Part shown: piece after piece, positions 1-64,000 of the stretch
Layout of the letters: each line of letters starts with the position of its first letter
Numbering within the stretch: the first letter of the stretch is position 1
Translations under genes and position numbers: made by a program
From: Thermoplasma sp. Kam2015
GTDB lineage: Archaea > Thermoplasmatota > Thermoplasmata > Thermoplasmatales > Thermoplasmataceae
Direction of reading: 5' to 3'
DNA length: 64,000 bases
NCBI RefSeq assembly: GCF_003205235.1
Contig: NZ_QJSM01000026.1
Location: forward strand, 1-64,000
The notes under the pieces: generated by a model
What the model saw: the letters and a program-made list of their open reading frames with translations, nothing else
What the model was told of the DNA's origin: nothing
The model's database searches: none

Positions 1-118
1 ATGATAACAGAACATTCAAATTCTATCCCGATTCACATACAATTTCATTGACAACAGTACAGGGCAGGCTGGTATATCCAGTGGCTCATTCGCCCCTGAT
101 CGATAAATACAGGGGTGA

Positions 119-376
119 ATACACAAATGCCTGAACTGTGGCTTCGAACTCCATGCGGATCTGAATGCGTCAAGGAACATCGAAGTGCCATGTCCTCACG
201 CCTCAAAAACCTTTGCACTGAACGCGGATCTGAATGCGTCAAGGAACATCGAAGTGCCCGGTACATCTGGGTACTTCAGGATGCTGTCAGCCAGCCGATC
301 GTTGCGGTTCGATGAAACTCCACTCAGGGGTGGAGGGGAGACCAGCAGCAAGCTCCGAAGCTTTAGCGAGGAGTAG
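119..376 (+). pseudogene. TnpB (IS200/IS605 OrfB) C-terminal remnant
   Basis: The reading frame from 119 to the stop at 374-376 encodes the end of a TnpB protein. At 128-184 it contains the last part of the zinc ribbon (C-x2-C-G) followed by the family's hallmark HADLNASRNI stretch. An in-frame TGA at 116-118 cuts it off, and nothing upstream in the window resembles the rest of TnpB, so only a fragment survives. The ADLNASRNIEVP block is repeated 23 codons later. The frame then runs through GTSGYF...RSFSEE to a stop inside the right-end-like sequence. TnpB is the RNA-guided nuclease encoded by IS605-family elements; this copy cannot be functional because the RuvC and N-terminal parts are missing. 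Confidence 0.8.
155..258 (+). repeat. Tandem duplication of 35 bp (69-bp period)
   Basis: The same 35 bases occur at 155-189 and 224-258, starting GCGGATCTGAATGCG. The period is 69 bp, so the reading frame is kept and a 23-residue unit is duplicated. The sequence just upstream of each copy is only weakly similar, so the exact duplication is limited to the 35 bases. Confidence 0.95.
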
Positions 377-381
377 CTGAC
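340..381 (+). mobile_element. IS605-type right-end-like sequence
   Basis: Bases 354-381 (TCCGAAGC...GAGGAGTAGCTGAC) follow the pattern common at the right ends of IS200/IS605 elements, where tnpB stops inside a short imperfect hairpin ending in a GTAGCTnAC-like sequence. A perfect CTCCAC/GTGGAG stem lies just upstream at about 318-335. In complete elements this region also gives the 3' scaffold of the omega RNA used by TnpB. A closely similar sequence is at 6120-6148. The exact element end cannot be fixed from one copy. Confidence 0.55.
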
Positions 382-1151
382 CTGTTGCTGCGACCGCCCC
401 TGATCGGCCCACTGTCACTGAAAAACATCGATATGTAATCTGATGGCGTTTTTTCAAAATATACGTTGATACAGTTCCTGTCTATACCAAGATCTGAGCA
501 CTCATGGGACTTAAAGGCAGGATAATCGCTCATGCAGTATTCTGATTCAAACTTCAAGGACATCGTAAGTGAGTACAAAGGCCTGTCCTCATGCGCCGCA
601 CAGAGTGCCAGCGGTAGTGTTCCCACCTTATGAATCAGCGTGAGATCAGAGAGGACTGAATCCGAACCCACAACGACTGCATCGCTCATTGCAACCGCAA
701 GGCACATCTCTGCATCTGTCGTCATGTAGACCTCCTTGCCGAAGCTGGAGATCTCTGCGGCCATGATGCGCCCCTCAAGCATGGGTCTGCTTTCAAGCAC
801 ATATACCCTCTTCACATTGTCAGATGACCTGATAAATTCCAGCACGTTGTGGCTGTTGCTCATTGTTGTTATTGCCTCGGCATCGATGAATTTAACCGCA
901 TTCGCTATTGATAAACGTTCCTGATTGATAACGGTATCCCTGAAATCTTCCGGTGACATTGATGCATCATTCAAGGCCAACTTTGCTGCGTTCCTGACCA
1001 ATGCCATACCGACGAAGGCTTCGCTTATTACTTCAGCATATCTGATGTTTGGATTTCTTCTAATGAAAGAGAAAACCCTGATGGATAGATCAACCGATCC
1101 CGATGTCTTATCATTGATTATTCTTTTGAGTTCGTCCACAGCCTCCTTCAT
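363..1151 (-). CDS. eIF2B alpha/beta/delta-like protein (R15P isomerase / MtnA superfamily)
   Basis: The 262-residue protein has the signature of the eIF2B/ribose-1,5-bisphosphate isomerase/MtnA superfamily: ESRPMLEG (about residues 121-128), a VGSDSVLSD stretch (about 161-169) and KVGT (about 174-177). The Rossmann-like C-terminal half is complete to ...DYISMFFSDSGPIRG. It is shorter than typical members (about 300 or more) because the N-terminal helical domain is reduced. Members isomerise sugar phosphates or act in translation; sequence alone does not decide which. The ATG at 1151 has a GGGGTG Shine-Dalgarno 6 bases upstream. It follows the mutarotase gene by 34 bases, so the two are probably co-transcribed. 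The last dozen residues (after IRG) read into IS605-like sequence, so the original stop was probably lost. Confidence 0.75.
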   Translation of the reverse strand: MKEAVDELKRIINDKTSGSVDLSIRVFSFIRRNPNIRYAEVISEAFVGMALVRNAAKLALNDASMSPEDFRDTVINQERLSIANAVKFIDAEAITTMSNSHNVLEFIRSSDNVKRVYVLESRPMLEGRIMAAEISSFGKEVYMTTDAEMCLAVAMSDAVVVGSDSVLSDLTLIHKVGTLPLALCAAHEDRPLYSLTMSLKFESEYCMSDYPAFKSHECSDLGIDRNCINVYFEKTPSDYISMFFSDSGPIRGGRSNRSATPR

Positions 1152-1185
1152 ATGAACACCCCCAAAGCTTGTAATCCACTTAAAT

Positions 1186-1998
1186 TCAAAGCAGGGTTAT
1201 GGAATATCCAAAGCTTATGGAATCTCCTGGATTAACAAGCCTGAGGCCTATACCATTATTGAATGCATCAACGGCGGACATCATCGGTTCTATTGCAACC
1301 GATCTCCCCGCTGAATATTTTCCGTTATATATCACAAAGAAAGGCATATTGTGCTTTGATATCCTGATTCTCCGGTTTCCAGTTTTCAGGAGTATATCTG
1401 AATCTGCAAAAAACTGGTTGTCAAATGTATCCTTATAACTGTCAGGCTCAAGAATCATCTTTTGCATTTTACCTGTGGGAAAGTACCCTTCATACTCCAT
1501 TTTCCATACGGTCTTTGGGTCATCTATCTCCCATCTGCCTACATAAAGAAAGTATGGATGAAAACCAGCTGCAACTGGGCATCTTCTGTTTCCATCATTT
1601 ATCACATTAACCTCACATTTATATGATTTACCAGTGATCGTGTGTCTTATTTTAACGTTGATGTGTGATGGGTATTCCGATCCTGCCTGGATATCGGTTT
1701 CCATCTCAACGGAATTATCATCCATATGAGCGATCACAAAGGATCTGTTAAGTAAAAGTCCGTGTATGCTATTGTTGCCCTCATTCTTTGGCAGATTGTA
1801 CTCTATCCCATCTATGACATATTTTGCATTTCTTATCCTGTTAGCATATGGAAACAGGAATGCGGATCCAAAATGTGCCGGAATATCATCATAGGATCGC
1901 ATCAATATGTCTGTACCATCAAGCATTAGCGAGTCCAGATGAGAACCTACCTCTGATACAGATATCATACTATTATCGTATCTAACTTCCATTGGCAT
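1186..1998 (-). CDS. Aldose 1-epimerase (galactose mutarotase) family
   Basis: This 270-residue protein belongs to the GalM-like mutarotase superfamily. Visible features are FPYANRI (substrate-binding Arg), a conserved His in NSIHGLLL (about residue 80), the catalytic-region His in AGFHPYFL, and the C-terminal acidic segment IEPMMSAVDAFNNG. It would interconvert sugar anomers in the cytoplasm. The open frame extends to 2103, but a TATA-like sequence (AAATATTATAT, about 2022-2033) lies 25-30 bases before the ATG at 1998, so the leaderless start at 1998 is chosen; ATG 1992 is also possible. It precedes the eIF2B-like gene in the same orientation, hinting at a shared sugar-phosphate role. Confidence 0.8.
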   Translation of the reverse strand: MPMEVRYDNSMISVSEVGSHLDSLMLDGTDILMRSYDDIPAHFGSAFLFPYANRIRNAKYVIDGIEYNLPKNEGNNSIHGLLLNRSFVIAHMDDNSVEMETDIQAGSEYPSHINVKIRHTITGKSYKCEVNVINDGNRRCPVAAGFHPYFLYVGRWEIDDPKTVWKMEYEGYFPTGKMQKMILEPDSYKDTFDNQFFADSDILLKTGNRRIRISKHNMPFFVIYNGKYSAGRSVAIEPMMSAVDAFNNGIGLRLVNPGDSISFGYSITLL

Positions 1999-2118
1999 AT
2001 AGAAGTCAGTCTTAGATTGGATATAATATTTGCCAGATCTATTTGGTCTGGAGAAACGTTGATTTGATATGAAACAAACCCGTTCAATATTTAAATAAAA
2101 CAATATCTGCCACGCAAT

Positions 2119-2388
2119 TCAGCGTGACAGTGTAATCTCTATGGATGAAACGTTAGAGCTTCCCCTCTCTCCCTGAAGGGTTTCTGTATCCAGTTTAATC
2201 TCCTCGTATTTTGCGTCTGGTATGAATTTGTGCCTTGTAATCTCTGCAACATCTACTGCCTTGCTGATAGTCTTTCCACGTGCTTTTATTATTATTTTAT
2301 TGCCGTTATTGTTGAACTGGGTGACCACTGCAAGTACGTAGTTCATTGTCGGCTTTTTTCCTACAAAGATTATGTTCTCCTCTGCCAT
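2119..2388 (-). CDS. albA: Chromatin protein Alba (Sac10b family)
   Basis: The 89-residue protein aligns over its whole length with Alba: the N-terminal VGKKPTMNYVLAV segment with the paired lysines that contact DNA and are acetylation targets in other archaea, the basic KARGKTISKAVDVAEI helix region, and the beta-hairpin arm near residues 70-80. Alba dimers coat DNA and RNA. Length is standard for the family (about 90). A TATA-like TTATATATTAAG lies at about 2420-2431 on the minus strand. The gene stands alone; the mutarotase downstream has its own promoter. Confidence 0.95.
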   Translation of the reverse strand: MAEENIIFVGKKPTMNYVLAVVTQFNNNGNKIIIKARGKTISKAVDVAEITRHKFIPDAKYEEIKLDTETLQGERGSSNVSSIEITLSR

Positions 2389-2577
2389 TTTTGATCACTA
2401 CTAATACGGATTTCTGCTTAATATATAACAGTATCGCAGAGTGACCTTGACTTATTGATTCTTTACACCCACAATTTCAAACGCATTAATATTGGAGCTT
2501 AGTAGGCTTCTATAGGGATCCGTTTTGGTACCTTATCGCTACATAATTGCTATATTAGACCTAGATTATTGTTCATT

Positions 2578-3276
2578 ATGGAAGAAAAAAATGCTATTTT
2601 GATTGGTGCTAGCGAGACATTCGGATTCTTCACGGCAAGAAAACTACTTCATGCCGGCTTCAAGGTAACGATCAACTCAAGGAAAGAAGATAAACTCTCT
2701 TCAATGAAGCGTGAACTTGAGTCTGAGGGTGAGATCCATTACCTTACTGGCGATGTATCCAGTGCATCAACTTTGAAGTCAATAATGGATCGATATGGAG
2801 ATAACGGACTCGATGCAGTAATCTTCGGTCTGGGAGGCTATGATGCAGATGATATAGAGAATCCGAAGAGCCTGAGGGAGATGTTTGAAAACAACGTCTT
2901 CCTTCCGTTTGAGACATTCTCCGCGATCCTAAGTATAATGCGCAATCCTTCATCAGCAATATTCATCAGCAGTGTCTACTCCAGCCTCATCATATCAGAG
3001 CATTCATTATCATACTCAGGAAGCAAAGCCGCACTTAACATAATGGTGGCTTCCTCCGCCAAGATGCTTCTCAAGAGAGGAATACGCGTGAATGCTGTGA
3101 TGACGACTTCCATGGAGGAAAAACGGCATACGGATAGATCCATTCTTTTCAATCCTGGGAAGCAATCCATAGATCCGGATCTCGTGGCCAATGTTGTAAC
3201 TTTCCTTGCTGGGGAAACATCCATGGGAATAACAGGATCTGTCATTACCGTAGATCAGGGATTCTCACTGAGATAG
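2578..3276 (+). CDS. Short-chain dehydrogenase/reductase (SDR)
   Basis: The 232-residue protein is a classical-type SDR. It has a glycine-rich nucleotide-binding start (ILIGASETFG, variant of GxxxGxG), the catalytic YSGSK (Tyr-x3-Lys), a Ser in FISSVYSS, and a C-terminal TGSVITVDQGFSLR typical of FabG-like enzymes. The middle glycine is replaced (ASETFG), so cofactor binding may differ. Substrate cannot be told. The ATG at 2578 is chosen over the upstream TTG at 2569 because GCTATATTAG at 2549-2558 sits about 25 bases ahead, as for a leaderless gene. It converges with the MFS gene 18 bases downstream. Confidence 0.85.
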   Translation: MEEKNAILIGASETFGFFTARKLLHAGFKVTINSRKEDKLSSMKRELESEGEIHYLTGDVSSASTLKSIMDRYGDNGLDAVIFGLGGYDADDIENPKSLREMFENNVFLPFETFSAILSIMRNPSSAIFISSVYSSLIISEHSLSYSGSKAALNIMVASSAKMLLKRGIRVNAVMTTSMEEKRHTDRSILFNPGKQSIDPDLVANVVTFLAGETSMGITGSVITVDQGFSLR

Positions 3277-3294
3277 GGTAAATCCATTATTTTG

Positions 3295-4473
3295 CTATGA
3301 TGGCATGGGTGAATGGAGAAGAAAGTATGATACCAGTCCGGAAAACAGCAGTAGCAACGATACCACTGTCATGCCAAGGAAGATGTGCCCGGGTGACACA
3401 AAGAGAGATCCAAGAAAGACTGGAATCACCGCAACACCCGTATTGGTGGCTACGCTGAACATCGCTGTTGAGAATCCTGCGTCCTCAGGTTTAGGCGAAT
3501 AGTATGTGACCGAGGTCATTGCCATGGACCAGTAGGCGTTTCCGAAGAAGCCGAAGAGGAAAAAGAGGATCCCGATCAGGTAAAGAGATCTTGAAAACTC
3601 AAGAGAGAGCATCATAGAGAATCCAAACACAAAAGCCATTGATCCTGTGGAGACAAGACCGTATTTTAGGTTCTGATTCCTGCCGAAGAGAGGCGGTAGC
3701 ACCATTGCACCGACAGCAGATCCGAGGAAGGCAAGGCCACCAAACAGACCACCAGCCTCTAGGGCCGTTGACTCCTTGAATCCATGGAGTATAAGTACAG
3801 ATGATGCTATGCTTCCAAACATTACCGACATTGCTGATATCGTCAGGCCAACATACCAGTTCTTCACCATACCGATCCTGAATACACCTTTGAATTTGCG
3901 TGGAGAGTAATAACTTGGAAATTTACTTTTGAATATCAGAAACATGATCGCTATGACGAACGCCGCGATGGCTGGAATTTCAAGAACGGCATCAAGAGGC
4001 AGAACAATGATCATATATGGTGTCAACAGGGCGCCGATGGCCATGCCAAGAAACAGAGATCCAACACTGAAGCCTATCAGACTGTGGCTTCTGGAACCTC
4101 CAAATACCTCAGCTATGCTACCCACGGGGGCCATTGCCAATGGATATCCTATTGCTGCCAATATCGAGAGGAAGAGAAATGGTATATAACCTTGCAATAC
4201 CGGTCTCAGACCCAGACCTATGACTGTCAGCACAGCTGAAGCTAATACCGAATTCCCAACCCTCCCTTTGAATGATATATATCCTGCCAGCAATCCGAAT
4301 GCTACCATGGTGTATCCATATGCAGAGATAATGACAAGCAGATCGGATGGTGATGTATGGAAGATCCTCGTGAGATCCGGAATTATCGGCGCAATCATGA
4401 ACCAGCCAAAGCCTATGAAAAACAGCAACGCAAGATATAGGCCAAATATCCCATTATTCTCCTTTTCAAACAT
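3295..4473 (-). CDS. MFS transporter
   Basis: About 392 residues with twelve predicted membrane segments, a basic linker between the halves (near SKFPSYYSPRKFKG) and overall resemblance to small-solute MFS permeases. The start at ATG 4473 (MFEKENNG) is preferred over TTG 4509, because a TATA-like ATAAAATAG at about 4524-4532 would put transcription near 4504. The substrate is unknown. No neighbouring gene suggests one; the gene is monocistronic between SDR and prephenate dehydratase. Confidence 0.85.
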   Translation of the reverse strand: MFEKENNGIFGLYLALLFFIGFGWFMIAPIIPDLTRIFHTSPSDLLVIISAYGYTMVAFGLLAGYISFKGRVGNSVLASAVLTVIGLGLRPVLQGYIPFLFLSILAAIGYPLAMAPVGSIAEVFGGSRSHSLIGFSVGSLFLGMAIGALLTPYMIIVLPLDAVLEIPAIAAFVIAIMFLIFKSKFPSYYSPRKFKGVFRIGMVKNWYVGLTISAMSVMFGSIASSVLILHGFKESTALEAGGLFGGLAFLGSAVGAMVLPPLFGRNQNLKYGLVSTGSMAFVFGFSMMLSLEFSRSLYLIGILFFLFGFFGNAYWSMAMTSVTYYSPKPEDAGFSTAMFSVATNTGVAVIPVFLGSLFVSPGHIFLGMTVVSLLLLFSGLVSYFLLHSPMPS

Positions 4474-4635
4474 GATGACTGCCCTTGAATGCTTTTCCGC
4501 ATCGCGCAAGAGAATATCAATCTATTTTATCTTTCTCTACATGAATCTGATTATGCAAAGGAAGAGGATTCTGCAACCAGTATACGAATGTAGAAATGTC
4601 ACCACGGTTGAACATGTGACGTCCTCCAACCCAAA

Positions 4636-5430
4636 TCATTGAGATTTATACTGCACTGGATCAAACGATCCCTTGTAAAATAGCTTTATTGAACGATCCT
4701 TGAGGGATTCCATGAGACTAACATCAAACTTTCCGGAAAATTCAATATAGAAATAATATTTCCATATGTTGTTCCTAAGAGGCCTGGAATATATCATATT
4801 CATATTTATGCGTCTATCTGAAAAAACTCCGATCAGATCATAAAGGGAGCCAGGCTCGTCCGGTATGATCGATATGATTGAGTGCCTGCTCCCATCAGTA
4901 TTTCTTTCCCTAGATATCACGATGAATCTAGTTATGTTTGGTGTCTCTGGATCGATCTTGACCATGTGCTTCAGTTCGTATTCTGTGGCGGCCCTTTTTG
5001 AGCATAGTGCGGCACCCTTATCATCCCTGCTGGCGAGATCTGCAGCTTCTGACGTGCTAACAGTACTAATTACCTCGATGTTATCCATCTTCTCCAGGAA
5101 TTCCCTTGCTTCTGCAATTGCGTGCGGATGGGAATACACTCTTTCGATGTTCTTTATCTCTGCCTTTGATGCAAGAAATATCTCTATGGGAAAATCTATG
5201 GATCTTGTGATGTAGACGTCGTCATGTATGAAAAGCCCGTCCAGCGTTTCGTTCACCGGCCCCTCTATGCTGTTTTCTATAGGGACAACACCACGCTGAT
5301 CAGTCTCCACCACTTTCTGAAAGATGGCGCTTATTGATCTCTCTGGTTTTACCTCTTGCCCCAGAGCCTCAGCAACCTCATGCGAAAAGCTACCGCGCGG
5401 ACCGAGATAGAATATCATTTTATCAGGCAT
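4636..5430 (-). CDS. pheA: Prephenate dehydratase
   Basis: This monofunctional enzyme converts prephenate to phenylpyruvate in phenylalanine synthesis. The catalytic domain has YLGPRGSFSHE at the N-terminus, PIENSIEGPVNETLDGL, and the TRFIVI motif with the essential Thr-Arg (about residues 165-170). A regulatory ACT domain follows (SIISIIPDEPGSLYDLIG, then YSRP in place of ESRP). About 264 residues, normal for archaea. The longest frame begins at ATG 5436, which overlaps the 3' base of tRNA-Leu(UAA); ATG 5430 or 5418 avoids the overlap. No separate promoter is visible between tRNA and gene, so read-through from the tRNA promoter is likely. Confidence 0.93.
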   Translation of the reverse strand: MPDKMIFYLGPRGSFSHEVAEALGQEVKPERSISAIFQKVVETDQRGVVPIENSIEGPVNETLDGLFIHDDVYITRSIDFPIEIFLASKAEIKNIERVYSHPHAIAEAREFLEKMDNIEVISTVSTSEAADLASRDDKGAALCSKRAATEYELKHMVKIDPETPNITRFIVISRERNTDGSRHSIISIIPDEPGSLYDLIGVFSDRRINMNMIYSRPLRNNIWKYYFYIEFSGKFDVSLMESLKDRSIKLFYKGSFDPVQYKSQ

Positions 5431-5435
5431 TTCCA

Positions 5436-5520
5436 TGCGAGGGGCGGGATTTGAACCCGCGAACCCCTTCGGGACAGGATCTTAAGTCCTGCACTGTTGG
5501 CCTGGCTTAGTTACCCTCGC
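5436..5520 (-). tRNA. tRNA-Leu (UAA)
   Basis: The minus strand folds as an 85-nt class II tRNA. It has a GCGAGGG/CCCTCGC acceptor stem, an anticodon loop with TAA flanked by CT and AG, a long variable arm (CCCGAAGGGG), a T-arm with GGTTCAAATCC, and discriminator A at 5436. No CCA is encoded and no intron is seen. It lies directly upstream of pheA. Confidence 0.96.
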
Positions 5521-5642
5521 GTTTCTGCGATACATATATCACATAATAATCTTTCCGGGATCGACCTCATGCTGACATTATAGCAATTGCTACCATCTCA
5601 ATAACTCAGGAACATTAATATCTCATAACCATATGAGGTCAT

Positions 5643-5921
5643 ATGGCATTTCCCGGTGGCAATTTTCCAACAGATGGTGAGCTTGTTGAATTTGAAACGG
5701 AAGAGGAACCGAAATGGATCACAGTAAAATTGAAAGATGGATCCGTCCTGCAGATAAAGATGGAGATAGTTTCAATTCTCAGGAATGGAAATGATCCCAA
5801 CACAGGAATACCAAATTATATGATCCAGGCTACCAATATAATACGGCTTGTAAAGGTACCGAAGGAACTCATAGTGAAACCGAAGAAAGGAAATGAGCAG
5901 GGCGGCCAGCTCTATAGATGA
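5643..5921 (+). CDS. Small conserved-looking protein of unknown function
   Basis: A 92-residue acidic-to-basic protein that I do not recognise. Predicted beta-rich: WITVKLKDGSVLQIKMEIVSILRNG is a likely beta-hairpin core, followed by a short helix and a basic Lys-rich tail (KELIVKPKKG). No signal peptide or cysteines. The ATG at 5643 follows a TATA-like ATTAATATCTC (about 5613-5623) at the usual leaderless distance, and codon use matches neighbours, so the gene is probably real. It is monocistronic. Confidence 0.65.
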   Translation: MAFPGGNFPTDGELVEFETEEEPKWITVKLKDGSVLQIKMEIVSILRNGNDPNTGIPNYMIQATNIIRLVKVPKELIVKPKKGNEQGGQLYR

Positions 5922-6034
5922 TCTAACTCTCATATGCTGGGATCCTTGTATTACATCTTTAAATAGAAGTTGGTGGTTTGTGGGAAGCAGTAATTCTCCT
6001 TCTTCGTACAAGAGATACACGGACTTCTTCCAAT

Positions 6035-6050
6035 GAAAATATTTATAGAT
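6035..6050 (+). promoter_or_regulatory. TATA-type promoter before the orphan IS605-end-like locus
   Basis: AAAATATTTATAGATT is a good archaeal BRE/TATA match. No protein start lies 20-35 bases downstream on the plus strand, so it would drive the non-coding sequence from about 6070 on. On the minus strand it would fire into the 3' end of the 92-residue gene. Confidence 0.45.
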
Positions 6051-6083
6051 TGTCTTCCCACATTCATTTGCATCATCCACGAT

Positions 6084-6170
6084 GGCTAAGTGGGCGATGC
6101 TTGAGTGGGATCGATGCGATCCGAAGCTTCAGCTGAGGAGTAGCTCACAGACCTGGGTTTACGGCCCAGA
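6084..6170 (+). ncRNA. Orphan IS605 right-end/omega-RNA-like sequence, possible small RNA
   Basis: Bases 6120-6148 (TCCGAAGCTTCAGC...GTAGCTCAC) match the right-end-like sequence at 354-381 almost base for base. In the same relative frame both encode RSFS before the stop, the tail of TnpB. Upstream, GCTT...GGATC / GATCC...AAGC forms a hairpin (6099-6127). Downstream, CTGGG/CCCAG (6153-6157/6165-6169) forms another. A promoter sits at 6035-6050. No other part of tnpB is recognisable nearby. It is either a decayed insertion end or a retained structured RNA derived from one. Confidence 0.4.
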
Positions 6171-6203
6171 GATCAGTAATTTTCGCATAAATATGTTGGT
6201 AAA

Positions 6204-6944
6204 TCACTGTTCCATCCTGGGGGCGAGCAGGAAAAGCCCCTTTATCTTTGCATCAGGATTCTGATCAAGACTGAATTCTACAGACAGCGGATAATCATCT
6301 CTGAAGCTCAACTTCAGGGAATCGGTGGAGGATATTGCCTTTATGAACTTGAGCAGATATTCCAGAGGATATGAGCTCTTTATCGTGGTATTGCATGACA
6401 TATCAGTTATCATATCCTTGGGCAGTATCATCTCTGATTCTTCCGACTCGGAATGTGAATATGCCTTGAAACCGTCCGGAGATAGCGTGAATCTGATAGA
6501 GTCTGATATATCCTCAGCGGCCCTAAGCCCCCTCTCAAAATCTGACTTTTTGACAACAGCATAGTACTCGGATGTTATGTTAGGTATCTTCGGAGTAACT
6601 ATGGTGGATGGATCGAGCAGCGATATGCTCTTATTTATGGTTCCCAGCTCAAATTTAAGCTTCTCACCATCCTTGGTTATGCCCACATTCTCGGAGGAGC
6701 TCGCCAGCCTTATAACCGATTTCAGTCTGTCTATATCAAGAGCGATCTCCTCCTGCCCATCGATATGAAATTCCACAAATGCCTCCTTTGGAACTTCAAG
6801 TCTTATCATTGCCACGTGGGCTGGATCGACAGCGGTAACGCTCATACCGCTATCATCAACCTTGAACTTCGCCTCAGATACTATCGTACTCAGTAAATCC
6901 GTTATTTCCTTAAGATTCTTCACGGAAAGATTCAATCTAATCAT
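6204..6944 (-). CDS. pcn: DNA polymerase sliding clamp (PCNA)
   Basis: The 246-residue protein matches PCNA throughout: N-terminal VSEAKFKVDDSGMSVTAVDPAHVAMI, LDIDRLKSVIRLA before the interdomain connector, and the C-terminal YYLAP-equivalent FLLAPRMEQ. It forms the trimeric ring that tethers polymerase, ligase and FEN1 to DNA. Length is normal. It is read alone; a small hairpin occupies its upstream region. Confidence 0.96.
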   Translation of the reverse strand: MIRLNLSVKNLKEITDLLSTIVSEAKFKVDDSGMSVTAVDPAHVAMIRLEVPKEAFVEFHIDGQEEIALDIDRLKSVIRLASSSENVGITKDGEKLKFELGTINKSISLLDPSTIVTPKIPNITSEYYAVVKKSDFERGLRAAEDISDSIRFTLSPDGFKAYSHSESEESEMILPKDMITDMSCNTTIKSSYPLEYLLKFIKAISSTDSLKLSFRDDYPLSVEFSLDQNPDAKIKGLFLLAPRMEQ

Positions 6945-6979
6945 ATCACAACACCATTCATACAGCTTCTTCGATTAGT

Positions 6980-6997
6980 CCATCACCTTGCTGATGG
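6980..6997 (-). other. Hairpin upstream of pcn
   Basis: CCATCA (6980-6985) and TGATGG (6992-6997) form a perfect 6-bp stem with a 6-base loop, 36 bases before the pcn start. If pcn is transcribed from the AAATTTATATTTTT sequence at about 7083-7096, the hairpin lies in its leader. Confidence 0.35.
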
Positions 6998-7144
6998 AAG
7001 TGAACCATGTCCATCGAACATGTAACACGTCCTCAATGCAGTTTTCTCAACGATCGATCAACCGCAAAAAACAGATAATGCTGAAAAATATAAATTTTTG
7101 TTTCCATAGGGCTGCATGTATATTCTACAGTCTGAACCAGACCG

Positions 7145-7978
7145 TCATGCGCCATCACCTTTCCTCCCTGGATCGGTGCGTATAATAGCATATATCATGA
7201 CCACTATGACTATGGATATGGCCAGAAACTGAAGCGAAAAACGAGACATGGCCGTTATGAAATAGAATGATGCGCCACCGAGTATGGAACCATAGAGTAC
7301 GGAATAAGCGAACGACCTCGATCTGTCCATCGATCTGTTTCCGTTTCTGTACGCCGCGACAATTATGGATACCATGGATATCACAAAACCTCCGATAAGA
7401 TAGGAGTTTATAGGTATGGTGAAGGTAGCAAGGGGCAGACTGAATTCATAACCGTAAACAACGAGCGTGTACATTGCTTCGTATTCCATGAGCTCAACGT
7501 ACATATACGACGTGAAGAACGGATAGCCCGTTTCCCTGAAAACTATGAAGGCCGCCATCAGATCCAGAAATGTAAGGGATGAAAATGCCATCAGCGTTAT
7601 CACTGAATAAAGCTTCCCAGCAAAGATGCCCTCAAGTAGCGTCACAATACCTATGACGAGCGTGATGGAAACCATGAAGGGTTCATTGACCGGCGTACCA
7701 ATTACAAGGTATCTCTTCGATATTGCACCTGATATGGATGCAGCCCATATCAGTATAGATGCCGCAGCTATCAAAATGGCAGCAGGATATACAAAACCGC
7801 GAATACTCTTACCAAGAAACCGCCTTAAGATGGGTAAAAATGCAAACAGAAAGATGATAAAAGGATTCGCATAGGAAAATGTGCGTGGGAGTATATAGAT
7901 AGCCATGATTATGGCAGGCATCATCACGCCAAAATTTACAAGATTTCCTATTGTCGTTTCCCTTGATGCTGTATCCAT
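7145..7978 (-). CDS. Polytopic membrane protein, last gene of the MoxR/DUF58 operon
   Basis: A 277-residue protein of unknown family with about seven or eight hydrophobic segments (for example residues 18-30, 37-48, 64-85, 100-120, 125-147, 190-210, 227-245, 249-267) and almost no soluble domain. The start ATG at 7978 abuts the stop of the DUF58 gene, so translation is coupled. By position it may be the membrane partner of the DUF58/MoxR pair; function is unknown. Confidence 0.75.
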   Translation of the reverse strand: MDTASRETTIGNLVNFGVMMPAIIMAIYILPRTFSYANPFIIFLFAFLPILRRFLGKSIRGFVYPAAILIAAASILIWAASISGAISKRYLVIGTPVNEPFMVSITLVIGIVTLLEGIFAGKLYSVITLMAFSSLTFLDLMAAFIVFRETGYPFFTSYMYVELMEYEAMYTLVVYGYEFSLPLATFTIPINSYLIGGFVISMVSIIVAAYRNGNRSMDRSRSFAYSVLYGSILGGASFYFITAMSRFSLQFLAISIVIVVMIYAIIRTDPGRKGDGA

Positions 7979-9280
7979 TCACTCACCCATATTTGTCATC
8001 TTTGCATAGAGGTATGAGGAAACGAGCTTGCGATATGCATCCCTTGTTCCAACAACCTCTGTTCTGAACCCAAAGCGTCTCATTATCTCTCTCTTCTTCT
8101 GCATTATACTGTTCTGCTTGTGAAAGAGAGTTGTTCTCAGTGTCCTGTTTTCATCACCTGTGATGACGAATTCATATGGATTAACTATGAAGAACATGGC
8201 CTTGTATGAACCGATCAAATCCCTAACTGAAGCAGGATCTTCGTCATACTCGAATGAGCTTATTATGAACATCATCGTTGTTTTCTTGATCTTTCTTCTG
8301 AGAAAATCAATAGATGTCGCAAGAGAAAATGATCCTGATGGTCTGAGATCTGATATTACTTTCTGCAGGTTTTCTATGGGTGCGGCGGTTCTCTCTGGCG
8401 GAATGTACACATTTACCTCCGAGGACCATATGAGATAACCCACACCATCCTGATTCTTCCTTATCTTATATGATGTCTTTATAACATCAGCCATGATGGA
8501 GTCGAACATCCTCTTTCCATCATGACCTTGGTTCATGCCGTTCCCATAGTCAATCAGAAAGAGAACATCCATTATGCGTTCTTCCTCCATCTGCTTAACA
8601 TAGATGTCATCGCCCCTAATTTTACCCAGCATGGACCAGGCAACGTACCTGATCTCATCTCCCGGCACGTATTCTCTCAGCGTGAGAAAATCGTAACCCT
8701 GTCCTGCCTTCTTGTTATAGTGTATGCCGGTATAGTAGAGCATATTGCTTATGCGTTCGCTTCTGGCAGCCATTATTTCACTGAGCGCGGGAGCCACCTT
8801 CAGATCCACCATTCTAGAAACCTCAGCCCTTTCAACAGCCAGACGCATCCCGTCCTCCGTGTAAACAGAGACCGGGCCCAGCCTGTAACGTCCTATCGTG
8901 TTTGGCGTAACTATGAACTTCTTGACTACCCTTTCGAACGGCTTCAGGGAAAGGAAACCCTCAAAATCTCCTGCCATCTTGAACGTATCAGACGAATAGA
9001 CATAGTAATGAAACGAGGTGGGCGAATTGTTCTTATTGAGAAAGGCTATGGTGAATTCCTTTGGTGAGAATTTTCTTGCCTTCTCGTTCTCCGCAGATAT
9101 ATCCACCTCTATGTTTCTCACAAGCCTTGCAGTGGTGAGATTGAAGATGAGTATATCTGAGGCGAAGACGAAGAAGAGTATGATTGAAAAGATTATGTAA
9201 TACTTATACCCAAGGAGTATGGATTCGAAGATGTTGTACACGGACGCACTAAGAATGAGATAACCAGACTTTCTTATCAT
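7979..9280 (-). CDS. DUF58 domain protein with N-terminal membrane anchor
   Basis: A 433-residue protein with two hydrophobic segments in the first 50 residues, a beta-sandwich-like region (about 55-160), and the DUF58 core (about 190-400) marked by GYDFLTLREYVPGDEIRYVAW. The following von Willebrand A-like fold has a degenerate metal site (LIDYGNGM instead of DxSxS). DUF58 proteins are partners of MoxR AAA ATPases in many prokaryotes, with proposed roles in assembly or maturation of envelope or secreted complexes. The start overlaps the moxR stop by four bases. Confidence 0.85.
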   Translation of the reverse strand: MIRKSGYLILSASVYNIFESILLGYKYYIIFSIILFFVFASDILIFNLTTARLVRNIEVDISAENEKARKFSPKEFTIAFLNKNNSPTSFHYYVYSSDTFKMAGDFEGFLSLKPFERVVKKFIVTPNTIGRYRLGPVSVYTEDGMRLAVERAEVSRMVDLKVAPALSEIMAARSERISNMLYYTGIHYNKKAGQGYDFLTLREYVPGDEIRYVAWSMLGKIRGDDIYVKQMEEERIMDVLFLIDYGNGMNQGHDGKRMFDSIMADVIKTSYKIRKNQDGVGYLIWSSEVNVYIPPERTAAPIENLQKVISDLRPSGSFSLATSIDFLRRKIKKTTMMFIISSFEYDEDPASVRDLIGSYKAMFFIVNPYEFVITGDENRTLRTTLFHKQNSIMQKKREIMRRFGFRTEVVGTRDAYRKLVSSYLYAKMTNMGE

Positions 9281-10236
9281 TTCGGAACCGATACCTCTGA
9301 GATCACGCGATCAATTATTCGCTTGACTATCAGCTTTGGATCATCTGTCTCATCCATTATCGCTTCAGGTTTCAGTATAAGCCTATGATTGAGGATCTCA
9401 AAGGCCATGAAAGTTATGTCCTCAGGTATCACATAACTTCTGCCGCTTATCAGCGCATTGGCCCTCGCTGCTTTCATGTACTTTGCAGTGGTTCTAGGGC
9501 TGGCGCCAAGGTATACAAGTTCATTCTCGCGCGTGCGCCTCATCAGATCCACCAGATACTGTTTTATCTCATCCGATATGTAAACGTTGTCCACCTGGGA
9601 TCTGAATTCCAATATCTCGTCCGGCATAAGCACAAGCGAAGGATCTTCGTATTTCCCTATGGAATTCAGTATATTCAGTTCCTCTTCTCTGCTTGGATAT
9701 TCAAGATAATATCTGAACAGAAAGCGATCCATAAGAGCCTCGGCAAGTGGAAATGTTCCTTCCTGCTCTATAGGGTTCTGAGTAGCTATCACGAAAAATG
9801 GCTTCGGTAGAGGGTGCGTCTCTCCACCTATTGTAACCTGTGTCTCCTCCATCGCCTCCAACAGAGCAGACTGCACCTTTGGTGGCGTCCTGTTGATCTC
9901 ATCAGCCAACACCACATTGGCGAATATTGGGCCTTCCTTGAATTCCATTTTTCTTGATTCTATGTTAAACATTATTGTGCCCGTCACGTCTGATGGAAGC
10001 ATATCCGGTGTGAACTGGATCCTCCTGAACTTCATCTTGGTGTGCCTTGCAAATTCGTTGGCGAGCATGGTCTTTGCTAGACCAGGCACCCCTTCCATGA
10101 GCATATGATTGCCTGTCAGTAAGGCTATGAACATGAAACGCACTATTCGTCTGGATCCTATCACGCGTTTCCCTATACTTTCCTCGATACTTATGACCGT
10201 ATTTCTCAGATTTTCAAGATCTTCCGCCGCTTCCAT
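9277..10236 (-). CDS. MoxR-family AAA+ ATPase
   Basis: A 319-residue MoxR ATPase: Walker A GVPGLAKT (about residues 49-56), Walker B VVLADEINRTPPK, sensor 1 FVIATQNPIEQEGTFPLAEALMDRF, and the C-terminal lid with SPRTTAKYMKAARA. MoxR proteins act as chaperone-like ATPases on vWA/DUF58 partners, here encoded by the next gene. ATG 10236 is preferred to TTG 10248 because GGTGAGG lies four bases ahead of it. It overlaps the end of the 160-residue gene upstream by 23 bases. Confidence 0.92.
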   Translation of the reverse strand: MEAAEDLENLRNTVISIEESIGKRVIGSRRIVRFMFIALLTGNHMLMEGVPGLAKTMLANEFARHTKMKFRRIQFTPDMLPSDVTGTIMFNIESRKMEFKEGPIFANVVLADEINRTPPKVQSALLEAMEETQVTIGGETHPLPKPFFVIATQNPIEQEGTFPLAEALMDRFLFRYYLEYPSREEELNILNSIGKYEDPSLVLMPDEILEFRSQVDNVYISDEIKQYLVDLMRRTRENELVYLGASPRTTAKYMKAARANALISGRSYVIPEDITFMAFEILNHRLILKPEAIMDETDDPKLIVKRIIDRVISEVSVPK

Positions 10237-10696
10237 AATCCTCACCAAGTATTAGCTTATCAAATTTCATTCTGGCAAGCTGATCATATATCCTCGATAT
10301 CTCAGAAAATATACGCTCCCTCTCCTCTCTTGCCCTCTTTCTCCTTCTTCTGCTGGGGGAGTTTAGCATTTCAGTGTATTTTCTGTACTGTTTTATGTAA
10401 TATCTGTACTGTTCGATCATATCCTTGACCGATTCAAAATCCTTAGAGACCTTGTTCATGTAATAATCAATGTCATTATCTCTGACATGTGGATATTCCT
10501 GATTTATATAATTATCTGGAACGTCGAACTGCTCCTTTTTCTGACTGTCTGTTGGATAATCATCCGGAACTCCACGTTTTGAATAATGTTTCACGACAAA
10601 CACCATTATGAAAAGCATCACGGCAGGGATAAGAAAACGGAATATGACCAGCGGATAGGCTATTATGTTAGAAAACATGGTACTAAGTATTGACAT
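10214..10696 (-). CDS. Single-pass membrane protein with basic coiled coil
   Basis: About 160 residues and no recognised family. One hydrophobic segment near the N-terminus (about residues 8-36) is followed by a hydrophilic, Tyr- and charge-rich region. Residues 75-150 are predicted helical coiled coil, including a strongly basic patch (SRRRRKRAREERER). ATG 10696 with GAGGTGAGG ahead is preferred to GTG 10708. It lies between the hypothetical gene and moxR and overlaps both, so it is presumably a subunit of the same system; such small anchored proteins often accompany MoxR-DUF58 pairs. Confidence 0.7.
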   Translation of the reverse strand: MSILSTMFSNIIAYPLVIFRFLIPAVMLFIMVFVVKHYSKRGVPDDYPTDSQKKEQFDVPDNYINQEYPHVRDNDIDYYMNKVSKDFESVKDMIEQYRYYIKQYRKYTEMLNSPSRRRRKRAREERERIFSEISRIYDQLARMKFDKLILGEDYGSGGRS

Positions 10697-11258
10697 TCGT
10701 GTCCTCACCTCTAAAATACAGCTTGGTTATATCCATATAGTTATATATCCCGGTCAGGCGATCGATGATATCCCCACTATCCTCTATCGCAGAATCAGAA
10801 TATTTGGCCCGTTCGTAATAGAGAAGATAGAACTCGGTAAGCTTGACAAAACATGCGAGCTTAGGATCGGTTGATGTTAGATCGATGCTAGAAATGCGAT
10901 CCACTATGAATTTACCGTCAACAATGGCTTCCTCAGGAAGATCTATTCCGAGACCTTTCAGCGTTTCGACTATGAAGGATCTTTCGCCATTCTGCCCGAG
11001 CGCCTGAATACCAAAATATCTGATATAGTCGTTTTTTACCTCAGAATATGCCAATATTATCGCATCCTTTACATTTCCTTCTGTTATGTTCTTCCTGGCG
11101 GATACTATGGTCGGAACATCCCCCACAGTTTTTACCTTTATGACGGTTTTCACCTCTTCCTTGACCCTTTTACGCCCAAAGTTAAAAAGGGATTTCTTCT
11201 GCTTCTTCTGAGGTTCAGAATTGAAATCTATCTTTGCCTGCTTATCATCATCTGCCAA
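10683..11258 (-). CDS. Cytosolic protein of the MoxR operon, DUF4129-like by position
   Basis: A 191-residue protein without signal peptide or membrane segment. A basic Lys-rich N-terminus (residues 1-45) precedes a helical domain whose mid-section (ITEGNVKDAIILAYSEVKNDYIRYFG) resembles the alpha-helical pattern seen in DUF4129-type domains that accompany MoxR genes. That resemblance is by eye and weak. It starts one base after the end of the 917-residue gene and overlaps the next gene. Confidence 0.6.
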   Translation of the reverse strand: MADDDKQAKIDFNSEPQKKQKKSLFNFGRKRVKEEVKTVIKVKTVGDVPTIVSARKNITEGNVKDAIILAYSEVKNDYIRYFGIQALGQNGERSFIVETLKGLGIDLPEEAIVDGKFIVDRISSIDLTSTDPKLACFVKLTEFYLLYYERAKYSDSAIEDSGDIIDRLTGIYNYMDITKLYFRGEDTNVNT

Positions 11259-14012
11259 TCAGATCACCTCTATGCTGGTTTGATATTCCTGTATTGTACC
11301 ATTTATATATTGCCTGTAATACTTGGTGAAATCAGCCGCAGGATAACGTATTATAACGACTATCTCAGATGAGAGATTTATGTAAATATTTCCGATAGTA
11401 ACATTATCCGAATTTATTGGCTCTGTTACGTTAGGCATGCCGCTCGTTTCAATGTCCATGGTGGTATTGTTTATTGATACATTGAAACCTATAAATGTTA
11501 TATTGTGTATGTATCCGGTTACGAAAGCATTCTGGCTTCCAGTTATGTTAAATTGATTAATGATAGTAAAATTATCTATCAACCCATATACAGACTGGGA
11601 TTTGAAACTTTTAACTTCATTCGTAACATTGAATACAACTATTCTCGTTGTAAACGTTGAATTCAGATTCACAGCCGTGGAATTGACAGGATTCACATTT
11701 GAAACTTTAAGGAAGGCTTTGAATTCATATGTACCGGCGGTCAACAGGTAGGCAACTTCAGTCTTGACCGTTCTGCCAGTATAGTTCACAGAGGGCGAGA
11801 CGCCTGATCCTGAGATAATCGAGAAATACCATGAGGTTACTGACTCGTTTTCCACAACGATCAAGTACGGTTTCAGATTGGATGAAATGCTAATATTCGA
11901 AGAAAGCTGAGTATAGTTGTGGAACGGCAGGAACGATGCATTGCTGTAGGTGAAACTGTAATTGGATCTTGGCAGAGTATAATTCACATACAGTCTGCTG
12001 CCATTATCTGCAAGAGATGGTTTTATTTCGAAGCTGCCCCCGTTCATAATTATACTTGCTTCGGGTATTCTCTGACCGGTCAGATTGAAGAACCTCGAGT
12101 AGTTGTATAGATCAAATGAAAGCCTGTATAGCGTTCTGTTTATCAGATTTACGTTTTCATGCGTATCTGCAGTGAGGTTTACGCTAAGGTTCCCTTTGTA
12201 ATCAAGGAAATAAAACCTCATGTGATAATAACCCGAATAATACAGAGTCAGATTATCTGTACCAGCTGCGCTCGTATTCCCAAGGTATCTGTATTCCTTC
12301 GTGTCAAATATCATGAACATCTCAAATTCTGAATTATCTACTGTTCTACCATTTTCAACGAATGTTAGGTTCAGGTATAGCATCTTTACACCGCTTATGG
12401 ACGATGCATTCAGGCTTGGGCTGTATGATATAGGTACGGAAAGAGATGTGGATTGCGATATTCCCACTCCAAGAGATGCTGCAGGAGTCAGATTTTTGTT
12501 GATGACCGTATTGCTTGATATACTTTCGTTAAATTCTTCTGTGATATATCCAGGCGAACTGATACTAAATGTGTAATTCCCCTGCATGAGTGAAATATTA
12601 CCGGATCCATCGAAGGAAAGGTTAGCTACAGGAACACCGCCTGAGTATACTGTAATGTTATAGGGAATTGGACCTGTGTAATTCCCAATGTTGAACCTAA
12701 CGTTATCGGAGGATCCGGGAAGGGGAACAAAGACAAGATTATGAACCGTGATGGCTTTCAATATCGCCACTGAAAAATTATCAGGGTAGAATCCCGGTGC
12801 GTATGCGGTGAAATTGTAATACCCTTCCGACAGGAGCGTTATATTATAATAGCCGAGACTGTTCGTTCTGTTTATGATGTAAAAACCTGTTCCCTGAACT
12901 GATATTGTGAAATTTATGTAATGATTCGTTATGGGAATGATAAGACCGCTGTCGTTGTAATATGCTAGGCCTCTTAATACGTAAATTCCGCTGGAATTTG
13001 CTATTATGCTTGACTGGTTCATGTGCGATATTAAGGACGACTGCTTACCACCAAGTATGGGATCAGCTGCAGGCAATGTTATGTTTACGTTGCTGACGTT
13101 TGATGTCACCATCAAGGTAGCATTTCCATATCCATATCCTGGTGCCGTGGCGAGTAAAAGGACAGGACCTGCGCTGACGTTTATGGTGTAAAATCCAGTT
13201 GCATTGGCGTAAACGTAGGCACCTTCATATATAACCTGGGCGCCACCCACGTTATTGCCTTCAATGTTCTTAACAAAACCAGAAACAACTATGTCTCTGA
13301 TTCCAGATGTATGCAGCGTTATGTTCTGGAACAGGTTTTTTCCGTTTACGGTGATCATCTCTGGTGTTACGTTAACCGCAAAACCCGGTTTCGAAACGGT
13401 CACAATATATGTACCATTATAGAGGCTAGTTTCATAGCTTCCTACGGAATTGGATTGAGCCTCAACGCTCTTTCCATGCGTGAAGAACACGGACACATAT
13501 GGTATCTGTGTACCGTTAAAGATCGTGAATCCATGTACATAATATTTTTCAGATGGCCTGAAACTAAGATTTAGCCAGACGGTTCCTGATGTTATAAAAT
13601 TGAAGTAATGATAGACTGTGTTGTATCCATAGACGAAAAATGCCAGGTTGGCCCTTCCTGTTTTCAGTATGCCTATCCGGTAATATCCATTGGATGAAAC
13701 GCTGTAATACGTGGAATATGGGCCAGCAGCCACAGTCAGGAGCGTATCTGAAATCTTGGCACCGGAGGTACCGTTTGAGATATAACCCTCTATCCATATG
13801 GTTCCATTTCCAGTAGGTATGAAGTAGGATGAGTTCAGACCCACGGAATACTTGTTAATGCTTTGATTCATGAATATTATCTGTTCCTTTGGTAATTTGT
13901 TTGTCTTCATGTGTATTGGATTGCCCGTAGGATAACCTACATTTGCAAAGGCAAATATTGACGAAAAGATAATAATACCCAATACGACCAATGCTAGATA
14001 TTTAGGAGACAA
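11259..14012 (-). CDS. Large exported beta-sandwich repeat protein heading the MoxR operon
   Basis: 917 residues with an N-terminal signal peptide or anchor (LALVVLGIIIFSSIFAFA, about 6-23). The rest is Ser/Thr/Asn/Tyr/Gly-rich, with many N-x-S/T sequons expected for a surface glycoprotein. Repeated units read like carboxypeptidase-regulatory or PEGA-type folds (for example YTINVSAGPVLLLATAPGYG, YNITLLSEGYYNFTAYAPGF, NISLMQGNYTFSISSPGY). No C-terminal membrane segment is visible. The TTG start at 14012 is chosen because a TATA-like AATTTAAATATGG at about 14027-14039 lies about 25 bases upstream. It is the first gene of the operon and the likely substrate or product of the MoxR/DUF58 machinery (inference). 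Confidence 0.8.
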   Translation of the reverse strand: MSPKYLALVVLGIIIFSSIFAFANVGYPTGNPIHMKTNKLPKEQIIFMNQSINKYSVGLNSSYFIPTGNGTIWIEGYISNGTSGAKISDTLLTVAAGPYSTYYSVSSNGYYRIGILKTGRANLAFFVYGYNTVYHYFNFITSGTVWLNLSFRPSEKYYVHGFTIFNGTQIPYVSVFFTHGKSVEAQSNSVGSYETSLYNGTYIVTVSKPGFAVNVTPEMITVNGKNLFQNITLHTSGIRDIVVSGFVKNIEGNNVGGAQVIYEGAYVYANATGFYTINVSAGPVLLLATAPGYGYGNATLMVTSNVSNVNITLPAADPILGGKQSSLISHMNQSSIIANSSGIYVLRGLAYYNDSGLIIPITNHYINFTISVQGTGFYIINRTNSLGYYNITLLSEGYYNFTAYAPGFYPDNFSVAILKAITVHNLVFVPLPGSSDNVRFNIGNYTGPIPYNITVYSGGVPVANLSFDGSGNISLMQGNYTFSISSPGYITEEFNESISSNTVINKNLTPAASLGVGISQSTSLSVPISYSPSLNASSISGVKMLYLNLTFVENGRTVDNSEFEMFMIFDTKEYRYLGNTSAAGTDNLTLYYSGYYHMRFYFLDYKGNLSVNLTADTHENVNLINRTLYRLSFDLYNYSRFFNLTGQRIPEASIIMNGGSFEIKPSLADNGSRLYVNYTLPRSNYSFTYSNASFLPFHNYTQLSSNISISSNLKPYLIVVENESVTSWYFSIISGSGVSPSVNYTGRTVKTEVAYLLTAGTYEFKAFLKVSNVNPVNSTAVNLNSTFTTRIVVFNVTNEVKSFKSQSVYGLIDNFTIINQFNITGSQNAFVTGYIHNITFIGFNVSINNTTMDIETSGMPNVTEPINSDNVTIGNIYINLSSEIVVIIRYPAADFTKYYRQYINGTIQEYQTSIEVI

Positions 14013-14275
14013 TGTAAAACTACCGCAATACCATATTTAAATTTTTCTACGATGTTATCGTTTCCTGAACAGATTATCCTGTGTTCGATCCAAAGGTAAC
14101 ATCGATCCGTTTAAGTAGGAAATGAATCGCTATAGCCAGGTATCCATACCCAGCCCACGAAGGATGGAAGGATGGACGGAGGAGATTTCGCGAAAGTGCC
14201 ATTAATACAATATTTCAGAGCGAATAGCCCGTGCTCTAATCAGCTTTATTCTACGAATTATCACGGAATACAGCG

Positions 14276-15808
14276 TCATCTTACCTTAACTGCCACACCC
14301 TTCTTCAATTCGATCATTGCCCTTGCCGGCATCTTTGCTATGCCGACGCCGCGGATCTCACCATTATGGACAAGCACAACCTCGTCTTCCTGCCTGATGT
14401 CCTCAGTGGCGTCAACAACCCCCATGGCGTAGACGTTTGAAGTGGGTTTGAAGTCATCTATCTCCACAAGGAATTTTCCATTGTTAAGAAACATATCTGC
14501 TGAGGCCTTATTTATGGTGAACTTTCCCATCTTTTCATTGTATACAAACAGAATTTTCCCATCCTTTACTAGCATATCCTGATTGTAATTTCTCCTTATA
14601 GTGTATCCGGATATCAATGGCATCAGCCAATCCCCAAACTGGTATTTAAGTATGGAATTATATTTGACAATTTTCTGATTTACTGATTTCCCAGAATTTG
14701 CCTCTCTCTTCAATATATCATTTAGTTTCGACAGATTTGCAGATTTGAACTCTATGACTTCATATGGATATGGTATGGCTTCGGTGATAAATTCCAGATC
14801 ATCAGGAATGAAGGCTATTACCTTTCTGTATCTGTTTCGATCCATATAGCTCCGCATCATGCGCTTCATCATGACCTTTTCATCCTCATACCAGAGCCCA
14901 ATCACAGGTATATCGTAAAACCTTGGAGGGTACGTTTCTTCCAGCTCCCTTGGTACTATACCAAGAGGTGATGTAACTATTATTTCATGAATATATTTTC
15001 TCAGATCACCTATGGCTCCGATCACCTTCTGATGGCTTCTGGAATAAGAATAGGGCTTCTTTGCAGAGCATGGAAGTATAAGCGCCACGTCCAGATCGGG
15101 CTTCATGTATGAATTGCTTATATAGTTGCGGTACCTTATCAGGTCTGGCCTGTACAGATCCTCTATGGTGTTCGCCTTTATGTAAGGGGTACGCGCAGGA
15201 AATACGCTCTCGAATTCCTGATAATATGAATAATCGGCTATGCGCACTATCTCTGCAGCCTTGCTGGATACGACGGTTTTTTCGACAATTTCTCTCAGCG
15301 TACCGTCTGCTATTGAACTGCGTATGTCCTGGATGATCTCAGAGATGAACACATTATTCTCAGCTGAAACGTCATGATCCGTTCGATCTATTCCAAATGG
15401 AGTGAATCTATAGCCCATCTTACCCTGCATCTCCAGGACTGAATCATCGAAAAACGATACACCAAGGTAAACCAGCGCGGGTATCGAAAACGGATCACTC
15501 AATCCTGAGATAAATATCAGCTTGGAAAAGCCGTATTTCGAATGTATGTCCATGATCAGCCTTACAAGATCCTTCGGCTTCCTTACAAGTTCCATACCAT
15601 TGGGTATTATGATGAGATTTTCAGTCTCCAGCAATTCCTGTTTTATCTTTGCTGGATAGAGTATCTGCCTCGGTATTCTTTCTCCAAGAATTTCTATATA
15701 TTTCTCATCATAATTTATATCAGAGGCTGTTCTGAGTACTGCCGGAAAAACTACATCGCCAATTTTTCCGTATCTGGAATAACCGAATATGGCCTGATCC
15801 TCAATCAT
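14276..15808 (-). CDS. arcS: Archaeosine synthase (ArcS/TgtA2)
   Basis: The 510-residue protein carries the ArcS-specific motif PCSAKKPYSYSRSH (about residues 248-261), the family's catalytic region, and a C-terminal PUA domain (about 430-510, ending RAMIELKKGVAVKVR). It has a TGT-like N-terminal half without the classic TGT active site. It converts preQ0 at position 15 of tRNA towards archaeosine. QueD and QueC, which make preQ0, are encoded at 39.4-40.6 kb. CTTTAAATAATCC about 25 bases before ATG 15808 indicates a leaderless transcript. Confidence 0.9.
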   Translation of the reverse strand: MIEDQAIFGYSRYGKIGDVVFPAVLRTASDINYDEKYIEILGERIPRQILYPAKIKQELLETENLIIIPNGMELVRKPKDLVRLIMDIHSKYGFSKLIFISGLSDPFSIPALVYLGVSFFDDSVLEMQGKMGYRFTPFGIDRTDHDVSAENNVFISEIIQDIRSSIADGTLREIVEKTVVSSKAAEIVRIADYSYYQEFESVFPARTPYIKANTIEDLYRPDLIRYRNYISNSYMKPDLDVALILPCSAKKPYSYSRSHQKVIGAIGDLRKYIHEIIVTSPLGIVPRELEETYPPRFYDIPVIGLWYEDEKVMMKRMMRSYMDRNRYRKVIAFIPDDLEFITEAIPYPYEVIEFKSANLSKLNDILKREANSGKSVNQKIVKYNSILKYQFGDWLMPLISGYTIRRNYNQDMLVKDGKILFVYNEKMGKFTINKASADMFLNNGKFLVEIDDFKPTSNVYAMGVVDATEDIRQEDEVVLVHNGEIRGVGIAKMPARAMIELKKGVAVKVR

Positions 15809-15908
15809 TTATTTACGATATTTTGACAGGATTATTTAAAGTTCGTATCACAAAAAGTACTACCCATCTATTTGGCCTTTCATTGAATATTTTTATAGAT
15901 TAGGAAAA

Positions 15909-15990
15909 CGCGGGGAGTGGGATTCGAACCCACGCTCTCATAAGAGAAACAGCTTAGCAGGCTGCCGCCTTACCTCTGGGCCATCCCCGC
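15909..15990 (-). tRNA. tRNA-Ser (GCU)
   Basis: An 82-nt class II tRNA on the minus strand. The acceptor stem is GCGGGGA/TCCCCGC, the anticodon is GCT in a CTGCTAAG loop, the variable arm is long, the T-arm contains GGTTCGAATCC, and the discriminator is G at 15909, as expected for serine. It begins eight bases after the stop of the 53-residue gene, so it probably shares that transcript. Confidence 0.96.
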
Positions 15991-15998
15991 CCACAATC

Positions 15999-16160
15999 TC
16001 ACTGGCTGAACCTCTCCTGAAGGTCGTTGGCTATCTGCTCCAGCATCTCTTCGAAGTCCTCGTTCTCAAAGGTGAATATTTCTCCGCTCGGTAGAATTAT
16101 TTTCGCATAATATATATCGCCATCCTTAGATACCTCAACCTGAGCCAGTTCCTCTGTCAT
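15999..16160 (-). CDS. 53-residue acidic small protein
   Basis: The minus-strand frame from ATG 16160 to TGA 15999 encodes a 53-residue, Glu/Asp-rich protein (MTEELAQVEVSKDGD...NDLQERFSQ). It is predicted as a short beta-hairpin (IYYAKIILPSGEIFTF) followed by an amphipathic helix (EEMLEQIANDLQERF). Codon use is good and a TATA-like sequence at about 16184-16196 lies 25-30 bases before the start, so it is very probably a real leaderless gene. I do not recognise the family. It sits directly upstream of tRNA-Ser(GCU). Confidence 0.65.
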   Translation of the reverse strand: MTEELAQVEVSKDGDIYYAKIILPSGEIFTFENEDFEEMLEQIANDLQERFSQ

Positions 16161-16183
16161 ACCTATCAAGCCTTAAATGATTT

Positions 16184-16198
16184 GCCTATATTATACTT
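16184..16198. promoter_or_regulatory. Shared TATA region between the 53-residue gene and the Taw2-like gene
   Basis: CCTATATTATACTTT reads as a TATA box on both strands. On the minus strand it sits about 30 bases before ATG 16160. On the plus strand it lies about 60 bases before ATG 16252, or closer to the in-frame TTG 16207. Confidence 0.45.
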
Positions 16199-16251
16199 TT
16201 ACGCAATTGTCCTCTGGCGTTCGAAACGATAATGATCGCGTTTATATCCCG

Positions 16252-17265
16252 ATGTATATATACGATTGGATGAGATCCAAGGCCTATCTTATTCCGAGTA
16301 GCTTAGCCGATCAGGCCATAAGGGATCTTATGGCATCTGGTAGGATCAGGAAGGATCTGAAGATCCGCAAGATCGGGGATTATGTTGCGGTTCCAATATT
16401 CGATGAGGATACCTCATACAATTTCGAATCAAAGTATCTGGACTTTGAAAGCAGAAAGTACGCCAATGTGAAAGATATGATAAGGGATATCCTTTCTAGG
16501 GAGTATAGATACACAGGGTATATACCTGAAAAATGGGTGAGGTATGGAAACAGCCTCTTCCTTACCAGACCCGTTGGAGAATGTGTCTTTGAAGTTATGA
16601 AGCGTGTTCTAGGTATAGATTCGATATACGTCTATCATGGAATCACCTCGGCAGAAAGGATACCGGTTGTTGAATTTCTATACAGAAAGAGAGGCGAAGT
16701 TCTTCATATAGAAAATGGCATAAGGTATCTCTTCGATCCGGAGAAGGTTATGTTCTCTCCTGGAAACACCAACGAAAGAACGAGGATGCGCCTTCTGAAA
16801 TTCCAGGATGAAAACGTGCTTGACATGTTCTGTGGCATAGGTTATTTCACTCTGCCCATTGCAAAATATGGCCAGCCGGAAAAAGTGTATGCCTGTGACA
16901 TAAATCCATCGGCAGTTCATTATCTGGAGGAGAATGCTAGAATTAACCGTGTGGAAGAGAAAATAATACCGATCATCGGAGATTCAAGAGTCTCATGTCC
17001 CAAGGGCCCATTTGATTCCATAATCATGGGTAATTTCAAATCTCTGATGTTTTTACCCGCAGCACTCAAGCGATCGAAGGAAAACACAAGAATAATACTC
17101 CACCATCTTGTATCCCAGGAAAATCTTAGCAGATATAGATACGATATAATGCACTACACATCCACGATAGGCTATCTTTCATCGGTGGAGGAGTCCCATA
17201 TTGTAAAGTCGTACGCACCTAAGATGTTCCATGTTTCAACCACGCTGAGGATACTCCGGATATGA
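16252..17265 (+). CDS. Trm5/TYW2-family tRNA methyl/aminocarboxypropyl transferase, Taw2-like
   Basis: The protein (about 337 residues from ATG 16252; the frame is open from 16177) has a class I SAM fold of the Met-10/Trm5 type: the family's basic SPGNTNERTRM loop (about 185-195), motif I VLDMFCGIGYFTLPIA and motif II YACDINPSAV. Motif IV reads IIMGNFKS, not the NLP of Trm5 m1G37 methylases, and is followed by IILHHLVSQ. That resembles TYW2/Taw2, which adds the 3-amino-3-carboxypropyl group in wyosine synthesis at tRNA-Phe G37. The Taw2 call is by motif only; a Trm5b-type methylase remains possible. The start is uncertain because the TATA-like sequence lies at about 16188. Confidence 0.7.
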   Translation: MYIYDWMRSKAYLIPSSLADQAIRDLMASGRIRKDLKIRKIGDYVAVPIFDEDTSYNFESKYLDFESRKYANVKDMIRDILSREYRYTGYIPEKWVRYGNSLFLTRPVGECVFEVMKRVLGIDSIYVYHGITSAERIPVVEFLYRKRGEVLHIENGIRYLFDPEKVMFSPGNTNERTRMRLLKFQDENVLDMFCGIGYFTLPIAKYGQPEKVYACDINPSAVHYLEENARINRVEEKIIPIIGDSRVSCPKGPFDSIIMGNFKSLMFLPAALKRSKENTRIILHHLVSQENLSRYRYDIMHYTSTIGYLSSVEESHIVKSYAPKMFHVSTTLRILRI

Positions 17266-17422
17266 ATTGCGCAAAAATAAGAGGGAAAACGCCCCATAAG
17301 ATATCAACAACCACATCATCTAAAAGAGATTAACACAAAAATAGATTTTGTCCACCGAACCGTCTTTCATCGATCCGGTATAGAATCTAGTGAGTTAACT
17401 GAATTTCAATTCCCTCTCCTGA

Positions 17423-17644
17423 TTATTTTGGTACTATTCTTACAACGTTGCTTCCTCTAACCACCACAGTACCAAGTTTCCTTGACACGTTCTCGCTGCT
17501 TTCGTCCACATCATCCAGTACCATATTCATGTACTCGTCAAATCCTGTGAGCACACCTTCAAGTACACGGTTATCCTTCAACAGCAAAGAAACCCTTTTG
17601 TTCACGCTTTCCTCAAGCATTTTCATTGGCATCATCAAGATCAT
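17423..17644 (-). CDS. Archaeal Sm-like protein (Lsm)
   Basis: About 73 residues forming one Sm fold: Sm1 (VSLLLKDNRVLEGVLTGFDEYMNMVLDDV) and Sm2 (GTVVVRGSNVVRI). Such proteins form heptameric RNA-binding rings. ATG 17644 is chosen over TTG 17656 because GGGGTGA lies just upstream of it. It is the last gene of the csl4 operon and follows the 54-residue gene by eight bases, linking it to RNA processing. Confidence 0.92.
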   Translation of the reverse strand: MILMMPMKMLEESVNKRVSLLLKDNRVLEGVLTGFDEYMNMVLDDVDESSENVSRKLGTVVVRGSNVVRIVPK

Positions 17645-17652
17645 TTCACCCC

Positions 17653-17817
17653 TCAATTGTATTCATCATCATCAAAGTTATCTTCGCGGCTCATTATGAC
17701 CTGTATCAGACCACGGAGTACCTCTTTAACATCATCCAGTTCCTTTCTCATATTTTTAACTTCCTTGTTGAGTGCCTCAACATCCTTTGCCTTATCATTA
17801 CCTGCGTATTTCATCAT
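17653..17817 (-). CDS. Small coiled-coil protein between csl4 and lsm
   Basis: About 54 residues from ATG 17817 (a longer 70-residue version from 17865 would overlap csl4). It has a heptad-like charged helix (AKDVEALNKEVKNMRKELDDVKEVLRGLIQVI) and an acidic tail (EDNFDDDEYN). The AAGGGGG before ATG 17817 is a Shine-Dalgarno sequence and supports the shorter form. No family is recognised. Its position suggests a role with the exosome or Lsm ring. Confidence 0.6.
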   Translation of the reverse strand: MMKYAGNDKAKDVEALNKEVKNMRKELDDVKEVLRGLIQVIMSREDNFDDDEYN

Positions 17818-17827
17818 CAAAACCCCC

Positions 17828-18442
17828 TTAATTTTGCCTGCGGGCCTCACTATGGCTGTTGCCATGGGTTATCCTGTTTTCGTAATTGAATATATCTACA
17901 TTGCCATAATCATCCGCTATCTTGCGTATCTCCGTGCGCTGACAGTTCTCACAGTACAGAGTTATATTCTTCTTCACGAGAGGTTGCCTGCATCTGGAAC
18001 ATACCGCACTTATAACTCCATAATGGTTGCCATTTATAGATATTTCCGGCATATCTCCAGTCCTCACCACATAACCTCTTATCAGGTCTCCCACAGAGAT
18101 GAAATCGGACTGTGGTCTCTTGGACATTCCAAAAGAAAGCTGCATCTCTTCATCAACTTCCTTCAGGCCTGTTCCTCTCTGGAAGACTCCAACAACCCTG
18201 ACTATGTATCTGTGCGAATCGTTCTTTATTACCTGCCCATACACAATATCGCCCTTTTTCAACGTGAACTCCTTTTTTTCGGTATCCACTGATATCATGA
18301 GATTTATATCATCCCTGATTATATTCCCGAATTTTGTTGCTACTATCTCACCGTTCTTTTCCTCAGTATTGCGTCCTGGCAGGTATTCCTCCGTAGTGGC
18401 TATTATGTCCCCAGGAAAAGCAACTTTCTTTTCTCCTTCCAT
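17828..18442 (-). CDS. csl4: Exosome RNA-binding subunit Csl4
   Basis: The 204-residue protein has the three Csl4 parts in order: an N-terminal barrel (VAFPGDIIATTEEYLPGRNT), an S1 domain (about residues 65-140, KKGDIVYGQVIKND...VGDLIRGYVVRTGD), and a zinc ribbon with CSRC and CENC (about 147-170). It caps the archaeal exosome and recruits RNA. Length is typical. It heads the csl4-54aa-lsm operon; a strong TTAAATATG element lies near 18503. Confidence 0.9.
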   Translation of the reverse strand: MEGEKKVAFPGDIIATTEEYLPGRNTEEKNGEIVATKFGNIIRDDINLMISVDTEKKEFTLKKGDIVYGQVIKNDSHRYIVRVVGVFQRGTGLKEVDEEMQLSFGMSKRPQSDFISVGDLIRGYVVRTGDMPEISINGNHYGVISAVCSRCRQPLVKKNITLYCENCQRTEIRKIADDYGNVDIFNYENRITHGNSHSEARRQN

Positions 18443-18665
18443 GGATATTCCTTTGTATACTTTGGCCTATGCGGCTATATCGACATATGATCATACATAT
18501 TTAAGTTTTTTTCCACTGAAAACGTAAGTATTCGCTCATTATATAACCGTTCACCATGCACCTGTATGGAGGTTAACCAGTTATATGGGGCCCATAATTC
18601 AATTTCATGATAATCCTTTCACTCTCAATAAAAGTTATATTATTTTTTAGCATATCCTGAATATT

Positions 18666-20188
<1,523 letters not shown>

Positions 20189-20198
20189 AAAGTACATC

Positions 20199-20957
20199 AT
20201 GACGCACTACGCATTCAAATTCGGTTATGAGGGTCAGTATTTTACAGGGTTCCAGAGAGGCAATGGTGAACACAGCATAGAGGATGCAATAATATACGTC
20301 CTCCGAGAAAATGACTTCGAATATGATATAAGAACTGCAGCAAGGACCGATCGCTACGTCTCGGCAGTTTCCAATGTTTTCACTCTAGAAACAGCGAGGG
20401 ATCCCGATTCAGTGGCCAATCTTATAAACTCAAAGGAAAAACACATCTTTGTGCATTCATATGCTATTGTTGCAGATAGCTTTAATCCAAGACACTGCAC
20501 ATACAAGATATACAGATATTATATCTTCGATGATATAGACTGCCTGGCTATGGAAAATGTTATCAGGAAATTCATAGGGACTCATGATTTTCGCAGTTTC
20601 GCAAGGGTAGACAGCAGAAGGACGATGAGAACGATACTCGATGCAAAATGTGTTGAAGAGGATAATCGCCAGTATCTTGAGTTTAAGGCCAGAAGTTTTC
20701 TCTGGAATCAGGTCAGAACCATGGTCGCATTTGCACAGGATAATGCTGAAACCGGAATTGATCCGTTTTCAATAGAGGGCAGATATCCTAGAGTTGCAAG
20801 ACCGAATAATCTGATACTCTGGGAAATATATTACGAAGGGCTGGAATTCAAAGGCGTAAGAAGGATGCCGAAGAAGATGCACGAACTCTATGAAGACAGC
20901 AACATAGACGCCATGCTGCTTGAAAACTTGATCCGGAAATTTGATCACGGCATCTAG
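20199..20957 (+). CDS. truA: tRNA pseudouridine synthase TruA
   Basis: 252 residues. The catalytic Asp lies in RTDRYVSAV (about residue 47), with FNPRHCTYKIYRYYI and the FIGTHDFRSFAR segment typical of TruA. It isomerises uridines at 38-40 of the anticodon arm. It is the last gene of a three-gene run with the winged-helix protein and Trm56-HD. Length is normal for archaea. Confidence 0.93.
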   Translation: MTHYAFKFGYEGQYFTGFQRGNGEHSIEDAIIYVLRENDFEYDIRTAARTDRYVSAVSNVFTLETARDPDSVANLINSKEKHIFVHSYAIVADSFNPRHCTYKIYRYYIFDDIDCLAMENVIRKFIGTHDFRSFARVDSRRTMRTILDAKCVEEDNRQYLEFKARSFLWNQVRTMVAFAQDNAETGIDPFSIEGRYPRVARPNNLILWEIYYEGLEFKGVRRMPKKMHELYEDSNIDAMLLENLIRKFDHGI

Positions 20958-20998
20958 ACTGATACAGTTTTATTAAGCCTATACATTTCCCTATCCAG

Positions 20999-22129
20999 AT
21001 GGATTACAGGCCCAAAGCTTATAGCATAATATTTGCCAGATCCCTTTACGCACTTAACTGGTTTGACATTGCACCAGCGCTGAAATACATATCAGCAGAT
21101 CTGCACATGAATGTCATACAGATAGGGTTGGCCACCACGTCATTCTATATAGGCCTGGCTCTTTTCCAGCTTGTGGGCGGATCTCTGGCGCATCGTATCG
21201 GGAATCTGGTCGTATCGGTAACTGGTCTTGGGATACTTGGCACATTCGGCATATTTTCTGGACTCTCCACAAACTTCGTTGAACTGTCTGTGTCCAGATT
21301 CATGGCTGGAGCCGGATCGGCCCTGTTCTTTTCGCCTGCACTTGGTATAATATCGGATATAGTACCGGTTGAAAGATACGGATCCTATGTGAGCGTTTAC
21401 AATGGAGCGTTCAGTTTCGGAGCCGGTACGGGCATATTTGCCTTTGGTTACCTCGACACGATCACCGGCTGGCGTCTGTCCCTCGTCATTGGCGGTCTGC
21501 TTCTCATTCTAGCGGATCTTGCTCTGTTCATACTGATGAGGAGAGAAAATCTGAAGAAGAGAAGGCCGATGAGCGATCTCATAGCTGCCGTGAAAAAACC
21601 TGCCCTCTGGATTCTTCCAGTTGTTACCGTTGGAAGTGCGATTTCCGAAACAATAATGGGACAGCTCTTTGTCTATTATCTAGAAGAGTACAGGCATTTC
21701 TCAGCGATAATTGCGTCCCTTGCTGGTTCGTTCTTCCTCTTTGTTGGGCTGCCTGGAGGTTTTATCTCTGCATTTATAATACGCAGGTACAGCAGGAAGG
21801 TGCAGGTGACGTCACTCTTCGTCCTGATGTCTCTCATATTCTTCTTTGTGCCCTTTGAGAGAAATCTGGCGGAGATATTGATCACACTTTTTGCATTCAG
21901 CGTACTTTCCATCTATGGATTTTCATATCTCTATATGGAGGCCAGCAACATAAACAGATCAGCCGTTTCCTTCTCGCTCTCAGTTGTGAATTTTGTTCAG
22001 ATGATGATAAGCTCTGCTGTACCGTATCTGTATACATATGCAATATACAGCGTATCCGTGAATACTGGATGGTATCTCCTTGGCGTAATTTCCCTTGTGC
22101 CTGCCCTCTTCATCGTAAAAATAAAGTGA
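20999..22129 (+). CDS. MFS transporter
   Basis: A 376-residue permease with about 12 hydrophobic segments and the MFS loop motif GGSLAHRIGN between helices 2 and 3. A second short basic linker (RRENLKKRRPMS, about residues 181-192) divides the halves. TTTTATTAAGCC at about 20969-20980 puts the promoter 25 bases before ATG 20999. Substrate unknown. It is not similar enough to the 3.3-4.5 kb MFS to call a recent duplicate. Confidence 0.85.
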   Translation: MDYRPKAYSIIFARSLYALNWFDIAPALKYISADLHMNVIQIGLATTSFYIGLALFQLVGGSLAHRIGNLVVSVTGLGILGTFGIFSGLSTNFVELSVSRFMAGAGSALFFSPALGIISDIVPVERYGSYVSVYNGAFSFGAGTGIFAFGYLDTITGWRLSLVIGGLLLILADLALFILMRRENLKKRRPMSDLIAAVKKPALWILPVVTVGSAISETIMGQLFVYYLEEYRHFSAIIASLAGSFFLFVGLPGGFISAFIIRRYSRKVQVTSLFVLMSLIFFFVPFERNLAEILITLFAFSVLSIYGFSYLYMEASNINRSAVSFSLSVVNFVQMMISSAVPYLYTYAIYSVSVNTGWYLLGVISLVPALFIVKIK

Positions 22130-22229
22130 ACCATCTTAAGGCGATCATGAAAATGGTAAATAAAGTGCCATTACGGTTAAACGGTCGGAGCTTCAGGCCG
22201 AAAAAATGACCAGATGGCCTGTATGATGC

Positions 22230-22247
22230 CCAAAATGATCAAAAAAA
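22230..22247 (-). terminator. T-rich terminator after the M20 peptidase gene
   Basis: Immediately after the M20 stop the minus strand reads TTTTTTTGATCATTTTGG, a T-run of the kind that ends archaeal transcripts. Confidence 0.45.
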
Positions 22248-23447
22248 TTATGATACGAGAACGTCTTCGAGTACGTCTCTGTCCATAAGTATATGCGAGA
22301 TCAGACAGAATTCATCTGGCTTGTGGGCGTTCTCCTCTATCGTCGTGAACCACACCACTGCTGGCATGCCAAGCCTCCTGAAAAATGCGGCGCATGTTCC
22401 TCCGCCGATGCCTATGGCCCTGGGTTCCTTTCCCCTCTTCTTCTTTATTGATTCCTTCAGTCTCGTCACAACTTCTGAATCTTCCGGAGTCTTCGCCGGT
22501 GCTTGTTCCTTCTGTATGAGTTCGTAAGTTATTCTGGCCTTGCTCTCCTTCTGAAAACTGCTTATGGCGCCATCTATCGTTTTCAGAACGTCATCAAGAT
22601 TGTACTCCGGCAGGACTCTGCAGTCAAAGTAAAAGACGTCTGTTCCAGGTATTGTATTGACGTTGTCCACATTCTTTTCATGTTTGGTGGGCTCAAAGGT
22701 AGAATATGGAACGTTGAAGAGATCGTCCCTTGCCGTGTATTTCTCATGAAGTATCTTATCGAGATCAAGCATGAATCTGGCACCTTCCCTGAAGGCGTTT
22801 ATGGCGTTTACAGGCATGCTCGCATGCCACTGCTTGCCCATCACGCTGAATTTTACCCAGAGGATGCTCTTCTCCGCCACCTCTATTGTCATACCATCCT
22901 CGCTTCCAGCGTCCGGCACTATTATAAGATCGGATTTGCCGAATATATTCTTGTCAAGAAGGTACTGTATTCCGTATTTGCTTCCCATCTCCTCATCAGC
23001 AACAAAAGCCACACCGAAGCCTATTTTGGACTTCAGATTCTTGACTTTCATATCTCTGAGGATAAGGAGCGCAGTGAACACAGCCTGACCATCATCCTCA
23101 GTTCCCCTTCCATACATCCTGTCTCCATCCACTGTCACGTCGAATGGCGGTTTTGTCCACAGTCCAGGATCGCCAACAGGAACAGTATCTATGTGAGCTA
23201 CAAGCCAGAGCGTTTTCTGTGCATTTCCTGTCCTCAGGACTATGTTTGACCTGATCTTTCCGTATTCATCCGTGGTATCATATCTCTTGTAATCACTATA
23301 ACCAAGCTCTTTCAATATCTTTTCCAATTCGTCTGCCCTGTTCTTTTCTCCTTCTCCACCGGAGGCTGGGGATATGGCCGGTATCCTTATAATTCTCCTA
23401 GCAACCTCAATTACAAAATCCCTATCTGGCATAGAAATGAGATCCAT
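22248..23447 (-). CDS. M20-family metallopeptidase/deacylase (ArgE/DapE/CPG2 type)
   Basis: About 399 residues with the M20 di-zinc pattern: AHIDTVPVG (first metal His-x-Asp), GRGTEDDGQ (bridging Asp), DEEMGS (general base Glu and ligand), VPDAGSEDG, and a C-terminal His in ENAHKPDE. A lid dimerisation domain lies between. Family members cleave peptides or deacylate amino acids; the precise substrate (dipeptide, N-acetyl- or succinyl-amino acid) is not decided by these motifs. ATG 23447 is preferred to GTG 23468 because the TATA-like AAAATTTTAAC lies at 23472-23482. Confidence 0.85.
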   Translation of the reverse strand: MDLISMPDRDFVIEVARRIIRIPAISPASGGEGEKNRADELEKILKELGYSDYKRYDTTDEYGKIRSNIVLRTGNAQKTLWLVAHIDTVPVGDPGLWTKPPFDVTVDGDRMYGRGTEDDGQAVFTALLILRDMKVKNLKSKIGFGVAFVADEEMGSKYGIQYLLDKNIFGKSDLIIVPDAGSEDGMTIEVAEKSILWVKFSVMGKQWHASMPVNAINAFREGARFMLDLDKILHEKYTARDDLFNVPYSTFEPTKHEKNVDNVNTIPGTDVFYFDCRVLPEYNLDDVLKTIDGAISSFQKESKARITYELIQKEQAPAKTPEDSEVVTRLKESIKKKRGKEPRAIGIGGGTCAAFFRRLGMPAVVWFTTIEENAHKPDEFCLISHILMDRDVLEDVLVS

Positions 23448-23508
23448 GTCGGAGTATATCGCTAACACGTTAAAATTTTCCCTGTCTTATCCGCATCGCA
23501 TGGATCTG

Positions 23509-23523
23509 ATATGTTTGACATAT
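23509..23523. promoter_or_regulatory. 15-bp palindrome upstream of the M20 gene
   Basis: ATATGT TTG ACATAT is a perfect inverted repeat about 35 bases upstream of the M20 TATA box. It may be an operator or activator site; this is inference from position only. Confidence 0.3.
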
Positions 23524-23707
23524 GCATCGCCACAGTGCCATTCAATCTGAAGAAGATGAACAATATGCATAGCAGCGATGTTGCCTGTCTGCATTGTTAT
23601 AACCGTAATAGAATATATATCATGAGATGCATCGTAATGAATCGAAGAAACATACCGATGAGAAGCCCTGCCACCGGCAAAGATTTAACATAGTATAAGT
23701 TGCCCTA

Positions 23708-24295
23708 ATGATGTTCCACAGACCAGAGTATGCATATATATACAGAGGCATAACAGTTATGGTCGCCTTCACAATAATGGTAGATATTCTGCAATCTCTG
23801 GTGCATATATATTTACCTCTTTCCAGCCTCAATTTCATAGTATTTTACATAAATACCTTTTCCCTGGGGATACTGTTTGCTCTCCTCATTACATATGGGT
23901 TTCTTGAGGGATCTACATCCATAAAAATATCTGCCATCTTTCTTCTGGCCTATTTTATAATGGACTATTCCAGGCCGCTGATCGTGCCTCATGCGGACGT
24001 AAGTTTTTCGGCTCTTTATGGTTTTTTACTGCTCTTTCTGCCCATAACCTCCAGAACACTTGCTCTGTTCTATTATCCGAATATGCTAACAAGATTTCTC
24101 ACGCTAATATTCTTCATAGCTGGTACGGCATCCGCACTGATAACCTTTCATGGACTCATATATATCCACCATCCTATGAAGCACATCCAATTCGAACTCC
24201 TGATGATGTATCTTATATTATCGCTCCTGTCATCTATTATGATATTTTGGTATGCGAAAAAGCATGCCCAGCATCAGTATGAGCCTGTGCAATGA
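23708..24295 (+). CDS. Six-segment membrane protein of unknown function
   Basis: 195 residues, nearly all hydrophobic, with about six membrane segments (for example 14-32, 40-63, 75-92, 100-120, 130-152, 163-183). A short basic, His-rich tail follows (KKHAQHQYEPVQ). No family motif recognised. ATG 23708 follows ATTTAACATAG by about 22 bases. It converges with the HAD gene nine bases downstream. Codon use is like its neighbours. Confidence 0.65.
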   Translation: MMFHRPEYAYIYRGITVMVAFTIMVDILQSLVHIYLPLSSLNFIVFYINTFSLGILFALLITYGFLEGSTSIKISAIFLLAYFIMDYSRPLIVPHADVSFSALYGFLLLFLPITSRTLALFYYPNMLTRFLTLIFFIAGTASALITFHGLIYIHHPMKHIQFELLMMYLILSLLSSIMIFWYAKKHAQHQYEPVQ

Positions 24296-24304
24296 TTTTT
24301 CGTT

Positions 24305-24943
24305 TCAGGCCTTTATATCATCCTTCAACATCTGGATTAGTTTTCTCATATCGTAGCCCAGTGGTATCTCACCATTGATGCCTCTGTTGCCTATCACGAA
24401 GGCCTTGGAAGAATTCTCATGGATCTTTCCGTTTTCCATCTGATCTCCGATCGATACAGTCTCATTCCTTGATATTTGAAGCCTCATCTGAAGATTCTGT
24501 ACTGCTATGTCTTTGTGCTCAGGTATGACTTGTATCCTACCATACGGTTCAACGAAGCCATGTTCATCTGTGCCTATGACGTTTGATATGTTGTAGTCCA
24601 ATTTCATACTCTCGCTCAGTATATCAAAAAGCCAGGATATACCTCCAGAAACAACAGCAGTTATCACACCTGAATTCCTGAGCGTTTCTATAACTTCCAT
24701 AACGCCTTCCCTGATCCTTATTTCACGTAGGATTTCCTTGATGTCATTCTTCGTCAATCTCGGATGCATCCTCAGCCATGCCATAACATCGCTTCTGAAA
24801 AACTCATCGTATGTAATGAAACCATTTTTATAAAGTCTGAAATTTCTGTGGTTGTCTGTTCGCAGGCGTCGATGAACATATTCCCAGCTGCTAGGCTCCT
24901 CCGTCAACGTGCCATCCATATCAAAAATGGCCAGTCTTATCAT
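24305..24943 (-). CDS. HAD-superfamily (SerB-like) phosphatase
   Basis: 212 residues with the HAD core: motif I DMDGTLT (residues 8-14) with the nucleophilic Asp, a helical cap of type IB, motif II VVSGG (about 95-99), a conserved Lys before GDQ, and motif IV GDQMENGKI, where the usual GDGxND is changed. It resembles phosphoserine phosphatase but the altered motif IV makes the substrate doubtful. It starts 12 bases after proS ends and is probably co-transcribed with it. Confidence 0.8.
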   Translation of the reverse strand: MIRLAIFDMDGTLTEEPSSWEYVHRRLRTDNHRNFRLYKNGFITYDEFFRSDVMAWLRMHPRLTKNDIKEILREIRIREGVMEVIETLRNSGVITAVVSGGISWLFDILSESMKLDYNISNVIGTDEHGFVEPYGRIQVIPEHKDIAVQNLQMRLQISRNETVSIGDQMENGKIHENSSKAFVIGNRGINGEIPLGYDMRKLIQMLKDDIKA

Positions 24944-24955
24944 CTGCCCTATCCT

Positions 24956-26344
24956 TCAATAAGATCTGGAAAAGACGGCCAATTTACCTTCCTTACCGCA
25001 CACCACACATTTGCCGGTCTCCTTTGCGTCAACCATGAACCCGAGTGCGGATTTCTCTGTCTTCGCTTCTATGCTGTCTGAACATTCCTTAGAACCACAC
25101 CAGAACGCTGTTATAAGACCGTCCCTATTGAATTCTTCAATACTGGAGGCCTTAAACACATGCTCATTGAACTGCCTTTTCGCATCGTCCATCATCTTCT
25201 CTCTTATCCTTATGAGCGTGTCCGGTATCTCGTATATGAGTTTCGATCTGTCTATTGTTATCTTACCAGGAATGTTCCGCATGGATAATGTGACAGTCTT
25301 ATTTTTGACCTCTCTCTCCCCTATCTCTATCCTGAGGGGGACTCCTCTCATCTCCCAGTCATTGAATTTATAACCCGGGGTGAAGTTTTCTCTATCGTCA
25401 ACCTTCACACGAACGTTTATGCTGTTCAGGGTGTTCTCAATATCCCTGGCATATTCCATTACTCCATCACCGGGGATCGGAACTATTATTACCTGTATAG
25501 GCGCCACGTCAGGCGGAAGTATGAGACCTTTATCATCTCCATGTATGCCTATGATGGCGGCCAGCAACCTCTCGCTCATACCATAGGTTGTCTGATGAGC
25601 ATAATCGAATGTTCCGTCTTCCTTGAGATATTTTATGTCATAGTTCTTCGAAAAGTTTGTGCCGTACTGGTGTATCGTACCTATCTGCAGCGATCTGCCT
25701 GAGGGGAGAATGGTATCAAAAGCGATGGTATACATGGCTCCTGGGAACTTATCCCAGTCTGGCCTCTGATCATAGAAGTACGGGAGACAAAGCTGGGCGG
25801 ATATTTCCCTCCATATCTCCTTGTACTGATCCATCTGCGCTTCAGCATCCTCGTAGGTCGCATGGGCAGTATGAGCCTCAAAGAAGTGTATTTCCCTTAT
25901 CCTTATGAAGGAACGCGTATGCTTGGTCTCATACCTGTAGACGCTGACTATCTGGTATATTTTCAGCGGAAGATCAGCATGAGATCTGACCCAAAGTGAG
26001 AACATTGGATACATCGCAGATTCGCTTGTGGGACGCAACGCAAGTTCCTCCTCAAGGTTCTCCTTGCCTCCTTTGGTGACCCAGTAAATCTCATTTTCGA
26101 AACCCCTTATGTGTTCAAACTCAACCTCAAGCATGCTGCGGCCTATGAGAACTGGAAAGTTAACCTCTTGAAAATTCCTCTTATCCACCGCCTTTCTAAC
26201 TATTGAATCGATCAGACTCATTATTTTCCAGCCATAGGGAAGCCACACATTCATTCCCTTCACTGGGTACCTTTTATCGCTAAGTCCCGCAAGTGTGATT
26301 ATCTCGTTATACCATTCGCTGAAGTTATCCTTCTTGTTCTCCAT
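24956..26344 (-). CDS. proS: Prolyl-tRNA synthetase
   Basis: A 462-residue class II synthetase of the archaeal/eukaryote-like type. It has RPTSESAMYPMFSLWVRS in the active site, RSFIRIREIHFFEAHTAHAT as motif 2, QTTYGMSERLLAAIIG near motif 3, an anticodon-binding domain (PIQVIIVPIP...), and a C-terminal zinc-binding domain with CGSKEC and CVVC ending in the conserved SRSY. ATTTAAATATCG about 25 bases ahead of ATG 26344 indicates leaderless transcription. Confidence 0.95.
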   Translation of the reverse strand: MENKKDNFSEWYNEIITLAGLSDKRYPVKGMNVWLPYGWKIMSLIDSIVRKAVDKRNFQEVNFPVLIGRSMLEVEFEHIRGFENEIYWVTKGGKENLEEELALRPTSESAMYPMFSLWVRSHADLPLKIYQIVSVYRYETKHTRSFIRIREIHFFEAHTAHATYEDAEAQMDQYKEIWREISAQLCLPYFYDQRPDWDKFPGAMYTIAFDTILPSGRSLQIGTIHQYGTNFSKNYDIKYLKEDGTFDYAHQTTYGMSERLLAAIIGIHGDDKGLILPPDVAPIQVIIVPIPGDGVMEYARDIENTLNSINVRVKVDDRENFTPGYKFNDWEMRGVPLRIEIGEREVKNKTVTLSMRNIPGKITIDRSKLIYEIPDTLIRIREKMMDDAKRQFNEHVFKASSIEEFNRDGLITAFWCGSKECSDSIEAKTEKSALGFMVDAKETGKCVVCGKEGKLAVFSRSY

Positions 26345-26406
26345 TTTGCTTAGAATTTAAGAACGATATTTAAATTTCTTTGTCTCTTCATATTGTGTTT
26401 CCGCAA

Positions 26407-26751
26407 TCATTTCTCCATCCTAAATTCTTCTATGACTGCACCAGGCCCAAATTTTACATAGAAACCCAGGGAATTCTTTTCGTTCTTTATAACGACATGT
26501 CTTCCGTCTCGATAATTTCCATTTATTCTTAGTTCATCTATTTTATTAATTGGAGTATTCTGCAATGCCTTCTCGATCATGTTTCTGAACTCGGCAGCAC
26601 ATATGTCGCAGCAGAAGAACAGATCCTCACCGAGTATCTCCTCGTGATGATCGCCCCATGTTGCTCCGCAAAGCGCACAACCGGTGGCCTTGCTACCGGC
26701 CCTGGCTCCGTTGACGATTATATTCAAATCATTCACCCCAAGCGGCTTCAA
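26407..26751 (-). CDS. Small zinc-binding protein (Ta0938-like)
   Basis: 114 residues with a putative zinc site from CALC (about residues 25-28) and FCCDIC (about 46-51), the latter within a helical region. It then has a beta-rich C-terminal half. From memory it resembles the Thermoplasma protein Ta0938, a structurally solved but functionally unknown Zn-binding family; this identification was not checked. Its start overlaps the end of the PqqC/TenA-like gene by 23 bases, so the two are co-transcribed and probably act together. Confidence 0.7.
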   Translation of the reverse strand: MKPLGVNDLNIIVNGARAGSKATGCALCGATWGDHHEEILGEDLFFCCDICAAEFRNMIEKALQNTPINKIDELRINGNYRDGRHVVIKNEKNSLGFYVKFGPGAVIEEFRMEK

Positions 26752-27619
26752 GCATTCTTGATCTTCTCAGCCTCGCGTTTAAATATAAATAAAAAGCGTC
26801 CATCGAACGGATCATTATTGATCTTGTTGTAAGATCGTCCATGGTCTCCGATTCCACTATCTTCAAAGCTTTTCCAGCATGATCCACGTCCGCTTTATAA
26901 CCTTCCATCAGAAAATCCCGTACTTCCTGTGGATATTCTGAACTATTGAGTATGCCTGGATCGAAGTAATGCATCTTGGCACCATCATCCACAAGTGTCC
27001 TGTCGGCAACAAGTTCAAGCACATGCATTGCACCCATAGTATCCACCCAGGAATAGTGACTGGATATACTATACCAAACCTCAATTGCCTTCGAGGTCTC
27101 CGGTAACGGTGTGTATTCCATTATACGTTTTCTTGTCATGCCAAGAGCCTCACCCATCCTGATGAGCAGATCGAGATGCGATGGTCTTCCGTTGAAGCCT
27201 ATGTATTCCGTCGCCACGTTCTCAATCTCATAATTGAATACTTCTTCTGAAGTTGTGGAATGTATAACGGATGAAAGAGTCCTGATCCAGTTTCTGAGGA
27301 AAAATCTGTGTTCAATAACGTATCCTAGCAATACTGGAATGCTTGGCTTCTGCATTGCCTGTATGAATGGATGCGGATCTGTGTAGAATTTTCTAATGAA
27401 TGCGAGTCTCGCCCATTTCGCCAAGGATACTTGCGGAGAGAATACCATATCGAAGGCTTCTTCCAAATCAGAATAATCTATATACTTACCTCCCAGCTCG
27501 GCATAGATCCATGAGGTGTGGTTTGCATCACCCCTGATTGACATATTTCCGAAATGAACGCCGAGATCATGAAGCGTCTGCACTTTATCCTCACATACTG
27601 GACAGATCATAGTGTACAT
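26729..27619 (-). CDS. PqqC/TenA-like (haem-oxygenase-fold) protein with N-terminal zinc finger
   Basis: A 296-residue protein. The N-terminus has a C2H2-like finger (CPVC...HDLGVHF, residues 6-23). The remainder is all-helical and patterned like PqqC/TenA/CADD proteins, with EHRFFLRNW, a conserved Glu (YEIENVATEYIG) and HYSWVDTMGAMHVLELV as possible metal ligands. Relatives include cofactor-synthesis oxygenases and thiaminases; substrate unknown. The promoter (TTAAATTTAAATAG, about 27635-27648) gives a leaderless start at ATG 27619. It is translationally coupled to the small zinc protein downstream. Confidence 0.65.
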   Translation of the reverse strand: MYTMICPVCEDKVQTLHDLGVHFGNMSIRGDANHTSWIYAELGGKYIDYSDLEEAFDMVFSPQVSLAKWARLAFIRKFYTDPHPFIQAMQKPSIPVLLGYVIEHRFFLRNWIRTLSSVIHSTTSEEVFNYEIENVATEYIGFNGRPSHLDLLIRMGEALGMTRKRIMEYTPLPETSKAIEVWYSISSHYSWVDTMGAMHVLELVADRTLVDDGAKMHYFDPGILNSSEYPQEVRDFLMEGYKADVDHAGKALKIVESETMDDLTTRSIMIRSMDAFYLYLNARLRRSRMLEAAWGE

Positions 27620-27803
27620 ATACTTAAAGTCTATTTAAATTTAAATAGATTTAGAATGATATATATTTTAGAATAATGATTGCTATAATCATGCATTGAA
27701 CAAATTGAGTGCGAGAACACTGCACCTATTGACCTTGAAAAATGATAAAATTTATGCCCTTCATTAAGATCTGCTTCCGCTGATCCTGAGGGTGAATGTA
27801 TCT

Positions 27804-27888
27804 GCAGAGGTTGCCGAGTCAGGTCAAAGGCGGCAGACTCAAGATCTGCCTCCGTAGGGATTCGCCGGTTCGAATCCGGCCCTCTGCA
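27804..27888 (+). tRNA. tRNA-Leu (CAA)
   Basis: An 85-nt class II tRNA. The acceptor stem is GCAGAGG/CCTCTGC, the anticodon is CAA in the loop CTCAAGA, the variable arm is long, the T-arm contains GGTTCGAATCC, and the discriminator is A. No intron is seen. GATAAAATTTATG at about 27746-27758 is the likely promoter. The near-copy AAGATCTGCTTCCG at about 27770-27783 of AAGATCTGCCTCCG inside the tRNA lies in the leader. Confidence 0.96.
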
Positions 27889-27904
27889 TCTTGGAAGTGA
27901 GGAA

Positions 27905-28135
27905 ATGCTATCAGAACTTTTCATAGATGATCGGGATTGCGATCCATTTCTGAAAACCATTTCCCCAGATAATTATGGCAACATAAAGATGGAATGCAAC
28001 AGCGAGAGAATAAAAATAGCTATAAATGAAGATAAATATGGTACGGTATTCACATTATTGGATGATATACTGAGAAATTATGAGGTTTTCAAAAAAATAA
28101 GGGATCTTATGTCACAGATCACTGTTCAACGTTGA
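27905..28135 (+). CDS. pcc1: KEOPS complex subunit Pcc1-like
   Basis: A 76-residue protein fitting the small Pcc1 fold: SPDNYG at the usual PD position, a beta-strand [32 protein letters not shown] that parallels the L.IxAxDxxxLRAxLNSxLR pattern. Pcc1 dimerises the KEOPS complex, which makes t6A37 of tRNA. The GGAAGTGAGG before ATG 27905 is a Shine-Dalgarno sequence. It starts 17 bases after tRNA-Leu(CAA), so they share a transcript. Its end overlaps the convergent TFB gene by 17 bases. The assignment is by pattern and not certain. Confidence 0.65.
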
Positions 28136-29057
28136 GCTGCAGTTTTTCTGTCAGTTCCTTGTATCTGTTTCTTATGGTCACTTCGGTCACACCGGCCACC
28201 TCCGCGACCGCCCTCTGGGTTCTCCGTTCTCCAGTCATGAGTGATGCTATGTAGATCGCAGCAGCTGCCACACCTGTCGGACCCTTACCGGACGTCAAAC
28301 CGGCATTTTCAGCGGTTCTCAGTATCTCAAGTGCCTTGTTCCTGGTATCCATGGACAGCTTCAGCTTGGAGCAGAATCTGCTGATGTAGTCCTCAGCCTT
28401 TGAAGGCATTATGTTTAACTTCAAGTATCTGCTCATGATCCTGTATGTCCTGCCTATCTCCTTCTTCTTGACTCTGGTTACGGACGCTATCTCACCAAGA
28501 GTCCTAGGTACGTTTGTTATCCTGCATGCGGCATAAAGTGCTCCAGCGACTACGCCCTCTATGCTCCTTCCCCTGATCATGTTCTGTTTGACGGCCTTAC
28601 GATAAATGACCGCCGCTGTCTCCTTCACATCATCAGGTATGCTCAGATTTGAGGCCATTCTCTCAAGTTCCTGAAGCGCCTGGGAGAGGTTTCTCTCGGC
28701 GGCGTTTGAAACCTTAATTCTCTTCTGCCATTTCCTGAGCCTGTACAGCTGCGCTCTGTTCCTGGTGGGTATAGATCTTCCGTAAGAATCCTTATTCTTC
28801 CATGATATATCTGTTGAAAGACCCTTATCATGAATGGTGTACGTCATCGGAGAGCCGGCCCTTGCTCTGCTCTCATTCTGCTCTGAATCAAATGCCCTCC
28901 ATTCTGGGCCCTGATCGATGTATGCATCTTCAATGACAGCTCCACATTCACCGCAAACAAGTTCACCATGTTCATAATCTCTTATGAGGTTTGTGGAACC
29001 ACATTCAGGGCATCTTTCTATCTCCTCTACCTTTTTCTTCTTCGTATTTTCAACCAT
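28119..29057 (-). CDS. tfb: Transcription initiation factor B (TFB), paralogue 1
   Basis: 312 residues. The zinc ribbon (CPEC...CGEC, about 16-38) is followed by the B-finger region [17 protein letters not shown]. Two cyclin folds follow (about 115-205 and 210-300, the second with the helix-turn-helix [23 protein letters not shown] that reads the BRE). It bridges TBP-DNA and RNA polymerase. It lies 11 bases downstream of gar1, in the same transcript. A second TFB is at 33.5 kb. Confidence 0.97.
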
Positions 29058-29068
29058 CCTAAATCACC

Positions 29069-29275
29069 TCAATTAACATAAACAACATCTGTCTGCACGC
29101 CCTGACTGTCCAAACTAACGAGCCCATAGGGCTCATCTACAGGTCCCATTATCTTGACGAGTACCCCTATCTTCTTTCCACTGGCATCGTATATCTTAGT
29201 CTTCAGATCCAGGGGCTTATCCAGCTGAATCACCATATCTCTACCTCTGATGTTGGTTACCTTATAAGCGTGCAT
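29069..29275 (-). CDS. gar1: H/ACA RNP protein Gar1
   Basis: 68 residues forming the Gar1 beta-barrel: KPLDLKTKIYDASGKKIGVLVKIMGPVDEPYGLVSL, with the GPVDEPY core conserved in Gar1. It binds Cbf5 in H/ACA pseudouridylation complexes. Pairing with tfb is a known archaeal arrangement. ATATTTAAATAC at about 29299-29310 on the minus strand provides the promoter. Confidence 0.85.
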   Translation of the reverse strand: MHAYKVTNIRGRDMVIQLDKPLDLKTKIYDASGKKIGVLVKIMGPVDEPYGLVSLDSQGVQTDVVYVN

Positions 29276-29584
29276 TCAGATTATCATATCACATCGAAGT
29301 ATTTAAATATTACGAAATGTATTTAAGTTTTTTATTTCCATTATTAAAACTTTGATGTCAAAAATCGTCCACTGCATCGAAAATAACTGGATAAAGTCGA
29401 CTTGCTATTTAATGATAATGAATCAATATTAATAATAGTAATCATTTAAAGATATCAGTGAACATCGTATAAATGACAATTCGATTATGGAAAAATATCT
29501 ATTTAGAAGATCCTGCATAAACCATACGCCTCCTTTCGGTAACAATTCGATAATGATTTATCGCCGGTAATACTACAGGTAGGA
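29276..29584. other. AT-rich divergent intergenic region, gar1-tfb / nog1
   Basis: 309 bases with no convincing gene. It holds the gar1 promoter (29299-29310). There is a perfect 10-bp palindrome AAGTCGACTT (29394-29403), a near-perfect 14-base direct repeat ACAATTCGATTATG/ACAATTCGATAATG (29476-29489 and 29542-29555), and ATAGTAATCATTT (29435-29447). A 12-of-13 match to the last (ATAGCAATCATTT, 34526-34538) lies upstream of the second TFB. Confidence 0.6.
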
Positions 29585-30544
29585 ATGTTACTAAAGATAC
29601 CCACAGTGCTCAGGGGACAGGAGCTTATTGATAAGGCCTTTTCGAGGGCAAGTAGAATTGAAGAACCATATTATCCCGATAAGGTAGAAAGAATAAAGAA
29701 GGAGGTACAGGATCGGATATCGACCATTGAAAGTATAAGCGTATCCTTCCTTGATAGGCTTGTTAAAAAATTTCCATCGATAAACAACCTTCATCCATTC
29801 TATAGCAGTCTCATAGATCTGATGTTCGATATAGATCAGTATAAGATCTCACTATCGAAGATCGACCGAACGGCACAGATGATAGAACAGATAAGCGGCG
29901 ATCATATAAGAAGACTCAAAGCAGTCAAAACCGTGGAGGACGCAAACAGAATAATGAGATCCTACTACGGTAGATTTGCCTCCATAGTACATGAAATAGA
30001 CCAGGATCTCGTGTTTCTCGGAAAATGCAGAGATTACATGAAGAAGATACCAGACATAGATGTAAATCTGCGTACATATATAATAGCTGGTATGCCAAAC
30101 GTTGGTAAGAGTTCCCTGCTGGCTGCATTGACCACAAAGAAGCCCCAGATCGCACCCTACCCATTCACAACCAAATCTGTATTGATCGGAATTGCCGAGC
30201 ATGGGAATGAAAGAATACAGTTCATAGATACCCCTGGAATACTTGATCGCGATTTCAGTGAGATGAATCAGATCGAGAAAAATGCTGTTCTCGCTCTGAG
30301 GTATATTCAGGGTACGGTCATATTTCTCTTTGATTACAGCGATGAATCCCTATATTCATCGGAAATGCAGGAGCATCTCTATAGACAGATAAAGGATCAT
30401 ATTAATCCGAATGTTATTAGGGTTCAGACGAAAATGGACATAAGCAAAGAAAAGAAGGAAGAGATAGCCATTTCCGTCAACTCCGAGGGTGGCCTTGATC
30501 CACTCAAGAATGTCATATTCGGAGAGAGTGATGATCATGTATGA
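29585..30544 (+). CDS. Nog1-family GTPase
   Basis: 319 residues. A helical N-terminal domain (1-160) precedes a GTPase domain: G1 GMPNVGKSS (about 169-177), G2 APYPFTTKS, G3 DTPG (about 216-219), and G4 TKMD near 290. Nog1 proteins act in large ribosomal subunit assembly. A short GGTAGGA precedes ATG 29585. Its stop overlaps the GluRS start by eight bases, so the two are translated together. Confidence 0.9.
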   Translation: MLLKIPTVLRGQELIDKAFSRASRIEEPYYPDKVERIKKEVQDRISTIESISVSFLDRLVKKFPSINNLHPFYSSLIDLMFDIDQYKISLSKIDRTAQMIEQISGDHIRRLKAVKTVEDANRIMRSYYGRFASIVHEIDQDLVFLGKCRDYMKKIPDIDVNLRTYIIAGMPNVGKSSLLAALTTKKPQIAPYPFTTKSVLIGIAEHGNERIQFIDTPGILDRDFSEMNQIEKNAVLALRYIQGTVIFLFDYSDESLYSSEMQEHLYRQIKDHINPNVIRVQTKMDISKEKKEEIAISVNSEGGLDPLKNVIFGESDDHV

Positions 30545-32183
30545 GGACGACATAAGAAGGATAGCCCTTATCAATGCGTATCAGCACGATGGAAAAGCCG
30601 ATGTAAAATCAGTCATGGGAAAGGTGATGGCAGAGATAGCCGATCTGCGCCGTGATCCAAAAGCAGCAAAGGATCTCGTCACACGCATAGTTGATGAGGT
30701 CAATGCAATGAGCCCTGCCGAAATAAAGGAGATCGTGGAGAGCAGATATTCATCATCCATCAAAAAGGAAAAGAAAACGGAGGATCACAGGCTACCCGAT
30801 CTTGAAGGTGTCGATGGTCCTGTTGTAATGAGGATGGCACCTTCACCCTCAGGCCCCCTTCATGTTGGACATACAAGGATGGCCATACTTAATGATGAAT
30901 ATGTCAAGCGCTATGGCGGCGAACTTATCCTGAGAATTGAGGACACGAACCCAAAGAATATAGATCCTGAAGCTTACCATATGATACCTGAGGATCTGCG
31001 GTGGCTGGGCGTCAATGTTACGAAGACAGTCATTCAGAGCGATCGCTTCGATCTTTACTATGAGGAAGCTAAAAAGCTCATAATGAATGGCCATATGTAC
31101 ATCTGCACCTGCCCCAGAGAGGAGTTCAAGAAGAAGAAATTGGAGTCAATTCCATGCAAGGATCGTGATAACCCGCCTGAAAAGAACATGGATCTGTTCG
31201 AGAAAATGCTTGACGGTACTATAAATGAGGGTGAGGCCGTAGCCGTCGTCAAGACGGATCTAAATCATCCAAATCCATCGGTGAGAGACTGGATCGCATT
31301 CAGAATAATAAATGCCGTTCATCCAAGGGTAGGAGACAGATACCGCGTATATCCTATGATGAGCTTCAGTGTCGCTGTAGATGATCATTACCTGGGATTG
31401 ACGCATGTCCTAAGAGGAAAAGATCAGCTCACGAATACTGACAAACAGAGGTACATCTTTGAATACAACGGATGGAAGAGACCGTATTACTATCACTATG
31501 GAATGATAAAATTTCCAGGCCTGAAGCTGAAAACATCCCTGATGAAGAAGGGTATTATGAGTGGCCAGTATGATGGATGGTCAGATGTCAGGCTTGGCAC
31601 AGTTCGCGCATTTGCAAGGAGAGGTTATCAGCCTGAAACTTTCAGAAGATACTGGATAAATTCGGGACTTCGAGAGATCGATGCAATATTCTCCATAGAG
31701 ATATTTGATTCCATTAACAGAGAGATCGTGGATCCAAAATCATATCGTTTTTCTTTCGTCAAAAATCCCGTTAAAGTTGTGATAGATAACATGCCGAGGA
31801 TAAGGTCAAAACTTCCACTGCATCCAACGCATCCTGAGTACGGGTTCAGGGAGTACGAGGTTGAAGGGACAGTGTATCTATCCGAATCCGATCTTACAAA
31901 GATGAACGAAGGAGAAAGGATCAGACTCAAGGATCTCTGCTATATCAGGAAAAAAGGCGACAGGATATTATACGATGGACTTGATATGACTGAAAAGACA
32001 AAGATAATAAACTGGTGCCCTGATGGATCTAGGGATTTCTCAGTACTGAGGCCAGATGGATCGATAGATCGCGGACTGATAGAACCCATGTCAGCGGGCT
32101 ATAGAGGAATAGCACAACTAGAAAGATACGGATATGTGAATATAGCCGACAGTGACAGCGTGGCCTATTTCACTCACTCATGA
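30537..32183 (+). CDS. gltX: Glutamyl-tRNA synthetase
   Basis: About 548 residues from ATG 30537 (or 30531). It has a short helical N-terminal extension (1-90), the class I HIGH motif as HVGH (about 109-112) in MAPSPSGPLHVGHTR, the KMSKS-equivalent LKTSLMKKG and the beta-barrel anticodon domain of archaeal-type GlxRS. With GatD/GatE at 55.6-58.6 kb it implies that Gln-tRNA is made by charging tRNA-Gln with Glu and amidating it. GGAGAGAGTG before the start overlaps the nog1 end. Confidence 0.95.
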   Translation: MYEDDIRRIALINAYQHDGKADVKSVMGKVMAEIADLRRDPKAAKDLVTRIVDEVNAMSPAEIKEIVESRYSSSIKKEKKTEDHRLPDLEGVDGPVVMRMAPSPSGPLHVGHTRMAILNDEYVKRYGGELILRIEDTNPKNIDPEAYHMIPEDLRWLGVNVTKTVIQSDRFDLYYEEAKKLIMNGHMYICTCPREEFKKKKLESIPCKDRDNPPEKNMDLFEKMLDGTINEGEAVAVVKTDLNHPNPSVRDWIAFRIINAVHPRVGDRYRVYPMMSFSVAVDDHYLGLTHVLRGKDQLTNTDKQRYIFEYNGWKRPYYYHYGMIKFPGLKLKTSLMKKGIMSGQYDGWSDVRLGTVRAFARRGYQPETFRRYWINSGLREIDAIFSIEIFDSINREIVDPKSYRFSFVKNPVKVVIDNMPRIRSKLPLHPTHPEYGFREYEVEGTVYLSESDLTKMNEGERIRLKDLCYIRKKGDRILYDGLDMTEKTKIINWCPDGSRDFSVLRPDGSIDRGLIEPMSAGYRGIAQLERYGYVNIADSDSVAYFTHS

Positions 32184-32192
32184 ACCATTTAC

Positions 32193-32220
32193 AATGCAGA
32201 TCTCAAAAACATACTGCATT
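32193..32220 (+). terminator. Hairpin after gltX
   Basis: AATGCAG (32193-32199) and CTGCATT (32214-32220) form a perfect 7-bp stem, 10 bases after the gltX stop. No T-run follows directly, so a role in termination or mRNA 3' stability is only possible. Confidence 0.35.
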
Positions 32221-32403
32221 CTTAATTTCATTCCGCAGACAGTAATAGGACGCATTTATCAGCAAAATAAATCTTGAACCATTCTTATTTGAAATGTTGA
32301 CGTATTAGCTACCGAAAATAGTCCATTTTTTTGCCTGATCGCGTGATGTTCTTTGAATATATCATCCATTATCAGAAGAAACACGCTTGTTGAAAGCTAG
32401 TGA

Positions 32404-32673
32404 TCATATATGCATCAGATCTGGAAATGACTTCAGTATTACTATATCTCCAATTGATTTTACATAATTGTATGGTATGGATATAGGATCACCGTTCTTC
32501 ACCAGTTTGTCATTGCTATCCATTATGAATAGGCCATGAATCTGATTCTTATCAAAATCGAGCACTATATCTGTGACCTTGCCGACCCTGATGCCCTTCA
32601 TTGTATAAACTTCTTTCCCGATTAGATTTGTTATCTCGAAAGTGTAACCTACTTCAGACGCTTCATCCAACAT
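32404..32673 (-). CDS. PRC-barrel domain protein
   Basis: About 89 residues from ATG 32673 (frame open to 32751). It is one PRC barrel: ITNLIGKEVYTMKGIRVGKVTDIVLDFDKNQIHGLFI...SIPYNYVKSIGDIVILK. Such small archaeal proteins are of uncertain role; some affect RNA processing or division. GAGGT four bases before ATG 32673 acts as Shine-Dalgarno, and TTAAATTTTG-type promoter sequence lies near 32730. Confidence 0.8.
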   Translation of the reverse strand: MLDEASEVGYTFEITNLIGKEVYTMKGIRVGKVTDIVLDFDKNQIHGLFIMDSNDKLVKNGDPISIPYNYVKSIGDIVILKSFPDLMHI

Positions 32674-32860
32674 TTTACCTCTGCCATTTAACGTACTTGC
32701 AGAAAAGATAACGATGAAAATCGTATTAAATTTTGTGATCCATCCGTTCATCTTTCACGAGATGAAACCTTCCACCGTTCCTACGCGAAAAACTCTATTG
32801 CCGTAAGGCTCATCTTGAATAAAAATAGGATCCGTAATCATAACGGACGGATCGATCAGT

Positions 32861-33463
32861 TCATTGCTGGGAACTTTCCTTCTGTAGATCCCTGTGTGAT
32901 AGGCAGATCGATATGAAATTTTTGAATATCTCATGCCCGAATTGCGTATGCTCAACTTCAGGGTGAAATTGGGTAGCGTAGATAGGCCGTGTTTTATGAT
33001 AGAATCCCTGTACCTGGCAGGTGCTTGAAGATGCGGCAAGGACAAAATCATCCGGAAGCCCCATTATCTCGTCATTATGATTTTCCCATACAGTTATCTC
33101 CGATGGAAGCCCATAGAAGATGTTTTCAGATCGCATGACTGAAATCCTTGTTTTGCCGAATTCTGGATGCTTTGCCTTCACGACCGATGCACCGAAATGC
33201 AATGCAATGAACTGAGCCCCAACGCATATGCCCAATATGGGATAATTATGATCGTCTATGTATCTTCCAACGTTTCCAAGTTTATCTATTTCCTCGTCTA
33301 TGTTTGGAGCTCCACCACTCAGCACAAGACCGTCGAGCCCATCAAGATCGCTGGAATCTATGTCGTTTGGGACTATCTTCGTATCCACACCAAGCTCCCT
33401 GAGCACACGCCATTCTCTGTGTGTCCACTGCCCGCCGTTGTCTACAACGTATATCTTCAACAT
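32861..33463 (-). CDS. guaAA: GMP synthase glutamine amidotransferase subunit
   Basis: 200-residue class I glutamine amidotransferase. The catalytic Cys is in GICVGAQ (about residue 80) and His-x-Glu in HPEVEHT (about 167-169), with IYVVDNGGQWTHREWRVLRELG at the start as in archaeal split GMP synthase. It supplies ammonia to the separate PPase subunit, which is not in the window. The C-terminus runs about 12 residues past the usual length. It starts three bases before the end of the TFB-2 gene upstream. Confidence 0.9.
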   Translation of the reverse strand: MLKIYVVDNGGQWTHREWRVLRELGVDTKIVPNDIDSSDLDGLDGLVLSGGAPNIDEEIDKLGNVGRYIDDHNYPILGICVGAQFIALHFGASVVKAKHPEFGKTRISVMRSENIFYGLPSEITVWENHNDEIMGLPDDFVLAASSSTCQVQGFYHKTRPIYATQFHPEVEHTQFGHEIFKNFISICLSHRDLQKESSQQ

Positions 33464-33465
33464 AT

Positions 33466-34389
33466 CTATTCTGAGATTGAAATATTCAATGCTTTGCTTA
33501 TCTCCTTGTATCTATTCCTTATGGTGACCTCAGTTACTCCTGATATTCTCGCTATTTCCTTCTGTGTTCTTGGCTTACCCACTTTCACCGAAGCTATGTA
33601 TATCGCAGCTGCTGCTATACCTGTTGGGCCCTTCCCCGAAGATATACCCATGGACATGGCCTGCCTTACGATATCTTCACTTATGACGATGGCCTGCTTG
33701 TCCAGATCGAGTTTATTGCAGAACTGTGATATATAAGAGAATGGTGTGGTTGGCTTCAGATTGAGATCAAGTTCCTTTGCAAGATGCCTATAGGCCTTTC
33801 CGATCTTCTTCTTGTTGACTTCTGAGGCCTTTGAGATCTCATCCAGTGTGCGCGGTATATTGACTTTCCTGCAGGCAGCATAAATTGAAGCGCACACGAT
33901 ACTCTCGATGCTTCTCCCCCTTATGAGGTTCTTTTCCACAGCTTTTCTGTAAATCAACGCAGCTGTTTCCTTAATGTCCTTTGGAATGCCTAGCTTTGCA
34001 CCTATATCATTCAGAAGCTGAAGCGCGAGGGAAAGATTCCTCTCGGCAGCGTTGGAGACTCTGATTCTCTGGTGCCATTTTCTTACACGATATATCTGGG
34101 CTCTATTCTTATGTGGTATTCTCTTGCCATAATAATCTTTATTGGACCATGATATCTCCGTTGCCAGCCCCTTATCGTGGCTTAGGTATGTCATAGGCGA
34201 TCCGGTTCTAGCTCTTCTCTCGTCCTGATCAGAATCAAAAGCCCTCCATTCTGGGCCCTGATCGATGTATGCATCTTCAATGACTGCACCACAGTCAGCA
34301 CAAATAAGCTCGCCATGCTCATAGTCTCTTATCAGGTGTTCAGAATTGCATTCAGGACACCGCTTTGGTGTTTCTCCCTCAACAGTCAT
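33466..34389 (-). CDS. tfb: Transcription initiation factor B (TFB), paralogue 2
   Basis: About 307 residues from ATG 34389 (ATG 34407 is also in frame). It has the same architecture as TFB-1: zinc ribbon CPEC...CADC, B-finger [19 protein letters not shown], two cyclin folds and helix-turn-helix [22 protein letters not shown]. The two proteins are clearly paralogous along their length but differ in the cyclin folds, so they may favour different promoters. GTTTAAATAGATC at about 34420-34432 is the promoter. guaAA follows directly. Confidence 0.96.
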
Positions 34390-34839
34390 CTTATCACTAT
34401 AACGCATCTACATCATTGGATCTATTTAAACATTTTTTATTTTTAGTTACTCCTTAATAATATACACTCATATCATTTCTATACAAATTTTTCATATTCT
34501 GCAAACAATACGATAGAAAATTAAAATAGCAATCATTTTATACCCAAAGATATAAGTACGATGGATACCCATAGATCGAAATGTATTTTAACTTTTGTTC
34601 TCATAGCGTGAAAAGAATATTTCAGTTATAATGTATCTTTCTTTGAACAATATGCATATTTTTCATCAATGATCGTCCTTACGATTTTCGTAGGATAAGG
34701 ACAGTCATCGAAAACGCGTTGAACATATTGCATATGATGGCCTGTTATGAAGCCGATACGGATAAGATACTACCAATGGGGAGCTGGTATGGTCATATGC
34801 GGCTGGGATAATTTAATATAGCGTTTGCAATAAACGGCT
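34390..34839. other. AT-rich divergent intergenic region, tfb-2 / aspS
   Basis: 450 bases with no convincing gene. It contains the tfb-2 promoter (34420-34432), a promoter for aspS (GATAATTTAATATAG, about 34807-34821), and a strong hairpin at 34675-34702. It also contains two AT-rich motifs shared with the region upstream of gar1-tfb (34526-34538 and CGAAATGTATTTTAA at 34577-34591). Confidence 0.6.
34675..34702. other. Stable 28-base hairpin
   Basis: GTCCTTA (34675-34681) pairs perfectly with TAAGGAC (34696-34702), and an inner TACGA/TCGTA pairing offers an alternative stem. TTATAATG at about 34627-34634 could drive its transcription on the plus strand. Confidence 0.4.
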
Positions 34840-36126
34840 ATGCCCAGAACATACATAGGTGCTCTCAGGGGATTTGACGATGGTACCGATGTGGTCATAT
34901 ACGGTTGGCTGCAGGAAGCCAGGATCATGAAAAATGTCTCATTCCTCATTTTGAGAGATAATACAGGAATAATACAGGCAACATTCAAGAATGATGAAGC
35001 CACTCTTGAAGCCATCAAACGAATCAACAGGGAAAGCATTGTGAAGGTTCAGGGCGTGATCAATAAAAAGAGCGTAAGTAAATCAGGTATAGAGATAAAG
35101 GGAACCTCGGTGTCCGTGGTAAATGAGGCTGAAGCTCCACTACCATTGCCAGTTATAGATCCCGTTCAGGCGGATCTTGAGACCAGGCTTAACAGCAGAT
35201 TTATCGATCTGAGAAAGAGAAACGTTTCGGCCATATTTCGCATTGAAAGCTCGCTTCTGTGGGGCATAAGAGAGTATCTGCATGGGCAGAATTTCATAGA
35301 GGTTCATACGCCCAAGATAGTCGCGGCAGCTACAGAGGGCGGCGCCGATCTTTTCCCAGTCCGTTATTTTGAGAAGGATGCCTATCTGAATCAGAGCCCA
35401 CAGCTCTATAAGGAGGTTCTGATGTCCGCTGGATTCGATCGCGTTTTCGAGGTCGGCCCTGCGTTCAGGGCGGAGGAGCACAATACCACCAGACATCTGA
35501 ATGAGTTCACATCTATAGATATAGAGATGAGCTTCGCCGATCACAATGATGCTATGTCAATGCTCGAAAATGCAATAAAGTCTGGTGTGGAGAATGCAAT
35601 AAGGGCAAACAACGATGACTTCGAGGCTCTCGGGATATCAATAGGTGTTCCGGAAACTCCCTTCCCTAGGATAACCTATGAGAAATGCATAGAATTGTTG
35701 TCCAGCGAGGGCATTGATTTCAAGTTTGGTGACGATTTTTCTCCGGATCATCTGAGAATGATCGGATCTAGGTTTAAGGGCTTCTATTTCATAACCGAGT
35801 GGCCAGCCTCCGTGAGACCGTTCTACACAATGCCAAAACAGGATGATCCTAGGCTCACCAATTCATTCGATCTTCAATATCGTGAGATAGAGGTAACATC
35901 AGGTGCGCAAAGAGTACACGATCCGAAAATGCTGGTGGAAAGATTCAGAGAAAAAAAGTTGGATGTTAAATCATTTCAGTTCTATATAGATGCATTTAAG
36001 TATGGAATGCCTCCACACGCTGGATGGGGGCTAGGGCTTGAACGCCTTACCATGATTCTTCTTGGACTCAACAATATAAGAGAAACCACCTTATTTCCTA
36101 GGGATAGAACCCGTATTATTCCTTGA
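34840..36126 (+). CDS. aspS: Aspartyl-tRNA synthetase
   Basis: 428 residues. N-terminal OB anticodon-binding domain (1-100), then the class II core: RFIDLRKRN, motif 2 [21 protein letters not shown] (about 204-224), and motif 3 [16 protein letters not shown] ending in [10 protein letters not shown]. It is the archaeal type without bacterial insertion. Whether it also charges tRNA-Asn cannot be settled here. The promoter at 34807-34821 gives a leaderless ATG 34840. Confidence 0.95.
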
Positions 36127-36225
36127 TCTTCTATCTTTTCTACCCTCGTCAAAGACTAACCTATCCATGTCGTCGGACGATCCAATTTCGTCCTTCAATA
36201 TGTCGTCGAGTTTTTTCGAGCCCAT
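36091..36225 (-). CDS. 44-residue small protein convergent with aspS
   Basis: Minus-strand ATG 36225 to TAA 36091 encodes a 44-residue, charged protein (MGSKKLDDILKDEIGSSDD...SIPRK). It has an amphipathic N-terminal helix and a basic tail. A strong TATA (ATATAAATTT, about 36255-36264) lies 30 bases upstream, with transcription expected near 36235, so a leader of only about 10 bases. The 3' end overlaps the aspS end by 36 bases. No family recognised. It is real only if the promoter and the frame belong together. Confidence 0.5.
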   Translation of the reverse strand: MGSKKLDDILKDEIGSSDDMDRLVFDEGRKDRRSRNNTGSIPRK

Positions 36226-36390
36226 TGCTCAACATGATTATTACACAATTTCACTATATAAATTTTTTTATCCTGTTCTGTGATAAAACGTTCATAGATG
36301 AAATCGCGATGTCAAACTCCTGATCTATAAAATATCATGCTAAGACATGTCAGCGGCGAAGACATTTATTCCATATCGGAATACTTTATC

Positions 36391-37335
36391 ATGGAGATCA
36401 AAACCGTTGGAGTGATCGGAGCAGGCACGATGGGTTCTGCTATAGCTGAACTTTTTGCCTATAATGGGTTCAATGTTGTTCTGAAGGATCAGAACATGGA
36501 TCTGGCCAGATCAGGATACTCAAAGATAGAAAAAATAGTGAACGATCTGAAGAGGATAAACGATGAAAGACCTGACAAGGAGGTAGCCAGAATAGAGGGT
36601 TATGGAATAAGGCTAAGCGATGATCAGAAGGATACCATAAGAAAGAAACTAAAGGTCAATACCGAAATAGAGCCCATACTGAGAAGAATAAAGATAACGG
36701 ATCAGTACTCGGATCTGTCAGAGTGCGAACTGATCATTGAGGCCGCATTCGAGGATCAGAAGGTAAAGGATCAGATCTTCTCGGATCTATCAGGATTCTC
36801 TGAAAGAGCCATAATAGCATCAAACACCTCCTCCCTGAGCATAACCGAAATGGCTGGCTTTCTGAAAAAGCCTGAGAACGCATTGATACTCCACTTTTTC
36901 AATCCGCCATATCTTCTTCCTCTTGTGGAGATCGTTCCATCCCTATATACATCAGGTGAGATCAGAGATCTTGCATTCAATTTGATATCCAGAATGAAAA
37001 ATCACAGAGAGGGTATGGTTCCTGTAATGGTAAAGGAACGTGAAGGATTCATCGTCAACAGGCTCCTGATACCGATGATAAATACCGCTGCAGAAATGCT
37101 GGACAGTGGCATGGCCTCAGCAAAGGACATAGATACGGCAATGAAGAAGGGGGCAGGATTTCCAATGGGACCGCTTGAACTTGCAGATATGATAGGCATA
37201 GATGTAGTGGTGGACGTCATGGAGGTGCTTGAATCTGCCTATGGCGAACGTTACAAGCCATCGGCTATATTGAGAAGGATGAGGGAGGCAAAACAACTTG
37301 GAAGAAAAACAAGAAGTGGGTTTTATAAATATTAA
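36391..37335 (+). CDS. 3-hydroxyacyl-CoA dehydrogenase
   Basis: 314 residues. NAD-binding fold with GAGTMGSAIAELFAYNGF (about 9-26), IIEAAFED (about 114-121) and the catalytic-region LHFFNPPYLLPLVEIVP with conserved His. The C-terminal helical domain has GFIVNRLLIPMINTAAEML and GFPMGPLELADMIGID. It oxidises 3-hydroxyacyl-CoA in fatty-acid breakdown; the hydratase domain is absent. ATG 36391 is chosen over the open frame from 36337; a TATA-like ATTTATTCC lies 25 bases ahead. Confidence 0.92.
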   Translation: MEIKTVGVIGAGTMGSAIAELFAYNGFNVVLKDQNMDLARSGYSKIEKIVNDLKRINDERPDKEVARIEGYGIRLSDDQKDTIRKKLKVNTEIEPILRRIKITDQYSDLSECELIIEAAFEDQKVKDQIFSDLSGFSERAIIASNTSSLSITEMAGFLKKPENALILHFFNPPYLLPLVEIVPSLYTSGEIRDLAFNLISRMKNHREGMVPVMVKEREGFIVNRLLIPMINTAAEMLDSGMASAKDIDTAMKKGAGFPMGPLELADMIGIDVVVDVMEVLESAYGERYKPSAILRRMREAKQLGRKTRSGFYKY

Positions 37336-37336
37336 T

Positions 37337-37657
37337 TTATTTTATAGGGGTAAGATCAGTCCTCTGCTTGTTGAGCACCACAACGGTAGGTTCAACTATG
37401 TATTTGGACTTTGAGATCCGTGTAATAGAAATTAGGGCAGACTTTCTATTGTTGTTGGCAAACATCTTCCGAATCTCATACACAAGACTCTTGTTCACAA
37501 ACAGTTCGACATATATAGGTACACCCCTGTTGTACCATATGGCGATTATCGAACCCTTGGAGACTCGCTCAATATCCTCCCTCTCTACTTCAACGTCTAT
37601 TCGTTGCCCTATTTCTATTTTCAATTTGCTTACCCAATTTCTAATAAAAAAGACCAT
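37337..37657 (-). CDS. Small basic protein of unknown function
   Basis: 106 residues by the longest frame. A TATA-like TTATATAATGG overlaps the first ATG (37657), so the true start may be TTG 37624, giving about 95 residues beginning KIEIGQRID. Predicted mostly beta (IDVEVEREDIERVSKGSIIAIWYNRGVPIYVELFV), with a basic second half. No family recognised. It ends one base after the dehydrogenase gene, tail to tail. Confidence 0.55.
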   Translation of the reverse strand: MVFFIRNWVSKLKIEIGQRIDVEVEREDIERVSKGSIIAIWYNRGVPIYVELFVNKSLVYEIRKMFANNNRKSALISITRISKSKYIVEPTVVVLNKQRTDLTPIK

Positions 37658-37776
37658 TATATAAGCTTTTCCTGTATTAAAGGTTAAAATCGTTTAATTT
37701 CGATAATAACTAATTTAAGCCATTTCAGAGAGCCACGAAGACGTTTATGTAGCAATTATGTCATATCAAAAAACCA

Positions 37777-38205
37777 TCAGGAGCTTTTCTCCACAAGAGT
37801 TATGCCAAGTATCTTCTCAAGCTTTCTGGCAATCTTCAGATCGGGCATCAATTCTCCTCTTTCTATGCTCGCTATTACATTTTTTCTTTCAAATATCTTG
37901 GCTGCCAGATCCGCCTGCGACATGGCGAGTCTTTCCCTTGCGTTCTTCACCAGTTCGGCATAATCCTCAACAATATCAAGATCCTCTTCATTTACCCTTC
38001 TGACCGGTTTCTTTGCCGTGACTACCCTGGGCATAGGCTTATCCGGAAGCTGCACCTTTATCGGCTGTTCAACAGGCTTGAACTTGTTATGCTCTATGAC
38101 CGGAGTGCCAAATTTGGCGCAGTCATCGCATACATTGAGGACGGCACCATCGATCATGATCTTCGTTGTCTTTGATACCTTTTTACCACACATTTCGCAT
38201 TCCAT
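37777..38205 (-). CDS. Archaeal MBF1 (helix-turn-helix and zinc ribbon)
   Basis: 142 residues. An N-terminal zinc ribbon (CEMC...CDDC, residues 3-29) and a linker lead to a Cro/C1-type helix-turn-helix (about 88-140, ARERLAMSQADLAAKIFERKNVIASIERGELMP). This is the archaeal MBF1 layout; archaeal MBF1 is linked to translation. A 12-bp palindrome (CATCATATGATG, 38273-38284) lies upstream of the promoter near 38235. Confidence 0.85.
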   Translation of the reverse strand: MECEMCGKKVSKTTKIMIDGAVLNVCDDCAKFGTPVIEHNKFKPVEQPIKVQLPDKPMPRVVTAKKPVRRVNEEDLDIVEDYAELVKNARERLAMSQADLAAKIFERKNVIASIERGELMPDLKIARKLEKILGITLVEKSS

Positions 38206-38417
38206 AATGATTTATGCATGCCTTCAGGATAATTAATCTTTTACCAAGTTGATGAAGAAGAGTTACGCCATCCATCATATGATGTTCACCAATGCATGAT
38301 TATACGGTATTTCGAGCATTGACTGTGCAGGCATAGCGGTCTTATCTTGCACATTACATCCCCCATTTCAGGTACAGTTCCCAATTTATTTATATTCATT
38401 AAATATGCTAAAGCAGG

Positions 38418-39098
38418 ATGGTAGAGAGAAAGCAGAGAAGATCAGCCCAACCCGTCTTTCTATATGGCTCGAAGAGTATACTGAAGATTGGAACGAAGAT
38501 ATACACCAGAACGAGTAAGAATAAGAAGGTTTACGGTGAGGACATAATTAGATTCGATCATAACAATTACCGAGAATGGAAACCGGAGAGAAGTAAGCTT
38601 TCCGCCGCCATACTTAAGGGACTTCATCATATGCCGATAGGTGAAAAAAGCTATGTTCTCTATCTGGGAGCATCAACAGGTACAACTGTCAGCCATATCT
38701 CTGATATAGCCTCCCAGGGATCCATATTTGCAGTAGAAGTGGCCTATGAACCCTTTTCAAAGCTTCTCGACCTGTCAGAGCAGCGCGAAAACATTTATCC
38801 AATAATGGAAGATGCAAACCTACCGGAGAGATATAGTTTCTTCATAGATCATGTCGATGTGATGTATCAGGATATATCACAGAGAAATCAGATCGCAATA
38901 TTCCAGAGAAACATGGAGAAATTCAATCCAAGATCGGCATTTCTCATATTGAAGACCAGGTCAATAGCCTCAACGCAGGATTCGAGGACTATTCTCAAAA
39001 AGACCGTAGATCAGATGTCCCCATACAATATCAGGGAGATCATAGATCTGTCACCCTATGATACCGATCATTACATGATCCTCGTCGATGCCAGATGA
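38418..39098 (+). CDS. flpA: Fibrillarin-like rRNA/tRNA 2'-O-methyltransferase
   Basis: 226 residues. SAM-binding LYLGASTGTTVSHISDI (motif I, about 76-92), the AVEVAYEP motif and MYQDISQRNQ match fibrillarin. The N-terminal domain is the archaeal type, without the eukaryotic Gly-Arg tail. It is the catalytic subunit of C/D-box RNPs. TTTATTTATATTCATT (38384-38399) is a typical promoter. The partner Nop5 is not in the window. Confidence 0.93.
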   Translation: MVERKQRRSAQPVFLYGSKSILKIGTKIYTRTSKNKKVYGEDIIRFDHNNYREWKPERSKLSAAILKGLHHMPIGEKSYVLYLGASTGTTVSHISDIASQGSIFAVEVAYEPFSKLLDLSEQRENIYPIMEDANLPERYSFFIDHVDVMYQDISQRNQIAIFQRNMEKFNPRSAFLILKTRSIASTQDSRTILKKTVDQMSPYNIREIIDLSPYDTDHYMILVDAR

Positions 39099-39390
39099 TT
39101 TGAAGTGCATATTAATGATGATATTTCCCGGTCTGTTCTGTAACGTTTACGTTGCATTCGTCTCTGAAACTTTTTCCTCTATTCAATTTAAGAAGATGCA
39201 TATATCCGTGAAACATTTGCAAGATCCCACCTTTGAAGGGTGCGCTCGACTGCAACAAAATGCGCAAATCACATTTCATAACCATATTTCTTAAGTCTCA
39301 GGATGCAGCCACATGGCTTTTGAAGAACTTCATCAAGAGATTAACGCGGAACGATCATCGATAATATATATGCATGTTCTATAGGGTATT

Positions 39391-39864
39391 ATGAAATTGA
39401 CTGTGAATGGCTGGTATACCAATATGCGGTTTTCGGCTGCGCATTTCATACCATCACACATAAAGTGCTCCCGTCTTCATGGTCATGACTATGGGATAAT
39501 CGTGAACGTTGAGGGCGAACTGATGGATGGCATGCTTATAGACTTTATCGAGCTTAAGAATGCAATAAGATCTGTCATCAATGAAATGGATCATAAACTT
39601 CTTGTTCCTGCAAAGGCGAATATAGCAAAATACGACGAAGAAAAGGATGAATATGAGATAGTGTACAGCAACAAGAGGATGATCATCCCGGGTGAATTCG
39701 TGTATCTCGTTGACGTGAACAACACAACCAGCGAAGAACTATCTGCCTATGTAGCAAGGCGTGTTGGTGAAAAACTAAGGCTGAAGAAGAACATCAAAAA
39801 GCTTGAGATCTCCGTGGAAGAGGGGCCGGGTCAGGGAGTATTCTCGGAAGCCATGCTTCCCTAG
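39391..39864 (+). CDS. queD: 6-pyruvoyl-tetrahydropterin synthase family, QueD-type
   Basis: 157 residues. Zinc-binding histidines are in FSAAHF (residues 14-19) and LHGHDYG (about 29-35), with a catalytic-region MDHKLL (about 65-71) and EGPGQGVF near the end. In archaea QueD supplies 6-carboxy-tetrahydropterin for preQ0 and archaeosine. It precedes queC by 26 bases, which supports this role over a biopterin role. AATATATATGC at 39360-39370 is the promoter. The length, with an insertion around residues 75-100, is slightly above average. Confidence 0.88.
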   Translation: MKLTVNGWYTNMRFSAAHFIPSHIKCSRLHGHDYGIIVNVEGELMDGMLIDFIELKNAIRSVINEMDHKLLVPAKANIAKYDEEKDEYEIVYSNKRMIIPGEFVYLVDVNNTTSEELSAYVARRVGEKLRLKKNIKKLEISVEEGPGQGVFSEAMLP

Positions 39865-39889
39865 ATCGGATCCTGAGGGTGAGGAGGAG

Positions 39890-40609
39890 ATGGAGGGGAA
39901 GAGAAAGGCTGTCGTGCTGCTCTCTGGTGGACTGGATTCAAGTACGGTTCTGGCCTATGCCATTTCGAAAGGCTATGATGTCCATGCCATTTCCTTTGAT
40001 TATGGCCAGAGGCATTCAAGGGAGATGAAAAGTTCAGAGGATCTAGCGAGATATTACGGCGTGGATAGGAAAATAGTACATGTGGATCTCAGATCCATCG
40101 GGAAGAGCGCTCTGACCGATGATATAGAGGTTCCCACCAGGAGCCTGGAATCAATATCCGATGAAATTCCGGTCACCTATGTTCCAGCAAGAAACACTAT
40201 ATTTCTGGCCATTGCTGCAGCATATGCGGAATCGCTGGGATCAACGGACATATTCATCGGTGCAAATGCGATAGATTACAGCGGATACCCTGACTGCAGG
40301 CCTGAATATTTCAATGCCATGGAGAACGCACTCAGCCTTGGGACTGAGATAGGATTGAAACATGGGATGCATATAAACGTTCCACTACAGTATCTTACAA
40401 AGGGAGAAATAATAACACTTGGTATGAAGCTCGGCGTTCCATACCATCTCACATGGTCATGCTATCGTGGTGGAGATAAAGCCTGCGGTGAATGCGATTC
40501 ATGCCTGCTGAGGTTGAAGGGATTTATGGAGGCTGGATCGGAAGATCCTATAAAATATGAAAAATATCCAGAGTTCTACGAACGATATTTAAAGGATAGA
40601 AAAAAATAA
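39890..40609 (+). CDS. queC: 7-cyano-7-deazaguanine (preQ0) synthase QueC
   Basis: 239 residues. The ATP-pyrophosphatase P-loop is LLSGGLDSSTVLAYA (about 10-24) and the C-terminal zinc site uses CYRGGDKACGECDSCLLR. It makes preQ0 from carboxy-deazaguanine. ATG 39890 is chosen because GAGGGTGAGGAGG lies directly ahead; the frame is open further back over queD. It acts between QueD and ArcS in archaeosine synthesis. Confidence 0.94.
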   Translation: MEGKRKAVVLLSGGLDSSTVLAYAISKGYDVHAISFDYGQRHSREMKSSEDLARYYGVDRKIVHVDLRSIGKSALTDDIEVPTRSLESISDEIPVTYVPARNTIFLAIAAAYAESLGSTDIFIGANAIDYSGYPDCRPEYFNAMENALSLGTEIGLKHGMHINVPLQYLTKGEIITLGMKLGVPYHLTWSCYRGGDKACGECDSCLLRLKGFMEAGSEDPIKYEKYPEFYERYLKDRKK

Positions 40610-40615
40610 TTTGGA

Positions 40616-41593
40616 TCAGTGGTTGTGCTTAGTGATCCACTCATCCACCTTCTTTGAGCTGGCCTCAACCGAGGCAACGCTCTTCTTCCAGAGTTCCAGC
40701 TCATCCGGTTTGAAATCTATATCGTAGATCTCTTCCACACCCTGTTCTCCTATCTTTATCGGCACGCCTATGAACTTATCCTTAATTCCATAGTGATCCG
40801 CATGCTTTCCTGTTATGTATGCTGCGCACGGAATCACACGCTTCTTATCCATGATCACGGATTCAACCATGGCGGTTATGGATATACCGGGCGCATAGAA
40901 GGCGCTGCCTGTCTTCAGGTAATTAACTATCTCTCCGCCACCGAATCTTGTCCTTTTGACTATCTCGTCAATCTTCTCCTTTGACAGAAGATTCTCGATG
41001 GGTATACCAGCTACGCTCGAGTATCTTATGAAGGGTACCATATCATCGCCATGTCCTCCTATAACGAATGCATTCACGTCCTCAACGGATACGTTAAGCT
41101 CCTTTGCAAGGAATGTCCTGAATCTTGAACTGTCCAGAGAACCGCCGAGACCCATGATCTTGGACGGAGTGATACCCGTAAATTTCTGAAGCGCGTAGGC
41201 CATGATATCTGCAGGGTTGGATACCACAACGATTATGGAATCCGGTGAATATTTCTTTATATTTCTGGACACGTCTGATATTATCTCAACGTTCTTGTCG
41301 AAGAGATCGTCCCTGCTCATACCTGGTTTCCTTGCAAGTCCTGCAGTTACGACTATTACATCGCTTCCCTCCATGTTCTTATACTTAGATTCATCGCTGG
41401 TGCTGAATCCGACCACATCAAGATCGTATCTCCAGTGTGGTGCGCCTTCCTGAATATCAAGCGCCTTTCCCTCGGGAATACCGTCAACGACATCGAAAAG
41501 GTAAACATCGCCAAGCTGCTTTGCGGCCAAGAACTGAGCAACGGTTGCACCGACATTGCCGGCGCCTATTACAGAAATCTTCTTTCTTGCCAT
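40616..41593 (-). CDS. mdh: Malate dehydrogenase
   Basis: 325 residues, LDH-like MDH family: GAGNVGATVAQFLA (about 9-22), DVVDGIPEGKALDI with the Asp preferring NAD, MSRDDLF with substrate Arg, VVSNPAD, and the catalytic GGHGDDMVP. It oxidises malate to oxaloacetate in the citric acid cycle. ATG 41593 follows TTTTTAATAAAG at about 41614-41625, so the transcript is leaderless; the open frame to 41650 is not used. Confidence 0.95.
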   Translation of the reverse strand: MARKKISVIGAGNVGATVAQFLAAKQLGDVYLFDVVDGIPEGKALDIQEGAPHWRYDLDVVGFSTSDESKYKNMEGSDVIVVTAGLARKPGMSRDDLFDKNVEIISDVSRNIKKYSPDSIIVVVSNPADIMAYALQKFTGITPSKIMGLGGSLDSSRFRTFLAKELNVSVEDVNAFVIGGHGDDMVPFIRYSSVAGIPIENLLSKEKIDEIVKRTRFGGGEIVNYLKTGSAFYAPGISITAMVESVIMDKKRVIPCAAYITGKHADHYGIKDKFIGVPIKIGEQGVEEIYDIDFKPDELELWKKSVASVEASSKKVDEWITKHNH

Positions 41594-41740
41594 GGATGAG
41601 TATCTCTTCTTTATTAAAAAATTGTTCTCATTTTTATGTATTAACTGCAATGAAAAATGTGGAAAATTTAGCCATTCGTAAATAAATTAATATATAGAAA
41701 AAAGTTAGACATAACATAATCTGGGAGGCGTCGATGTAAC

Positions 41741-43165
41741 TTGGCTACCGATCCTATCATGTATATATTCGAGCAATTTTTCGATCAACGTTTCGGAAAG
41801 TCCATGGTTATTAAGGGAAAGCCTGGATCTGGAAAAACAACCTTCACGCTTGATTTTCTCACATCCATAAGGGATCATCATCCCGTGTATTACATATCGT
41901 CAAGAACCACTGAAGCTTCGATAGCGGATGCCTACCCATGGATCAAGGAACGATTCAGCGGTGAGGGCGAGATAAAGAAGGTTAGAACCGACTATCTGAA
42001 TCGCTTTGAAAGAATGGTAGAGGAAGGGAAATTTGGTGATTACCTTCGGGACGGCCTCATCATTGATACAAAGAAGATCGTGCCTATCATACATTCCCTT
42101 TACGAATTCGTCGATGCCCACAGCGGTGAGAGACCCATCATAGCTCTGGACTCGATTGACGCCATAGCTGAAGAGTACAACATACCTGAGGATTTTCTAT
42201 TTCTTATGCTTAAGAATGATCTCGTCGAGGGTTCCGGAGCAAACCTGATATCCATACTAGAGGCGAAGCAGAATGAAAGGCTGGAGTACTTCGCAGACGG
42301 TGTTGTCAGCCTAGATTACAACATAAAGAACGATATGCTCATAAGGTCGCTCACGCTGGAGAAGATGAGGGGCATATCCATCGGGCCTTATCCAAGCTAC
42401 ATGTTTTCCCTTGCAGGCGGTAAGTTCAACAGCGTGATGCGGAGCAGCCTTGTGTTTCCTGATGTTAAATATGAACCAACAAGAATATCCGATCCGGCTG
42501 AATTCCAGGTATCTCTTGGCGATACTGAGTACGGGAAGCTGACGCCCGAGGGTACCGATACTGTACCTGGAGGTTCCATCGTTATTCTGCATATCAAGGA
42601 TAAAGGGCCATCGGTCAACGACTTCGTCTCGTTATTCAAGACTAACCTCATCATCAACAATATCATTCAAGGACGCGGGGTGATCGATGTTACCGCCAGC
42701 GGATATGAAACATACACCGTTCTTCTCAAATCCCTGGCTGGAAAATATCTCAACAACTACATAACGACCTCAAAATCGGATATGATCAATCCGTACGTTA
42801 TCTCGCTCAAAGGGGTCAGGTTGAAGGATGATATAAACCGTGAGATAATAGAGGTGAAACTGGCTCAGTCAAAGGGCCCTTATGTGTACTTCCTCTCCTC
42901 CGATTATCTATACCTTGTATATGGACCTGAATTTCTCAATCAGATCATAGAGGTGGTGGATGATATAAGGACCACCGGCGTCATATTCATAGTTGCGGAT
43001 GATACAACCTATGATAAGATGTTTTCAGCATCGCATATCTCCCTTGATATATTTTCAGTCAATGGATATGCGGCGGTTTCCTCCAACAAAACATCGTCTT
43101 ATCTCGTGCAGATAATACCTGATGAAAAAAGGTGGCCAAAAATAAGGTTTATAGAGATTGAATGA
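41741..43165 (+). CDS. KaiC/GvpD-like RecA-superfamily ATPase
   Basis: 474 residues. The N-terminal RecA-like domain has Walker A KGKPGSGKTT (about 25-34), SSRTTE as in KaiC-type proteins, and Walker B PIIALDSIDAIAEE. A C-terminal half (about 270-474) with no clear P-loop follows; it may be a degenerate second domain. Related archaeal proteins are called KaiC-like or GvpD-like, and function is undefined. No gas-vesicle genes are nearby. The TTG start at 41741 has GGGAGG about 13 bases upstream; ATG 41759 is an alternative. Confidence 0.65.
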   Translation: MATDPIMYIFEQFFDQRFGKSMVIKGKPGSGKTTFTLDFLTSIRDHHPVYYISSRTTEASIADAYPWIKERFSGEGEIKKVRTDYLNRFERMVEEGKFGDYLRDGLIIDTKKIVPIIHSLYEFVDAHSGERPIIALDSIDAIAEEYNIPEDFLFLMLKNDLVEGSGANLISILEAKQNERLEYFADGVVSLDYNIKNDMLIRSLTLEKMRGISIGPYPSYMFSLAGGKFNSVMRSSLVFPDVKYEPTRISDPAEFQVSLGDTEYGKLTPEGTDTVPGGSIVILHIKDKGPSVNDFVSLFKTNLIINNIIQGRGVIDVTASGYETYTVLLKSLAGKYLNNYITTSKSDMINPYVISLKGVRLKDDINREIIEVKLAQSKGPYVYFLSSDYLYLVYGPEFLNQIIEVVDDIRTTGVIFIVADDTTYDKMFSASHISLDIFSVNGYAAVSSNKTSSYLVQIIPDEKRWPKIRFIEIE

Positions 43166-43167
43166 TT

Positions 43168-43779
43168 TTATTTTACAAATTTGAGATACCAGGTCTTCAC
43201 GCCGGGTTCTCCATCCCTCTTCAGACTGGCCTCCACGGTTGAAGGTGCTCCCTCTATTCCCTCCTGTCCAGGCTGCCAGTTTGCAGGCGTTGCTAGCTTA
43301 CGTTCCCAGTTGAACTGGAGTGCCTTTATGACCCTTATTATTTCATCTATGTTTCTTCCAGTTTCGGCCGGGTAATATATCATCCATCTCACTATCTGAT
43401 TCGGGTCTATGATGAATACTCCTCTCACCGTGGCTCCAGATTTCTCATCTATCAGGTTATACTGCCGGGCGACTTCCTTATCGATATCGGCTATTATCGG
43501 GAACGGTATCTCTATTCCGAAATGTTCCTTAATGTCTCTTATCCATGCTATATGGCTGTAAACGCTGTCAATACTTAGGCCGATGAGTTCCACACCCAGA
43601 GCCTGAAAATCTTTATAGCGCTCCGTGAATGCTATGAACTCTGTGGTGCATACTGGCGTGAAGTCGCCTGGATGCGAAAACAGCAAAACCCATTTTCCCC
43701 TGTAGCTTGACAGGGTTATAGGACCCTTGGATGTGTTCACGGTAAAATCCGGAGCTTTTTGTCCCAATGTAACTGGCAT
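43168..43779 (-). CDS. Peroxiredoxin (Prx6 type, 1-Cys)
   Basis: 203 residues. The peroxidatic Cys44 is in HPGDFTPVCTTE, and the arginine of the active site follows in RGVFIIDPNQ. No other cysteine exists in the chain, so it must be a 1-Cys enzyme, whereas many archaeal Prx6 proteins carry two more near the C-terminus. The C-terminal extension TPANWQPGQEG...TWYLKFV is typical. It reduces peroxides and needs an outside thiol donor. Tail-to-tail with the KaiC-like gene, two bases apart. Confidence 0.93.
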   Translation of the reverse strand: MPVTLGQKAPDFTVNTSKGPITLSSYRGKWVLLFSHPGDFTPVCTTEFIAFTERYKDFQALGVELIGLSIDSVYSHIAWIRDIKEHFGIEIPFPIIADIDKEVARQYNLIDEKSGATVRGVFIIDPNQIVRWMIYYPAETGRNIDEIIRVIKALQFNWERKLATPANWQPGQEGIEGAPSTVEASLKRDGEPGVKTWYLKFVK

Positions 43780-43853
43780 TCAGATCACCAGAGGAACAAT
43801 GATAGAAAAAATATAAGGGTATTGAATTGTGCAATGCTAATATTTAATCTATA

Positions 43854-44816
43854 TTATTTTGAATCAGTTAGTATTTGCTCGGTGAAATACGTTATAACGA
43901 TGTCCGCACCTGCTCTGAATATTGATAGGATCGATTCTCTTATGGTGTCCTCTGAAAGATATCCATTCTTCACAGCATTGTAGATCATGTTGTATTCTCC
44001 ACTCACGCTGTATGCGGCCAGCGGCAGATCAAATCTTTCTCTGGCCTTTGCGATGATATCGAGATAGAACAGGGCAGGTTTAACCATCACTATGTCTGCA
44101 CCTTCGTAAACATCAAGGTCGATCTCTCTGAGTGCCTCTCTCTGATTCCTGTAATCCATCTGATAACTCTTCCTGTCTCCCACCTTTGGAGCAGATTCTG
44201 CGGCTTCCCTGAAAGGACCGTATAAATTGGATGAGAATTTTGAACTGTAGGCCATTATCATCACATTCTGGAAGCCATCACCGTCAAGTTCATCCCGTAT
44301 TGCCGACACCTGACCGTCCATCATTCCACTTGGTGCTACTATATCGACACCAGCTTCAGCATAGCTCTTCGCTATCTTTCTGTATACCTCTAGAGTAGAA
44401 TCATTATCCACATAGCCATTCTTGATCAATCCGCACTGGCCTGTGTCGGTATATTCGCACAGACAGAGATCGCCTATCGTTATGAGATCGGTACTTTCCT
44501 TAATGATGGATATCGCCCTCTGTATGACTCCATTCCGATCATATGCGCTGCTGCCAGTGCTATCCTTATGCTCTGGAACACCGAACAGTAGCACGGATCT
44601 GACACCTATATCTTCAAGATGCTTTGCATAATCCTTCAACTGGTTCAGCGGATACCTTCGTATTCCTGGCATAGACGCTATTTCAACAGGTTTCTGGATT
44701 CCTTCTTCAACGAATATGGGCATGACAAGTTTCTCTGGCCTTATATCTGTCTCTGAGAAAAGATCTCTGAAATTCTGATCTTTTCTGTACCTTCTCATCC
44801 TCACGATTGGAAACAT
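43854..44816 (-). CDS. hemB: Delta-aminolevulinic acid dehydratase (porphobilinogen synthase)
   Basis: 320 residues. Zinc-binding cysteines are in DLCLCEYTDTGQCG (Cys118, 120 and 128). The Schiff-base lysines are in YSSKFSS and DIVMVKPAL. It condenses two aminolevulinate molecules in tetrapyrrole synthesis. No other haem gene is adjacent. CTATTTATC at about 44842-44850 gives a leaderless ATG 44816. Confidence 0.95.
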   Translation of the reverse strand: MFPIVRMRRYRKDQNFRDLFSETDIRPEKLVMPIFVEEGIQKPVEIASMPGIRRYPLNQLKDYAKHLEDIGVRSVLLFGVPEHKDSTGSSAYDRNGVIQRAISIIKESTDLITIGDLCLCEYTDTGQCGLIKNGYVDNDSTLEVYRKIAKSYAEAGVDIVAPSGMMDGQVSAIRDELDGDGFQNVMIMAYSSKFSSNLYGPFREAAESAPKVGDRKSYQMDYRNQREALREIDLDVYEGADIVMVKPALFYLDIIAKARERFDLPLAAYSVSGEYNMIYNAVKNGYLSEDTIRESILSIFRAGADIVITYFTEQILTDSK

Positions 44817-44981
44817 GATGGTGCATTGCTTCTTGAGATAAATAGTATGTACAGATTCAATTATTAGCTGAACTTACTTGTTAAATAAATTATAGTATGA
44901 TTGAATATCCGGATCATGACACTCTGCGCAATGTACAATATCTCGATAGCTGGATCTCATCCCACCACAATATGCGTGGTT

Positions 44982-45248
44982 ATGGAGAGATTTCTCGAAT
45001 CGTTTAACGAGCTCTACGACATAATTGACGAGGACGATCCTGACGTGATGATGGATTTTATCTCCAGGTATGCCAGAACAGACGAGATAATGCCGGACGA
45101 TAAGACTGTTGGCTTTGTCGTTATAAATGCACAGAAGAAGCTCATGTCCGTTTCTTTCTCAGATATAGATGAAAACATGAAGCGCATCATAAGATCTACA
45201 GCAGAAAAATTCAAAAATAAAGGATTCAAGGTAGAAGCTGATCTCTAA
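44982..45248 (+). CDS. Small acidic protein of unknown function
   Basis: 88 residues from ATG 44982 (MERFLESFNELYDIIDEDD...). The frame is open from TTG 44901, and ATG 44916 would fit a leaderless start after TTAAATAAAT (44881-44890), so the start is unsettled. It has an acidic helix, then a two-strand unit (VGFVVINAQKKLMSVSFSD) and a C-terminal helix. No family recognised; codon use is normal. It converges with the small genes of the nuo operon. Confidence 0.55.
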   Translation: MERFLESFNELYDIIDEDDPDVMMDFISRYARTDEIMPDDKTVGFVVINAQKKLMSVSFSDIDENMKRIIRSTAEKFKNKGFKVEADL

Positions 45249-45269
45249 AAAAGGATGAAAGTATAGACA

Positions 45270-45515
45270 TCAGTACATGGTCAGATTGTATTTTTTATCC
45301 ATATACTCATAGTCCCTGCGATTTCTAATATTCAACAGCTTCGTCAGTTCTTCCATCTTTTCTCTGTACCTGTCATCATAGATCTCTCTGCCGAGAACGA
45401 GCCTGCCAAGGTCATCATCATACATGACCTGTTCGCCGTATTTCTTGAGACAATGAATGCATTCTGCGGCTTCCTCCTCATCCTCAACATGCTGAAAGCA
45501 CTCCTCGAAGCTCAT
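45270..45515 (-). CDS. Small acidic protein, last gene of the nuo transcript
   Basis: 81 residues, rich in Glu, Asp and Tyr. It has a CIHCLKKYGEQV segment (cysteines spaced C-x2-C, about residues 19-22) that could bind metal, although two cysteines are too few alone. Its start overlaps the previous gene by four bases (ATGA). Because it trails nuoN it may be an accessory or assembly protein for the complex (inference). Confidence 0.6.
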   Translation of the reverse strand: MSFEECFQHVEDEEEAAECIHCLKKYGEQVMYDDDLGRLVLGREIYDDRYREKMEELTKLLNIRNRRDYEYMDKKYNLTMY

Positions 45516-45865
45516 CTATCATCACACCTCTTTCCATCATAGTACGGGAATCGCACGTTGTATCTGTCTATTGAAAAGAAGAGATAGTATGGAAAACTCT
45601 CAAGGAAATCTGGATCAACGTAAGCTGACAATTTCTCGAAATTCTCGTCCGTATACGATCTTAGGTCCTTCCAGCTCCGCCTTCCCTTCACGACCTCATC
45701 AATCAGGCTTATGAAACCATAGTACACGTCATATCTTGAGTCGCCTGTTGTTGATTTGTAGAGTTCTATCCTCTTCTTAGCGTTGAAAATTACTTTGTAT
45801 GCATCGTCAATCTCGCCCGCCAGTAGGGCGCTTCTTATAACATCCATGTTCAAATTTCCATTCAT
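45512..45865 (-). CDS. Hypothetical protein after nuoN
   Basis: 117 residues, mostly helical with no membrane segment. Notable features are a Tyr/Phe-rich C-terminal half (ESFPYYLFFSIDRYNVRFPYY) and no cysteine cluster. It starts four bases after nuoN and is overlapped by the 81-residue gene. No family recognised. Confidence 0.6.
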   Translation of the reverse strand: MNGNLNMDVIRSALLAGEIDDAYKVIFNAKKRIELYKSTTGDSRYDVYYGFISLIDEVVKGRRSWKDLRSYTDENFEKLSAYVDPDFLESFPYYLFFSIDRYNVRFPYYDGKRCDDR

Positions 45866-45869
45866 CTTT

Positions 45870-47279
45870 TCACCCCACTATCTGCGATGAGATATTGACA
45901 AGCATCGGGAATATTACGTAGAGAAGACCTAGCAGTACAACAAGAGCTGCAGATATGATGACCATTGCCTTATTCCCAATATCCGTGGAGAATTCACCCT
46001 TTGGATCCTCCCAAAACAGGTATCTCATCACCTTCATATAATAGAAGACTGAAATGGCGCTGTTCAATATGGCTATTACAGCGAGCCACCAGAGACCTCC
46101 ATCTATGACGGAGAGGAAGAGGAAATATTTAGCCAGGAAACCTCCAGTCAGAGGTATGCCCGCCAGACTAAGCAGCAGTATGGAGAAACTCGCAGCGACA
46201 TATGGTGATTTCTTTCCGAGCCCAGCAATTGCATCGAACGTAACATTATCCTGTTTCACCATGTTCATGGCGAGGAAAGAGCCTCCCTTCATGAATATAT
46301 ATACCAGAGAATAGAACATTCCCGAGGCTATGGCAAGATCAACCGCTTTTGAACCGCTCCCTATTCCAACATAGGATACAACAGCAAGCACAAGTATAAG
46401 ATATCCTGCCTGGGCCACTGAAGAATATGCGAGCAGTCTCTTAACATTATTCTGTGAGAGCGCTGCCACATTCGCATAGGTCATGGTCAACACAGAAAGA
46501 ACAACGAAGAAATAGTATACCGGAGCAGTATAGGAGCTGAAACCAACCAGGAATATCTTCAGAACTATCACAAAGGCCATTATCTTTGTTCCTGTAGAGA
46601 GGAATGCCGATACATCGTTCTCAGTTCCATCGTAGGCATCGATGGCCCACTGATGCATGGGGAATATTGCAAGTTTGAACCCAAAGCCTATTAGAAGAAA
46701 CAGCAGTGCAAGTAGCATCGATGACTTAGTTGCGGCTGAAATTATATTATTTGTGGATAGGACAAACGTGTGTACTGAGAAGAAATAGAATGCTACTCCC
46801 AGTATTATAAAGGTAGTCGCAATGGTTCCTGTGAAGAAATACTTTACAGTTGCCTCCAGATTCCTCTGCTTACCACCATAAGCAGACATGACATAGGTCA
46901 TTATACTAACAGACTCGAATGCCACAAATGCTATTATCAGATTCCAGGTCGCAGCGACAAGTATCATACCGAGTGAAGAAAATATTAGCGCAGAATAGAA
47001 GATCTCTGATCTCTTTCCGAGGTATTTGGCAACGGGCAGCGAAATGAAGAGAGCCGATATCATCAGAACTATGGCAAAATATTCTGAGAATTTGTTCATC
47101 GTTATTCCGTATGCCGAAGAGTATGGTGTAAACAATATTATGATTATTGCTACCACAAGGGTTGCAAATGTAATTCCTGCATTGACACTCGATTTCCTGA
47201 TTGGTATTCCAACGGCCAGGACTACAAAGCCCATGATCGCAAGGAATATCTCTGGATAGAAAAGGTCTATAGCGTTCAT
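45870..47279 (-). CDS. nuoN: Complex I membrane subunit NuoN
   Basis: 469 residues with about 13-14 membrane helices. It is an Mrp-antiporter-type proton channel subunit, with the conserved FAFES-like FVAFESVSIMTYVMSAYGG, Lys in FKLAIFPMHQWAIDAYDG and LLAYSSVAQAGY. It is the last conserved subunit in this nuo run and overlaps nuoM by four bases. Confidence 0.93.
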   Translation of the reverse strand: MNAIDLFYPEIFLAIMGFVVLAVGIPIRKSSVNAGITFATLVVAIIIILFTPYSSAYGITMNKFSEYFAIVLMISALFISLPVAKYLGKRSEIFYSALIFSSLGMILVAATWNLIIAFVAFESVSIMTYVMSAYGGKQRNLEATVKYFFTGTIATTFIILGVAFYFFSVHTFVLSTNNIISAATKSSMLLALLFLLIGFGFKLAIFPMHQWAIDAYDGTENDVSAFLSTGTKIMAFVIVLKIFLVGFSSYTAPVYYFFVVLSVLTMTYANVAALSQNNVKRLLAYSSVAQAGYLILVLAVVSYVGIGSGSKAVDLAIASGMFYSLVYIFMKGGSFLAMNMVKQDNVTFDAIAGLGKKSPYVAASFSILLLSLAGIPLTGGFLAKYFLFLSVIDGGLWWLAVIAILNSAISVFYYMKVMRYLFWEDPKGEFSTDIGNKAMVIISAALVVLLGLLYVIFPMLVNISSQIVG

Positions 47280-48763
47280 GATACCACCTTAAACACATTG
47301 CTGGTATAGTTAACCAGGTTATGGAATATGAGATTGGGATATATTCCAAGAAGGAATATCACCAGCACTAGGAATATCAGAATCAGGAATTCTCCTGCTT
47401 TCACATCCCTTATGAATCCTAGATTCTCATTGTACGGCCCATATAATGATCTCTGAGCAGTCCAGATATGGTATGATGCGGTGATTATCATACCGAATAT
47501 GACAAAGAATATATACCAGCTAATCGCCTGAAACACCCCAACAACTATAGAGAATTCTCCGATGAAGCCAGCGAAACCTGGCAATCCCAAGGAGGCGAGG
47601 AATCCGATCAGCGAAAATGAGGCGAGCATGGGCGCCTCACGATATATGCCTCCGAGCCCGTACACAGAGTCCGTTTTTGCATTTCTGCTGATATAGTAAA
47701 GCGCAGAGAATACGAGGGCCATTATGAGACCATGTGCAACTATCTGGAACATTCCTCCTGAGGCTTCTATGAGTTTCACGCTGTATTCAGAACCAGTTGA
47801 TTCTATTATGGATGCGGCAAATGATAGCGTCACGAATCCCATTGCGGAGGCGCTTGCGAAGGCCATCATCTTCTTTATGTTTCTCTGGAACATTGCGGTA
47901 AGTGCGAAGTATATGATACTTATGATTCCGAGAACCATCAGGAAGTAGAGAACCCAGAGGGGTATTGCCTTATACGCCTCCATCAGAATACCAAACAGCC
48001 CATAGCCGCCCATCATTGAAATTGCACCTGCCAGTATAACCGTGGCCGGATATGGCGCGGAATAATAGGAATCAGGAAGCCAGGAATGTATCGGGAATGA
48101 TGGCATCTTTACCAGGAACCCAAACAGGAAACCGAAGAGAACGAAGCCGAGTTCAAATGGAGGAAGAAGGTGAACTATGCTCATCAACGGACCAATCTCG
48201 AATGTATAACCGCCGAGATATGTAAATGAATAGGAGTAAAGAGTGAATATTGAAAGCAGAATGAAGACTGATCCTATGTGCGTATAAACAAAGAATTTCA
48301 ATGATATTGAATCCTTGTTGTCTCTACCATAACGCCCTATCATGAAGTAGACGGGAACGAGAACCAGCTCCCAGAATATGTAGAAGAAGAGGAAATCTCT
48401 AGAGATCAGAAGGCCTATGAGGCCCACCTCAACGAGCATCTCAAGACCAAAGAAAGCTGAACCATAGTCTCTTCCGGTTATGAGTATGGATACGAGCATA
48501 ACTATGCCGGTCAGAATGAGCAGAGCATCGGTCAGACCGCTAACGCCAACTGAGAAATACAAACCTATGCTGCTGGATATTGTAATGCTGTATGATGAAA
48601 CGAAACCACCTGTATAGGTGGAGAACCTCAGTATGGAGAATGCAGCTATCAGTATGAGTAGAACTCCTGAGAGGATCGATGCGACCTCCTTAGCATAACG
48701 TCCAGTGAAGAAAGTTGCGATCCCGAATACTATTGAAATTATCAAAATATCAAAAGCCAACAT
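47276..48763 (-). CDS. nuoM: Complex I membrane subunit NuoM
   Basis: 495 residues, about 14 membrane helices. The antiporter-like core shows FYIFWELVLVPVYFMIGRYG (with the essential Glu), KMPSFPIHSWLPDSYYSAPYPATVILAGAISMMGGYGL and FASASAMGFVTL. It is a proton-pumping module subunit. Separated from nuoL by one base. Confidence 0.94.
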   Translation of the reverse strand: MLAFDILIISIVFGIATFFTGRYAKEVASILSGVLLILIAAFSILRFSTYTGGFVSSYSITISSSIGLYFSVGVSGLTDALLILTGIVMLVSILITGRDYGSAFFGLEMLVEVGLIGLLISRDFLFFYIFWELVLVPVYFMIGRYGRDNKDSISLKFFVYTHIGSVFILLSIFTLYSYSFTYLGGYTFEIGPLMSIVHLLPPFELGFVLFGFLFGFLVKMPSFPIHSWLPDSYYSAPYPATVILAGAISMMGGYGLFGILMEAYKAIPLWVLYFLMVLGIISIIYFALTAMFQRNIKKMMAFASASAMGFVTLSFAASIIESTGSEYSVKLIEASGGMFQIVAHGLIMALVFSALYYISRNAKTDSVYGLGGIYREAPMLASFSLIGFLASLGLPGFAGFIGEFSIVVGVFQAISWYIFFVIFGMIITASYHIWTAQRSLYGPYNENLGFIRDVKAGEFLILIFLVLVIFLLGIYPNLIFHNLVNYTSNVFKVVS

Positions 48764-48764
48764 T

Positions 48765-50675
48765 TTACATCAGCTCCACGATTTCAATAACGATGAAAAT
48801 AACAATCGCAGCTATTATGAGCACCGCAACATAGTTCTCGAAAACACCAGACTGCAACCTTCTGAAATACGATCCGGTCGAAACCGTGTCTGATCCAAAC
48901 CTGTTAACTGAATTGTTGTACGCATTTTCGAAGCCACTGAAGGCTGCGGATAAAGGCAATATGACACGCTCTGATATAATCCTGGTATAGAGGACATCGA
49001 TGTAGAATTTGTTCTTGACAAGCTTATAATACCAGGTTCTGGAAATGTCCCAGGTCTTCCATTTCTCAAATCCGTATATGTAAAGATCCACGAAAAACCC
49101 TATCGCCAGCAATATAATCGGAAGCGTAGTTATGTAAACTGGTGCCGTGGGTACGGATACTGTATAGTGAGCGATATCCAGCGTGGGCTTAACGAAGCTG
49201 TAGAACGGGGCCTGCCATACACCCAGTATCAGCGCAAATATGGATAACACGATGAGGGGCAGTAGCGCGATCACAGGTGGATCCTTTGCCCTTTCAGCCA
49301 GCGTTGATCTGGGCTTGCCTGTAGCGACCAGGAAGAACATTCTGAACGTATAAAGCGTCGTCAACAGCGATCCTATTATCAGAAATAGAAACGGCAGGAA
49401 CCCTGAGAATGAAGGCGATGAAGTGAAGTAGTTGTAGGATGCAAATATTATCGGATCCTTGGAGAAATATCCAGCTGTTCCTGGGAAGGCCACCAGCGCC
49501 AGAGATCCTATGAAGAACAGCGTGGTAGTTATGGGCATTCTCTTCCATAGTCCGCCCATCTGCTTGGCATCCCTCAGATCCATCATAGCAACCAAGAATG
49601 CACCTGCACTCATGAAGAGCAGTGCCTTGAAGATTGCATGTGACACCAGGTGGAACATACCGAGCGAGACGGCAACTCCACCTATTATGGGCGCGAGGCC
49701 TATGGCTGCCAGCATGTATCCAAGCTGGCTTATGGTGGAATAAGCAAGTATCCTTTTAACATCGTTGACAACCAGACCAACTATACCTGCATACAGCGCC
49801 GTGAACGAACCAACAATGGCTACAGCATACATGGCAAATGGAGCCGCATACAGGAAAACCTGGAACAGCCTAGCAACCAGATAAACACCGGCGGTGACCA
49901 TCGTGGCTGCATGGATTAGCGCTGAAACGGTAGTAGGGCCTTCCATTGCATCCGGTATCCAGACATGCAGCGGAAACTGCGCTGATTTTCCTATTGCAGC
50001 ACCAAGGATGAATATCGCTATTATTCCAAGCCTTACCTTGCCTATGGCGACGGCTATGGAGCTGGCATTGCTTATGAGGTACGGTATACTAAGAGGATCC
50101 TTCGTAACGTTGATCAGGGAATAGTAGAGGATCGACATTCCTATTATGAATGAAAGATCACCCACTCTTGTCACTATGAAAGCCTTTTTGGCTGCTGCGG
50201 TAGCATTTGGCTTGAAGAACCAAAAACCGATCAGCAGGTATGAACAGAGACCGACGAGCTCCCAGAACAGAAAGAGAAGCACAAGATTGGACGAAATAAC
50301 CAGTCCTAGCATGCCAGCTGTAAACAGTGCAGTTTCAGCGAAGTATACATGCTTGTTTGGATCATCCTTCATGTAGTAGATTGCGAAGAGATGTATCATC
50401 AGCGAAACAAAGGAAACCATTATCGCCATGACAATTGCGAGGTTATCGATGTAGATCCCGAAATCTATGTTGTAGAACCAGGTATAATGATTATAAATTG
50501 GGTGTTTTATAACCGTGAAATACGTGATTACTGAGAATACAAATGCCAAAAAGATGAAGAATGAAGCTACCGCTCCGGACCATCTTCTGTAATACTTACC
50601 GATTATGAGAGTCAGCAGAAATCCAATCAGAGGCGAAATGAATATCATCCAGCCATATACATACATATTTACCAC
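48765..50675 (-). CDS. nuoL: Complex I membrane subunit NuoL
   Basis: 636 residues, the largest of the three antiporter-like subunits. It has LLFLFWELVGLCSYLLIGFWF, GKSAQFPLHVWIPDAMEGPTTVSALIHAATMVTAGVYL and LAYSTISQLGYM. The C-terminal extension (about 500-636) contains the lateral helix region found in NuoL. It overlaps nuoK by seven bases. Confidence 0.95.
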   Translation of the reverse strand: MVNMYVYGWMIFISPLIGFLLTLIIGKYYRRWSGAVASFFIFLAFVFSVITYFTVIKHPIYNHYTWFYNIDFGIYIDNLAIVMAIMVSFVSLMIHLFAIYYMKDDPNKHVYFAETALFTAGMLGLVISSNLVLLFLFWELVGLCSYLLIGFWFFKPNATAAAKKAFIVTRVGDLSFIIGMSILYYSLINVTKDPLSIPYLISNASSIAVAIGKVRLGIIAIFILGAAIGKSAQFPLHVWIPDAMEGPTTVSALIHAATMVTAGVYLVARLFQVFLYAAPFAMYAVAIVGSFTALYAGIVGLVVNDVKRILAYSTISQLGYMLAAIGLAPIIGGVAVSLGMFHLVSHAIFKALLFMSAGAFLVAMMDLRDAKQMGGLWKRMPITTTLFFIGSLALVAFPGTAGYFSKDPIIFASYNYFTSSPSFSGFLPFLFLIIGSLLTTLYTFRMFFLVATGKPRSTLAERAKDPPVIALLPLIVLSIFALILGVWQAPFYSFVKPTLDIAHYTVSVPTAPVYITTLPIILLAIGFFVDLYIYGFEKWKTWDISRTWYYKLVKNKFYIDVLYTRIISERVILPLSAAFSGFENAYNNSVNRFGSDTVSTGSYFRRLQSGVFENYVAVLIIAAIVIFIVIEIVELM

Positions 50676-50983
50676 CTTATCTCCCTGAGCAGTGATATAT
50701 CTATTCTTCCGAATCTATGGTACACTGCTATCAGAAGCCCGAGACCTACGGCAGACTCAATCACACCTATGGCAATCGCGAAAAGAGCAAAGACGTATGG
50801 GGATATCGTTCCGGAGCCGGCATAGAAATAAGATCCTATACCTATGAGATTGAGAATTGCAGAATTTATCATGATCTCTATTGAGATCAGCATCTTGATG
50901 CCAACTCTTGATGTGATAACACCATAGAGACCGATAGCGAAGAGCAGTATTGCAACAAAGCTTATGGCTGAAACAAACATCAT
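50669..50983 (-). CDS. nuoK: Complex I membrane subunit NuoK
   Basis: 104 residues with three membrane helices. The conserved ISIEIMINSAIL and IGVIESAVGLGLLIAVY carry the two buried glutamates of NuoK. Overlaps nuoJ2 by four bases. Confidence 0.92.
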   Translation of the reverse strand: MMFVSAISFVAILLFAIGLYGVITSRVGIKMLISIEIMINSAILNLIGIGSYFYAGSGTISPYVFALFAIAIGVIESAVGLGLLIAVYHRFGRIDISLLREIRW

Positions 50984-51198
50984 TCATCACCCCTTGCAAC
51001 GTATATTATACCCAGTATAGCGCCAACTATAACGACAGATATCAGCTCAAATGGTACGATATATTGGTTAAACAAATCGTAGCCATAGAATGTTATATTC
51101 TGTGAAACCGGAATAAACGTGCCTGACATCATCAATACAGGCACTATCACCGCAATGAAGAAGAGAATAACAGATACAAGAGCAAGATACTTATTCAA
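50980..51198 (-). CDS. nuoJ2: NuoJ C-terminal part (split nuoJ)
   Basis: 72 residues with two membrane helices (about 5-23 and 50-67). Position between the first nuoJ part and nuoK shows it supplies the last helices of NuoJ. Its start overlaps nuoJ1 by eight bases in a different frame. Confidence 0.85.
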   Translation of the reverse strand: MNKYLALVSVILFFIAVIVPVLMMSGTFIPVSQNITFYGYDLFNQYIVPFELISVVIVGAILGIIYVARGDE

Positions 51199-51439
51199 TT
51201 TCCTTACCTCCGGTCAACATCACAGTGAATGCGAGTATAGTTACAACAGCACCAATATACACCAGTACTTCCACAGCAGCTATGAATGAAGCACCCATGA
51301 ATAAAAATTCAGCAGAAAGGATAACCAGAAATAGGAAAAGGTAAATGACGGAATGTATTAAATTCCTCTCTCGTACTGACATAACCGAGAACGCGATCAA
51401 TAATATGGCTATCAGCGAGAATATGAGTGTATATATCAT
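51191..51439 (-). CDS. nuoJ1: NuoJ N-terminal part (split nuoJ)
   Basis: 82 residues with three membrane helices. The hallmark FIAAVEVLVYIGAVVTILAFTVML of NuoJ (helix 3) is present and ends shortly after at GGKEIE. In most organisms this continues into the second part as one protein. Confidence 0.88.
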   Translation of the reverse strand: MIYTLIFSLIAILLIAFSVMSVRERNLIHSVIYLFLFLVILSAEFLFMGASFIAAVEVLVYIGAVVTILAFTVMLTGGKEIE

Positions 51440-51867
51440 TTCTTCACCTCGCTCTCAGTCTTCTGCAGTTCCTCTGGGCTGTAGAAGAAATTGTTCTTCG
51501 TTCTTGCGGTTTCCAGCTCATGGGTGAGGTATATGGCCTCAGTCGGGCAGATCTCTTCACAATTGCGGCATACAGTACAGGTTCCGAAGTTCACCTGAGG
51601 GTACAGATTTCTCTTATTGTGCGGGTTGTTTCTCTCCACCACTATCATTCTTATTGATAGATTTGGGCATACCTGTTCACATAGTGTGCATCCGACACAG
51701 TCATCCATGCTCAGGAAAATCCTGAACTTGAATCTGGCTGGCGTGTAGGCCTTTTCTTCAGGATACTGCACCGTTATAGGTTTCTTGAAGAGATGCTTGA
51801 ACACCGTATACATACCCTGAAGAGAACCTATCAGCGGTATTCTCTTTGGTTCCTTTACCTCTATCAT
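51436..51867 (-). CDS. nuoI: Complex I iron-sulfur subunit NuoI
   Basis: 143 residues. Two [4Fe-4S] motifs (CVGCTLCEQVCP and CTVCRNCEEICP) are separated by a long loop, as in NuoI (clusters N6a and N6b). It passes electrons towards N2 in NuoB. Overlaps nuoH and nuoJ1 by four bases each. Confidence 0.94.
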   Translation of the reverse strand: MIEVKEPKRIPLIGSLQGMYTVFKHLFKKPITVQYPEEKAYTPARFKFRIFLSMDDCVGCTLCEQVCPNLSIRMIVVERNNPHNKRNLYPQVNFGTCTVCRNCEEICPTEAIYLTHELETARTKNNFFYSPEELQKTESEVKK

Positions 51868-52904
51868 GAGATCACCCCCAAAGTCAAAAATCCTGCCCAG
51901 ATAAGATTGATAATAGATATGGGCAGAAGTATCTTCCAGCCGAAATTGATGAATCTATCGACCCTTATCCTGGGCATTGAAAGCCAGATCAAGAACGATA
52001 TGAGTACCAGTATGAGGCCTTTTATGAGCAGGTACACAAAACCTGCGTACGATGAGTATGGACCGTTGAAGCCGCCCAGATAGAGAAGAGAGACAACAAG
52101 CGAACCCAGGAATATGCTACCGAACATACCCATGTAAAATAATCCGAATCTCATTCCAGAGTATTCGGTTGAATAACCCGACACGATTTCGCTATCGCTT
52201 TCCGCCAGATCAAATGGCGTATAGGAAGATCTGGCTATCATAGCCACCATAAACACGAAGAGGCCCAGCGGCTGCAGTATCCCGAAGGGAATGAACTGTG
52301 TTGAGACAAGCGTCTCAAAATTTAACGGTGTTCTACTCAGGGCAGAATCCATCATGACGAGCGCTACAGCGCTTATCATCATGGGTACCTCGAAAGAGAC
52401 ATCCTTCGCAATGCCCCTGAACGCACCTATTACAGCATATTTGTTGTGGGAGCTTATTCCAGCCAATACCTCACCTATGGGCATCATGGCGATGGCCCCA
52501 AAGAATAGAATCAGCGATACGTTGGAATGAGTTATCGTCAGAGAGCCTATCCAGTAGAAGCTGCCATATGGTATGAGAACGAAACCGACCACAAGACCGA
52601 TAAACACAATATACGGAGCGGCCTTGTAGGCAAAATCATCCCTGAGTTTTGGTATGATCGACTCTTTGCCGACCAGCTTCAGAGCGTCGGCTATAAGCTG
52701 CAACAGACCAAATTTACCTACTCTGTTAGGGCCAATTCTGAGCTGAAGCCTAGCCATATATTTCCTGAATATGTATATCATAGCTATGAGAGCTATGACC
52801 ACAAATATCAGGAAGAATATGGTCTCGAATATATAGGCAAGAAAGTAGGATGCGTAATGACCAGTTATCTGGAAAAAGAGCTGCAACCTTGTAAGTATAT
52901 TCAT
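51864..52904 (-). CDS. nuoH: Complex I membrane subunit NuoH
   Basis: 346 residues, about eight membrane helices. Quinone-chamber motifs RLQLRIGPNRVGKFGLLQLIADALKLVGKE and SYTPFDLAESDSEIVSGYSTEYSGMRFGLFYMGM are present. It forms part of the quinone site with NuoB and NuoD. Overlaps nuoD by four bases. Confidence 0.95.
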   Translation of the reverse strand: MNILTRLQLFFQITGHYASYFLAYIFETIFFLIFVVIALIAMIYIFRKYMARLQLRIGPNRVGKFGLLQLIADALKLVGKESIIPKLRDDFAYKAAPYIVFIGLVVGFVLIPYGSFYWIGSLTITHSNVSLILFFGAIAMMPIGEVLAGISSHNKYAVIGAFRGIAKDVSFEVPMMISAVALVMMDSALSRTPLNFETLVSTQFIPFGILQPLGLFVFMVAMIARSSYTPFDLAESDSEIVSGYSTEYSGMRFGLFYMGMFGSIFLGSLVVSLLYLGGFNGPYSSYAGFVYLLIKGLILVLISFLIWLSMPRIRVDRFINFGWKILLPISIINLIWAGFLTLGVIS

Positions 52905-54010
52905 CTGTCCACCTCACCAAAAACAAGATCGATTGAGCCGCCTATGGAAATTAGATCAGCTATCAGCTGATCCTTTGCCAGAGCCGGCAAAACTGATAGA
53001 TTTTTGAATGTTGGGCTCCTTACCCTCACACGATATGGTCTGAGAGAACCATCACCTATCAGATATACTCCAAATTCACCCTTCGGAGATTCGGTCCTAG
53101 CGTACACCTCTCCCTGACCACGGAGCCTTATCATGAGCGGCTTTTTGGCCTTCTGATTGAAGTATGGGCCAGAAGGAAGCTTCTGGACTGTCTGATCGAT
53201 TATCTTGATAGACTGTCTCATCTCCTCAACCCTGACAAGGAATCTTGCAAGGTTGTCTCCCTTGAATGATACAGGAATATCGAAATTTACCTTATCGTAT
53301 ACAAGATATGGCTGAGCCTTCCTTACATCGTATTCCACTCCGGAGGCCCTAAGCATTGGTCCTGTTACACCATAATCGATTGCCATCTCCTTGCTCAACA
53401 CACCTATGCCCTTGGTCCTCGATATGAAAATATCGTTCTTCACAAAAAGATTCTCTATCTTGTTCAGCTCCTTCGGAAATTCCTTTATAAAAGTCCTTAT
53501 GTGATCGAGCGCTTCATCAGTTACATCCTGATATACGCCACCTATACTCATATAATTGAGCTGCTGCCTCGATCCTGAAACTTCGGTGAATATCTTAAGG
53601 ATCTTTTCCCTCTCCTTAAAGCAGTAGAAGAATGGAGTGAGCATTCCAAGATCGAGACCAAAAGCACCCAGCCACACTAGATGGCTTGCAATCCTGTTGA
53701 GCTCTGCCATCATGACGCGGATCCACTGAGCTCTCTCGGGAACCTCTATATCCAAGAGCTTTTCGGCTGCTTCAAGATAGCCTACCTCCATGTTCATCGC
53801 TGCGACATAATCCATCCTGTCGAAATATATCATATTATCGCAATAAAACTGAAGTTCCCCTATCTTTTCTGCATTTCTGTGGAGATAGCCTATGATTGGT
53901 TCAACTTCTTTCACTACCTCTCCATCGAGCTTAACCCTCAATCTGAGCACACCATGCATTGAAGGGTGCTGAGGGCCAAAGTTAACCTCAGTCCACTCAG
54001 CCATCACCAA
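52901..54010 (-). CDS. nuoD: Complex I 49-kDa-type subunit NuoD
   Basis: 369 residues. Begins with the conserved NFGPQHPSMHGVLRLR (quinone-site His) and includes GYLHRNAEKIGE, RIASHLVWLGAFGLDLG, and C-terminal LPALAKDQLIADLISIGGSIDLVFGEVDR with the conserved final Asp-Arg. It is the quinone-reducing core with NuoB. Overlaps nuoC by seven bases. Confidence 0.95.
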   Translation of the reverse strand: MVMAEWTEVNFGPQHPSMHGVLRLRVKLDGEVVKEVEPIIGYLHRNAEKIGELQFYCDNMIYFDRMDYVAAMNMEVGYLEAAEKLLDIEVPERAQWIRVMMAELNRIASHLVWLGAFGLDLGMLTPFFYCFKEREKILKIFTEVSGSRQQLNYMSIGGVYQDVTDEALDHIRTFIKEFPKELNKIENLFVKNDIFISRTKGIGVLSKEMAIDYGVTGPMLRASGVEYDVRKAQPYLVYDKVNFDIPVSFKGDNLARFLVRVEEMRQSIKIIDQTVQKLPSGPYFNQKAKKPLMIRLRGQGEVYARTESPKGEFGVYLIGDGSLRPYRVRVRSPTFKNLSVLPALAKDQLIADLISIGGSIDLVFGEVDR

Positions 54011-54459
54011 CCACCCTCCGGATCAAATGTAACGTAGTCATTGCCTTCTTCATCCATATTAACATACTGAGCTTTGCTCAGGTCGTAGTTCTTCCTCAGA
54101 GGATGACCAACCCAGCCCTCTGGGAGGAAGAGCCTCTTCAGGTTAGGATGGCCGTCAAATATCACGCCGACCAGATCGTATTCTTCCCTCTCATCCCAGT
54201 TGGCCGCATTCCAGAGAGAAGTGAGACTTGGAACATGGTTATCTCTGGTTTCAGTCTTCACTATGATGTATTCATTCTTCTGCATATTATAGACATGATA
54301 TACAACCTCAATGCGATCGATGTAGTCCACCGCTGTGGTAAGCGAAAGGTTGTATCCCTGCGACTTGAGTTCCTTCATGAGTTCGATAAGGTTTTCCTTT
54401 GCTACCCTGATCACCTTTCTGCCATCTTTCGTCTTTTCCTCCGCTAGAATGTCCACCAT
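54004..54459 (-). CDS. nuoC: Complex I 30-kDa-type subunit NuoC
   Basis: 151 residues. The NuoC signature is EREEYDLVGVIFDGHPNLKRLFLPEGWVGHPLRKNYDL (family consensus ERExYDLxGIxFxGHPxLxRxxxPExWxGHPLRKDY). Peripheral-arm protein that binds NuoD. It overlaps the nuoB end by one base. Confidence 0.94.
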   Translation of the reverse strand: MVDILAEEKTKDGRKVIRVAKENLIELMKELKSQGYNLSLTTAVDYIDRIEVVYHVYNMQKNEYIIVKTETRDNHVPSLTSLWNAANWDEREEYDLVGVIFDGHPNLKRLFLPEGWVGHPLRKNYDLSKAQYVNMDEEGNDYVTFDPEGGW

Positions 54460-54932
54460 TATCTATCAGCCTCCCCCCTTATCTTCTTCTGCAACAGGAT
54501 GATTCCATTGGTTAGCGCTTCCGGCGTGGGCGGACATCCAGGTATATAAACATCAACCGGAACAACGCGATCCACACCGAGAACAACAGAATAACCCTGA
54601 TTATATGGGCCGCCCTGTATTACGCAAACGCCCTGTGCAATCACGTATTTAGGGTACGGCATCTCATCGTATATCCTTCTAACCCTCGGCGCCATCTTCT
54701 TCGTAACAGTACCGGAAACGATCATAAGATCCGATTGTCTGGGAGAATTTCTGAAGATCTCACTGCCGAACCTAGATATATCCATATCTGAAGCCTGTAT
54801 CGCCATCATCTCTATGGCGCAGCAGGCCAATCCGAAGGTGAGTGGCCACAGCGAGTTGCTTCTGGCCCATTCAAGTGCCTGATCAAGCGTGGTAGTGACC
54901 ACGCCAACCTCTCCAGTCTTTATTTCAACCAC
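54459..54932 (-). CDS. nuoB: Complex I N2-cluster subunit NuoB
   Basis: 157 residues with all four N2 cysteines: the tandem pair in [11 protein letters not shown], and the later [10 protein letters not shown] and [10 protein letters not shown]. It carries the last cluster before quinone. The start overlaps nuoA by 13 bases. Confidence 0.95.
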
Positions 54933-55375
54933 CTCATGTAACCGTGTTTAAAGGCATAATAAACCCCGAATAGCGGCATGGCCAGAAATATCAGAGTTTC
55001 GATAAACTTTATAAGGCCAAGCTGTTTGAAATCCACAGCCCATGGAAACAGAAGGAGCATATCAATATCAAAAACAATGAAGAGAAGAACAACGACATAA
55101 TACTGATTTATTGATGGTTTTCCCCATATCTCCCTTGCCACCTCTCCGCTTTCATAGGGTTCAAGATATTTCTGGTCAACGCCAGGTGGAGCATCCTCAT
55201 ATGCTGCCTTTTTCAATATGGTTTCTGGATCTAGCTTAATCGTGTTATCTCCATACCTGTTGGCACCAAGGGCGGGCAGAATTTTAAAGCCGAATATCAA
55301 TGCCAGAGGTATAACGACGATGATTATGAGCAGAGGGATATACCCATCTAACATATTGAGAGTATCGTTTGACAT
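54920..55375 (-). CDS. nuoA: Complex I membrane subunit NuoA
   Basis: 151 residues with three membrane helices. The conserved [40 protein letters not shown] has the family's ESG and FDIxxxxLFPWA. It is the first gene of the cluster. ATG 55375 is chosen; the frame is open to 55495 but the added residues are not NuoA-like. Candidate promoters are GATTATATTA (about 55438-55447) and TTATATAAAGG (about 55534-55544) on the minus strand. Confidence 0.93.
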
Positions 55376-55594
55376 TATATAAGATTTCTTTTGTAAATCC
55401 TGACCGATAATGTGATAATTTGAATTCGTGTATTTTTTTAATATAATCGTCAAATCATAACCTATAACGTAATTGAATGAATCTTTCTGATCCAATCATT
55501 CATAAATATGATCAAATTAGATGAAAAACTAACCTTTATATAACGCATTCATACATTTTATTAATATTTTTAGATAAAATATATATTAAATTAA

Positions 55595-57397
55595 TCATTT
55601 TTTATTTTTTATTTCAAGGAAGCATTCGATCGCTACTCTGGGATCGAATACTCTCTCAGTACGATCCTTAATCAGTGCAATCACTGAACCCTGACTCACG
55701 TCGCCGCGATCTCTTAAAATTTCTTCGATCATGTTTCTCAGATCTTCCTTCGTGAGTTCTTGTATCCTAGGATCACGTAATGCTGACTCAACATCCCCGG
55801 TCTCATAAGCTATTTCGAAGGCCTTTTCCAGCTGATATCTGTCAAAATGCAGTTCACTTGATCTCCTGCACAGATCCAAGATCACGTCCTGATCCAGCGT
55901 CCTCTTATACTTCCTTTCAAGGTCAGGTATGATCTGCGTTATCAATCTTGCGGCCTCTCTAGCATCCACAAGATCTGCCATTTTTTCAAAGGTATATACA
56001 AGCATTTCAGACGCTATATATTCAGCGTTCTGCCGCGATATTGCGTATTTCACCACAAGATCCTGCACAACTTCATTGTACGTTCTGGATTTTATGGATT
56101 CAGCAAGAGCCATCAGATCATCGTCAACTGAAATCAATGGTACATCGGTCTCTGGATACATCCGATCTTTTCCAGGCATAGGCCTTAGAAATACGGTGCC
56201 TTCGCTGGATGGCCCCCTAGTTTCAGACAGGTCCATGCTCAGAATCTTTTCAATCCTATTAAACACTGCTGATTCTATGACGTTTACACGCGATGGATCC
56301 ATGGCTATCAAAATCACTGCATCCTCCTCCCTCTTGCCGAAGAAAGAGTATATGTCCTCTATCTCTTCCTCGCTCAGACCGTATCCTGGCAGTTCATCGG
56401 AGTGTATCACACCCTTGATACCATAGGATTTCACTAGATCCGCTATCTCCTTTCCCATCCTCAATTTACCGTTTTTAAGGGTTCCAGCCATATTTCTCAG
56501 AAGCGATCCATAAATTCTGCCCTTCTCCAGCCCGCTTCTGATGATCTTGGATTTCGTGTTTTTGAAGCGATCTGATACATCCACAAGCCTGAAAGTTGAT
56601 CTGTCGATTCCGCCTCTTGATTTTATTATATCTACGGCAACTCGTAGATTCTCCTGCCTCTCTTTTTCATATTCTATAACGTCCTTGATCTGAGCAAGCT
56701 TCGAAACTCCCTTGATTTCAACCCTGCCATATCCCATTGAAAAATTGACATCCTGCCTGACGGCGTCTACCGTTCTCCGCGCATTTCCAGTTGAGATGAC
56801 CATGTATCCTATGGTGCGCGCCACTTCAACCGCATGCTCCTCATCTATTATATCCGGTTCTGTTGATATTTCAATCAACGGTATACCAAGCCTGTCAAGC
56901 GAGTACACCACCTTACCTCCGTTCTCCTCAATTTTCCTGGCAGCATCTTCCTCCAGACAGACCGTAGAAATCCTGACTGACCCCCTGCTTGTATCGACAT
57001 GACCATTTATCCCTATTATGGCTGTCCTCTGAAAACCCGTGGTATTCGATCCATCTATCACTATCTTCCTCATGTATATTATATGATCCAGAATATCGCA
57101 CTTCAGGGCCCTGCTGACTGAAATGGCTGTGGCTATTGCTTTGGGATCTGGCCTTTTTGGAGGCTCTTCATCCATCTCCACCAAGCATGAATTATCTGTA
57201 GCTATATATTCAAAAACTCTTGAACGCATGCTCTCATACGATGCCGCTGCGTCTATGTTTCCAAGTTCGCTAGCCGATATATGCAATCTCCTGCTGAATC
57301 TGAATAGATCCGACTTTGATGATTCAACAGGGCATCTGCAGAAAAGTTTCCCCGTGTTCAATTGAAAATGAACCTCAAGACCTATCTTGATCTCCAT
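55595..57397 (-). CDS. gatE: Glu-tRNA(Gln) amidotransferase subunit E
   Basis: 600 residues. N-terminal GatB/E kinase domain (KIGLEVHFQLNTGKLFCRCP, DGSNTTGFQRTAIIG, LDRLGIPLIEISTEPD), an AspRS-like insertion (about 275-400) that marks GatE rather than GatB, and a helical YqeY-like tail. With GatD it amidates Glu-tRNA-Gln, an archaeal-only enzyme. It starts five bases after gatD ends. Confidence 0.95.
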   Translation of the reverse strand: MEIKIGLEVHFQLNTGKLFCRCPVESSKSDLFRFSRRLHISASELGNIDAAASYESMRSRVFEYIATDNSCLVEMDEEPPKRPDPKAIATAISVSRALKCDILDHIIYMRKIVIDGSNTTGFQRTAIIGINGHVDTSRGSVRISTVCLEEDAARKIEENGGKVVYSLDRLGIPLIEISTEPDIIDEEHAVEVARTIGYMVISTGNARRTVDAVRQDVNFSMGYGRVEIKGVSKLAQIKDVIEYEKERQENLRVAVDIIKSRGGIDRSTFRLVDVSDRFKNTKSKIIRSGLEKGRIYGSLLRNMAGTLKNGKLRMGKEIADLVKSYGIKGVIHSDELPGYGLSEEEIEDIYSFFGKREEDAVILIAMDPSRVNVIESAVFNRIEKILSMDLSETRGPSSEGTVFLRPMPGKDRMYPETDVPLISVDDDLMALAESIKSRTYNEVVQDLVVKYAISRQNAEYIASEMLVYTFEKMADLVDAREAARLITQIIPDLERKYKRTLDQDVILDLCRRSSELHFDRYQLEKAFEIAYETGDVESALRDPRIQELTKEDLRNMIEEILRDRGDVSQGSVIALIKDRTERVFDPRVAIECFLEIKNKK

Positions 57398-57401
57398 ATG
57401 C

Positions 57402-58631
57402 TCACCCCACCAGCTTTAGTGATTCAAATGGCTGGTCCCTCTCAAGGATCTCGCCTCTCATATTCTTCCTGAACAGATTCACGAAGTCCTCATGAGGATA
57501 CTGGCCAAGAAGATACATCGTTTTTACATAGGCAACCTCGGGTACCATGTCTCCCGCCTCGATCACGCCAGCGGATAGTAATTCCCTTCCTGTTGAATAT
57601 ACATTCAAATTCGTTGATCCATATATGCATTGGGATGTCATGATTATATATGATCCATTCGATACAAATCTTTTCAGAACCGGTATGAGATCCCTTGCAA
57701 TATGACCCAGGCCTGTGCCCATTATCACTGCAGCATGCTTTCCCTCGATCATATTCTCTAAGTCATCTGCAGATAGCGCTGGATGGAAATATATCAACGC
57801 CACCTTGTCATCCATGGTTGATCTGAATTTAATATTATCTGACACGTGCCGGTAGTCTCCAAGAAATCTTATAGATCCATCGTACAAACCAACCGGTGGT
57901 ATTCCTATGCTCTCAAAAGCGTCTCTCCTCGATGTGTGCATCTTCCTTGATCTCACAGACCTTATCAGGGAGACCATGCCATCTGAGGTGTATCTGTGCA
58001 TAGATATCCCCACTTCTCCGAAATCGGTTGATGCAAAATTTATAGCTGCTTCTATATTTTCCCGTGAGTCAGAGCTTGGTCTATCGGAGCTTCTCTGGGA
58101 ACCAACGAATATTATCGGAGTTCGACTTTCCTCAAACATGAATGCGAGCGCCGATGCCGTGTAACTCATGGTGTCGGTTCCATGCGCCACAACTATACCA
58201 TCGGCTTTTCTGGATTCCTCTGCAACACGTTCGCCAATGGTTATCCAGTCAGAAGGCCTAAGATTCTCACTGAACTGATTCATTATGGGTTTCACAGATA
58301 TTGTGAACTTGGAGAGAATGTCAGAACCTCCGAATATCAATTCTGGATCTGAGACCGGGCTCACCGCACCTGTCTCGTAATCCACCCTGCTTGCTATGGT
58401 ACCCCCAGTGGCAAGAACTGATATTTTCTTGCTGCCTGATCCCTTCTCTATCTCCTCCATCTTTCTTTGATTCTGATACTCAACATTTTTTCTCTCAAGA
58501 AATTCAATCTCGGACCTGTCAAACGTGAGATTGTATCCATTCGATGATTTTATTGTCACTAGATCGTTTAGCTCATTTATAACCAGACCTGAAATGATTG
58601 AATTCTTGTAGCGAAGAACAACTCTCTCCAT
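57402..58631 (-). CDS. gatD: Glu-tRNA(Gln) amidotransferase subunit D
   Basis: 409 residues. A short N-terminal domain (1-65) precedes an L-asparaginase-like fold with catalytic LATGGTIAS (Thr75 and Thr78) and VVAHGTDTMSYTASALAFM. It releases ammonia from glutamine for GatE. TATTTAAGAATAA at about 58649-58661 gives a leaderless ATG 58631. Confidence 0.95.
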   Translation of the reverse strand: MERVVLRYKNSIISGLVINELNDLVTIKSSNGYNLTFDRSEIEFLERKNVEYQNQRKMEEIEKGSGSKKISVLATGGTIASRVDYETGAVSPVSDPELIFGGSDILSKFTISVKPIMNQFSENLRPSDWITIGERVAEESRKADGIVVAHGTDTMSYTASALAFMFEESRTPIIFVGSQRSSDRPSSDSRENIEAAINFASTDFGEVGISMHRYTSDGMVSLIRSVRSRKMHTSRRDAFESIGIPPVGLYDGSIRFLGDYRHVSDNIKFRSTMDDKVALIYFHPALSADDLENMIEGKHAAVIMGTGLGHIARDLIPVLKRFVSNGSYIIMTSQCIYGSTNLNVYSTGRELLSAGVIEAGDMVPEVAYVKTMYLLGQYPHEDFVNLFRKNMRGEILERDQPFESLKLVG

Positions 58632-58671
58632 GTCTGGTAATTTATTTATTCTTAAATAACTGTACTGTTGT

Positions 58672-59448
58672 ATGAGGATACATGTGGGTTGTTCCGGATG
58701 GTCATACGATGAATGGGATGGTGTCTTCTATCCGGACCGCGTATCCGATAAGCTTTCATTTTATTCAATGGTATTCAATACTGTAGAAATAGATTCCACA
58801 TTCTACAGGATTCCGGAGAGATCTACAGTAAAACGCTGGAGAAAGGTGATGGCCGGAAAACCCTTCACATTCTCTGTGAAGGTACCAGGAGATGTGACGC
58901 ATGATTCCATATTCAGCGACCTTGGCACGGCTTGCAATATCTTCGGGACATTCAAAGAGATCGTTCTTGAGGAACTTTCCAAAGACAATTTACTCGGACC
59001 GGTGCTCTTTCAGATGCCTCCAAGATTTGACGTAAATGGCGCAGATCGACTGGAATATCTGATCAAGTGCGCCGGTATAAAAAATGTAGCTGTGGAAGTG
59101 AGGAACAGAACGCTCTATGAAAATAGCGATTTCAGAAAAATGATCGAGGGTCTTGGAGCCGTTATTGTTGACGTTGACAGCGCTGAGAGGAGACTTCAGA
59201 GGATAGAGAGCAACCTTAGCTGGGCCTATGTCAGGCTCCATGGTAGGACGACCGGTGGCTGGAAAGCTGAAAACCCATTCGATTATAGATACACGGACGA
59301 AGAGATAAGAGAGATAGCTTCCAAAATAGAATCAGTAAAATATGATGACATTTTCGTCTATTTTAACAATCATCCACATGGAAGCGCTCCCGTCAACGCC
59401 ATGATGCTCACTAGGATCCTTGGCATCAGTAATAACGCGTTTTTTTAA
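58672..59448 (+). CDS. DUF72 family protein
   Basis: 258 residues, TIM-barrel-like DUF72. It has GCSGWSYDEWDGVFYP at the N-terminus, FNTVEIDSTFYRIPERSTVKRWR, FSVKVPGDVTH, AVEVRNRTLYEN and YVRLHGR...YVYFNNHPHGSAPVNAMML near the end. The biochemical role of the family is unclear. It is divergent from gatD with a 40-base spacer containing promoters for both. Its 3' end overlaps the acyl-CoA dehydrogenase gene by 23 bases. Confidence 0.9.
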   Translation: MRIHVGCSGWSYDEWDGVFYPDRVSDKLSFYSMVFNTVEIDSTFYRIPERSTVKRWRKVMAGKPFTFSVKVPGDVTHDSIFSDLGTACNIFGTFKEIVLEELSKDNLLGPVLFQMPPRFDVNGADRLEYLIKCAGIKNVAVEVRNRTLYENSDFRKMIEGLGAVIVDVDSAERRLQRIESNLSWAYVRLHGRTTGGWKAENPFDYRYTDEEIREIASKIESVKYDDIFVYFNNHPHGSAPVNAMMLTRILGISNNAFF

Positions 59449-60580
59449 GGATCTCTTTTGCTATCACTATCCTTTGAATCTGATTCGTCCCTTCGTATAT
59501 CTGTGTTATCTTTGCATCCCGCATATGTCTTTCAGCATCGAGGTCTGTGGTATATCCATAGCCACCGAACATCTGGAGAGCATCCGTCGTTACGCGCATG
59601 GCCACATCGCTTGCCTTCATTTTAGCCATTGCAGATATCTCTATGGTGTTTTCCTTGTTCTGCCATTTCTCTGCAGCAACGTATGTGAGGTATCGTGCGG
59701 CTTCTATCTCGGTGGCAAGGTCTGCTATCATGAACTGTATCCCCTCAAAATTCGCTATCTCAGTACCAAACTGCTTTCTCTGCTTTACATAATCTATCGC
59801 TTCAGCCAGAGCGTTCTCTGCTATTCCAAGTGCCTGTGCAGCTATACCAATTCTGCCAGCATCAAGAGTTTCCATGATGACCTTGAATCCCTCGTTCACA
59901 TTTCCAACAACGTTTTCTGCGGGTATCTCCATATCTTCGAATACAAGTTCAACCGTGCTGGAACCCCTTATGCCCATCTTGTGTATATCTCTGCTTATCT
60001 TCAATCCGGGAGTATCTCGATCGGCAACAAACGCTGTTATGCCCTTATGCCTCTTTCCTGGATCAGTAACCGCATCAAAAACGAAGAAATCTGAAATCCT
60101 TCCGTTTGATATGAATATTTTATCACCATTTACAATATATTTATCGCCCTTTCTGACAGCGGTACTGGATATACCGGCCGCGTCACTACCTGCTCCAGGC
60201 TCAGTTATAGCTAGACCGCCAACGGATCCAGCCGCTACTTTCGGCAAGTATCTCTTCTTCAGGTCCTCCGATCCGAACATTATTAGCGGCTCTGCAAAGA
60301 GGGTGAGAGCCCCATCTAGGACTAGCGCGGTACTGGGGCATGCCTTGGATATCTCCTCTATAGCTCTCACAAGGAATGGAAAACTCATACCATAACCGCC
60401 ATATTCCTTGGGGATGTAGGTTGCAAAAAGGCCAAGCTCCTTCATCCTGTCTATTATTTTCTGGGGAACCTGCATTTTCTCATCAATTTCCCTTGCAAGC
60501 GGCTTAAGTTCATCCTCTGCAAATTTTCGCACAAATGAAAGTACCAACTCCTCTTCCTGAGCCATTCCGAAATTTGCCAT
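59426..60580 (-). CDS. Acyl-CoA dehydrogenase
   Basis: About 384 residues. FAD-binding LAITEPGAGSDAAGISSTAVR, KIFISNG, the arginine-rich QKR-type region and YEGTNQIQRIVIAKEIL at the C-terminus, with the Glu in YEGT the likely catalytic base in many family members. It would oxidise acyl-CoA in fatty-acid or branched-chain amino-acid breakdown. ATG 60580 is chosen because GTTATATTATGG at about 60596-60607 is about 25 bases upstream. Confidence 0.92.
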   Translation of the reverse strand: MANFGMAQEEELVLSFVRKFAEDELKPLAREIDEKMQVPQKIIDRMKELGLFATYIPKEYGGYGMSFPFLVRAIEEISKACPSTALVLDGALTLFAEPLIMFGSEDLKKRYLPKVAAGSVGGLAITEPGAGSDAAGISSTAVRKGDKYIVNGDKIFISNGRISDFFVFDAVTDPGKRHKGITAFVADRDTPGLKISRDIHKMGIRGSSTVELVFEDMEIPAENVVGNVNEGFKVIMETLDAGRIGIAAQALGIAENALAEAIDYVKQRKQFGTEIANFEGIQFMIADLATEIEAARYLTYVAAEKWQNKENTIEISAMAKMKASDVAMRVTTDALQMFGGYGYTTDLDAERHMRDAKITQIYEGTNQIQRIVIAKEILKKTRYY

Positions 60581-61142
60581 AGTAGGGTATTTGATCCATA
60601 ATATAACTTTGTTGCCAGAAATCATTGTCCGTGTATGCGATATATCAATATATTGAAGATATGCAGATTCACCTTTCTATAGGATTATAGTATATATGAT
60701 CTATATATTAAGATTCAAATGACTAATTGAAGTTTGAAAGCTTCAGCGCGGCGATACATAGACTTACGACAAACTAGGCACTATGGATAGCTTCATAAAT
60801 TGAACTATGCTATCCATCTGCTATAATGAATCAGTGTGATATTTGGCATATATTCATCACTATTCAATATATTTCAATGATCATTCCAATATATGATCGA
60901 GAAAGATCCAAAATTTGGCGAGGCATGTATGTCAGCTCCATAAATATGCCTCCAAACGCTATTTGAAGTGAGATTACAAACCCAGAAATAACGAGATATA
61001 AATTGATCATCGAAATACTAATACTGATTCAAAGATGCGATGACTCAACTGTTAAAGTATTTATATGGTATCATCCGAAGGTGGCAAAATATGGATTATG
61101 TCTCATGACCATTGAGCATTTGATCCATATTTCATAACAATA
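60581..61142. other. 562-base intergenic region with dyad symmetries
   Basis: No convincing gene. It contains the acyl-CoA dehydrogenase promoter (about 60596-60607), a perfect 12-bp palindrome TCAATATATTGA (60645-60656), a perfect 9-bp inverted repeat ATGGATAGC/GCTATCCAT (60783-60791/60809-60817), several AATATATT blocks near 60865 and 60890, and a plus-strand promoter with a hairpin at 61058-61130. Confidence 0.65.
61058..61130 (+). ncRNA. Candidate promoter plus structured small RNA
   Basis: TATTTATATGG (61058-61068) is an excellent TATA box on the plus strand, but no plus-strand gene follows; priS lies in the opposite direction. Transcription would start near 61088, exactly at a perfect 8-bp stem, ATATGGAT (61089-61096) with ATCCATAT (61123-61130), with further CTCA/TGAG pairing inside. 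This may be a small RNA or an antisense transcript into the priS 3' end. Function is unproven. Confidence 0.35.
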
Positions 61143-62135
61143 TTATGGGAAAATGGCCCGTCCGGACGCGACGAGGTACACAGCCATAAAAGTCCTTACC
61201 CTGTGTCTGCCAGGGATTCTTGGAGATTCAATTCCGCCGATCTCCACTGGCCTTATCTTTTCAGGCAGAACTATGTCATATTCTCCATCCATAAACTGTT
61301 CCGGTATGCATTCATTCAATGGGTCGAAGTCGCTGATATGTTCTAGCGGTATCTCCTTGACTACGAGACCACTCTTACCGTGCAAGGTATTGGGCATTCT
61401 TATTATCCTGTGTATATCGTAGGTGACCGGTGAATCGATGAGTACGGCATGATCCTCTCTGGCCTTCTTAATGGCCCTCTTCAGGATCGCATCTGTTATA
61501 GAACTGCTTGCATTCATCTCTCTGATCTTGCTGGCTATCACTGATGGCCATCCACCCTCGACTATCCTGAGTAGCTCCATGGACTTTCTCATGGCCGATT
61601 CGTCCAGACTGTTCCCAGTTATGTAATCGGTTATCTCTCGCCTAGCATCTGACGTGAGTCTGTAAACCTTATCGCTTGAGACATGCACATGATAGCCCCT
61701 GTTGCCGGAGAAATAAACTCTTATTGAGGATCTTGGAAAGCCAAAGTTATCTATTAAAAATTCTGATACCAGCCTATCCGTCTGATCCCTTATCTTTTCC
61801 AGCATCTGCGTCTGAGAAAGCTTCTCGGCTCCCGGAAGATGATCCGAATCCAGATCGAAGATCAGATCTGCACCTTCCCATTCCTTCTCTGGCATCTTCC
61901 TCTCGTCAGGTTTCTTATAATAGGCCGCCGAGCTATAAACGTGCATGGGGTCTGCTTCTCTCAGCAAAAGGTTCAGTTCGAATTTGTTGTTCACCCTGAG
62001 GTGTCTTATCACCTCACCGGTGAATGTCATATATCCGACTTCACGTTTGCTTATCAACTCTGGAGGATCTATAGTGTTCTCCGCGTAATATTTTCTAAAC
62101 AGATCAATGAGTTTCTGCGAAACCAACCTTTTCAC
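61143..62135 (-). CDS. priS: DNA primase small (catalytic) subunit
   Basis: 330 residues. DLIFDLDSDHL has the catalytic DxD (about residues 93-97), YFSGNRGYHVHV is the archaeal SGxxGxH nucleotide motif, and RIIRMPNTLHGKSGLV is the C-terminal core motif. With PriL it makes RNA or DNA primers. The GTG start at 62135 lies 37 bases after the large exported protein's end, so the two are probably co-transcribed. No separate TATA is seen in the 37-base gap. Confidence 0.95.
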   Translation of the reverse strand: MKRLVSQKLIDLFRKYYAENTIDPPELISKREVGYMTFTGEVIRHLRVNNKFELNLLLREADPMHVYSSAAYYKKPDERKMPEKEWEGADLIFDLDSDHLPGAEKLSQTQMLEKIRDQTDRLVSEFLIDNFGFPRSSIRVYFSGNRGYHVHVSSDKVYRLTSDARREITDYITGNSLDESAMRKSMELLRIVEGGWPSVIASKIREMNASSSITDAILKRAIKKAREDHAVLIDSPVTYDIHRIIRMPNTLHGKSGLVVKEIPLEHISDFDPLNECIPEQFMDGEYDIVLPEKIRPVEIGGIESPRIPGRHRVRTFMAVYLVASGRAIFP

Positions 62136-62172
62136 GCCCCCATTTTGCCATTATACTGCAGTACTTGGAACA

Positions 62173-64000
62173 TTACCTCCTTCTCCTCATGAATATTGAG
62201 ATCGCGAAATACACATAGATGAGGATGGCCACCACTATGACAAGATTGAGACCAAGGTACACAGGATTGGAATATGACATCACCGTGACCTGGCTCTGGA
62301 AAAACTGTCCGTTGTTGAGCATGAGCACCTCCTGAATATAGTAGCTGTGTCCAGGAGTTGTACCAAGTATGAATAGGCTGTTCTGCGTCTGCTGCGAGAT
62401 TAATAGCTTTTCAGGATTTGCCATGGACCTGCTGGTAGATATCAATATCTCGTATGTGCCGAAGTCCGGTCCGGTGTACGTGTTCCAGGATATATATGTG
62501 ACATAGAAAAGAAATGGAAAAACGTTCAATATCTTAGGCGTAAATAAAGATAATGCAGATACATTCAACGGATAAAGATCAACGTTCAGATACAACGTTT
62601 CAGATGGATCACCGCTATAATTCATGACGGCGGTGCTGTAGATCGGATAGCTATACGTTACGTTGCCCGTCCTGGTGTCAGAGAAGACTGTATAACCACC
62701 GCTGCGGTTTGTATATGCAAAGGTTGAATTCGTCTTTACGAGCACGCCGGGTATGGGAAATTTAAATAAACCGTCGCTTACATTTCCAGATATCCTTATC
62801 ATAGGGATCGTTGGAACAAGATCTATCTGATCGATGTATTCTTCTCCGGGTGACAATGATACGTTCGCAGAGTAATTATTGAATCCAGGTTTTGATATAT
62901 TGAGTTCGTATGTTCCGGGATGAAAACTTCCAGTATAATGCCCATCGATCATTCTCAAAGGATAATTAGAAAGTGCGACGTTCTGTGGAGCCGGATATAT
63001 GTCAAGGATCACATCTGCATTCATCGGATACATAGTCTCATTGATCGTTGTGTTTTTAACTATGTTTCTTGTCTCAGTTAGGCTATAGAAGCTGCTGGAT
63101 GACAGTATAAAGGTTAAATTTCCCTGCACAACTGGAATCTGTGAATTGTTTTTAACAGCAGCTGAATAGAAATGATCATATTTTATGAGGACTGTCACTG
63201 GTGAATATCCATATACAGGTTTGAAGATCAGCGTTAGACCGCTCATTCCCGGAATAGAGATATTTGCAGTTATATTTGTTCCATTATAGGTTGTGTTGAA
63301 TTCGAGGTTCAGAGCGCCGTAGGTTGTGAACGGCATGCTGACTTCTTTTCCATCAAGATAGAATTGGGTCTGAGCGCTATTGTTGAGCGACAGATACAGT
63401 TTGGCCGGAAGCCCCATAGCAAGCCTGTACTCAATGAATGGTTTATGGGTCGATCCTTCTATTACATTATGTACATAGGAATAGGACCTTTCAGCCATAA
63501 GACTTCCATTCTTTTCTATGGCGATAGAAAGGGAATCGTAGGATGATCCGATTCCTGAATAACGTAGCTGCACGGCACTGAAATTTCCATAACCTTTTCC
63601 ATCTATCATGAGATGATCAATGAATATCCTTGGTGCACTGAGATTATCCATAGCACCAACCATCTCCACGCCTGTGACCGGTCTCATTATTCCTAGGTTC
63701 GCGAAAAACATATGGTATGTGAAATTCCTATTTCCATATTGTATGGTAATATTATTGAACGAATTAGCATATAAACCAACGAAGACTCCGCCCGTCTTTA
63801 CGGGAGCTGCATTTGCCTCGTATGAAATTCCATTTTCAGCAGCCATTAGGGCAATGTATGATCTGTTCGTATCATTCATCACGCCCGCGAATATATAATT
63901 AGAGGCATTATAATAAAAACCTACGTATGAATACGTTGAATTGCCATCTGAAACGGAGAATTCAGCAGACACCGATGAAACCGATGCATTGAAGAGGTAC
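62173..64000 (-). CDS. Large exported protein, C-terminal part (start outside window)
   Basis: The frame runs off the window edge at 64000 with no stop, so only the last 608 or so residues are seen; GTG 63972 is an internal codon. The protein is Ser/Thr/Asn/Tyr-rich with many N-x-S/T sites, contains PEGA or carboxypeptidase-regulatory-like units (YELNISKPGFNNYSANVSL, VSDGLFKFPIPGVLVKTNSTFAYTNRSGGYTVF), and ends with a membrane helix (LNLVIVVAILIYVYFAISIF) and a basic RRRR stop-transfer tail. It resembles the 917-residue protein at 11.3-14.0 kb in composition but has a C-terminal anchor instead. Confidence 0.75.
   Translation of the reverse strand, partial: YLFNASVSSVSAEFSVSDGNSTYSYVGFYYNASNYIFAGVMNDTNRSYIALMAAENGISYEANAAPVKTGGVFVGLYANSFNNITIQYGNRNFTYHMFFANLGIMRPVTGVEMVGAMDNLSAPRIFIDHLMIDGKGYGNFSAVQLRYSGIGSSYDSLSIAIEKNGSLMAERSYSYVHNVIEGSTHKPFIEYRLAMGLPAKLYLSLNNSAQTQFYLDGKEVSMPFTTYGALNLEFNTTYNGTNITANISIPGMSGLTLIFKPVYGYSPVTVLIKYDHFYSAAVKNNSQIPVVQGNLTFILSSSSFYSLTETRNIVKNTTINETMYPMNADVILDIYPAPQNVALSNYPLRMIDGHYTGSFHPGTYELNISKPGFNNYSANVSLSPGEEYIDQIDLVPTIPMIRISGNVSDGLFKFPIPGVLVKTNSTFAYTNRSGGYTVFSDTRTGNVTYSYPIYSTAVMNYSGDPSETLYLNVDLYPLNVSALSLFTPKILNVFPFLFYVTYISWNTYTGPDFGTYEILISTSRSMANPEKLLISQQTQNSLFILGTTPGHSYYIQEVLMLNNGQFFQSQVTVMSYSNPVYLGLNLVIVVAILIYVYFAISIFMRRRR

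Follow-up and report, generated by a model that had tools for sequence, protein, structure and literature searches.

A compact element between a small ORF and the PCNA gene

In the window, by which we mean the whole 64,000-nucleotide stretch of Thermoplasma sp. Kam2015 DNA that was analysed, the intergenic region between a 92-aa ORF (5643-5921) and the minus-strand PCNA gene (6204-6944) contains a 186 bp element with a left end, a right end and a TTTAA TAM all present (Table 1). An initial annotation had described this region as an orphan IS605 right end that resembles a tnpB tail elsewhere in the window. That likeness was borne out (two mismatches and one gap in the local alignment), as were the TATA box ahead of the piece, which stands at a near-fixed distance from a 5' hairpin in relatives, the folds on both sides of it and the lack of an adjacent transposase gene. 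The proposed IS605/omega-RNA origin and the element's own promoter were also right. What had been overlooked were the left end and the TAM, and neither "orphan right end" nor "decayed insertion end" is a correct description, because the element has both of its ends and a TAM, and transposition of the compact form has occurred in the sister species.

Table 1. Coordinates of the element, its parts and its borders in the window
Feature	Position	Strand	Evidence
TTTAA target/TAM	5958..5962	+	read directly; abuts left end
Compact non-autonomous IS200/IS605-type element, 186 bp	5963..6148	+	ends common to 8 tnpB elements and small elements
Left end (LE), imperfect subterminal hairpin	5963..6036	+	~40 occurrences in genome; DNA fold -7.9 kcal/mol (5963-6040)
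TATA box TTTATA	6042..6047	+	28 nt ahead of 5' hairpin, the commonest family spacing (19/29)
Predicted transcript start (~6070, position from TATA spacing only) and 5' hairpin, typical of tnpB-less copies	6070..6100	+	in 29/36 small copies
Hairpin H1 (GGATCG-ATG-CGATCC), 5' edge of omega-RNA module	6108..6122	+	tnpB-element homology begins near here; paired in V1, V3 and V4 consensus folds
Right end / omega-RNA 3' end, terminus CTCAC	6120..6148	+	26/29 columns match 354-381; 6119-6148 identical in G003 ortholog
Would-be 20-nt guide (flanking DNA)	6149..6168	+	adjoins right end

The element is too short for a transposase gene, and the 92-aa ORF has no Pfam match. Subterminal hairpins lie at both ends (DNA folds of modest stability, taken without a shuffle control), and the omega-RNA-like part shares its 3' end with the right end of the element, placing the guide position in flanking DNA. 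An Rfam search of the window returned three tRNAs only, with no known RNA family at the element, and the RNA fold of the window copy is not persuasive when compared with shuffles (z -1.36, 19/200 as good). At the start of the window, positions 1-420 hold a degenerate tnpB tail. Its PF07282 match (116-181) includes an internal TGA, a zinc-finger-like piece occurs in it as a repeat, its right end has the terminus GCTGAC, and the tail adjoins or runs into the 3' end of an IF-2B family gene on the minus strand (ORF 363-1151).

A dispersed family with and without tnpB

A search of the whole genome with 6035-6200 (75 candidates, 40 of them scored) gave 61 matches. The left part of this query (1-91) has more than 20 matches at 74-86% identity, down to E 3.7e-24, while its right part (about 84-117) is matched dozens of times, to E 5e-10, far above chance. 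These many matches mark the sequence as a member of a dispersed repeat family. Searching with 5950-6065 for the left end gave about 40 genome matches, and at some of these loci, such as C25:11260 and C20:36276, a full tnpB gene follows. When left and right ends were paired in the examined loci of the source genome (G000), at least 36 gene-less elements of less than 400 bp (about 190-330 bp) and eight tnpB-bearing elements (1350-1359 bp) were obtained, with ends common to both. These counts exclude three loci from other genomes (L021, L048 and L025) and nine left ends that lack a pattern-matched right end; a compact copy at C20:148222 is among the nine, and the 36 small copies are a lower bound. 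No plasmid-borne relatives were found. We consider it very probable that the segment 5963-6148 constitutes a complete insertion element of a non-autonomous, PATE-like kind, descended from a tnpB-only IS200/IS605 (IS1341-type) ancestor.

Genomes used for comparison include the sister species (G003), G002, and G001 and G004, which we take to be T. acidophilum and T. volcanium, respectively. The family reaches past the genus, as seen from a 247-bp left-end/right-end element with a partial scaffold in G027, which belongs to another family of the order (L025, 1281-1527). G002 has 22 query matches, mostly right ends, and only four matches to PF07282, which are weak, short or broken; here the gene-less copies have apparently outlived their cognate TnpB.

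The TnpB of the family (409 aa) matches PF01385, PF07282 and PF12323, and a comparison with ISDra2 TnpB structures indicated homology over residues 6-370 (PDB 8bf8, E 1.6e-52). The source genome has 38 PF07282 matches, a figure covering all TnpB kinds, and intact TnpB genes are present. It encodes one Y1 transposase, compared with one, one (with a stop), one and three in G001, G002, G003 and G004, respectively. The ends of the sole Y1 element in the source genome and those of the family have a hairpin motif in common by eye, with no significant BLAST match between them.

Target motif and insertion sites

The left junction of the 44 two-ended elements reads TTTAA or TTTAT in 30, TTA[AT] in 10 more and neither in four, against a background in which TTTA[AT] occurs in 4.7% of 17-mers. 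To look for empty sites, the two flanks of a small element were joined and searched against G001, G002 and G003; this covered 14 of 30 small elements. Four of these flank pairs (L056, L126, L127 and L063) have uninterrupted empty sites in G003, and base-level alignment placed each insertion directly 3' of a TTTAA/TTTAT-like sequence without target duplication, the last bases of these elements being CTCAC (or TTCAC). For L109, only the left side could be aligned, and the other nine pairs gave one side, separated pieces or nothing in G001-G003.

The insertion at the window locus is shared with G003. No such element lies in the gap between the 92-aa ORF and PCNA in G001, G002 or G004, where the intergenic DNA is too diverged to define an empty site. 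Because no relative provides an alignable empty site here, insertion at this locus rests on the family evidence, and the target is readable at the locus itself only as the TAM.

What is seemingly one intergenic spot is occupied in the two species by two different family members in opposite orientation, at ~133,200-133,420 of G000:C26 (L058) and ~5,262-5,453 of G003:C58. On G000:C18 (~183,730-185,180; L119, 141-1812, minus strand), a small sibling is immediately preceded by a tnpB element that takes the place of its TAM, and the guide of this tnpB element is therefore the left end of the sibling. The first 16 bases of that guide match 8 of 43 other left ends with four mismatches or fewer, possibly a case of a TnpB guided against its own family.

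A promoter joined to omega-RNA in the longer siblings

In 29 of the 36 small copies the order is a TATA box (with at most one mismatch), a 5' hairpin, omega-RNA sequence and the right end. The TATA-to-hairpin spacing is 28 nt in 19 of these 29 copies and 25-29 nt in 28, counts that are to be read with the shared descent of the copies in mind. Since about 28% of shuffled sequences contain such a TATA box within the 21 scanned offsets, we place weight on the constancy of the spacing and not on the presence of the box. The tnpB elements examined contain nothing that matches the 5' hairpin segment to a substantial extent, and homology to these elements restarts near the edge of the omega-RNA module, from -2 to +3 in most small copies. 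Exceptions are -4 in each of the G001 copies L146, L148 and L150 (the lowest of its matches), -57 in L151, and later restarts in a few compact, decayed or rearranged copies. Four of the six tnpB-less copies examined in G001 have TTTATA exactly 28 nt ahead of the scaffold. Together with the family's 5' hairpin type, the G001 type thus makes two types with differing spacers in which a left-end promoter would place the transcript start at a structured RNA. On sequence grounds, most small siblings look like omega-RNA genes with a predicted promoter of their own, whose RNA could be loaded into TnpB in trans.

Sixty scaffold sequences fell into four middle types (V1-V4). Their consensus folds are modestly better than column shuffles for V1 (z -2.1), V4 (-2.6) and V3 (-1.5), and not significant for V2 (+0.6). 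Among the eight V4 sequences, nine cells are changed on both sides of a kept pair, which 0/500 shuffles reach, and the covariation score of 0.207 is reached by 2/500; the four pairs with two-sided changes are matched by 132/500 shuffles, and the number of pair types by 292/500. The idea that V4 is confined to tnpB-less copies was rejected, as V4 also occurs at C2:9694-9768 beside a TnpB (C2:9810-10013). Because V4 also adjoins a tnpB, its covariation may be inherited from constraint on the tnpB parents. G001 has six long V4 matches, none of them near a PF07282 match.

Loss of the scaffold core and recent movement

The scaffold of the small siblings is homologous to that of the tnpB elements, and its core, ACGCCTGTGG, is present in 34 of the 36 small copies. 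This core, along with the stem that follows it, is absent from the window copy. The compact, core-less copies are the window copy and its G003 ortholog, G000:C20:148222 and its likely ortholog on G003:C49, and G003:C58. All have GATCCGAA joined directly to GCTT(C/T)AG, as if they had arisen by a deletion between two GATCCGAA repeats; copies within one type share descent, and their deletions may not be independent events. The copy on G003:C58 lies in other surrounding DNA, yet has the same G003-specific changes as the G003 copy at the PCNA site. The compact form therefore moved after the species split, and so neither the scaffold nor tnpB was needed in cis.

Guide function of the window copy

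Guide function was judged by homology to ISDra2, in which, according to the consulted parts of PMC10097598, base pairing joins the scaffold 3' end to a strand lying about 100 nt further upstream, with the stems in between gripped by TnpB. The family counterpart of this pseudoknot and stem region is missing from the window copy, the likely pseudoknot strand and stem 3 both lying in the core. The initial annotation had suggested a small RNA that guides a TnpB encoded elsewhere, which could fit the longer siblings; for the window copy, the absence of the scaffold core counts against it. It had also proposed checking whether the 16-20 bases after 6148 match other TAM-adjacent sites, and none was found: a search of G000-G003 with the TAM and the first 15 guide bases (up to three mismatches) recovered no second site, the sole match being the locus itself, without a TAM. 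Finally, random drift among close strains had been named as a sign against a retained RNA, and this was seen in part: a comparison of G000 with G003 gave 10/186 substituted columns (plus one gap) for the element, 3/55 for the right flank (guide included), 0/27 for the left flank and 30/741 for the PCNA gene. The element drifts no slower than its right flank and there is no sign of constraint. From the missing scaffold, the lack of a second target and the lack of constraint together, we conclude that the window copy probably no longer works as a guide and is carried along as a passenger.

It is very unlikely that the window copy is instead a working trans-acting omega-RNA, whose transcript from 6070 would load TnpB made elsewhere, target the TAM plus 6149-6168 and protect the insertion by cutting the empty site. 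The TATA box at the family spacing, a right end that equals the G003 ortholog over 30 columns and the intact TnpB genes of this genome all fit such a role, but the scaffold core is missing, there is no other TAM-bearing target in the four genomes, and the guide has changed at 1/20 positions between G000 and G003, much as the flank has. Still less credible is that the element has been domesticated as a small RNA that serves the host, for example by acting in antisense on the 3' end of PCNA, which converges on it: the promoter does point at PCNA and the insertion is common to two species, but the element has changed at the rate of its right flank and not below that of the PCNA gene, it is missing from three congeners and it has no Rfam match. 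We give least credence of all to a lone decayed right end left over from a tnpB element. Such a remnant would account for the lack of a coding gene inside and of a transposase gene beside it, but the left end, TAM and right end stand at family positions, the left end by itself already contradicting this explanation, and nearly the same compact form occurs at a new site in G003.

Relation to known elements and implications

For the passenger element favoured here, the closest described kind is the palindrome-associated transposable element (PATE) of Haloquadratum walsbyi. According to the parts of PMC3119063 consulted, PATEs are transposase-free, have palindromes near their ends, lack terminal inverted repeats and target duplications, and outnumber their parents; some of them derive from IS605-type elements by core deletion. 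The Thermoplasma family is likewise transposase-free with subterminal palindromes, no terminal inverted repeats, no target duplication and more copies than its parents. It differs in that most copies keep a promoter joined to the whole omega-RNA scaffold and many have gained a 5' hairpin where the transcript is predicted to begin; we found no mention of a guide RNA for PATEs in the same parts of PMC3119063. Likewise, no description of promoter-driven omega-RNA-only elements was found in a limited check of the literature that included portions of PMC3119063, PMC10097598, PMC10640517, PMC12558985 and PMC11870625, and the frequent promoter-omega-RNA layout of the siblings seems to be new. The tnpB elements of Sulfolobus islandicus are reported to use the TAMs TTTAA and TTTAT, and its tnpB-only (IS1341-type) elements resemble the present family in having this TAM at the left end and a conserved right end followed by the guide (as described in part of PMC10640517), whereas the small elements here have no tnpB and, in the window copy, the scaffold core is missing as well. 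As in ISDra2 (PDB 8bf8, PMC10097598), the full-length relatives encode a homologous TnpB. The omega-RNA of ISDra2 overlaps its own tnpB, whereas here the RNA has been uncoupled from the gene.

In the history that we propose, a Y1 transposase acting in trans would move the window element as single strands by recognising its end hairpins. In most members of the wider family, the left-end promoter would have been retained and fused to the omega-RNA, forming promoter-omega-RNA units, and the window copy would then have lost about 100 nt of scaffold between the two GATCCGAA repeats. A short RNA may still be made from this copy, but it would not be a normal TnpB guide, and the copy would persist as a passenger whose form can still move.

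TnpB is thought to secure the retention of its transposon by cleaving empty sites, for which the same locus supplies the guide. As a tentative and rather doubtful extension, Thermoplasma genomes may contain dozens of mobile, stand-alone, predicted promoter-driven omega-RNA genes that outnumber the TnpB gene and load TnpB in trans, so that one nuclease would guard many sites, each with its own guide. In that case the window copy would be a parasite of the second generation, one that has dropped its guide and still moves. The full tnpB copies, omega-RNA-only copies and scaffold-less compact copies form a natural series with the same ends in one genome, which suits the testing of retention in trans. 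If the gene-less copies do make their own guide and borrow TnpB, retention would work in trans and would be open to exploitation by parasites of the parasite.
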